Positions 1 through 30,245 of a DNA stretch of 30,245 bases are shown in pieces; position 1 is the stretch's first letter, and each line of letters starts with the position of its first letter. Made by a program: the position numbers and the translations under genes. The notes beneath the pieces were generated by a model, which had not been told where the DNA came from, ran no database searches, and was given only the letters and a program-made list of their open reading frames with translations. This DNA comes from a virus, in IMG/VR virus record IMGVR_UViG_3300042534_000315, positions 1 through 30,245 of that record. One strand, given 5' to 3'.

Positions 1-118
1 CCATAGCTCGTTTCAGGTGACTTCTAAATGTGGTTTTAGCCATTCCTAGCGAGGCGGCTGCTTTTCTTTCGCTTCCAAATTTCTGGTATGCCTGATAACA
101 AGCGTCAAGATTATCCAT
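1..118 (-). CDS. N-terminus of an HTH protein, cut by window edge
   Basis: Only the first 39 codons lie in the window; the gene continues past position 1. The start is the ATG at 118-116, preceded by the usual leader of this phage (GGAGATAGT). The visible part begins MDNLDACYQAYQKFGSERKA and continues AASLGMAKTTFRSHLKRAM. This has the shape of a helix-turn-helix (residues about 17-38). Similar N-terminal HTH segments occur in phage proteins that carry a metallophosphoesterase or helicase domain further on, but that part is not visible here, so no enzyme activity is assigned. Confidence 0.6.
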   Translation of the reverse strand, partial: MDNLDACYQAYQKFGSERKAAASLGMAKTTFRSHLKRAM

Positions 119-138
119 ACTATCTCCAGTTGTTGTTT

Positions 139-405
139 TTAGTCGTTTTCTTGATCTTCTTCGCGCCTTCCGTACAGCTCTTTGTGGTCTTTAATTTTCT
201 GTATTTTCCAATCATATAGCATGCGGGCGATAGCTAATGCTGAAACTGTCGCCCCCAATAGCATTGTTGTGAGGGTGCCAATGTTTCTTGCTACCTCGAA
301 CCATTCAAGCGCGCCTGCTGTCGCAGTTGGCGGCCCTACAATTATCGCAGTCTTTGGGCTTGTTGCTATATCGTGCGCAACCTGCTTCAGTTGTTCGTAT
401 GCCAT
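139..405 (-). CDS. small membrane protein, candidate holin/antiholin
   Basis: An 88-residue protein with a hydrophobic stretch at about residues 43-63 (TTMLLGATVSALAIARML) followed by a highly charged C-terminal tail (KIQKIKDHKELYGRREEDQ). One membrane span plus a charged tail, downstream of the endolysin, fits a small holin or holin regulator. The gene overlaps the end of the upstream membrane gene by 19 bases, so the two are probably translationally coupled. The family is not recognised; the lysis role is inferred from position and topology only. Confidence 0.6.
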   Translation of the reverse strand: MAYEQLKQVAHDIATSPKTAIIVGPPTATAGALEWFEVARNIGTLTTMLLGATVSALAIARMLYDWKIQKIKDHKELYGRREEDQEND

Positions 406-869
406 TTTGCTTCCTGGTATTGATGATCGACAATATGCCCTGTATGAGCATGAGAGTGAATAGAAGGCAGCCAGCGATCCATTGCAGTAGTTCCAACATC
501 TTCAGGCTCCCCTCTGAGTAGAATGATTATTGTCCACGCATACAGCGCCATAAAAGCCACGTTGTACCCAGTGGGCGGGATATACAGCATATATATCAAC
601 CAGCCGAAATAATCCAAAGCCACCGCAACTATGCTTATCTTCTGGATTTCATCTGTCAGGACTGTTTTGCTATTAATCAGCCCTACAACGAAAATCACGA
701 TCAAATAGAATAGTGCATCTGTGGCGTAATACATCAGCCCTTCAAGTGTAGCCATGAAGGTATTGTGAATAAATGACATTGATGCAAAGGCAAGCGCCAC
801 CATCTTGCGATCAAATGTCGGCTGCAATAACGCTACACCGACAATCACCAATGTTAGGAAGTCTATCAT
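387..869 (-). CDS. polytopic membrane protein of the lysis region, unknown function
   Basis: A 160-residue protein whose first 120 residues hold four or five hydrophobic segments (about 2-18, 22-40, 50-67, 76-96, 102-118), followed by a soluble tail rich in His, Asp and Gln. The start ATG overlaps the stop of the preceding 22-codon ORF in an ATGA arrangement, and the 3' end overlaps the next gene. It sits among lysis-type membrane proteins, but its number of membrane spans is high for a classical holin. I do not recognise the family. Confidence 0.65.
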   Translation of the reverse strand: MIDFLTLVIVGVALLQPTFDRKMVALAFASMSFIHNTFMATLEGLMYYATDALFYLIVIFVVGLINSKTVLTDEIQKISIVAVALDYFGWLIYMLYIPPTGYNVAFMALYAWTIIILLRGEPEDVGTTAMDRWLPSIHSHAHTGHIVDHQYQEAKWHTNN

Positions 870-934
870 TTTCCTTTTGGCTTTCGCGTCTTACCTTTGC
901 CGCCACAATGAATCACAATATCAAAAATGTCCAT
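866..934 (-). CDS. 22-residue basic micro-protein
   Basis: This short frame reads MDIFDIVIHCGGKGKTRKPK plus two residues. It has one of the best ribosome binding sites in the window (TAGGAGG, six bases before the ATG). Its stop overlaps the start of the following membrane gene as ATGA. The sequence is half hydrophobic, half very basic (GKGKTRKPKGK). It may be a genuine peptide or a leader that couples translation to the downstream gene. No function is known to me. Confidence 0.55.
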   Translation of the reverse strand: MDIFDIVIHCGGKGKTRKPKGK

Positions 935-967
935 AAATCCTCCTAATCAGTGAATTATATCAGAAAA

Positions 968-1402
968 TTAATCTTTTTCGGTGTTTTTGCTGCGCCCCAT
1001 CCCTAAATGACTGCTCAACATATGACCACCAAAGAAGAACGCTATAATCGAAAGAGTGCCGCCAACCATTAGCGTGCCAAACGCAATAGTCAGATAGAAT
1101 TTAGCCAGCTCCATATCAAAAGGAGCCACAAGGAATACAATTAGAATCATGGCGAGCTGTGCCTTAATCCACATGACTGCAACAGCACGGCGCGTCTTGC
1201 TGCGTTCGGTATTCTCCCCAAGGGTCATCTCTACGAACTTACCAACACCGGCAGCCATGCGCTCATTCATTTTAGCCTGTTCTTCTGGCGTGAAATTCAT
1301 GTTACCAATCCACCCGCCAACCTGTGTTAGCAGGCCATTGTCTTTGTCAAGGACGTTATCGACCGCTTTGTCCGCGCCCATTAATTTACTAAACCAGCCC
1401 AT
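968..1402 (-). CDS. putative holin-like membrane protein
   Basis: A 144-residue protein with a soluble, charged N-terminal half (MGWFSKLMGADKAVDNVLDK) and two hydrophobic segments at about 76-96 and 102-126. The C-terminus is short and basic. The plan, an amphipathic N-terminus followed by closely spaced C-terminal membrane spans, resembles the 3TM holins of gene transfer agents and related phages. It lies next to the endolysin, separated only by the HNH gene inserted on the other strand. The holin assignment is inferred from architecture and context. Confidence 0.55.
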   Translation of the reverse strand: MGWFSKLMGADKAVDNVLDKDNGLLTQVGGWIGNMNFTPEEQAKMNERMAAGVGKFVEMTLGENTERSKTRRAVAVMWIKAQLAMILIVFLVAPFDMELAKFYLTIAFGTLMVGGTLSIIAFFFGGHMLSSHLGMGRSKNTEKD

Positions 1403-1435
1403 AGCTATTCCTAGAGTAATTATACTAATTGGCGT

Positions 1436-1464
1436 ATTATACCATTATGGCTAGGTTTAGCGAC
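1436..1464 (-). promoter_or_regulatory. putative extended -10 promoter for the lysis membrane genes
   Basis: On the minus strand, TGGTATAAT occurs with the -10 hexamer at 1441-1436. It matches the extended -10 consensus TGnTATAAT. The -35 position 17 bases upstream (GTCGCT) is poor. A second TATAAT lies at 1424-1419. The site is 30-40 bases ahead of the ATG at 1402 and would give the membrane genes their own transcript, which could matter because an opposing HNH gene separates them from the endolysin. Confidence 0.4.
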
Positions 1465-1535
1465 TGAAACGGCGGATTCGTTACCCGCCACGCCAATTTA
1501 CTCAGTAACGATAATTCTCTAACGAGGAATTTCAA

Positions 1536-2033
1536 ATGATCACTCAGATTGAGCTAAAAAAATTACTTCATTTCGATGATGAGACTGGCGCATTTACGTG
1601 GCTTGTCAACAAAGGAAAAGTTAAGCGTGGAGCCTCGGCTGGAACCGTCAATAAGAATGGCTATATCTACATTACCTTAAACCAAGAGAGATATTTGGCC
1701 CATAGGCTTGCGTGGCTTTATGTGTACGGGGAGTGGCCGGCAAGACATATTGACCATATAAACCACGAAAGGACTAGCAACGGGATATGGAACCTACGAG
1801 ACGTAACAAACCAGATAAACCATATGAATAAATCAATGAGGCCAGACAATAAAAGCGGAATAACGGGGGTATCTTGGGATGCGGCTCGCAATAAATGGAG
1901 GGCAGCTATTAAGTTAGATGGGAAATGTGTAATGCTGGGGCGGTTCGCCACTAAAAAAGGCGCAGCTAAAATCAGAAAAGAGGCTGAAATAAAGTACGGG
2001 TATCATAAAAATCATGGAGATGCCCCCGCTTAG
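1536..2033 (+). CDS. free-standing HNH homing endonuclease with AP2-like domain
   Basis: A 165-residue protein. The HNH core is around residues 67-95: HRLAWLYVYGEWPARHIDHI followed by N.....NLR. A C-terminal part (about 103-150, SGITGVSWDAARNKWRA...GRFATKKGA) has the look of the AP2-type DNA-binding repeat often fused to phage HNH enzymes. GAGGAA precedes the ATG. It is the only plus-strand gene in the left 20 kb and overlaps the 3' end of the endolysin gene by four bases, so it behaves as a selfish insertion in the lysis region. Such enzymes cut cognate uninvaded phage DNA and spread by repair. Confidence 0.9.
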   Translation: MITQIELKKLLHFDDETGAFTWLVNKGKVKRGASAGTVNKNGYIYITLNQERYLAHRLAWLYVYGEWPARHIDHINHERTSNGIWNLRDVTNQINHMNKSMRPDNKSGITGVSWDAARNKWRAAIKLDGKCVMLGRFATKKGAAKIRKEAEIKYGYHKNHGDAPA

Positions 2034-2419
2034 TAATAATCCCACATAACTTCCACATCTTTCTTGTCGCTTTGTAAGTCATCAAAATGTATGGAACCGT
2101 TATTGACTCCAATCCTGGTGACCTTTTCGCCATCAATTTGGTTAAGGTCAATCATCACGTTGCGACGAATCAGCCAGTCGATTATTAGGAAGCGCCGCCG
2201 AGAGTTTGCAATGACATCAATGGCGTGGCCTTGGTGTGCGCCATACTTGCCGTCATACTCTTTGCAGCGGTAGGCTCCGCCACGAGGAATGGTGAACGGG
2301 AACCCTAGCTCAAGTCTCATCGGAACAACTACATTAAGCATGAATTTATCATCCATGCGACCATCGCATCCGCATGGGCAGTCTAATTCATGTTGTGGGA
2401 AATTCTGGTAGCTACTCAT
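2030..2419 (-). CDS. endolysin, peptidase M15 family
   Basis: A 129-residue protein that fits the small M15A/M15_3 phage peptidases, which hydrolyse peptide bonds in the stem peptides of peptidoglycan. The zinc and catalytic motifs are visible: H..G.AID in GAHQGHAIDV (about residues 81-90) and the second motif GSIHFD (about 108-113). An N-terminal segment with several cysteines (ELDCPCGCDG) is common to this family. No signal peptide is seen, so release would depend on a holin. The start ATG at 2419 overlaps a short M23 remnant upstream. Confidence 0.85.
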   Translation of the reverse strand: MSSYQNFPQHELDCPCGCDGRMDDKFMLNVVVPMRLELGFPFTIPRGGAYRCKEYDGKYGAHQGHAIDVIANSRRRFLIIDWLIRRNVMIDLNQIDGEKVTRIGVNNGSIHFDDLQSDKKDVEVMWDYY

Positions 2420-2513
2420 GGCCTATCCCTCTATGCAAGTGATCGCCTCGTGGAGCGCCAAAATATCCAGCCCCTTGCGCGTCCTGGCCTCTGATTGGGG
2501 GTGTGATTTTCAT
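2412..2513 (-). pseudogene. truncated N-terminus of an M23-type phage peptidase
   Basis: A 33-codon frame starting at the ATG at 2513 reads MKITPPIRGQDAQGAGYFGA and then PRGDHLHRGIGHE before a TAG. The opening matches the start of phage M23 (LytM-like) peptidases, which typically begin MKITPP.RG.DA.GSG.FGASRG and continue into the zinc motif H.GID. Here the text stops where H.GID should be (HRGIG), and no M23 catalytic domain follows. The stop overlaps the start of the M15 endolysin. I read it as the relic of an earlier lysin replaced by the M15 gene; it could still be translated as a leader peptide. Confidence 0.6.
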
Positions 2514-2525
2514 ACTAATTTGCCT

Positions 2526-4397
2526 CTAAAATGTGCCGTAAGCCCCCACCATGAGCACTTTATATTTTCGTTCGGAACCGCGCTTATTCTCAATGGAGTA
2601 TCTTGTATTGCCAGCATCCCAGTAAATATTGGTGCTCGCCGCTATTCCTTGCGTAGGGGAAAACACCCCCGCAGGGTCGGCCACCTCACTTGTTACGTTG
2701 TAATTTCCGCGCAAATGGTAGATCGCGCCAAGCCCTTCGGAGTCCTGAATGGTAATCATTCCCATAGATGACTGCGGAGCAATCTCAGCAATACCATCGT
2801 TAGCTATGGTAATAATCTCTTCACTCAATGCACCGCCAAAAATAGAGTTTATTGACGGTTTTGTTAGAGTGCTAAATTCAGCATTTTGATACATACCATT
2901 AACTAACGCGCCAGCCTTAACGACATTTTGCCCAGCCATACTGGACGCAGATCCGGCCTGCCAAAACATATTGCGGAACTTCATCCTAGCTACTGTGGAG
3001 TCTACATCTATTGATGTTTTCCCTGCGATACCAGTATAGTAGCTATCCGAGAGCACTGCATCGTCACACTTCCTCAGATAGAATCCGTTGCGCCCACCCT
3101 CAAAATTACAATTCCCGCCGATTGATAAGTTCTGTAGCACTGTATTATGCTGGATATTGATGTTATATGACGCGGCGTTAGTTCCCTGCTCCGTTCTCAC
3201 ATTGTCGATTGTGAGGCCGTTTGATGATCCAACGGAGGAGGTGTCTACCCACTTAAATCCATCAGTTCCAAGCACCCATGCCTGATAACCATCAAAAGTT
3301 ACGCTAGTCAGATTGATGCCTGTCTCCACTTCAATATTAGGGTTGCCATTTGCGCCCAAGTAACAATCCTCGAAATGAAAGTGGTCAATGTCGATAGAAC
3401 TGTTGGGGTTATCAGCCACAACAATCGGCCTGTCTGCAAATACATACAGACCTTTAATCTGAGCAAGCTCGCGCCCTCTGGTTCTAATGCCGATGCTGCC
3501 GACACCACCAGACCAGAACGCAGAGCCGCTAACAGCAACGCCACCGCCAACAGTTATATCATCAATCGAATACCCACTGGTATCCATGATGTCTAGCGCA
3601 ATTTTTGTATAGGTTGAATCATCCGAATAGAAGCTAATTCCTTTTACTGCGCCTTGATATAGTACGGTGCCCGCAGTGTTTAGCTGCAAACAGGTATCAT
3701 CAGCAGTCGGGGCGAATATTATTCTAGTGGACCAAGATCCTGCGCCTATAAAATGCACACGTAGCGCATTAATAATGAGCGTGGCTGTCGTTTTGTACGC
3801 CCCTGGCGGCAGGTCAATGCGGCTATTAGCTCCCGCGTAATCAATTGCTGACTGGATATTTGCGCTATCATCAGCAACTCCATCGCCCTTAGCCCCAAAC
3901 CATTTAACATTAATCGCGCCAGAGTATTGCAACACCGCAATATTCCCATTAGCAAGCTCATGGTCTCCATACCCATCAAACGCTTGTGGAGCTACGATTA
4001 GGTAGGTTGCACCGCCGCCATCGCCTTTTGTGTAGTAGCCGCGAGTCATTGCGGTTTCGCCAGCAGCAAGGCTTTCCGCTTTCATTAGCGCTACGGTATC
4101 AAATAAAATTACACCGCCAATCTCATCAAGATAGTCGTCTACGCTCCAAACCGTATTACCTAGCGCGTCCTTCAGGATAAGCAAATAAGATCCGCCGCCC
4201 ACCCAAACGTCTGCGCGACCATCAGCATCCAGGACTACGGGGTTAGCGTTTGGGGTTGTCAGCTTTGCGTCAGAATATGTCGCTTTCGGTGTAGCTCCGG
4301 CAGAACCAGCCAGATAGGTGTATAATTCACCTCCAGCATACGGCACCCCATCGCCATCGCTTGCTTCAAATTTTCCAGAGTTTATAATGGTAGCCAT
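2526..4397 (-). CDS. tailspike / tail fibre with beta-helix
   Basis: A 623-residue receptor-binding protein. The N-terminus (about 1-95, from MATIINSGKFEASDGDGVPY to VWSVDDYLDEIGG) is a virion-attachment domain seen in many phage fibres. From about 160 on, VKWFGAKGDGVADDSANIQS is the classic entry of pectate-lyase-type right-handed beta-helix spikes. The rest is repetitive in Gly, Asn, Ile and Thr as expected for a parallel beta-helix. P22-family tailspikes bind and often cut the O-antigen; whether this one is an enzyme is not visible. It is the last gene of the structural block, with the usual place for a spike that determines host range. Confidence 0.85.
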   Translation of the reverse strand: MATIINSGKFEASDGDGVPYAGGELYTYLAGSAGATPKATYSDAKLTTPNANPVVLDADGRADVWVGGGSYLLILKDALGNTVWSVDDYLDEIGGVILFDTVALMKAESLAAGETAMTRGYYTKGDGGGATYLIVAPQAFDGYGDHELANGNIAVLQYSGAINVKWFGAKGDGVADDSANIQSAIDYAGANSRIDLPPGAYKTTATLIINALRVHFIGAGSWSTRIIFAPTADDTCLQLNTAGTVLYQGAVKGISFYSDDSTYTKIALDIMDTSGYSIDDITVGGGVAVSGSAFWSGGVGSIGIRTRGRELAQIKGLYVFADRPIVVADNPNSSIDIDHFHFEDCYLGANGNPNIEVETGINLTSVTFDGYQAWVLGTDGFKWVDTSSVGSSNGLTIDNVRTEQGTNAASYNINIQHNTVLQNLSIGGNCNFEGGRNGFYLRKCDDAVLSDSYYTGIAGKTSIDVDSTVARMKFRNMFWQAGSASSMAGQNVVKAGALVNGMYQNAEFSTLTKPSINSIFGGALSEEIITIANDGIAEIAPQSSMGMITIQDSEGLGAIYHLRGNYNVTSEVADPAGVFSPTQGIAASTNIYWDAGNTRYSIENKRGSERKYKVLMVGAYGTF

Positions 4398-4505
4398 GTC
4401 GTATTATCCTGAGTATGTCCCGCTATTAATTCCACTTGTGCATATATTAATCAAATTAATCAGTGTGGTGTTATATTTCATAATTCCAGACTCGAAAATC
4501 AAATA

Positions 4506-6542
4506 TTACCTGTTCAGGTAAGTTTCAGCGCCAACCGCTGCTGTCGCAGGAGCCGCAGGCGTAAATCTAGTGGCCCACATATCACCGCGATCTCTAATGG
4601 CCTGAATCTTCGCCAGCTTATCCTCAATCTTTCCTGCCATAGCCGCTGTGATTTGCTTCTTCTGTGTCGCCTCTTTAAGAGAACTCCTCATTGGCCTCAC
4701 AAGGGGCGACAATGCCGCTCCTAGGTAAGGCATAGCGTCAACAGAGTTGAGCAGATCAAGCATCATAGGCATAGTCTGAGAGCCTTTTACCGCACCTTCT
4801 GGAGCAGTTGTCAGCCATTCGGATACGCGCTTGAATTTATCTATGGCCGTAATCTCTTTTGGGGTATAAATTAACGCTTTATTCTTGGCAGGGATTCCGT
4901 CCCATGCCTTGCGCAACTGAGCGTGAGAGAATTTCCCCTCCCCCTGTCGCGTGGCTTGGTCGATCACATCCCGCATAATCTCTGTTTTAATGTCATTAAT
5001 AACTAGAGGATCTTCGCTGCGTAGTATTTTTAGTGTTTTTTGTACGTCCTGAGCCTTGCCGCGCATTATGTTTTGCTGCACCCACTTATCGGGAACGGAC
5101 TTACCTTGTGCGATCTGTGTGAGCGGAGTTCTGCGTGGAGCGCCTACATCAAACTCCTGAAAACGCTTTCTGGCTGATGCCCTGGCTGCTGAGTAGGCTT
5201 TGATTGCATCGGTAGCATCTCCTTCCGCCATATCTCCAGCATCATCTATTGCCTTGGATAGTTGGCCTCCGGCATATCTTACAGATCCGTCCGAGCTTTT
5301 AGCCATAGTTCCAATGCGCTTACGCAAGGATACCATCTCCTTGACTGTCGGGGTTTCTGCTCCTGATGCTATGTCGTCAATCTTTTTCATTAAATCCGAT
5401 GGCGTGTAGTCAATAACCTCATCGCGCACCTTTCCGACATTTGCTACAAACTCATCAACAGGGAATAGATCATCCGATCCTGGAGCCTTTGCCGCCTTGT
5501 CGTATAGCTTTGAAACGTCATCCTGAGATTTGATCCAGCGAGACTCTAACCTGCTAAAGACTTTCTCTTCGACTTCTGGCATTGATTTTGTAACGCCGCC
5601 CATCTCTTCTGCGATCTCAGCGCCTTTAGCGCCTAACTGCTGCTTCTGTGCCGCTCCACGATAGATAAGCTCATCACCGGCCTCTGGAACTTGTGAAAGA
5701 CTTGTCTCTGTTCTCCACTGGATAGGATCTCTGGTTGCTTGTGCTGTAGTCGGGCCAGTTGCGCCAGTAAATCCCATCTCCTCGATCTCTGATTTACGCA
5801 AGGCAGAGTCAATATCGATCTTTCCGGTTGCCTTGAGGCTTTCGTTGATGTTCTTTGATAGATTGGCTTGAGCAACGTCAGACAGCTCCGCAAGGTCGAT
5901 TCCCTTTTGCGCCAGAGCATTGTCTATCTTAATTGTAATCTGTTGAGGGTTTAGGAAATCATCAATCTTTCTTCCTGTTGCGCGGTAGAAATCAGACAAT
6001 CCTTCCCATGCGGAAGATCCAAGCCTGCCTAATCCCTGAATTGCTACAGGGACAACGCCGCCTGTAAGCATACCTGTCATTGTTTGGGCAGTCTTGCTTT
6101 CCCCTTCTGGAGTGAACATTGCGCCGGATAATGCGCCGCCCTCAGCCATTCCCATTCCGATACGTCCTGCAATAGCCGCTGGAGCGCTAATTAAGGCTGT
6201 AGGGGCTGCCATTCCCGCTGCTCCGCCCATCCTCCACCAATCAAATCCAGCATCTTCTCCGCGTAGCTTTTCGTATTGCTGCATCTCTGCGGTTGTATCT
6301 GCTGTGAATTGTGCCGCTGCCGCCGGATCTGTTGCTTTCAGATATAGCTGTTGCAGTCCTTGCGTGATGTCGGCAACGCCTCGGCCCATCTCCTCTAGTC
6401 CTGTTGGTGGGCGGAACTGTGGAGGCTGCTCCTCTGCAATGGGATTTACCCCGTATTTCTCAGGGCTTACAGCAGGCGCGGTTGCGGGCTGCGTATCTAC
6501 AATCTCAGATGCTCCAAACTTCGCAGGATCTATGGCCGCCAT
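4506..6542 (-). CDS. large internal / DNA-ejection protein
   Basis: A 678-residue protein if started at ATG 6542-6540, which overlaps the upstream stop as TAATG; a longer frame from 6638 lies entirely inside the upstream gene and is less likely. The N-terminus is Pro/Ala-rich (MAAIDPAKFGASEI). Around 110-170 there is a glycine/alanine-rich hydrophobic stretch (GGAAGMAAPTALISAPAAIA), and the remainder is largely alpha-helical with charged coil. P22 gp16/gp20-type proteins leave the capsid before the DNA and form a conduit through the envelope. The role is inferred from position between tailspike and other ejection proteins, and from composition. Confidence 0.65.
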   Translation of the reverse strand: MAAIDPAKFGASEIVDTQPATAPAVSPEKYGVNPIAEEQPPQFRPPTGLEEMGRGVADITQGLQQLYLKATDPAAAAQFTADTTAEMQQYEKLRGEDAGFDWWRMGGAAGMAAPTALISAPAAIAGRIGMGMAEGGALSGAMFTPEGESKTAQTMTGMLTGGVVPVAIQGLGRLGSSAWEGLSDFYRATGRKIDDFLNPQQITIKIDNALAQKGIDLAELSDVAQANLSKNINESLKATGKIDIDSALRKSEIEEMGFTGATGPTTAQATRDPIQWRTETSLSQVPEAGDELIYRGAAQKQQLGAKGAEIAEEMGGVTKSMPEVEEKVFSRLESRWIKSQDDVSKLYDKAAKAPGSDDLFPVDEFVANVGKVRDEVIDYTPSDLMKKIDDIASGAETPTVKEMVSLRKRIGTMAKSSDGSVRYAGGQLSKAIDDAGDMAEGDATDAIKAYSAARASARKRFQEFDVGAPRRTPLTQIAQGKSVPDKWVQQNIMRGKAQDVQKTLKILRSEDPLVINDIKTEIMRDVIDQATRQGEGKFSHAQLRKAWDGIPAKNKALIYTPKEITAIDKFKRVSEWLTTAPEGAVKGSQTMPMMLDLLNSVDAMPYLGAALSPLVRPMRSSLKEATQKKQITAAMAGKIEDKLAKIQAIRDRGDMWATRFTPAAPATAAVGAETYLNR

Positions 6543-7738
6543 TATTTCTGCCCTGCTGCTTTCAGCCAAGCGTTGTATTTCTTTTGATCTTTGAACTGAT
6601 ATTTCTTTCCGCCGAATCGGATAGTTTTTGGCGACCACTTGCCAGAGAAGTAATCCTTATACTCCTGTCTGTTTGGGTTTAGTTCGTAAGATCCGTCTGG
6701 GGCTTCTGGGTCAAATATTGGATTAGACTCCAAGTATTCAGCCCATTTAGTATCAGCTCCGCGTAGCGTTGTATTTTTATCGAAATACTCTTGCATGAAG
6801 TTGGTTCGCTCGATAGCGTTCTGGCGGCTTGTTTTAAGTCCTAGCCCTACGTTTTTGTTTGCCTCTCTATTCTTGGTCAGGCCAACAGTCGCCCCCCTAA
6901 ACATTGCCACATCACGATCTGATGCAGCCCCAGGCATTCCTTGTCGCATCATTGGCGTTAATTTGTTAGAGATAGATTCCATCTCCTGCAAATTAGGATC
7001 TGTCACTCCGCGCACCCCTGCAACTAAAGAAGATCCGGCAATAGGGCCGGTTTCTACTTCTTGGTTGAGTGAAAGAAAGCGATCAATGTCTTTAATGAAC
7101 GACTGATCCTGCATCTTCGCCTGCTGCATCTCAGCAAGCGATTTGTTTGACGCGCTATAATCAGCCATTCTCACCTTGGCTTGATCTTGCTTTGATAGCC
7201 CTATTAGTCGCTCTGGAGGTGCGGCAGGGATTTGCTCTTTAGTGTCTGGGGCGGGCGCCGCAGGTTGTGTCGCCGATAACGCCGGAACGTCTGCTGCGCT
7301 TTGTGGTGATGGTATTTGCTGCCCTGGAATACCGGCAGTTGGAGCGCCAACAGGCGGCAGAGGCATCCCCTCTTGATATGTTCCTGGCGCGTAGTATGGA
7401 GATCCGTACAAGATAGGCTGCCCAAATGGATCGCGCTGGTTAATCATGGCGCGTTGCATCATTCCTTCGCCAACGCCAACGGATGTCACGTTATAATCTG
7501 GAGCCTGTTGCTTCATAGCCTCGAAATACAAGTCAGGGGCTGCGCGTAGTGACTCAACAGCCCCTGTCTGCGCATAGTCTGCCAAAGCATTACGCCTTGC
7601 CTCGTCCGCCATGAGCTTATTCCGAGAGGACTGAATCTGCATCCCTTGTGACTCAAGCTGAAAAGGGGTTTGTAATTGTTGAGCCTGCCCCATGATTTGA
7701 TGAGGCTGAACCATTCCTGCTAGATAATTAGTTGGCAT
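6542..7738 (-). CDS. internal virion / ejection protein
   Basis: A 398-residue protein. The N-terminal third is rich in Gln, Met and Ala (MVQPHQIMGQAQQLQTPFQL), followed by a Pro/Ala linker (about 130-175) and a helical C-terminal domain. The C-terminus (KYQFKDQKKYNAWLKAAGQK) is shared in style with many podovirus internal proteins. It is the middle of three consecutive genes of this type and is joined to the next by TAATG. I assign it to the ejection set by context; no catalytic motif is seen. Confidence 0.6.
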   Translation of the reverse strand: MPTNYLAGMVQPHQIMGQAQQLQTPFQLESQGMQIQSSRNKLMADEARRNALADYAQTGAVESLRAAPDLYFEAMKQQAPDYNVTSVGVGEGMMQRAMINQRDPFGQPILYGSPYYAPGTYQEGMPLPPVGAPTAGIPGQQIPSPQSAADVPALSATQPAAPAPDTKEQIPAAPPERLIGLSKQDQAKVRMADYSASNKSLAEMQQAKMQDQSFIKDIDRFLSLNQEVETGPIAGSSLVAGVRGVTDPNLQEMESISNKLTPMMRQGMPGAASDRDVAMFRGATVGLTKNREANKNVGLGLKTSRQNAIERTNFMQEYFDKNTTLRGADTKWAEYLESNPIFDPEAPDGSYELNPNRQEYKDYFSGKWSPKTIRFGGKKYQFKDQKKYNAWLKAAGQK

Positions 7739-7744
7739 GATTGA

Positions 7745-8431
7745 TCACCACTGAGCCGCAAGCATGTTCGTTTGTTGGCTGCCTGGGATTGTCCCATACT
7801 GCTGGGCAGTTGGCATTGTCGCCATTTGGTTTAGGTAGTTCTGTTGCTGGTACAGGTTTGCGCCTTGCATGCCTAGATTGCCTAATCCGGCATACATAGA
7901 GGATTGCGCTTGTGCTGGCCCCATAATACCACCTGAAATAGCCCCAGCCATTCCTGGAGTGGCTTGCGCGCCCATTTGCCCAAGATTGGATGCTGATGTT
8001 TGCCCCATTCCTGCGAGAGAAGCAAGCCTATTGTATGCGTCCGAGCCTCGACCGTATGCGGCCCCGTACTCTTGAGATCCAAGCTGTTGCCCGAATCGCT
8101 GCGCCTCTTTCATTCCTCGCCCTGAGTAAGCGCCACCGCCCATTCCTGCTAGTTGACGCTCAAGCATCTTACCGCCTTGCTCCATGCGGAATTGATAGCC
8201 AGGGTCTTGCTCTAAATCAACAGGGATTTGGCCTCCCATTCCTGAGATTTGCGTGAGAGCGTTTCGGCCTGCCTCCATCCACGGCTCTTGCTGGGCCTGC
8301 TGCGCTTCCCACATTTGCCTGCGGAAGGCTATGTCAGCATCGCTTGCTTGTCCTGCTGCTTTAGATTGCTTTGACGATGCTGCCGCGCCAAGAAGTGCGG
8401 ATCCGCCTATTGCCACAGCTATTCCAGACAT
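7745..8431 (-). CDS. DNA transfer / ejection protein, gp7-like
   Basis: A 228-residue, low-complexity protein dominated by Gly, Ala, Gln, Met and Ser. It begins with a hydrophobic glycine/alanine stretch (MSGIAVAIGGSALLGAAASS) and carries the segment PGYQFRMEQGGKMLERQLAG, typical of phage DNA-transfer proteins found next to tail genes. P22 gp7 is the functional comparison: an ejected protein needed for DNA passage across the envelope. The start codon overlaps the stop of the SET-domain gene (TAATG). Confidence 0.65.
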   Translation of the reverse strand: MSGIAVAIGGSALLGAAASSKQSKAAGQASDADIAFRRQMWEAQQAQQEPWMEAGRNALTQISGMGGQIPVDLEQDPGYQFRMEQGGKMLERQLAGMGGGAYSGRGMKEAQRFGQQLGSQEYGAAYGRGSDAYNRLASLAGMGQTSASNLGQMGAQATPGMAGAISGGIMGPAQAQSSMYAGLGNLGMQGANLYQQQNYLNQMATMPTAQQYGTIPGSQQTNMLAAQW

Positions 8432-9297
8432 TACTTAGCCTCCATTGATAGGATCAATTTAACATTGTCGCGGTAATCGGTGGTAATTTCATCGCCAACA
8501 ATACCGCCTTTGCAGCCATCTATTGGCATTGTTGCGACAAGCATAATATTATCGCCGGATTTCACCATTTTTGCGTTTGGCGTCGCGGAGTGATTCGTGT
8601 ATCTTCCGACCGGCGTTCTCAGCATCCCAATTCTTGCAGGAGCAATCTCATCACCTTCGTCAATAGGAGCTGTGGCAAACACACCTTTTCCTTCTATCTT
8701 GGAGGATGAGATCATAAATTTATAAGAGCCATGCGGCATTTTTGTTTGATCCGATTCATCCTCTGATTGTATTCTAACAATATCATCAGTGAATCCGACA
8801 TCATTGAGCGCGTTTTTATAGTCCTCTCGATCAACAACATAACTCTTATCTTCGAGCGCATTTACCAAGTCACTATTCGCTTTCCATGCGTCGCTCTTGT
8901 CAAGATATGTTGCTTCAAGAGTTTCTATGTCCGTCTCGTCGGTTGGGTATATGTTTAGCCACACAACATCCTCATGGATAACCCCGCATTTTCTGCCAGG
9001 CTTTCCGACAAACCTCATTGGCGCTTCCATGTATTCAGTGGATCCGTCACCATTCAGGATGGTTACCTTTCCCTTTAGGAATATATTTAGATGTTCTTTC
9101 TTTTGGTAGTGCCCAATAGCGAATATGCCAGCCTTTAGGTGCACTTCTCTGATATATATTCCAGGCGAGAAGCTATGAATGACCGGACAATCAACCTGAG
9201 CCTCTTTCAGCGAAAAGACCTCCAGCGCGTCAACTTTTTCGTCCCGCGTCATTTGACTGAGTTCTTTTGACGCAAAAATATTAGCCATGTCGTTCAT
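8431..9297 (-). CDS. cupin-like + SET-domain protein (moron)
   Basis: A 288-residue protein started at ATG 9297, which has GGGAGA before it; a longer frame from 9324 would start upstream of the predicted transcript. Residues about 40-130 resemble a small cupin-type barrel (GIFAIGHYQKKEHLNIFLKG, then VTILNGDGS). The C-terminal 100 residues carry SET hallmarks: GKGVFATAPIDEGDEI, the knot motif GRYTNHSATPNAKM and GDEITTDYRD. SET domains usually transfer methyl groups from S-adenosylmethionine to lysines. It has its own promoter and sits between tail genes, so it looks like an acquired cargo gene. Target unknown: a host protein or a virion protein are both possible. Confidence 0.8.
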   Translation of the reverse strand: MNDMANIFASKELSQMTRDEKVDALEVFSLKEAQVDCPVIHSFSPGIYIREVHLKAGIFAIGHYQKKEHLNIFLKGKVTILNGDGSTEYMEAPMRFVGKPGRKCGVIHEDVVWLNIYPTDETDIETLEATYLDKSDAWKANSDLVNALEDKSYVVDREDYKNALNDVGFTDDIVRIQSEDESDQTKMPHGSYKFMISSSKIEGKGVFATAPIDEGDEIAPARIGMLRTPVGRYTNHSATPNAKMVKSGDNIMLVATMPIDGCKGGIVGDEITTDYRDNVKLILSMEAK

Positions 9298-9324
9298 GTC
9301 GTTCTCCCAACGATATATAAACAA

Positions 9325-9353
9325 ATTATACCAGTATTAATAAAATTTACCAA
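9325..9353 (-). promoter_or_regulatory. sigma70-type promoter of the SET-domain gene
   Basis: On the minus strand TTGGTA (9353-9348) and TATAAT (9330-9325) are separated by exactly 17 bases, and the -10 is extended (TGGTATAAT). The expected transcript start is near 9318, about 20 bases before the ATG at 9297. This gives the SET gene independent expression inside a late operon. Confidence 0.7.
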
Positions 9354-9377
9354 CCACGCGGCGCGACTTCTTGGTAA
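9347..9377 (-). terminator. hairpin just upstream of the SET promoter, possible terminator
   Basis: Perfect 7-bp inverted arms TTACCAA / TTGGTAA (9347-9353 and 9371-9377) enclose a 17-base GC-rich loop. In the minus-strand direction the hairpin is followed by AATTTTATT, a weak T-rich tail. It lies after the structural gene at 9398-10729 and shares its second arm with the -35 box of the SET promoter. It may be a leaky terminator that insulates the moron. Confidence 0.5.
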
Positions 9378-9397
9378 TCCTGTAATGAAGAAGTTTC

Positions 9398-10729
9398 TCA
9401 AGAGAAATACTCCTCCCACCTGAACGAAAGAACCACATCATTTGCATTTGCAGAAAGCCCGGCAACGGTCATCGACTCGCCTGGGAACAGCTCTAAATGG
9501 ATGTGTCCAGCCCCAAGATTTAGAGATACTGAGTCGATCTTAGATAGCGGTACTGTCATTTCATATTTTCCGCCCGTGAATGTTGCCGTGGTGTTGGCCT
9601 CAGTTACCGAGTTGTTAGCGTCAACGTCATTCCATGTTCCGCCGGTTATTGTTGCGTTGCGATAGAAGTTAACTAATACGGACTTATTGCCATCTGATGC
9701 AGCCCCCATATAGACCGCTTCAATAGTGACTTTGTTAGTTCTTCCTTGGAATGTAGATTTATTCCTAAATGCCGCCATCAATGTCTCGACTCCTGCAACT
9801 AAGGTCGTTGATGCGTTTCCAGCAAATACCCTGTGGCCTGCGTGAGTATGGCTTCCTTCTATTGTTCCTGCTCCCCACGATGAAGTCTTTACAAGCAGCG
9901 CCACGCCGGTTCCTGTGGTGCGGCCTGACTCAATCATAATTCCTTGAGAGGGCTCGCTAATGCTTGGAGATGCTGATGCGTTTGTTTGATCGATTACATG
10001 AACCCGAATCCAATCAAGCTCTACGCCGCCATATATCCAAAAAGTAATCGGGGCAGACCCTAACCACCCATAGCTGATTTTATACTGAAGCAGCGTTTCG
10101 TGATCGAGATTAAATCCTGATGGCCCTGTGCCGTCACATATATCAATATTCCAGTTAGCCTGCGCAATCTGGGTGTCAGCAGCATCTTTTCTTAATGAGA
10201 CTCCAAACGTAGTCCCCTCGTACCCAAAAAAGAATCCATCATCTATATCATATATTCCGTGGCGCTGATAGGTGTCAGCTTCAGGAGTTGCGTATAGAGT
10301 TGTGAAAAATGCGTAGACCTCATGTCCGGGACGATAAGTCACAAACCGATTGCTAGCTATTGATGCGGCCCCGACTCCAGTTCCGGGAGATACTGATGCC
10401 ATTGCGTCAGCGTTGCCTGTTGCGCCAGTTCCGCTGGCTACCTCTAAAACGTCCTCGTCTGAATTGTTGTACTCAAATCGGACTAGAATGTCGTCCCTGC
10501 GCACTCCGGTTATTAATTGACCATATCTTGATACGTCGGCCTTAGAGCCGCCTAGGCCAACTATTTCAGATTGTATCGGGCCATCATCTGTATCAACGGT
10601 AATAGATCCGCCGAAGTCATCAACAGACAGCGACAACCCGCCGTCATCAACAGTTGCGCTAGTTCCGGCCTTTTGCTCGGTTAATACGGCATCTTTTGCC
10701 GCGTTTAATGGTAAAGGCGTATAGCTCAT
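9398..10729 (-). CDS. structural protein, probable tail/fibre accessory
   Basis: A 443-residue protein started at the ATG at 10729, which overlaps the upstream stop as ATGA. It is acidic, rich in Asp, Gly, Thr and Ser, and almost without Lys in the first 100 residues (VDDGGLSLSVDDFGGSITVD), suggesting beta-structure. No enzyme motif is seen. Its place between gp10-like and ejection genes suggests a virion component such as an accessory tail or head-fibre protein. The family is not recognised. Confidence 0.6.
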   Translation of the reverse strand: MSYTPLPLNAAKDAVLTEQKAGTSATVDDGGLSLSVDDFGGSITVDTDDGPIQSEIVGLGGSKADVSRYGQLITGVRRDDILVRFEYNNSDEDVLEVASGTGATGNADAMASVSPGTGVGAASIASNRFVTYRPGHEVYAFFTTLYATPEADTYQRHGIYDIDDGFFFGYEGTTFGVSLRKDAADTQIAQANWNIDICDGTGPSGFNLDHETLLQYKISYGWLGSAPITFWIYGGVELDWIRVHVIDQTNASASPSISEPSQGIMIESGRTTGTGVALLVKTSSWGAGTIEGSHTHAGHRVFAGNASTTLVAGVETLMAAFRNKSTFQGRTNKVTIEAVYMGAASDGNKSVLVNFYRNATITGGTWNDVDANNSVTEANTTATFTGGKYEMTVPLSKIDSVSLNLGAGHIHLELFPGESMTVAGLSANANDVVLSFRWEEYFS

Positions 10730-11130
10730 ATAAACACCCATTTGCCAGTTGATAACACCATGCAATCATAGGTCATGTCGGTTAAATTCATCACAATAGA
10801 AGTCTCTCCGATGATTGTTTCTCCCGTTTTGGGAGTAATGATTCCGTTAAATGTGTCGTCTGTCAGGGTTACGGTAACAGTCTCGCCAATGTTGTCAGCG
10901 GTTGCCTTTGGGAGAATAACGGTCGCGTCTCCAGTATTGGCGATCAGGTTCACCGCGTTTCCGGCTTCTGTCAGGTTTACGGTATCGCCACCGCCAACAT
11001 CAATAACGCCTCTAGTAGAGACGGTCTCTGTCACCCTTCCGAGGTCACGAAACCAACGCGACCAGACTTGTGCCAGAACATTGTTTTGGAACAGTGGGGA
11101 CTGAATTGGAGGAGCTGCGATTCTAGCCAT
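10726..11130 (-). CDS. small structural protein of the tail module, unknown
   Basis: A 134-residue protein. The first 30 residues (MARIAAPPIQSPLFQNNVLA, then QVWSRWFRDLG) match the kind of N-terminal anchor found on small phage tail proteins; the rest is beta-rich (VNLTEAGNAVNLIANTGDAT) and ends GKWVFI. The gene overlaps both neighbours (by 8 and 4 bases), consistent with a co-translated tail operon. Confidence 0.6.
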   Translation of the reverse strand: MARIAAPPIQSPLFQNNVLAQVWSRWFRDLGRVTETVSTRGVIDVGGGDTVNLTEAGNAVNLIANTGDATVILPKATADNIGETVTVTLTDDTFNGIITPKTGETIIGETSIVMNLTDMTYDCMVLSTGKWVFI

Positions 11131-12532
11131 TAGTAGGAGTTACCTTTGCATAAGCGTCAATTATAGCAATCTTTACCGGCTCAGTTGTGCGGATCTCATA
11201 AATGCGATCTCTGCTTGTTCCGAGTCTGCGCCAGATAACACGCTTCAAATATTCCCCGATCTTTCCCATAGAGCGCAAGTGGGCATTGCTCCATGTTTTT
11301 GCTCCATCGTCTGACCATCTCAGTTGAATCATTGGATCTTCGTTAGATTCCAGCCCTACGCCAACCTCCATGTCAATCTGCATTTGATTCCACATGACGC
11401 GATTAGCTTCTTGGTTGTTGTGAGGAGTAGATCTTAATCTTGTGATGTTGTCGCCGTTGTCGGTGAACTTATCGAGGTCTAATTTGTAGAGATTGCCGTT
11501 TGTATGGTCAGAAACAATATTCATCCCTTGGAAGAACTGCCCTAATTGGCCTCTGTGCCGCTCAAGACTGCCATTAAGGTCTGTATAGGCTCTTTCGTGC
11601 CACATGCCAGTGGCCGCGTCATAAACCCATGTCGCGTTACCTGCGGGGAAGGTTATGACGTAGAACGTATGCCCCTCCTGTTGATAGGCGTAGGCTACAG
11701 CATCATCTATACGGCTATATTGTGAGATAGCATAATCAATCGCCTCTGTGGATATGATTTGAGGCACATACCCGTTCGCTCTAATGATCTGCCCCCTGCC
11801 TTCTGTGTCATTGGATAGCCAGAATACCGAGTTATCAGCCTTAATGACCGACTTCTTAGCTGCACACCCGACCTCCATTGTTGCACCATCAATTCGAGCA
11901 AATGGGAAGTCTATATTAGCGTCATACGCCCACACTTCCGTTGTTACATCGCCAAACAGCCATAGCTCCTGATTCACATTAGCCAGAGAAATGATATTGT
12001 CAGAGTCCACATTTGCAGAACTGAACTCAAGAGGATCAACGCTTGATCCGTCATTCTGTCCGGAGATATAGAAAACGTCGGTATTGGGAATATTGAATAT
12101 AAAGTACCCATTGAGCAGGGTCAGCTCCCCTCCTGCGGTAAAATCTGCATCAGTGATTTGCGTTAATGTAGAGCCATTCCAGATATAGCCCTTATCCTCT
12201 GCGATAATCATGATCTGGGTTTGGTTTTCATACATGGCAACCAATGATGTTTTGGCGCTTACCGTTCCTTTTGATAAGTAATTGCCATTTAGATCGACTT
12301 GGTAGAATGTATCGTACACTACAACGTACAAATAACCGTCCTTGCCGGTCAATACACCCCTAATAGGTGACTTTGGCAAAGTAGCAAGCAGGTCTAGTCC
12401 TGGAGTGCCATACAGCGCCCCTACGTTCTTGCCTCCTTGGTTATCTAAAACAGGATATAGATTGACGCACCTCTGAGCGTTAAGGCTCTTAGATCGCGAA
12501 GTATAAGCCTGTCCGACTATTGGGAGTTTCAC
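11123..12532 (-). CDS. packaged-DNA stabilisation / tail hub protein, P22 gp10-like
   Basis: A 469-residue protein, close to the 472 residues of P22 gp10. It opens MKLPIVGQAYTSRSKSLNAQ and continues RCVNLYPV, the characteristic start of this family, with later beta-propeller-like repeats (YGTPGLDLLATLP, VWAYDANIDFPFARIDGA). In P22, gp10 forms the ring below gp4 that closes the portal channel and carries the tailspikes. It starts one base after the end of the gp4-like gene, as expected for this module. Confidence 0.8.
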   Translation of the reverse strand: MKLPIVGQAYTSRSKSLNAQRCVNLYPVLDNQGGKNVGALYGTPGLDLLATLPKSPIRGVLTGKDGYLYVVVYDTFYQVDLNGNYLSKGTVSAKTSLVAMYENQTQIMIIAEDKGYIWNGSTLTQITDADFTAGGELTLLNGYFIFNIPNTDVFYISGQNDGSSVDPLEFSSANVDSDNIISLANVNQELWLFGDVTTEVWAYDANIDFPFARIDGATMEVGCAAKKSVIKADNSVFWLSNDTEGRGQIIRANGYVPQIISTEAIDYAISQYSRIDDAVAYAYQQEGHTFYVITFPAGNATWVYDAATGMWHERAYTDLNGSLERHRGQLGQFFQGMNIVSDHTNGNLYKLDLDKFTDNGDNITRLRSTPHNNQEANRVMWNQMQIDMEVGVGLESNEDPMIQLRWSDDGAKTWSNAHLRSMGKIGEYLKRVIWRRLGTSRDRIYEIRTTEPVKIAIIDAYAKVTPTNG

Positions 12533-13236
12533 TAGATTCCCCTAGTAATGTCGAAGCCACCACGACCAGAGCTGCCGAGAGATACTGTCTCCGAGTTGGC
12601 GTATTTTGGCTGGCCTATGTTCTTGCGCTTAATTGCCGCCAGAGTCTCTGCCGCCTGCTCTTTAACATCCATAGAAAGCATCACCCCATACTCAGGAGCA
12701 AGGCGCTTTGCCAAGTTAAAGACGATAGCATCCTCATATCCGCTGGGAAGAGCAAAGGTATCGGCCAGAGTTGCGAATGATTGCAGATGTGTCCATTGGG
12801 TAACATGCAGGGCATAGGCGCTATCTGGTACAGGGTATAACTTAATTGTTCCGAGCGGATAGGCTGAATTGTAGTAAAATACGTCCGGCAGAGACTGCGT
12901 TGTTTTGTCAGGTATTTGGTTGTAAGCCTGTTCGCCGACTGGCTCTAAATAATAATCAATATTAGAGCTGCGGATAAATGCGCTCTCGATCTTCTCAGGT
13001 CGTGTGACGTTAATATCACCGCCCGCCCCAATAGTATATTCGCCATCCCCGCCTGTAAGCGTGAAAGAATCCTCTTGGAGTGCGTAGACCTTTAGCCTGT
13101 CGGTTTGCCATGAGTCAAGCATTGCATTAACTGCGGTCAGTCCGTCATTGGCCTCAGATGCCTCTGGAGTCTCGCCAGAAGCCAGCACCCCAAGGATGCG
13201 TAGGCTGCGCCTGATTAGATCGTTAGCGGTCGCCAT
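12532..13236 (-). CDS. head-to-tail adaptor, P22 gp4-like
   Basis: A 234-residue protein beginning MATANDLIRRSLRILGVLAS, with EANDGLTAVNAMLDSW shortly after. This helical N-terminal domain is typical of the gp4 tail accessory family. It is longer than P22 gp4 (166 residues). The C-terminal part contains AIVFNLAKRLAPEYG and VKEQAAETLAAIKRK. gp4 binds the portal ring and starts tail assembly. The gene order coat, gp4, gp10 is that of P22. Confidence 0.75.
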   Translation of the reverse strand: MATANDLIRRSLRILGVLASGETPEASEANDGLTAVNAMLDSWQTDRLKVYALQEDSFTLTGGDGEYTIGAGGDINVTRPEKIESAFIRSSNIDYYLEPVGEQAYNQIPDKTTQSLPDVFYYNSAYPLGTIKLYPVPDSAYALHVTQWTHLQSFATLADTFALPSGYEDAIVFNLAKRLAPEYGVMLSMDVKEQAAETLAAIKRKNIGQPKYANSETVSLGSSGRGGFDITRGI

Positions 13237-13242
13237 GATTAT

Positions 13243-13515
13243 TTACCCTTGCGCTTCTTTTTCTTGCAAGCCATCTTTAATCTCCCTTTTAATATTAGGG
13301 ACTGATTTGCGTCTGTCGATTTCTACTCCAACAGATCGCCCAAATTCTTCAAGCTCATTTTTGTCAGTCATTTGCTTGTAATCGACTGTCTTAGGTTTGA
13401 TTATCTCTTTAGGCTTCAATAGCTCAGGATCAACGCCCCAGCCTTGCGGGATCTCGCTCTCATCATCAACGATCACTTTTTCGCCGTCAGGCCCGTAAAT
13501 CATTCGCTTTCCCAT
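13243..13515 (-). CDS. small head-module protein, unknown function
   Basis: A 90-residue, strongly charged protein, Lys/Glu/Asp-rich (MIYGPDGEKVIVDDESEIPQ; KELLKP-type repeats; C-terminus KREIKDGLQEKEAQG). The section TDKNELEEFGRSVGVEIDRR resembles a small helix-extension-helix element of the kind found in head-completion or HeH/SAP-like proteins. It lies between the decoration-like protein and the gp4 adaptor. Function not recognised. Confidence 0.6.
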   Translation of the reverse strand: MGKRMIYGPDGEKVIVDDESEIPQGWGVDPELLKPKEIIKPKTVDYKQMTDKNELEEFGRSVGVEIDRRKSVPNIKREIKDGLQEKEAQG

Positions 13516-13536
13516 ACATCACCTCATTAAGCAGGA

Positions 13537-13550
13537 GGGGCCGAAGCCCC
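13537..13550 (-). terminator. UUCG-loop hairpin after the decoration-like gene
   Basis: The minus strand reads GGGGCTTCGGCCCC: five GC-rich base pairs closed by the very stable UUCG tetraloop. No strong U-run follows, so it is more likely a weak terminator, attenuator or mRNA-stabilising 3' end. An identical 14-mer lies at 14067-14080. Confidence 0.55.
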
Positions 13551-13565
13551 ATCCTTGGTTAGTTA

Positions 13566-14039
13566 CTATGCAAATGGAGTTGCGATAGTTCCGGTTGCAG
13601 CTACCTGACCAGAAACAGCCCACACGGTAGATGATACGGCTGTGAAACGAAGCACAGTACCAATCAGTCCGCCAGTGGTTGAACCATTCATGGTTACAGT
13701 AACGTGAGATGAGCCATTTCCAGCAGCCGCAAGAGCGATCGCTGAGGTAGTGGCCGCAACAACAACGCCGCCGCTCAGGAAGGTGGTTGCTGCGTCAGTG
13801 GTAATTGCGTACACGTCCGCAGCGGTGACAGTAACAGTCGCAACGAAAGTGAACTCCATGCCAGCTACAGGAGCGGGGAGCGTGTAAGCAACGCCAGCCG
13901 CCGAATCAAGCAGAAATACGCCGCCTGACTCATTAGCCTTCAGCGTGCGCGCTGCTGCCCCACTTGCTGCTACTTCTTTATGTACTCCAGGTGCCACGCA
14001 CCCTTCGACCGTGTTTTTACCAAGTTGTTCTAAAGCCAT
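13566..14039 (-). CDS. putative head decoration protein
   Basis: A 157-residue protein made almost entirely of small and beta-branched residues (Ala, Thr, Val, Gly), with very few charges after residue 40 (VATVTVTAADVYAITTDAAT; VVVAATTSAIALAAAGNGSS). This composition is that of beta-rich capsid decoration or tail-tube-like proteins. It lies immediately downstream of the coat gene and is bracketed by two identical UUCG hairpins, so it may have its own expression level. Assignment is by position and composition. Confidence 0.55.
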   Translation of the reverse strand: MALEQLGKNTVEGCVAPGVHKEVAASGAAARTLKANESGGVFLLDSAAGVAYTLPAPVAGMEFTFVATVTVTAADVYAITTDAATTFLSGGVVVAATTSAIALAAAGNGSSHVTVTMNGSTTGGLIGTVLRFTAVSSTVWAVSGQVAATGTIATPFA

Positions 14040-14066
14040 GTTATATACTCCTAAAAAGTTAAGAAT

Positions 14067-14080
14067 GGGGCCGAAGCCCC
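14067..14080 (-). terminator. UUCG-loop hairpin after the coat gene
   Basis: The minus strand reads GGGGCTTCGGCCCC directly after the coat stop, followed by CATTCTTAACTTTTTAGG, a moderately T-rich tract. It is identical to the hairpin at 13537-13550. It probably acts as a leaky terminator or protects the 3' end of the abundant coat message. Confidence 0.6.
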
Positions 14081-14086
14081 AATCAT

Positions 14087-15283
14087 TTAGCCGTCAGCGT
14101 GGATACGGGCTGCAAGCTGTGCGCGGATTGTCTTATAGCCATACAGCATATCGAGACGACATGGGAATTGGTCGTTATTGATGTCGTAGGCGCGAACAAT
14201 ACGCATTGATAGGCCGTCATACTGTTCACGGGCTGCGAAATCAACGCCAGATGGCATGATTAGGTCAGCAGATGCAAAGGTAAACGCATCTTTGTGGAAG
14301 GCCAGGGTGCTGGTCATCAGCTCACTCGCTCCAGCGCCAACCTTAACAACGGCTCCGCCATTGGTAGGATAGCCAGACACATTTTGACGACCGCCAGAGG
14401 TGATGATTGATGGAGAGATGGCAATATCGCCAGCCCCGCCAGCATAATCAGTGGTGATTACAAACTGCTGTAATGATCCGGTGTCAGCCTTAGTTTCAGG
14501 ATGTACGCGGTTGCAACCAACAAACGTTACCACATCACCCTTCTTAAAGGTTGCGGTACCAGTTTGCACGGTAACCAGACCATCGGCACCCTCAGTCGCA
14601 CCATTTACGGTGTACAGAGTTGTTTTTGGAGCAGTTCCGGTGGTGTGGTCATTCAGCAGGGTGTTCTCGTAGAAGTCAAACCCGCCAGTGCGACCCATCA
14701 TACCCTCTTTATACTGCTTCTTAATGGCATCAGAGTCTTGGAATAGACCTTTCAGCTCATTAACCAGCTTGGGGGTGTGCTTGGTTTGCAGAAGAATCCG
14801 GCGACTATTATCCATAGGGGCAAGGTTATCTGTAAGCACTTTACGGGCGTTCATTACATCGAGGAAATCAAACGCGGCTGCGTCAGAATCTACCACGTTA
14901 TAAACGTCTTTCACCATGTTGAGCGCGTCTGCTTCGATGTTTGCAGCAAGAACCGACATAGCAGGCTCAAGGATGCGACTTGAGAAGTCATCAAGGCTCA
15001 GGGTGAGGTCTTGTGAAGTGAAGTTGAGATCAACGCCTTTCTGTGTTGCAACAGACAGAGTTGTTGAAGTCTCTGCGGTATCTTGTGTGGACAAGGTTGC
15101 GCCTGTACGAACAACATACTCGTTAGGCAGGCGAATTTTCAGTTGTGAGCCGATCTTAGCGCCTTCTTTAGCAAATGAATCATCATATTGACGATTGATG
15201 CTGCCGATAAAGTTAAGTTTCTGATGAAGCACTCGGAGCGCTTCGCGTGTTACCGCTGTGGGTGTAAGAATTGTATTAGCCAT
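14087..15283 (-). CDS. major capsid (coat) protein, P22 gp5 family
   Basis: A 398-residue protein with the signature opening of the P22-coat group (MANTILTPTAVTREALRVLH, then GSINRQYDDSFAKEGAKIGS). The family folds as HK97 with an extra inserted domain; P22 gp5 has 430 residues, so this version is slightly shorter. The central segment SLDDFSSRILEPAMSVLAAN is also typical. It follows the scaffold gene and precedes the decoration and adaptor genes, the standard P22 order. Confidence 0.9.
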   Translation of the reverse strand: MANTILTPTAVTREALRVLHQKLNFIGSINRQYDDSFAKEGAKIGSQLKIRLPNEYVVRTGATLSTQDTAETSTTLSVATQKGVDLNFTSQDLTLSLDDFSSRILEPAMSVLAANIEADALNMVKDVYNVVDSDAAAFDFLDVMNARKVLTDNLAPMDNSRRILLQTKHTPKLVNELKGLFQDSDAIKKQYKEGMMGRTGGFDFYENTLLNDHTTGTAPKTTLYTVNGATEGADGLVTVQTGTATFKKGDVVTFVGCNRVHPETKADTGSLQQFVITTDYAGGAGDIAISPSIITSGGRQNVSGYPTNGGAVVKVGAGASELMTSTLAFHKDAFTFASADLIMPSGVDFAAREQYDGLSMRIVRAYDINNDQFPCRLDMLYGYKTIRAQLAARIHADG

Positions 15284-15304
15284 GAGGATTCTCCTAGTTT
15301 AATG

Positions 15305-16105
15305 CTAACCTGTTTTTTTACGCCATTCCATCCATTCATCAATAGACATTGAATTAGGATCTATGGTTGCTTTAGCGCCCTTGGCCACTGGTTTAATAGG
15401 GGTTGGCGCTTTCGATTTTTCTGCTGTTTGAACTGGCCTAGACTCTAATTTCGCCTCTAACTTACCAATAGCGCGGTATTGCGCCGATGGGGTCATTTGC
15501 GAGATTCTAGCTGCTTCGTCAAGATGAGATCCGAGGTAATAGGCCAAATCTGCGCCCACCTCTGAATCTGCCACGGCTAATGCCATATCTTGAGTAATCG
15601 GGATAGCCTGATTTAACGCCACATGGTCGAAGTCATCGTACTTATCACGACCTTCTGCGATCCTGGCTTGCATTGATGTGGCTTGGACTCTTTGGGCTTC
15701 GGCTTTGCTATTGTCAGCCGCCTTTGCCTGAGTCGCCGCTTCACGCGCCGCAAGTTTCTGATCTACTTTCCAGTCTGATAGAGCATCAATAAACTCCTCG
15801 TATGTGTCGAAGTCGTCTGCTTTTGGAGCTACAGCAGGAGCCGCATTAGCCGGTGTTGCTGGCTGTGACGTTTCCTTTGACTTTAGCTGCTCTGCAAAAA
15901 ACTTTGCCTGGGCTTGTGCCTCATACTTCTCTCTAGTCAGTTCATCGATCCGTTTCTGAAAGCCCGTTTTTTTGGGTTTCTCGGCAGTATCATCGCCGTC
16001 AACAGCATCGTCCTGTACCGATTCAGGGCTATCTGTTACATCAGGTTGCTCGGTTTCCGCAGATTCTTGATCTAGTTCTGCGTCATCTAGGTTTTCTTCA
16101 CTCAT
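15305..16105 (-). CDS. capsid scaffolding protein
   Basis: A 266-residue protein started at ATG 16105 (GGAG nine bases upstream); a longer frame would need a TTG start. The N-terminus is acidic (SEENLDDAELDQESAETEQP), the middle is a Lys/Ala/Gln coiled coil and the C-terminus (SIDEWMEWRKKTG) is a short basic amphipathic helix, the part that contacts coat subunits in P22 gp8. Position between portal and coat genes matches. Scaffold directs procapsid assembly and then leaves the particle. Confidence 0.8.
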   Translation of the reverse strand: MSEENLDDAELDQESAETEQPDVTDSPESVQDDAVDGDDTAEKPKKTGFQKRIDELTREKYEAQAQAKFFAEQLKSKETSQPATPANAAPAVAPKADDFDTYEEFIDALSDWKVDQKLAAREAATQAKAADNSKAEAQRVQATSMQARIAEGRDKYDDFDHVALNQAIPITQDMALAVADSEVGADLAYYLGSHLDEAARISQMTPSAQYRAIGKLEAKLESRPVQTAEKSKAPTPIKPVAKGAKATIDPNSMSIDEWMEWRKKTG

Positions 16106-16121
16106 GGATAACTCCAAGTAA

Positions 16122-18200
16122 TTATAACCCGCTGAAATCCAGCGGTAGATTATCAGCGCCCTTATTGGGCGATATATCCGGCGCTGTACTGAGGCTGCGA
16201 ACAGTCTCTAATATCATTGCCTGAATTTGTTGAGGGGTCATCATGCCGCTCATATCCTTCATGCGCTTAGTCTCAGCGTCATAGGCTTTAATTTCATTAG
16301 CTTCCGCGCCGATAAGGTTTTTATCTCTATCAACTTGGATCTTGTCTTGCTCATCTGTTAGCTGCTGAGTCAGGAAGGCGTTTTGCGCCTGTAGCTGCTC
16401 GATCATGTCCGCTGATTGCTTCATCACGGCCTGAACCTGTGGCGGGATAGCGTTCTCGTCATCATCAAGAAGCTCGGCAGGAATAGTCCTACGCAGGCGG
16501 TCGGATAGCTGATCTGCTTCGGGCCAATCCATGTTCTTAACCAGCAGATCTCCAGCAATGCTCATAAGCTGCGGGTATGCTGAGGTAATGGATAGCATCG
16601 CCTCTGCTGCTTCCTGCCGCTTGGTGGCGTAAGAAGCGCCCACAGTGATGGCAACGTCATACTTTCCGATGGAGGGGTTGTAAATCTTTCCGACCTCTCT
16701 GCCTTCGTGGTCTGTCATAGACCGAACAGACTCTTCCTGGTAGGGGTTGAATTGAACCGATTGAGGCTCGCCATCTTCACCGAGAATACGCAATACTCGC
16801 TTTGTGTCGTAAATCTTAGGGATCAAGTCAACAATGATACGTCCCAGGTGGCGGATAGAACGACCCAGGTTTTGAGCGTAGTGGGCGTTAGCCGCGTCCG
16901 ACTTCTTTTGCTTGGATAGTATGGCTCTGCCTGAAATCTCATTGCCCTGCTCACCAACGGATGTGTTATACATACCGAGCGATGCCTGAATGTCATGCTC
17001 AGATGTCTGCATGACACCTAGCCAGCCTTGCGGAACATCTGCCGCCATTTGTCTCTGCGGGGCAGGGGCTAAAACACCATCAATGGTTACGGGATCGTAT
17101 CGAAGAACAGGGATATTTGATGTATTTGCATCGGCCCACTCATTCTCATAGTTTTCAATCTGTCCGGCAGCGGCGATGAATGGCGCTTTAGGTGATAGGG
17201 CCACCCGCTCAATGAAAGCGGAAGCAGCGAAGTTGTACGCCCTTTGAGCATCCATAGCAGGACGAACCATGCCAGAACGGATAATCTCGCCGTCCAGCTC
17301 AACCTCTTCCCCATATACGGGGATGATTGGAATGTATTTACCTGCCCATTCATTCTCCTCAAGTATCTCTGCGGCGGTGAGCTTGCACCATTTGACCTTT
17401 GGAACTGTTGATGTTCTAGTGTCGATAACTGTGACGTTTTCAGGCACAAGATCTCTAAATTCTTCAAGTTGGTCAGCTTTGACGATAGCGCCATTGGATA
17501 GTTTGACGATCTCAACATCTTCATTCTCGATGTAGAAGTATTCAGCAACGCGAATAGAATCATCTGAAACCCATCCTGTGTCGCCTTGTGAAGCTGTCTC
17601 CCAATCGACCGGGTCTGCCTTTGGGTAGGATTGCTCGAACTCTTCCTTGGTCAGCTCCTCAACAACAAAGCCCCACTTAGCGTCAGAACCATCAGGCTCT
17701 TGAGCGTAGGGGTCAAGATATACGGTAAACTGGTTACGTATGCGCTTGACAATAATCTCTTGGTCAAACGAAAGCGGATCTTCATAGTCCGTAATGACGC
17801 GGAAATACCCAAAACCTATCTCTGTGGCTGATTCAAATGCGGTGTCGATAGCAATATCAGCAGATGAGTTGTCCATGATGTTACGCAGTACGCCTTGCAG
17901 GATCTCGGCTGTCTCTGGGTCTGCATGGTCATCAACGGGGCGAATCTTTGGCGCGGGACGGTTCTGGCGCTGGTCATTTTGCACCTGTCGAACGTATTGG
18001 GAAATCTTATCAACTACAAGGCAGGGGCGAGATCCGTCTGGATCGTTCTCTCTGGCGCGGCGCAATTCTTCGGGCCACTGATCAAGAGAAATAAACCGCA
18101 GATCCTCCAGCGCTCTCTCTCTATTTGACGATTCAAAATCGGCGGCAAGAGTAAAGCGCTCTAATGCTGTCTTAAGGAGTTCTTCGCTTTTATCTGCCAT
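16122..18200 (-). CDS. portal protein, P22 gp1-like
   Basis: A 692-residue protein, near the 725 residues of P22 gp1. It shows the family's N-terminal block (RARENDPDGSRPCLVVDKIS and VRQVQNDQRQNRPAPKIRPV), a central wing/stem region and a C-terminal helical segment rich in Gln and Lys (about 590-650) that corresponds to the barrel. The portal is the dodecameric ring at one capsid vertex through which DNA is packaged and released. Located between the large terminase and scaffold genes as in P22. Confidence 0.9.
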   Translation of the reverse strand: MADKSEELLKTALERFTLAADFESSNRERALEDLRFISLDQWPEELRRARENDPDGSRPCLVVDKISQYVRQVQNDQRQNRPAPKIRPVDDHADPETAEILQGVLRNIMDNSSADIAIDTAFESATEIGFGYFRVITDYEDPLSFDQEIIVKRIRNQFTVYLDPYAQEPDGSDAKWGFVVEELTKEEFEQSYPKADPVDWETASQGDTGWVSDDSIRVAEYFYIENEDVEIVKLSNGAIVKADQLEEFRDLVPENVTVIDTRTSTVPKVKWCKLTAAEILEENEWAGKYIPIIPVYGEEVELDGEIIRSGMVRPAMDAQRAYNFAASAFIERVALSPKAPFIAAAGQIENYENEWADANTSNIPVLRYDPVTIDGVLAPAPQRQMAADVPQGWLGVMQTSEHDIQASLGMYNTSVGEQGNEISGRAILSKQKKSDAANAHYAQNLGRSIRHLGRIIVDLIPKIYDTKRVLRILGEDGEPQSVQFNPYQEESVRSMTDHEGREVGKIYNPSIGKYDVAITVGASYATKRQEAAEAMLSITSAYPQLMSIAGDLLVKNMDWPEADQLSDRLRRTIPAELLDDDENAIPPQVQAVMKQSADMIEQLQAQNAFLTQQLTDEQDKIQVDRDKNLIGAEANEIKAYDAETKRMKDMSGMMTPQQIQAMILETVRSLSTAPDISPNKGADNLPLDFSGL

Positions 18201-18278
18201 ATTGATTCCATCAAAGGGAAAAGGGACGCTTCGCAGCGAGCCTAGTGCTATTATAAATGATTTTTATATATATGCAAA

Positions 18279-19523
18279 CTATGCGCCCATCCATCCGGCG
18301 ACAGTCGATCTCTGTCTCTGGCGCTTCTCTCTTGGTTTTGGTTTTGATGCGGTAGCCCTGCGGATACCTTCACAGGCATATCTCAGCGCGTCTATAACGT
18401 GATTATTCTTATCCTCGATGATTGGCAGTATCTCATCAGTAAGTGGATCGACCTTATAGCTATACATGGTAAGCTCGTCTATTGTGTGGACGCAGCGAGG
18501 ATGAACAATAATATCGTATGTCTTTAGCCACTCGATACCTTCCTCTATTGAGTTCGTGCCCTTAACCGCTGGCATCATCTTGGGAAAGCCGTTCTTTCTC
18601 ATGTGGCTGATTGTCTCCGGCCTGGATGAATCGGCCACTAGAGGCCATTTCTCTGACTCTGGAACGGTAAAGAATAGGTCTGGCGTGTCCATAATCTCAC
18701 AGCCTACCCGATATGCCTCATAGTCGATATACAGCGTCCTGCCTACGATATGCAGCCTGATTAGCACGGTTGGGTCATTAGCAAAGCCCCAGTCACCTCC
18801 AAGCCTATGGATGGCATCCGGCGGAGTCTCAAACTCTTCAACCCTCCAGTTGCGGAAGATCCGTGACTCTGAGTTGCTTACATAGCCTCCCATCCAGATA
18901 TGTTGATATTTATCAATATCCCGCGCTCTGTCATACTCCATCTCATCCTTGAGTACGTCAGGAAACCACGGATTATCTCTATAGTTCACCTCTACGATGG
19001 TGGAGTTAGGCGGCAAGTCGTCACCCCTAAGCAGCGCGTCTATTGGATCTGTTGGCAGGTTTGGGTTCCAACTAAACCATAATTCTGAATCTGGCTTGCG
19101 TATTGTTGGGCGGAGCAGGTCGAGACTCTTCTGGCTCATGCTCTGAGCTTCTTCTACCCATGCGCGGTCATATCCTTCTAGCGACTTGATAGAGTCTGCG
19201 GTGTGGTTCTGCATGCCTTGGAAGATGATTATCCCGTTTCCGTGGCGGGATTTTATAACCGACTCTTGAATGTCAAAGTAGCTCTCTACTCCGAGATCCT
19301 TGATCTTGTTCTCTATTAGGCGCTTTACTGACTGGTTAAGGGATTTCTGTATCTCACGAACACAAACGCTTGATTGGCTCTGGTCTGCGACATGCTCCTC
19401 AACCAATAGCTCGGCAAAGAAGTGTGACTTTCCGCTACCCCTGCCGCCGTGAGCGCCCTTATAGCGTGACGGCTCAAGTAATGGCAGCGCCCATTCAGGA
19501 GTTGGAATCTGGAGCTTTGACAA
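18279..19523 (-). CDS. terminase large subunit
   Basis: A 414-residue packaging motor. The ATPase domain carries Walker A GGRGSGKSH (about residues 27-35) and Walker B with the catalytic acid in DRAWVEEAQSMS (about 120-131). The nuclease domain has its first aspartate in GGDWGFANDP (about 226-235) and the closing motif NNHVIDALRYA (about 385-395). The start overlaps the small terminase gene by 29 bases. It cuts concatemers and drives DNA into the procapsid, with the small subunit choosing the site. Confidence 0.9.
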   Translation of the reverse strand: MSKLQIPTPEWALPLLEPSRYKGAHGGRGSGKSHFFAELLVEEHVADQSQSSVCVREIQKSLNQSVKRLIENKIKDLGVESYFDIQESVIKSRHGNGIIIFQGMQNHTADSIKSLEGYDRAWVEEAQSMSQKSLDLLRPTIRKPDSELWFSWNPNLPTDPIDALLRGDDLPPNSTIVEVNYRDNPWFPDVLKDEMEYDRARDIDKYQHIWMGGYVSNSESRIFRNWRVEEFETPPDAIHRLGGDWGFANDPTVLIRLHIVGRTLYIDYEAYRVGCEIMDTPDLFFTVPESEKWPLVADSSRPETISHMRKNGFPKMMPAVKGTNSIEEGIEWLKTYDIIVHPRCVHTIDELTMYSYKVDPLTDEILPIIEDKNNHVIDALRYACEGIRRATASKPKPREKRQRQRSTVAGWMGA

Positions 19524-19902
19524 TGGTTCGCTCTATCTTTCTTATTTCAATCCCGCCGCTTATCTCTTGCTCGCTCTTATCCTTCCAGCCGAAGTTGTTT
19601 TTCAGGTTGAAAATGGTTCCTGTAACCGCTTGACCTGCAAGCCTTTTCTCTAGCGCAACCTCAATTCTTTGCTTTGCCCTTTTTATAGTCGCAGAAAATC
19701 CATCCTTTTCACCATAAGCCCTTAATGTTTCTGTGGCTATATCGAGATGATAAGCAAGCCCTGATACTGTCGGAGAAAACAGCTTTATACCGTCCCCGTA
19801 TATGGTGTGCGCATCTTCAGAGGCGAAGTATTCCTCTATCTTCTCTTGCAGCTCCTCTGCGGATTCAAATGCTAATGGTCTACCGGCTGGCATGTTGCTC
19901 AT
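19495..19902 (-). CDS. terminase small subunit, gp3-like
   Basis: A 135-residue protein starting MSNMPAGRPLAFESAEELQE, the usual opening of the P22 gp3/GP3_package type small terminases. The middle region SPTVSGLAYHLDIATETLRA is an HTH-like segment and IEVALEKRLAGQAVTGTIFN followed by LKNNFGWKDKSEQ is a common C-terminal signature. The subunit binds pac DNA and stimulates the large subunit. It overlaps the large terminase gene downstream and a small ORF upstream (ATGA). Confidence 0.85.
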   Translation of the reverse strand: MSNMPAGRPLAFESAEELQEKIEEYFASEDAHTIYGDGIKLFSPTVSGLAYHLDIATETLRAYGEKDGFSATIKRAKQRIEVALEKRLAGQAVTGTIFNLKNNFGWKDKSEQEISGGIEIRKIERTIVKAPDSNS

Positions 19903-20006
19903 TCTCCTGGTGAGGAAGTGTTATCACCGTTACGCGAGACGGCCTCGCTTACCTTGTGCCAATTATACATCACTTCTTCGCCACAGAGAAATCCGCGCCT
20001 TTTCAT
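19899..20006 (-). CDS. 35-residue ORF ahead of terminase, possible leader
   Basis: Starting at ATG 20006 the frame reads MKRRGFLCGEEVMYNWHKVS and 15 further residues, ending in a TGA that overlaps the ATG of the small terminase gene. The tight overlap suggests translational coupling. A GGTGAT precedes the ATG. The predicted promoter just upstream would start the message only two or three bases before the ATG, so translation from that transcript would be nearly leaderless. It may be a real small protein or only a leader; nothing about its function is known to me. Confidence 0.4.
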   Translation of the reverse strand: MKRRGFLCGEEVMYNWHKVSEAVSRNGDNTSSPGE

Positions 20007-20015
20007 ATAATCACC

Positions 20016-20024
20016 ATTATAGCA
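20016..20024 (-). promoter_or_regulatory. extended -10 promoter candidate before the packaging genes
   Basis: On the minus strand TGCTATAAT (20024-20016) is a full match to the extended -10 consensus. No good -35 is seen 17 bases upstream. It sits between the early accessory genes and the terminase genes, where P22-like phages separate early from late functions. Confidence 0.4.
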
Positions 20025-20035
20025 GTCTATTGGGG

Positions 20036-20479
20036 TTATTTCTGCTCTTTTAGCCTTTCTATGGCGCTTGTCGCGTCATCAATAGCGTAATTGTATGCGT
20101 CATCCTCTGCATGTCCAGTATCGCAAGTCAGCAACTCCTCTCTGCAAGCAGCGGCACACTTCTCGACTATGCTGTCGTGATATGCTGATAGACTGGCAGC
20201 AGGCAAATCAATTAACCTATCGATCACCCACTGCCATGCTTCCGCGTCTACCGGCTTTTCCGCTGGACGCATTGAGTCTAGCAATTCAGCTATTCCAGCA
20301 TGAAATCTAGCAATCGTATTATCTCTGGATTTGATTATTTCTTCCGCTCTCGCGTGATTCTCTTCGAGTTGCGCCCTAAGCTCATCTATCTCCCTATCCC
20401 TCGATGCAGCTCCACGTTGGAAGGCTTCGCGGTAGGGAACGTTGCTGGTTAGCTCCTGCTCACTGTTTTGGTTTGTCAT
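20036..20479 (-). CDS. Ea22/Ead-like accessory protein
   Basis: A 147-residue protein with an N-terminal coiled coil (DREIDELRAQLEENHARAEE) and a C-terminal part IVEKCAAACREELL followed by YNYAIDDATSAIERLKEQK. This layout is widespread among the non-essential Ea22-type genes of lambdoid phages. Function is unknown. The start overlaps the upstream stop as ATGA. Confidence 0.55.
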   Translation of the reverse strand: MTNQNSEQELTSNVPYREAFQRGAASRDREIDELRAQLEENHARAEEIIKSRDNTIARFHAGIAELLDSMRPAEKPVDAEAWQWVIDRLIDLPAASLSAYHDSIVEKCAAACREELLTCDTGHAEDDAYNYAIDDATSAIERLKEQK

Positions 20480-20664
20480 TTGGATTGCTCCTTAAAGCAA
20501 AACTTTACATCATAAATATCGTCAGCATCTTCGCCATTGATAATTCCAGTCTTTACTTCAAACCAGCACCCCTCTGGGTCTGGTTGGTACTTGAAATCTG
20601 TTCTTTTACCAATCTCTTCTGCCAGAATTGATCTAATTTCATCGTCATTTAGTTTAATTTCCAT
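20476..20664 (-). CDS. small hypothetical protein
   Basis: A 62-residue acidic protein (MEIKLNDDEIRSILAEEIGK, later GCWFEVKTGIINGEDADDIY). Its ribosome binding site (GGAGAATAGAG-ATG) lies in one of the two 42-bp repeats of this region. It couples to the next gene by an ATGA overlap. Family not recognised. Confidence 0.6.
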   Translation of the reverse strand: MEIKLNDDEIRSILAEEIGKRTDFKYQPDPEGCWFEVKTGIINGEDADDIYDVKFCFKEQSK

Positions 20665-20703
20665 CTCTATTCTCCACTCATAGGGGTGTTTGGGTTATTG
20701 GTC
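20662..20703 (-). repeat. 42-bp intergenic linker repeat, copy 1
   Basis: This segment matches 20941-20982 at about 40 of 42 positions. Read on the minus strand it covers the last Asp/Gln-type codons and stop of one gene, a short AT/C-rich stretch, a mini-frame ATGAGTGGAGAATAG, and the GGAG ribosome binding site plus ATG of the next gene. Confidence 0.85.
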
Positions 20704-20943
20704 TGCTTTAATTTCATCTCTGACTATATCCAGAATGCCTATCGCTGTTGCAAGTGACATCTCTCCAGCATATTCATAAACCACCGCTTTGATTCTATCG
20801 CACATCTCTTGATTCTGCGGGTAGTCCCTGTTCTTTTTCTGCTTGAACTCTCTGACTACAACAGCTTTACTTTTTCCGCTATCGTGCAGAATGTCGGATG
20901 TTATTTCTTTGATTCGCTTTCTCTTCTCAAATTCAGTTGTCAT
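20695..20943 (-). CDS. small hypothetical protein
   Basis: An 82-residue, Lys/Arg-rich protein (MTTEFEKRKRIKEITSDILH; REFKQKKNRDYPQNQEMCDR) with a helical C-terminus (AGEMSLATAIGILDIVRDEI). It starts at the end of the second copy of the 42-bp linker repeat and ends in the first copy, so the gene is a cassette-like unit flanked by direct repeats. Family not recognised. Confidence 0.6.
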   Translation of the reverse strand: MTTEFEKRKRIKEITSDILHDSGKSKAVVVREFKQKKNRDYPQNQEMCDRIKAVVYEYAGEMSLATAIGILDIVRDEIKADQ

Positions 20944-20982
20944 CTCTATTCTCCACTCATAGGGTTGTTGGGGTTATTGGTC
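20941..20982 (-). repeat. 42-bp intergenic linker repeat, copy 2
   Basis: Second copy of the linker described at 20662-20703. It ends the DUF551-like gene and supplies the ribosome binding site and start for the gene at 20695-20943. Confidence 0.85.
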
Positions 20983-21252
20983 ATCTTCCTCATACTCTCT
21001 ATCGCTTGGTATTAACTCGCGCCACTGTATCACGGCATACAGACTGGATGAGCCAAACGCCCCGCTAGACGTATTAAACCACTCTCCATTTTCATAATAC
21101 CCAGTATCGGCATAAGTGACAGTTCCATTAATTACCCCTAAGCGCACCTTTCGATTTGAATTTGGCAGCTCTTCTTTAACGCTAACCCATTTAACCTCTG
21201 GCTCTTTAGTCTTTTTGGCTCTAAAGTTCTTGTACCATTTGTGTAGATTCAT
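20974..21252 (-). CDS. DUF551-like small protein
   Basis: A 92-residue protein from ATG 21252, one base past the upstream stop; a longer frame from 21318 lies inside the neighbour and is less likely. The pattern VKWVSVKEELPNSNRKVRLG ... TGYYENGEWFN ... VIQWRELIP follows the DUF551 layout W.SV...LP....V......GYY......W.....H/QW..L. DUF551 proteins are common in enteric phage early regions and have no known function. Confidence 0.6.
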   Translation of the reverse strand: MNLHKWYKNFRAKKTKEPEVKWVSVKEELPNSNRKVRLGVINGTVTYADTGYYENGEWFNTSSGAFGSSSLYAVIQWRELIPSDREYEEDDQ

Positions 21253-21253
21253 C

Positions 21254-21499
21254 TCACTGCTCTCCATCTGTCTGTTGTGGGTTGTTGGGGACTTGCTCAT
21301 CAAGGAACACATGGTCACATACCCTAAGATAATGCCTAGCTGTGGCTCTAATGGCTTTCATTATCTCAACAGCATCGCGCTCCCTACAAAAGCCGATAGC
21401 CTCGTCCGCGTTATCCGTCCAAAATTCAAACAAACCCATGCTTTTCAAATATGTTGCCGGACTACCTTTCTCAATCAACCATCTAACTTCACTCATCAT
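21254..21499 (-). CDS. small hypothetical protein
   Basis: An 81-residue protein (MMSEVRWLIEKGSPATYLKS ...). The start is the double ATG at 21499/21496 with CAGGAGAGAG just before it; a longer frame from 21577 overlaps the neighbouring membrane gene almost entirely. Contains IGFCRERDAVEIMKAIRATA. Family not recognised. Confidence 0.6.
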   Translation of the reverse strand: MMSEVRWLIEKGSPATYLKSMGLFEFWTDNADEAIGFCRERDAVEIMKAIRATARHYLRVCDHVFLDEQVPNNPQQTDGEQ

Positions 21500-21656
21500 C
21501 TCTCTCCTGTTTAATTGTTTCTTGCTGTGGGGTTGGTGCTTTGTTTGAAATCTCAAGATATGCGATACCGCCGCCAACTGAGAATGCTAGTAGCATAGCC
21601 AAAGCAACCAGAATGTTTGTCCTGAATATATCTTGCTCTACTTGCCGCCTATTCAT
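21489..21656 (-). CDS. 55-residue single-span membrane protein
   Basis: Starting at ATG 21656 (GGGAGAGTGAG before it) the protein reads MNRRQVEQDIFRTNILVALA and has one membrane span at about 14-34 (NILVALAMLLAFSVGGGIAY) and a polar tail. The stop overlaps the start of the following gene by 11 bases. The basic N-terminus suggests an N-in orientation. Function unknown. Confidence 0.6.
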   Translation of the reverse strand: MNRRQVEQDIFRTNILVALAMLLAFSVGGGIAYLEISNKAPTPQQETIKQERDDE

Positions 21657-21657
21657 C

Positions 21658-21984
21658 TCACTCTCCCTTATCTGCTTTGTCGATTGTGGCTTGAAGTTTA
21701 CCTACCGCTTCCAATAACTCAGCGGCTATCTGGTCGTACTTCCACCAATCAATTGCCGCAGCTATCACCGCCCTCTCTGCACGATAGACCTCTACCTGTT
21801 GTGGTGATTGGGCGAGGGCATCACCAATATCCATAGCTATGCAATTAGGATCAACAAACCCGCCTTTCCCATATCTAATCAAACGCTCTTTAGTAGATAA
21901 TAATAGCTCGATATATCTCTGCTCATTGGCTTTGAGCTGCTCGATTTCATTAAGCAACTTATCCTCCGTTAATCCAAGGCTCAT
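21658..21984 (-). CDS. small coiled-coil hypothetical protein
   Basis: A 108-residue protein with an N-terminal coiled coil (LTEDKLLNEIEQLKANEQRY) and a C-terminal helical section (RAERAVIAAAIDWWKYDQIA). It overlaps the upstream gene by 26 bases and has GGAGAAAG before its ATG. The family is not recognised; such proteins are common in the accessory regions of lambdoid phages. Confidence 0.6.
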   Translation of the reverse strand: MSLGLTEDKLLNEIEQLKANEQRYIELLLSTKERLIRYGKGGFVDPNCIAMDIGDALAQSPQQVEVYRAERAVIAAAIDWWKYDQIAAELLEAVGKLQATIDKADKGE

Positions 21985-22492
21985 TGGCTTTCTCCTTTTT
22001 TAAGTTGTTTAATTCTTTCAACAGTTCAGTAGCAGTTCGGTAGCGAGAATCAGGGCAGCAAGCAAGTGCAGGCTTTTCAGCTGGCGTGTTGTCGTGACCA
22101 CAGCCGGTACAGACCTTGCTACTGGCTTTGAGCTGTGCCATCTCGCCGGATTCAGTTTCGCGCATTGCTTTTATTTGCCGTCTGAGCTGCAAATTCTCAT
22201 CTGCTCTATCATCAGCCCTACGCTTCTCAGATTCATAGTGAATACTTAGCTGCTCGTTTTCAGCAAGCATCGCTACCATTAATGAATCAAACTGCTCTGC
22301 ATTTCTGGTGAAAGCCTCTCGCAAATTAGTCCCAGAATATTCGGCAAACTCACTCTGGGATGAGCTGTGCTGGAATGAACCCGCAGATTCATGACTTGCC
22401 TGATTTCTTAATTGCTCGTTCTCAATCTGCGCCCTTTCCAAGTCAGCTTGTAGCTCAAGGTTTAACGCCATGAGTGAATTAATATCGCTCAT
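21959..22492 (-). CDS. coiled-coil protein with CxxC motif
   Basis: A 177-residue protein. Residues 1-30 and 75-115 are coiled coil (LNLELQADLERAQIENEQLR; YESEKRRADDRADENLQLRR). Near residue 130 is VCTGCGHDNTP and later ALACCPDSRY, four cysteines that could bind zinc. It belongs with the neighbouring coiled-coil accessory genes. Function unknown. Confidence 0.6.
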   Translation of the reverse strand: MSDINSLMALNLELQADLERAQIENEQLRNQASHESAGSFQHSSSQSEFAEYSGTNLREAFTRNAEQFDSLMVAMLAENEQLSIHYESEKRRADDRADENLQLRRQIKAMRETESGEMAQLKASSKVCTGCGHDNTPAEKPALACCPDSRYRTATELLKELNNLKKEKANEPWINGG

Positions 22493-22495
22493 CTT

Positions 22496-22750
22496 CTAAC
22501 TCTCCTCTTGTTGTGTGGTTGATAGGTTGTAATACGCATCCTGTATGCGTCTATTGGCATCGCTCTCTCTACTTGCGTAATTAGCTGTTCCTACATGGCT
22601 TATTCCCCAGCATCCAGCCTCATAAACGGCTTCTAAACGATCCCGCAACCGCTCCACCTCTGCATCCTTATCCGCAAGCTGGGCGGTCAGTTGTGCGTTT
22701 AGCTCATTAACCACACTTAGCATGTGGGTTAGTTCTTTTTGTTTTTTCAT
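22496..22750 (-). CDS. small coiled-coil hypothetical protein
   Basis: An 84-residue protein with a long N-terminal coiled coil (VVNELNAQLTAQLADKDAEV-ERLRDRLEAV) and a short C-terminal part containing CWGISHVGTANY. Three bases separate it from the next gene. It resembles the C-terminal accessory modules of Ea22-like proteins, but the relation is not certain. Confidence 0.55.
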   Translation of the reverse strand: MKKQKELTHMLSVVNELNAQLTAQLADKDAEVERLRDRLEAVYEAGCWGISHVGTANYASRESDANRRIQDAYYNLSTTQQEES

Positions 22751-22753
22751 CTT

Positions 22754-23017
22754 CTAGTCCCACAAGTATGGAGTTTGAGGAATCTTCTTGACGTACTGTA
22801 CAATTAGTCCGTGCTCTTCCGCCTTTATCTGAACATCATATCCGAGCTGTTCAGCAGCAAACGCCCTCTCATATAGGTCACTAAGTTTCCATGATGAGCC
22901 TTTATTTAGGTCGGCTATCGAATATACAAACATCGTTTTTCTGTGGCGATATTCGATTGAGCTAACAAACTCTCGGATCTCTTGCAACAGTCTTGTATAT
23001 GGGTTAATTCTTTTCAT
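22754..23017 (-). CDS. small hypothetical protein
   Basis: An 87-residue protein (MKRINPYTRLLQEIREFVSS ... LSDLYERAFAAEQLGYDVQI ... VKKIPQTPYLWD). It reads as alpha/beta with no clear motif. It is in the same operon, twelve bases from the HTH gene upstream. Family not recognised. Confidence 0.6.
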   Translation of the reverse strand: MKRINPYTRLLQEIREFVSSIEYRHRKTMFVYSIADLNKGSSWKLSDLYERAFAAEQLGYDVQIKAEEHGLIVQYVKKIPQTPYLWD

Positions 23018-23029
23018 CTTCTATTCTCC

Positions 23030-23344
23030 CTATTCCATTAAATCGACAATTTCTGCCGCTTGTTCGTATGCTCTGACCTGGTACACGTTGGCGTAAGGTG
23101 TATCAGTTGCAGCTCTAATCGCTCCGGCAGCGTCATTTAGCGCCTCTCTGCGGATCTCAGCTACTTTCTCCTCATCGTTCATGTGCTGATGTAGTTTTGC
23201 GACACATCCAAGCAGGGCGACGTCGAACAGCTTTGGATAATTGTCGTACCAGTTGTAGATTGTGCGCTCTGGCCTGCCAATTAGTTTCGCCATTTCACGA
23301 ACTCCACGCAGCCCTGCGGCTTTAGCTTCCCTTGATGCGCTCAT
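23030..23344 (-). CDS. putative HTH DNA-binding protein
   Basis: A 104-residue protein whose first 45 residues, AAGLRGVREMAKLIGRPERT then IYNWYDNYPKLFDVALLGC, form a likely helix-turn-helix. The C-terminal half is helical. It lies third in the operon from the promoter at 23645-23672 and could be its regulator or act on later genes. It overlaps the 45-residue gene upstream by 23 bases. Confidence 0.55.
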   Translation of the reverse strand: MSASREAKAAGLRGVREMAKLIGRPERTIYNWYDNYPKLFDVALLGCVAKLHQHMNDEEKVAEIRREALNDAAGAIRAATDTPYANVYQVRAYEQAAEIVDLME

Positions 23345-23459
23345 TTTCTAGTGCCTCGATAAAAATATCAGCATGATTCTCACTCTTAAACCCCGCAACC
23401 AGTACGCCATCAATTTTGACATACCAGCCTGTCACTCTGGAGTATTTTTCTATGCGCAT
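23322..23459 (-). CDS. 45-residue hypothetical protein
   Basis: Starting at ATG 23459, whose A is the last base of the upstream TAA stop (TAATG), the frame reads MRIEKYSRVTGWYVKIDGVL and ends ALENERIKGS. The pattern GWYVKIDGVLVAGFKSENHA suggests a small beta-hairpin plus helix. It is translationally coupled to the DUF1391-like gene. Function unknown. Confidence 0.55.
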   Translation of the reverse strand: MRIEKYSRVTGWYVKIDGVLVAGFKSENHADIFIEALENERIKGS

Positions 23460-23611
23460 TATCCGATTCTTTTTTTCAGCCACTTCTGCGCGCCTTTCTC
23501 TGTTTTGAATGTCTTGCTCTGGCTAAAAGTCATGGCAGTAAAAGTTCCATCGCTATTCTTTGTAATTCCGCGACTGATTTGCTCGTTGTTCCCAAGGTCT
23601 AAAGTTTGCAT
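23459..23611 (-). CDS. DUF1391 / YdfA-like small protein
   Basis: A 50-residue protein that opens MQTLDLGNNEQISRGITKNS and continues DGTFTAMTFSQSKTFKTEKG. This closely follows the E. coli Qin-prophage protein YdfA (DUF1391; MDTIDLGNNES...DGTFTAMTY..SKTFKTE.GA..WL). It has the leader GGAGATAGAGAA before its ATG and is the first gene after a strong promoter. In Qin it lies in the dicB operon; its function is unknown. Confidence 0.75.
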   Translation of the reverse strand: MQTLDLGNNEQISRGITKNSDGTFTAMTFSQSKTFKTEKGAQKWLKKRIG

Positions 23612-23644
23612 TTCTCTATCTCCATTTGCGTTGTTGATGTGTCT

Positions 23645-23672
23645 ATTATATGTAATAAGCTCACACTGTCAA
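23645..23672 (-). promoter_or_regulatory. consensus sigma70 promoter for the accessory operon
   Basis: On the minus strand TTGACA (23672-23667) and TATAAT (23650-23645), both perfect, are 16 bases apart. The transcript would start near 23638, about 27 bases before the DUF1391-like start. It likely drives the overlapping small genes down to at least 20036. Confidence 0.8.
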
Positions 23673-23692
23673 TAGTTTATATGTAATTATTT

Positions 23693-24250
23693 TTAATTAT
23701 TTTGCAATTTCTCCAGCTCAAGCGCTCTGGCGTTGTAGGCTGCCTTGATTTCTTTGAGGTCATCAATGGTGTAATGCTTTGCATCGTGCGGCCCTTCTAA
23801 TGTTGCCAGCCTGTCAGCTCCGATCTTCTTTTCCAAGTTGATGCGATATGCTGCGATATTGCCGGACAACTCAAGGTTGCAGCGTTTGTTGCATTGCTTA
23901 TGAATGTTATCCTCGCTAAATCTCAGTTCTGGATGTCCTCCCCGCGTCAAGTAATGGCCAGCACAGTATTGTATATCGCGCCTAGTCGTACCGCAGCTTA
24001 TACATGGCTCGCTATAGTCCCTTGCCCTAATAAACCGATTCACCGCCCTCTGAGCGTCATCTGCCCACTCTCGCTTAGTCTTGATCTTCTCTTTCAGGCG
24101 CTTTGTCTCCCGCTTGAACTCCTTTTCCCTGTTCTGGTAGGTCAGCTCAAACGCACATTTAGTGCTACAAACAACAGATGTCGTGGAAAAAGGCCGGAAC
24201 ATATCTCCGCAAATACGACACTTTTTCTTCTTTACTGGCTTATTACCCAT
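23693..24250 (-). CDS. ninG: NinG/Rap-like recombination protein
   Basis: A 185-residue protein from ATG 24250, which overlaps the upstream stop; longer starts at 24265 or above are possible. It has an N-terminal cysteine pair (KKCRICGDMFRPF, CSTKCAFE), a basic central coil and the conserved block FIRARDYSEPCISCGTTRRD, followed by AGHYLTRGGHPELRF and NIHKQCN, matching lambda NinG. NinG (Rap) is a structure-specific nuclease stimulating recombination. It is the last nin gene before the accessory operon. Confidence 0.9.
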   Translation of the reverse strand: MGNKPVKKKKCRICGDMFRPFSTTSVVCSTKCAFELTYQNREKEFKRETKRLKEKIKTKREWADDAQRAVNRFIRARDYSEPCISCGTTRRDIQYCAGHYLTRGGHPELRFSEDNIHKQCNKRCNLELSGNIAAYRINLEKKIGADRLATLEGPHDAKHYTIDDLKEIKAAYNARALELEKLQNN

Positions 24251-24554
24251 CAATCCATTCGCCATACAGCTTTGATGCTTCATACATTGAGTCCTCTGCC
24301 TCTTCCAGTAATTCAGAGCCGCTTTTACACTCCATCTCTGATAGCTTTCTATTAAGCTCTACTATTTGTTTGGATAGGGCGAGGTTTTTGGCTTCGACCA
24401 TAATAGCAAGATCGTCAACTAGGTCGTCAATCAGCTCTTGCAGCTCATCTGGATCAAGCTTTACCCAATCGCACTTACATCCAGCCCTATCCACTCCATC
24501 GTGAACATTGGCATCTATCCACGATTTAGCCCATGCTTTTAATTCTTTGCTCAC
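24243..24554 (-). CDS. hypothetical protein of the nin region
   Basis: A 103-residue, acidic, helical protein (LDPDELQELIDDLVDDLAIM ... LLEEAEDSMYEASKLYGEWI). It starts at GTG 24554 after GGGGGTTGAT. It lies between the NinB-like and NinG genes, where lambdoid phages carry small non-essential ORFs. Family not recognised. Confidence 0.6.
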   Translation of the reverse strand: MSKELKAWAKSWIDANVHDGVDRAGCKCDWVKLDPDELQELIDDLVDDLAIMVEAKNLALSKQIVELNRKLSEMECKSGSELLEEAEDSMYEASKLYGEWIDG

Positions 24555-24590
24555 ATCAACCCCCTAGTTGTTATAAATTACAAATATACC

Positions 24591-24974
24591 CTAACCGTTA
24601 TATCTGGCAGACGGTAGCGTTATCCCAGCCTCTGCTGCGATGCGGTACGTTCCCTCAATAAGCTCAGAATAGCTTGGCTTTGCCTGCGCCTCGCTGCTCT
24701 CTGTCACCTCCTTTTCGATAGAGCCGATCTTTATTGTCTTGGTTCCGAGAAGCGCCTTTTTCACCAGCTCCTTCACCTCTTCCTTGGTGTATCCGGTTTC
24801 TTGGCTAATCACCCCCAACAGGAAATGCCAGAACCCGCGCATTTCCGCGCTCTTATCCTCCCTGTGCTTCTCAATCGTCACATCCATATCATCCTCGCCC
24901 ATAATGTCCTTAACCGCCTGAATCGCGTTTATTTTGACTTGCTTAGAGTTTAGGTGGAAAACGCGCTTGTTCAT
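24591..24974 (-). CDS. ninB: NinB/Orf-like recombination mediator
   Basis: A 127-residue protein from ATG 24974, preceded by GGAGATAGAG. The middle part DVTIEKHREDKSAEMRGFWH then FLLGVISQETGYTKEEVKEL follows the NinB pattern (I.......S..QNR..W..L......). The C-terminus (YSELIEGTYRIAAEAGITL) also suits. Lambda Orf/NinB binds SSB and single-stranded DNA and helps Red recombination. The gene starts right after an attC-like element, at the edge of the inserted small-gene cluster. Confidence 0.65.
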   Translation of the reverse strand: MNKRVFHLNSKQVKINAIQAVKDIMGEDDMDVTIEKHREDKSAEMRGFWHFLLGVISQETGYTKEEVKELVKKALLGTKTIKIGSIEKEVTESSEAQAKPSYSELIEGTYRIAAEAGITLPSARYNG

Positions 24975-24991
24975 CTCTATCTCCAATTATT

Positions 24992-25046
24992 ATATAACAG
25001 GTCGCTAACACGGACGCTGATGCGCCGGTTAGCTTGGCTGTTAGTG
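24992..25046 (-). other. attC-like site M1
   Basis: Read on the minus strand: box CACTAAC (25046-25040, containing the TAA stop of the adjacent gene), spacer, stem GCTAAC-CGG-CGC, loop ATCA, stem GCG-T-CCG-T-GTTAGC (25033-25004), spacer, box GTTATAT (24998-24992). All twelve stem pairs form, and two unpaired T bases sit on the 3' arm, the pattern of extrahelical bases of integron attC sites. The first two bases of the left box depart from the consensus RYYYAAC. The outer boxes and spacers match site P2 at 29641. Confidence 0.75.
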
Positions 25047-25256
25047 CACGGCAATTACTTCAATATCGTCAACCGTGCCAATGACTTTTCCATATCTTTT
25101 AACAGGCCTGCCATTTTGCTCAGGGTAGCAATGAGCTACTCCAGGCTGAAAATCATCATATTGTTCTTTTGTAGCAATACCATCCTCAATTAAAAATAGA
25201 TCATCTCTATCTCCAAGAGCATTTTTTAAATCACCATGTAATCGTATTTTTTGCAT
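25041..25256 (-). CDS. cassette-borne hypothetical protein
   Basis: A 71-residue protein (MQKIRLHGDLKNALGDRDDL ... GVAHCYPEQNGRPVKRYGKV). GGAG lies ten bases before the ATG. Its stop is inside the left box of attC-like site M1 and its start follows the right box of M2, so it is a complete cassette-like unit of about 280 bp. Function not recognised. Confidence 0.6.
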   Translation of the reverse strand: MQKIRLHGDLKNALGDRDDLFLIEDGIATKEQYDDFQPGVAHCYPEQNGRPVKRYGKVIGTVDDIEVIAVH

Positions 25257-25275
25257 GTCTTTTACTCCAAAACTG

Positions 25276-25359
25276 CACTAACAAATAAATTAAGCCGGAC
25301 GGTTATACAGCGGCGTTCTTTCCGGCATGGTCACGCCGCCGCTTATCATGCTGTTAGGC
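25276..25359 (-). other. attC-like site M2
   Basis: Minus strand: box GCCTAAC (25359-25353, a full match to RYYYAAC), spacer AGCAT, arm TAAGCGG, an inner CGGCGT/ACGCCG hairpin region, arm CCGGCTTA, and a right box GTTAGTG (25282-25276). The arms pair with one unpaired G on the 3' arm. The right box departs from GTTRRRY in its last two bases. It is 84 bases long, within the known attC range. The upstream gene stops three bases before it. Confidence 0.6.
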
Positions 25360-25361
25360 AT

Positions 25362-25547
25362 TCAATAATCACTTTTGCCATCTTGCGAATTTATTACCTC
25401 TGCAACAGTAACCTTACAGTCATTTAATCCATCATTAGTGAATAAATCTTTAATGAATTCATCCCTCTCTTTTTTTGCTTCATCAAGTGTTTCGCAGTAA
25501 GCGACCTGTGGGTAATAAGGATGATCTGCAACCACAATAAATTTCAT
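25362..25547 (-). CDS. cassette-borne hypothetical protein
   Basis: A 61-residue protein (MKFIVVADHPYYPQVAYCET, then LDEAKKERDEFIKDL). The alternating strand/helix pattern suggests a small alpha/beta fold. Its start overlaps the end of a 32-residue ORF (ATGA). It is followed directly by attC-like site M2. Function not recognised. Confidence 0.6.
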   Translation of the reverse strand: MKFIVVADHPYYPQVAYCETLDEAKKERDEFIKDLFTNDGLNDCKVTVAEVINSQDGKSDY

Positions 25548-25642
25548 TTTTCACCTCTAAACGTGTACACACCGTCACGTCTCTTTTTTGCTCGATCAGC
25601 TATTGCATTCTCGTTTTCAATATTAAGTCCGTAAGTAACCAT
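25544..25642 (-). CDS. 32-residue micro-protein, first ORF of a two-gene cassette
   Basis: Starting at ATG 25642 with ACGGAG ten bases upstream, the frame reads MVTYGLNIENENAIADRAKK and ends RRDGVYTFRGEK. Its stop overlaps the start of the 61-residue gene (ATGA), so both are probably made from one message. The start is 23 bases past the right box of attC-like site M3. Function unknown. Confidence 0.5.
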   Translation of the reverse strand: MVTYGLNIENENAIADRAKKRRDGVYTFRGEK

Positions 25643-25664
25643 ATATCACTCCGTATCAGCAGCC

Positions 25665-25748
25665 GTATAACACGGCGCTCAATTTGACCGCGATACTGCG
25701 GAACATTTCTCACCACCTGTGGGCGGCAAATTAGCTAAATCGTTATAG
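25665..25748 (-). other. attC-like site M3
   Basis: Minus strand: box CTATAAC (25748-25742, includes the TAA stop of the adjacent gene), spacer GATTT, arm GCTAATTTGCCGC (25735-25723), a 31-base variable region with a CCAC/GTGG hairpin, arm GCGGTCAAATTGAGC (25691-25677), spacer, box GTTATAC (25671-25665). Thirteen base pairs form and exactly two bases, T and G, are left out, both on the 3' arm. This is the arrangement of extrahelical bases that sets strand choice in attC recombination. The site is the clearest of the minus-strand set. Confidence 0.75.
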
Positions 25749-25928
25749 CGCTTTGCGGTTTTGCGCGAAATTAAGCACTGATAAGTAGCGGTTATATTTC
25801 CTACTCGTTTTCCATGCAAACCATTTCGCGGCAAGGGCCTGCCCCCAGTCAAACCATATCAGGCTTGCCCACACTGATGCTGATATTTCGTAGTCTAAAA
25901 ACTGCTTTCTACGCTCTTCTGGTGTCAT
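25743..25928 (-). CDS. cassette-borne hypothetical protein
   Basis: A 61-residue protein from ATG 25928 (a longer frame would need TTG). It is rich in aromatic residues (SASVWASLIWFDWGQALAAK, then WFAWKTSRKYNRYL), with a possible hydrophobic helix at about 15-38, and ends in basic residues. Its stop is inside the left box of site M3. The leader GCGAGGTTGAT also precedes the plus-strand cassette gene at 29281. Function unknown; possibly membrane-associated. Confidence 0.6.
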   Translation of the reverse strand: MTPEERRKQFLDYEISASVWASLIWFDWGQALAAKWFAWKTSRKYNRYLSVLNFAQNRKAL

Positions 25929-25957
25929 TTCTATCAACCTCGCGCTTTAAAACGCCG

Positions 25958-26389
25958 TTATGTGTAAGCAGCAACAATCTTTAAACATTGCGCCTCTGTT
26001 GGTTTGCATGGTGGGGCATTCTCATACAATAACCACATTGCATCTGTAGCACCTCTGCTTTTATACCAGCTTACCCACAGTGCTAACGGGCTATCATCAA
26101 GCTCTATGTGGTCAACTTTAATCGTCGCGTACTTCTGGTCTTCGCAATACTGGTAATCTACGCCATGTGGTAAGTCTTGCCCTTCGTAGCAAATATCTCT
26201 AATCAAGTTTGTAGTTGCACAGTTCCAGTTCTCGCTAAATCGCCCACCTTCAAACGCACATCTAGGGCTGCTACCTTCCCATGTTTGCCCGCGCTTAGTG
26301 CAGGCGTCACACATAACAAGGCGCTCAACTGGAGGCGCTTTTGTATCGGCCTGCTCGCCATTCTCATCTGTTTTAATATCATCACTCAT
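25958..26389 (-). CDS. cysteine-containing hypothetical protein
   Basis: A 143-residue protein from ATG 26389 (AGGAGATGTGAAA before it). After an acidic N-terminus it carries VMCDACTKRGQTWEGSSPRC then FEGGRFSENWNCATTNLIRD; the cysteines (CDAC...C...C) could bind a metal. The C-terminus is IVAAYT. Its stop codon lies in ACATAAC, which looks like the left box of an attC site, but the rest of that site is missing and the next gene starts 30 bases on. Function not recognised. Confidence 0.6.
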   Translation of the reverse strand: MSDDIKTDENGEQADTKAPPVERLVMCDACTKRGQTWEGSSPRCAFEGGRFSENWNCATTNLIRDICYEGQDLPHGVDYQYCEDQKYATIKVDHIELDDSPLALWVSWYKSRGATDAMWLLYENAPPCKPTEAQCLKIVAAYT

Positions 26390-26400
26390 TTTCACATCTC

Positions 26401-26437
26401 CTGTAATTTCGCGCCCAAGTTAGCTAGGCTGTTATTC
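26401..26437 (-). other. degenerate left half of an attC-like site
   Basis: On the minus strand GAATAAC (26437-26431) is followed by AGCCT and AGCTAACTTGG. This copies the left half of P2 and M1 (TAACAGCCAAGCTAA). The returning arm and GTT box are absent; the leader of the next gene follows. I see it as a decayed or recombined site. A frame ending ...FLTSRNE stops inside it. Confidence 0.4.
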
Positions 26438-26546
26438 ATTGCGGCTAGTCAGGAACTTAATCTTGATGTATGCGCCTAAGCGCCCCCACCGCAAGTACAA
26501 TATATATTAATTTGCTGGGTGTTTGTATATCCCATTGTGGGTAGTT

Positions 26547-26741
26547 TTACCTGATTTCATCAATTAATTGTCCCATCTTTACCCTATCCCCACTATAGCG
26601 ATCTACCCATGCGTTGAGTAGGTCTTTTCTGCCAGCGAAGATTAGCAGCTTTGCCCGCCTTGCCTGGTGTTTCATCCTGGCTTCTGGTGTCATGGCTGGG
26701 TCAAACCAGTTGGGGCGGAGTTTTTCGGTTGTGGTTTTGAT
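26547..26741 (-). CDS. small basic protein with apparent ATC start
   Basis: The frame from 26741 encodes about 64 residues (KTTTEKLRPNWFDPAMTPEA, then RMKHQARRAKLLIFAGRKDL). Before it is the usual phage leader GGAGATAGAG, but the codon in start position is ATC, not ATG. An in-frame stop lies eleven codons upstream and no ATG, GTG or TTG intervenes. Either initiation is at ATC or at the internal ATG 26693 (48 residues), or a single substitution has damaged the start. Function not recognised. Confidence 0.5.
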   Translation of the reverse strand: MKTTTEKLRPNWFDPAMTPEARMKHQARRAKLLIFAGRKDLLNAWVDRYSGDRVKMGQLIDEIR

Positions 26742-26781
26742 CTCTATCTCCTCTCTATCTCTCTTGATTATCTACTTTACT

Positions 26782-26994
26782 CTACGCATCAGTAATCACA
26801 AACCTGTCCGATTTCTTGTTTAGGTCTGTATAAACGGCAATGGATGGTCTGGTTTCTGTTTTCCCAAAAATTGTAGCATAACAATACTGGCTACCGTAGT
26901 TTGATATTCTGCCTTTAATCATAACCTGTGCGACCAACTGTATAGCCGTTTCATCGCCTGAGCTGCTTCTGTTGTCTATAATTATTTTACCCAT
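26782..26994 (-). CDS. small hypothetical protein
   Basis: A 70-residue protein (MGKIIIDNRSSSGDETAIQL, then VAQVMIKGRISNYGSQYCYA). Beta-rich pattern with GKTETRPSIAVYTDLNKKSD at the C-terminal side. GAGGAT precedes its ATG. It belongs to the replication operon downstream of the P-like gene. Family not recognised. Confidence 0.6.
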   Translation of the reverse strand: MGKIIIDNRSSSGDETAIQLVAQVMIKGRISNYGSQYCYATIFGKTETRPSIAVYTDLNKKSDRFVITDA

Positions 26995-27032
26995 CTCGCA
27001 CTATCCTCTCTATCTCTCTTTAATTAACCGAT

Positions 27033-27263
27033 TCACAAGCCCATTCCGCCAGACTTGAACTTTCCGTTGTTGAATGGCGTTCTGTCAGATCCACGCCGAC
27101 CTGCTCCGCTCTTGCTAACCATTGGAAGGAATACAATATCATGGTCTGATACGCCCTTCCAAGTTGAACATCTTTTCACAATAGCCGCATAGCTTGCTGC
27201 ATTAGGTAGCTCACTGGCCTGCTTCATGGTGTAGTCTTTGCCGTTGATGTTAAGTAGTCGCAC
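27033..27263 (-). CDS. small hypothetical protein
   Basis: A 76-residue protein with a GTG start at 27263 preceded by GAGGAGATG. It reads MRLLNINGKDYTMKQASELP ... KRCSTWKGVSDHDIVFLPMV, with a glycine/lysine-rich tail. The central part could be a small DNA-binding helix pair, but I cannot confirm that. It overlaps the P-like gene by 14 bases. Confidence 0.55.
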   Translation of the reverse strand: MRLLNINGKDYTMKQASELPNAASYAAIVKRCSTWKGVSDHDIVFLPMVSKSGAGRRGSDRTPFNNGKFKSGGMGL

Positions 27264-27642
27264 GGAACATCTCCTCTTTCATTTTTCTGAATTTTTCCAG
27301 ACTAGCAAGTTTCTCCTCTGGCGTTAATTCTGGCTTGTCGTGAGTCAGCTCGATGTATTTTGGCGGCCTGTAATCTTTCGCTATCTGTCTGAATTCTGCG
27401 ATGCTTGGCGGCCAAGCTAGATTATCTCTGCAATGGTCTAGCGCCCTCTTCACATCATCTCCACTCAACCCAGATAAGCCTTGCGCCCATTCATTCATCG
27501 ACAGCTCCATAAGCTGCTCAATATCAAGCTGGTTATTTCCTTGGTACTGCTCCATAAATTTCTTAGGATAAATTGCTCTCAATTTTGTGAACAATGCCAC
27601 TACCCATTTGCGATCCATTGGTTGCTTCTGTGAGTTTATCAT
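27250..27642 (-). CDS. lambda P-like replication protein / helicase loader
   Basis: A 130-residue protein starting at ATG 27642 with a strong GGAGG inside the end of the O-like gene (80-base overlap). The segment VVALFTKLRAIYPKKFMEQY followed by EWAQGLSGLSGDDVKRALDH and LAWPPSIAEFRQIAK follows the lambda P pattern (LF..L...P.......W..al......d...A........PpS..eF...). It is shorter than lambda P (233 residues). P recruits the host DnaB helicase to the O-bound origin. The context just after O supports the call. Confidence 0.7.
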   Translation of the reverse strand: MINSQKQPMDRKWVVALFTKLRAIYPKKFMEQYQGNNQLDIEQLMELSMNEWAQGLSGLSGDDVKRALDHCRDNLAWPPSIAEFRQIAKDYRPPKYIELTHDKPELTPEEKLASLEKFRKMKEEMFRATT

Positions 27643-28324
27643 TTAAAAATCCTCCAATATCAAAGTTTTTGTTTTCAGGTATAACCTTTCCTACGTTGTG
27701 GGCAAACTGCTCAAGTTTATCGCCCTCCCTGCAAATCAGCTCTAAATCATCGTAAACAGTTCCGGTATCATTTTTGCCCATGTGATACGGTGATCTTGCA
27801 CACCCATCTATTGCCAGCAATATAGTCTCTACATCGTAACCATCATCTAGTCTCGCAGAAACCTTTGTTTTTCGTTTAGCTGTTAATTTTGCCTGACTAC
27901 CTTTTTGCATAACCTTTTTCCAGTAGTCGAAAATATCGAAAATATCTCTGTCTCTTCTCTGTCTCTTCTCTGTCTCTGTCTCTGTCTCTGGGGTTACTAT
28001 CTCGTTACGGTTTTGTAACGGTTTCGTTACGGATTCAATACGTTCAATGAAATCAGCATCTTGCAGCTCATCAATGCACTTATCAATCAGTTTTTCAGGC
28101 TGCCTAAGTCTAAAAGATATTACTTGGGTTCCATGCCGAATTAATCCTGATGTTGGATCTTCATCTTCGCAAGCCAGCAGCCAAAGCATCGGCAGCAAAG
28201 CCCTTGAGTCTGCGCTCATAGATTGAAATTGATAGTCATCAAGTATCGCCCTATGGAATCTAATCCAAGGAGGCCTCCTGTCTTTATAGGACTGGAATTT
28301 TGACCAGTTTTTAATTTTGACCAT
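27563..28324 (-). CDS. O-like replication initiator
   Basis: A 253-residue protein. The first 100 residues (IKNWSKFQSYKDRRPPWIRF, ...MSADSRALLPMLWLLACEDE, ...GTQVISFRLRQPEKLIDKCI) are the winged-helix type domain of phage O-like/replisome-organiser proteins. A low-complexity linker (PETETETEKRQRRDRD) follows, then a C-terminal helical domain. An 11-bp iteron array lies inside the gene, as the origin does in lambda O. Its ATG overlaps the stop of the HTH gene. Confidence 0.75.
   Translation of the reverse strand: MVKIKNWSKFQSYKDRRPPWIRFHRAILDDYQFQSMSADSRALLPMLWLLACEDEDPTSGLIRHGTQVISFRLRQPEKLIDKCIDELQDADFIERIESVTKPLQNRNEIVTPETETETEKRQRRDRDIFDIFDYWKKVMQKGSQAKLTAKRKTKVSARLDDGYDVETILLAIDGCARSPYHMGKNDTGTVYDDLELICREGDKLEQFAHNVGKVIPENKNFDIGGFLNDKLTEATNGSQMGSGIVHKIESNLS
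27993..28036. other. candidate replication origin: four 11-bp iterons
   Basis: On the plus strand four repeats begin at exactly 11-base steps: GTTACTATCTC (27993), GTTACGGTTTT (28004), GTAACGGTTTC (28015) and GTTACGGATTC (28026). The period equals about one helical turn. They lie in the middle of the O-like gene, where lambda and P22 keep their ori iterons, and are next to a purine/pyrimidine run of GAGACA units (27953-27990). Confidence 0.6.
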
Positions 28325-28325
28325 A

Positions 28326-28493
28326 TCACTCTCCAGAGAAATAGTCGCTCAACTTCTTTAGCGTTTCATAGCTCGGAACTGTCTTGCCGTTCTTTATATG
28401 GCGCAAGGTGTTAGCATGGATGCCAACGCGATCTGCCACAATCGGGATACTGCGATCCTGGAGTGCGCCAATCACCTCTTCAAGTGTCATCAT
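28326..28493 (-). CDS. 55-residue HTH regulator (Cro/CI-like)
   Basis: From ATG 28493 the protein reads MMTLEEVIGALQDRSIPIVA then DRVGIHANTLRHIKNGKTVP; this is a compact helix-turn-helix (about residues 16-42) of the XRE type. AGGAGATG stands before the double ATG. It is the first gene of the leftward operon, followed with overlap by the O-like gene, the place of cro/cII in lambda. It probably acts on the overlapping promoters just upstream. Confidence 0.75.
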   Translation of the reverse strand: MMTLEEVIGALQDRSIPIVADRVGIHANTLRHIKNGKTVPSYETLKKLSDYFSGE

Positions 28494-28526
28494 TCTTTAC
28501 ATCTCCTAGTTATTAACAATCTACAG

Positions 28527-28555
28527 TTGAGATATTAAACGACTCATTGTATAAT
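28527..28555 (+). promoter_or_regulatory. rightward promoter of the control region
   Basis: TTGAGA (28527-28532) and a perfect TATAAT (28550-28555) are 17 bases apart. Transcription would start near 28562 and reach the gene at 28690 after a leader of about 128 bases. It overlaps the leftward promoter almost completely. Confidence 0.75.
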
Positions 28556-28560
28556 GTCAA
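28532..28560 (-). promoter_or_regulatory. leftward promoter of the HTH/replication operon
   Basis: On the minus strand a perfect TTGACA (28560-28555) and TAATAT (28537-28532) are 17 bases apart. The start would be near 28525, some 30 bases before the HTH gene. Flanking 6-bp arms AGTTGA (28525-28530) and TCAACT (28557-28562) make the region an imperfect palindrome, a possible operator. Confidence 0.75.
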
Positions 28561-28573
28561 CTATGAGATTAGC

Positions 28574-28666
28574 GAATAGCAAACAATCAACAGCAAACAA
28601 AACTAATGCCCATATAAAAACAATCGTCTGTAACTTATCTGTATATTTGCTATTCTGCTTACAGAC
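28574..28666 (+). promoter_or_regulatory. inverted repeats in the rightward leader
   Basis: This part of the 28494-28689 spacer holds two perfect inverted repeats: GAATAGCAAA / TTTGCTATTC (28574-28583, 28646-28655) and GTCTGTAA / TTACAGAC (28626-28633, 28659-28666). A direct repeat AGCAAACAA occurs at 28578 and 28592. They could be operators or RNA structure in the leader; the two inverted repeats interlock. Confidence 0.5.
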
Positions 28667-28689
28667 AACAACGAAACAGGAGATAGAAG

Positions 28690-28962
28690 ATGGACATAAG
28701 TAAGTTGAATTTTAAGCCTCACGATATAGGAATTGGCGGAACTCACGCAACTATCGAGTTTGATAATGGGTATGGCGCAAGCATTGTAACTGGGCCTATG
28801 TTCTATACAAGCGATCATCGGCCTTACGAGCTTGCCGTGCTTCATAATGGCAAATTGACCTACGATACGCCGATTACAGAGGACGTTCTTGGGTATCTAG
28901 TTGCCGCAGAAGTTGAGTCCACGCTTGATGAGATTGCTGCCCTGCCAGAGGATAAGTCATGA
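28690..28962 (+). CDS. hypothetical protein, first rightward gene
   Basis: A 90-residue protein (MDISKLNFKPHDIGIGGTHA ... SIVTGPMFYTSDHRPYELAV) with beta-rich middle and helical C-terminus (EVESTLDEIAALPED). AGGAGATAGAAG precedes the ATG. It is transcribed from the rightward promoter and overlaps the next gene by four bases. Not a repressor by sequence; function not recognised. Confidence 0.65.
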   Translation: MDISKLNFKPHDIGIGGTHATIEFDNGYGASIVTGPMFYTSDHRPYELAVLHNGKLTYDTPITEDVLGYLVAAEVESTLDEIAALPEDKS

Positions 28963-29201
28963 GCCTAGCCAACCTATCTGTCATTATGGGCAGAATCAAA
29001 ACAGCCACGGAAAAGTCGCCTATTGCGGTGTTTAAGTCTACCGTGGAAGGATATAGAGAAGATGGGATGCTTGATGCGGTATTTGGTGATACCGTGCGCA
29101 CAACGGCAAGGATTAAATCTGGCGACCCTGACTACATCGGCTCATATTGTCAGGATATGGATTTGATTAAGGTTAAGTCATCGCTGAGGATGTATGTTTA
29201 G
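28959..29201 (+). CDS. hypothetical protein
   Basis: An 80-residue protein (MSLANLSVIMGRIKTATEKS ... DTVRTTARIKSGDPDYIGSY). It starts within the upstream stop (ATGA) and its TAG is directly followed by attC-like site P1. Function not recognised. Confidence 0.6.
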   Translation: MSLANLSVIMGRIKTATEKSPIAVFKSTVEGYREDGMLDAVFGDTVRTTARIKSGDPDYIGSYCQDMDLIKVKSSLRMYV

Positions 29202-29267
29202 GGATAACGCTTCGTTTCAGCGTGGCGAGACGCAGGCGAAGCATCCGACTGGAAACGATTGTTAGAT
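29202..29267 (+). other. attC-like site P1
   Basis: Left box GGATAAC (29202-29208), spacer GCTTC, arm GTTTCAG (29214-29220), central region with GCGT/ACGC, arm CTGGAAAC (29249-29256), spacer GATT, right box GTTAGAT (29261-29267). The arms pair over seven bases with one unpaired G on the 3' arm. The right box is a full match to GTTRRRY and equals that of the aadA1 attC. The left box deviates from RYYYAAC at two positions. Confidence 0.7.
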
Positions 29268-29280
29268 TGCGAGGTTGATT

Positions 29281-29646
29281 ATGGCAAAGATTACGGAACG
29301 TGGGTGGGGTGGACATTTTATTTGCGCCAACCGCTGCTTGTTTAGACGGAATACGCTTATTGACGGCGACAAGGATAGTGTTGTGGTTAGTACTGTTGGT
29401 GGTATGCGTGCCAGTGATGGCGATGGATTAGAAACAATCGGCGCAGGTGGCCGTTACTACGAAACAATGGTTTTCGGCGCACAACAGGACGGGGAATACA
29501 TTGAGGCAAACGTATCAGATGAACGGAGCTTCGATAGTGAATGGAGTATCTGCGCCGATAGCTACAAAAAGCTGCCGGATGATGTGGACAACAGGGCCAA
29601 CGCTATGCACGACGCTGTAGTGGCTGAGATGGCAAAAGCAATCTAA
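29281..29646 (+). CDS. cassette-borne hypothetical protein
   Basis: A 121-residue protein from ATG 29281 (a frame from 29275 would need TTG). It reads MAKITERGWGGHFICANRCL then FRRNTLIDGDKDSVVVSTVG; the C-terminus AMHDAVVAEMAKAI is helical. The leader GCGAGGTTGAT before it is shared with the gene at 25743-25928. It is framed by sites P1 and P2 and its TAA lies within the left box of P2, so it forms a complete cassette of about 430 bp. Function not recognised. Confidence 0.7.
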   Translation: MAKITERGWGGHFICANRCLFRRNTLIDGDKDSVVVSTVGGMRASDGDGLETIGAGGRYYETMVFGAQQDGEYIEANVSDERSFDSEWSICADSYKKLPDDVDNRANAMHDAVVAEMAKAI

Positions 29647-29696
29647 CAGCCAAGCTAAGTTGCCGCATCAGCGGTCAACTTGGCGACCTGTTATAT
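29641..29696 (+). other. attC-like site P2
   Basis: Left box ATCTAAC (29641-29647, full match to RYYYAAC and containing the TAA stop), spacer, arm GCTAAGTTGCCGC (29654-29666), loop ATCA, arm GCGG-T-CAACTTGGC (29671-29684), spacer, right box GTTATAT (29690-29696). Thirteen pairs form (one G-T) with a single unpaired T on the 3' arm. Boxes, spacers and loop match site M1, while the stem differs but still pairs. Confidence 0.8.
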
Positions 29697-29717
29697 TAAT
29701 TATTAGGAGATAGATAG

Positions 29718-29960
29718 ATGAGCATGAAAGAACATTGCAGGATGATTCAAGACTACAACCTTGATCAGGCCTATGAGGAGGAATCGTGGAGCCAGGCATC
29801 ACAGGCGCACATGATTAAAATGGCGACTACACGGAAAGCTCGTGAGATTGATATGATTGCCCGCAACAGTGACCGGCTAGGTGATTGGAATAGAAAGCGT
29901 ATTGCGCTGAGATATAACCATCATGCGGTTAAGCTGTTGTTTCCGAGTTTGCTGTCATGA
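29718..29960 (+). CDS. hypothetical protein after the plus-strand cassette
   Basis: An 80-residue protein (MSMKEHCRMIQDYNLDQAYE ... MIARNSDRLGDWNRKRIALR). The leader TTAGGAGATAGATAG is of the type used by most phage genes here. It follows site P2 by 21 bases and overlaps the next gene as ATGA. Helical, basic C-terminal half. Function not recognised. Confidence 0.6.
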   Translation: MSMKEHCRMIQDYNLDQAYEEESWSQASQAHMIKMATTRKAREIDMIARNSDRLGDWNRKRIALRYNHHAVKLLFPSLLS

Positions 29961-30245
29961 ACAAGTTTGACGAACTAACCCACAGCATTGTTGATACATG
30001 GATGAATGGATTGCCTGTGCCGCTAAAGCATGGGGTGAGCTATATGGGAGACGCGCTTGCTAATCAGTTGCCAGCTTGTGCACATTTAGCAATTATGGAC
30101 GCACTATCAGGGCGAATCCAAGGCAAGGAAGGTTTTGCTTTACTAACCCAGACTTTGCGTGGTATGTTGTTTAAAGAGGCAGAGGAAATCGCGGCACAGC
30201 GATTAGGTTTTGCCTATGTTGATGATTGTAGAAAGCATTATGAGG
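29957..30245 (+). CDS. hypothetical protein, cut by window edge
   Basis: From ATG 29957 at least 96 codons are open to the end of the window. The protein starts MNKFDELTHSIVDTWMNGLP and continues VPLKHGVSYMGDALANQLPA; mainly helical. It is coupled to the previous gene by an ATGA overlap. Function not recognised. Confidence 0.6.
   Translation, partial: MNKFDELTHSIVDTWMNGLPVPLKHGVSYMGDALANQLPACAHLAIMDALSGRIQGKEGFALLTQTLRGMLFKEAEEIAAQRLGFAYVDDCRKHYE

Follow-up and report, generated by a model that had tools for sequence, protein, structure and literature searches.

Integron-type gene cassettes in both early operons of a P22-like phage and a candidate translation start inside a long attC site

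Introduction

Are the small genes scattered between the early genes of a lambdoid phage integron-type cassettes and, if so, how could they be moved and translated? The question is raised by the virus record IMGVR_UViG_3300042534_000315, whose 30,245 bases, which may be a fragment of a larger genome, were all analysed and are called here the window. Its genes include portal, coat and terminase, O-like and P-like replication genes, a Cro-like regulator, NinB and NinG, and the joint presence of the O-like, P-like, NinB and NinG genes with P22-like head genes identifies a lambdoid, P22-like phage. An initial annotation had noticed that three successive small genes on the minus strand, just upstream of the NinB-like gene, end in or beside elements laid out like attC sites, and had proposed a cluster of attC sites lacking an integrase (CALIN). 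According to the available text of Qi et al. (2023, PMC9892861), phage CALINs have already been published, in both temperate and virulent phages, and they likewise consist of attC-bounded cassettes without integrase.

Results

attC sites in both divergent early operons

Candidate elements were evaluated against attCs taken from gammaproteobacterial arrays that adjoin an integron integrase gene. One measure was a gap-free layout score, to which boxes, spacers, arms and the two extrahelical bases of the 3' arm (T and G) contribute; the other was an independent covariance model built from 25 of these bacterial attCs, none of them phage-derived. These two measures replaced a first, gap-tolerant attC scanner that was dropped because it was unspecific, shuffled sequences reaching a score of 16.0. 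Gap-free scores were 21.0 for site 1, 18.7 for site 6, 15.4 for site 5 and 12.5 for site 3, with a reference median of 20.1; the best value in 60 dinucleotide shuffles of the window was 15.9, and 0.05 elements are expected per window at 15 or above. Sites 1, 5 and 6 reach this level gap-free, site 3 is recognised by the model, and sites 2 and 4 are weaker. Within the window the covariance model ranked sites 5, 3, 1 and 4 at the top (36.4, 21.1, 14.3 and 14.1 bits), above a background of at most 9.0 bits, which is the match that the attC proposal called for. In a search of 1.03 Mb (96 related phage loci plus the window), matches up to an E value of 3 comprised only window sites 1, 5, 3 and 2 and three sites of one other phage (L011). 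Site 6 was missed by the covariance model, probably because of its long loop. The attCs of phage TJE1, two of which were shown to be active with IntI1 in the available text of Qi et al. (2023, PMC9892861), obtained 38.5, 32.7 and 25.8 bits under the same model, scores like those of window sites 1 and 5.

Altogether, four attC sites lie within 1.45 kb on the minus strand and two within 0.5 kb on the plus strand, so that each strand shows the clustering of two or more attCs over a few kb that marks a CALIN. Every one is oriented with the transcription of its operon, that is, the minus-strand nin operon or the divergent plus-strand operon. Between the two early operons lies a candidate divergent pair of sigma-70-like promoters (28527..28560; 11/12 and 10/12 consensus matches), although such matches are no more numerous across the region as a whole than expected by chance. 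No integron integrase (IntI) was found in a search of the whole record, and the window is therefore not a complete integron, which would carry intI in the same element. The proposed CALIN in a P22-like phage was thus borne out, and to its three elements, our sites 1, 2 and 3, the analysis added site 6, the plus-strand sites 4 and 5, a collapsed remnant and a start codon within a long attC. Site 5 was located by querying the window with the DNA of the array, site 4 by reading nearby and site 6 by the layout scan.

The minus-strand array begins with site 6 (26311..26437, 127 nt), which has a canonical layout and is followed by the cassette A gene (25958..26389), whose body runs from the GTT/ATG at 26317-26312 to a TAA stop inside its own left box. 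Cassette A is closed by what appears, as judged by eye, to be a collapsed attC remnant (25932..25963, minus strand; ACATAAC...GTTGATA) that has lost its arms. Next comes the cassette B gene (25743..25928, minus strand), an ORF whose TAA stop (25745-25743) lies inside the left box of site 1. Site 1 (25665..25748, minus strand; 37.0 bits, E 2.6e-6 in 1.03 Mb) shows the full canonical layout of the reference attCs, with a 6-nt spacer, the arm GCT-AATTTG-CCGC paired with GCGG-T-CAAATT-G-AGC, which leaves the T and the G extrahelical on the 3' arm, and a 5-nt spacer. By eye, its loop holds a purine-rich stretch and an ATG opening a short frame, similar to ORF-11 of attI1, that stops a few codons past GTT. 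Cassette C opens with a 32-aa ORF (25641-25543) that overlaps, by an ATGA, the 61-aa cassette C gene (25362..25547, minus strand); judged from sequence, the short frame of site 1 and this overlap look like translational coupling. The 61-aa ORF ends with a TGA just ahead of the left box of site 2 (25276..25359, minus strand; 18.3 bits, E 0.33 in 1.03 Mb). The cassette D gene (25041..25256, minus strand) ends with a TAA (25043-25041) inside the left box of site 3 (24992..25046, minus strand; 21.1 bits, E 0.0016), so the two stops described within left boxes are both in place. Sites 2 and 3 retain the extrahelical T and have the second bulge displaced. Site 3 stands just upstream of the NinB-like gene (24591..24974, minus strand; PHROG 72, E 3.1e-15), the downstream neighbour of this array as annotated, and NinG follows at 23693..24283 (minus strand; Pfam NinG, E 1e-54).

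In the divergent early operon, an ORF at 28959..29201 (plus strand) precedes site 4 (29202..29267, plus strand), which is weak and degenerate (E 0.13) and ranks fourth in the window. It is followed by the cassette E gene (29281..29646, plus strand), which we start at an ATG, the ORF list giving a TTG from 29275, and whose TAA stop falls in the left box of site 5 (29641..29696, plus strand; E 1.1e-7). Site 5 shares 81% DNA identity with site 3. The proteins of the four minus-strand cassettes had no Pfam or PHROG matches and that of cassette E had no PHROG match; cassette A alone among the window cassettes has homologues, in Bacillus phages. Outside the arrays, the longest direct repeat of the window is a 56-bp sequence (20653-20708 and 20932-20987, 86% identical) that spans two gene starts.

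Hairpins between small genes could also be intrinsic terminators, or places where phage RNA is processed in the ordinary way, a reading that the intergenic position of the elements would allow. The bottom strands of sites 3 (z -5.86) and 5 (z -5.73) fold more stably than shuffled sequences; sites 1, 2, 4 and 6 have large open loops and do not fold significantly better. However, no intrinsic terminator (GC stem plus T run) was called at any attC site of the window, in agreement with the earlier argument that unpaired bases on one arm only do not fit terminators, and the whole region yielded two calls compared with 4.9 in shuffles. An Rfam scan of the window gave no family matches. With the attC-model scores and with left boxes shared with the start of their own cassette, described below, the terminator reading is already largely refuted and we regard it as extremely improbable. 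As attC sites, some of these elements may be poor substrates, given the weakness of sites 2 and 4 and the fold of site 6, which is no better than shuffles.

Arrays in other phages

A search of viral contigs with an exact 15-mer of the left half returned mostly chance matches plus one true second phage, IMGVR_UViG_3300032212_000052, whose early region contains about eight candidate attCs, some sharing the subtype of window sites 3 and 5. A third phage, IMGVR_UViG_3300020045_001133 (L011/L275), carries its array between NinB and NinG. A further attC pattern led to 27 viral loci, and 26 of the loci contain 99 covariance-model matches at E of 0.1 or below. Several of the viral arrays are near NinB, NinG, RecT, O-like, primase, ERF, exonuclease VIII or terminase genes, and in several contigs that were checked phage primase, polymerase, helicase, integrase or recombination genes lie close to the arrays. 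The viral contigs are not independent, several coming from one metagenome (3300020045). No convincing attC was found in EBPR podovirus 2 or in a Pseudomonas phage record. In the record L312 (IMGVR_UViG_648276688_000003), an array of start-codon attCs lies beside primase and methyltransferase genes; its identifier resembles that of an isolate genome, so this phage may be experimentally accessible.

Regarding the host of the window phage, plasmid and phage DNA matches identified none, and relatives of its coat protein are mostly on Burkholderiales and Alphaproteobacteria contigs. A 103-aa protein near NinG (24243-24554) has a relative in the second cassette-bearing phage (L185, 11068-11370; 57% identity over 47 aa), and this similarity suggests that the two phages may share a host group or a gene pool. 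No close relative of the window phage without cassettes was found.

Cassette junctions

A genuine cassette derives from a single excised circle, and the bases directly following its G/TT crossover therefore match its own left box when this is read as the reverse complement. This match was present in three of the five window cassettes, covering 9 bp in A (with the left box of the remnant), 9 bp in D and 10 bp in E, and was not seen in B and C. Over 13 cassettes from three phages the signature amounts to 97 matched bases, a sum that 100,000 permutations never attained; when only the five cassettes of the window are considered, their observed sum is reached in 2 of 120 orders, which is not clear-cut.

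A candidate start codon inside the attC

An integron cassette that lacks a good ribosome-binding site is translated poorly. The loop of site 6 contains an AGGAG (26402-26398), eight bases and an ATG (26389-26387); from this ATG the leader MSDDIKTDENGEQADTKAPPVERLV continues in frame across the right arm and past GTT into the protein of cassette A. A start of cassette A only at the ATG at 26314 had been considered and was replaced by the start at 26389, since the bases before 26314 belong to an attC arm in which no ribosome-binding site is evident, and since other phages show in-loop starts as well.

To assess this recurrence, distinct long attCs were defined as those of 74 nt or more with a layout score of 16 or more. 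An in-loop ATG open for about 25 codons past GTT was present in 75 of 175 such viral attCs, and in 51 of the 175 it was accompanied by a Shine-Dalgarno sequence, these 51 being spread over 40 contigs. When the loops were shuffled and the arms kept, the 175 attCs gave on average 21.8 open ATGs and 5.1 with Shine-Dalgarno, with maxima of 37 and 10-11, respectively. Long attCs of bacteria, here Gammaproteobacteria only, showed 3/55 and 1/55, which is the chance level, and the Shine-Dalgarno class differs between viral and bacterial sites with a Fisher p of about 4e-6. The in-loop starts fall in the three frames as 50, 2 and 29; the near absence of starts in frame 1 is due, at least in part, to a TGA that the arm contains in that frame. 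A long-attC pattern that does not require an ATG was also run on the viral contigs and on 369 Gammaproteobacteria genomes, where it found 23 bacterial sites in total; among sites with five or six of six arm pairs, an ATG open for at least 25 codons past GTT occurred in 33/77 viral and 0/6 bacterial cases.

Two classes of leaders were recognised. A family of about 14 codons, M(N/K)(E/P)xxxRAPVER(R/T)V, precedes different bodies in L354, L312, L331, L339, L343, L374, L287 and L386, and a second class of loop-start attCs, in another frame, has leaders ending in LSEGLG, LSDGLG or LSALLG (L313, L332, L349, L361, L372 and L376). An excess of third-position changes was not seen among codon-position changes in one leader family, and the amino acids of the leader may therefore not matter. 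In L282 (3025-3150), a loop-start attC precedes a frame that resembles a helicase (LAEFAEMIGGGKLRPYQKEMLDALERG); this may be a resident phage gene whose predicted start comes from the attC.

The start-bearing attCs could have been acquired from bacteria of an unsampled group that carry them in their chromosomal integrons, in which case they would not be a phage feature; the comparison set of 369 Gammaproteobacteria genomes and about 80 cassettes may not represent the phages' host group. We consider this origin possible, though rather unlikely, given that the same pattern retrieved sites from these bacteria of which no well-paired one had an in-loop start, that the arm motif typical of the leaders occurs only twice in the 369 genomes, about as often as by chance, and that none of 35 viral records contains an integron integrase above the family cut-off.

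Gene bodies behind the leaders

Between the preceding GTT and the left box that follows, viral cassettes commonly form an open frame: of 201, among which double counting is possible, 47, 39 and 7 were open in frames 0, 1 and 2, respectively, and 42/201 stop exactly on the left-box TAA. The chromosomal integrons of Gammaproteobacteria share with the phage arrays the attC layout, spacers, extrahelical T and G and cassette structure, but differ in having intI and attI and in that 0/83 of their cassettes are open from GTT to left box in any frame. The Bacillus phage homologues of cassette A have no leader and begin exactly at the crossover boundary.

These observations also bear on whether the in-loop starts are a by-product of dense phage coding, with genes extending upstream over an attC by chance. 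Open frames through attC arms are indeed common in GC-rich DNA, and the shuffled loops themselves contained a good number of open ATGs. Nevertheless, the observed counts, above all those with Shine-Dalgarno, far exceed the shuffle maxima, the homologues without attC start at the boundary and not in the leader, and the bodies are open from GTT to the left-box TAA, which together make a chance extension improbable.

Homologous bodies were moreover found behind different leaders. The bodies of L301 and L374 align from body residue 1 with 62% identity over 221 aa, two cassettes of L372 have bodies 72% identical over 97 aa from residue 1, and those of L274 and L359 are 87% identical over 68 aa, again from residue 1. 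In the latter pair, 2-6 of 15 DNA positions agree within the leader, compared with 13-14 of 15 once the conserved arm is reached, and this step indicates a break within about 15 nt of the crossover. Taken with the junction signature, these comparisons of bodies and leaders in other phages place the deduced breakpoints at G/TT or no more than about 15 nt away from it.

A further possibility is that the cassettes are real but fossil, having been captured once, illegitimately, from a host chromosomal integron, and are now immobile. Illegitimate capture has been proposed for some phage CALINs in the available text of Qi et al. (2023, PMC9892861), the phage record lacks an integrase, and degradation is seen in sites 2 and 4 and in the remnant at 25932-25963. 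On the other hand, sites 1, 3 and 5 keep canonical features, the insertions in the two operons are separate and oppositely oriented, different phages carry arrays at several positions, and the same body behind different leaders in other contigs requires recombination at the boundary at some time. We thus consider a purely fossil origin possible, though rather unlikely.

Discussion

The window very likely represents CALIN cassettes in both divergent early operons of one phage, which would be moved by a host IntI, transcribed from phage promoters and translated from starts in attC loops. Each cassette would be a small promoterless gene closed by an attC and oriented with the phage transcript. 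During infection, a host integron integrase would most likely recombine the folded bottom strand of the phage attCs, and recombination at G/TT could add, remove or shuffle cassettes. The phage early promoters would then transcribe them, and translation would begin in the loop of the attC of the preceding cassette and run in frame over the crossover, so that the next gene body is made with a short leader encoded by the attC. For phages in general our confidence is somewhat lower: it is probable that in many of them the attC provides a ribosome-binding site and start to the next cassette, whose body would lack a start of its own, keep a fixed frame from the crossover base, have its stop at the TAA in the following left box and be translated at once as a leader fusion, from which the phage may benefit.

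The CALIN itself is a further member of a published group, and the unexpected part is the start signal in the long attC. Arrays in the nin region of lambdoid phages, their presence in both divergent early operons and loop-start attCs are not described in the available text of Qi et al. (2023, PMC9892861). In the open-access literature, the nearest described device is ORF-11 of attI1. ORF-11 and ORF-18 of attI1 in class 1 integrons likewise place a Shine-Dalgarno sequence and an ATG in a recombination site, with a frame that runs over the crossover and aids the next cassette when this is TIR-deficient (PMC8876359). In contrast, they reside in attI, occur once per integron and stop soon after the crossover, acting by re-initiation (PMC8876359), whereas the start signal in the window and the other phages lies in attCs, recurs along the array and would fuse into the next gene. 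Fused cassettes such as blaGES-1/aacA4 also have a frame or translation unit over a cassette junction (PMC4670013); in that case the attC is largely lost and the fusion fixed, while the phage arrays keep the attC and their boundary would still be swappable.

How phages exchange the accessory genes of their nin and early regions is mostly unexplained, and integron-type cassettes offer a concrete route, probably by way of a host integrase. Two narrow sequence patterns already led to well over a hundred viral loci, many with arrays, compared with 17 published phage CALINs. If our reading is true, a translation start carried by the attC would solve in phages the problem of poor cassette translation, and genes could be swapped in frame and read straight away.
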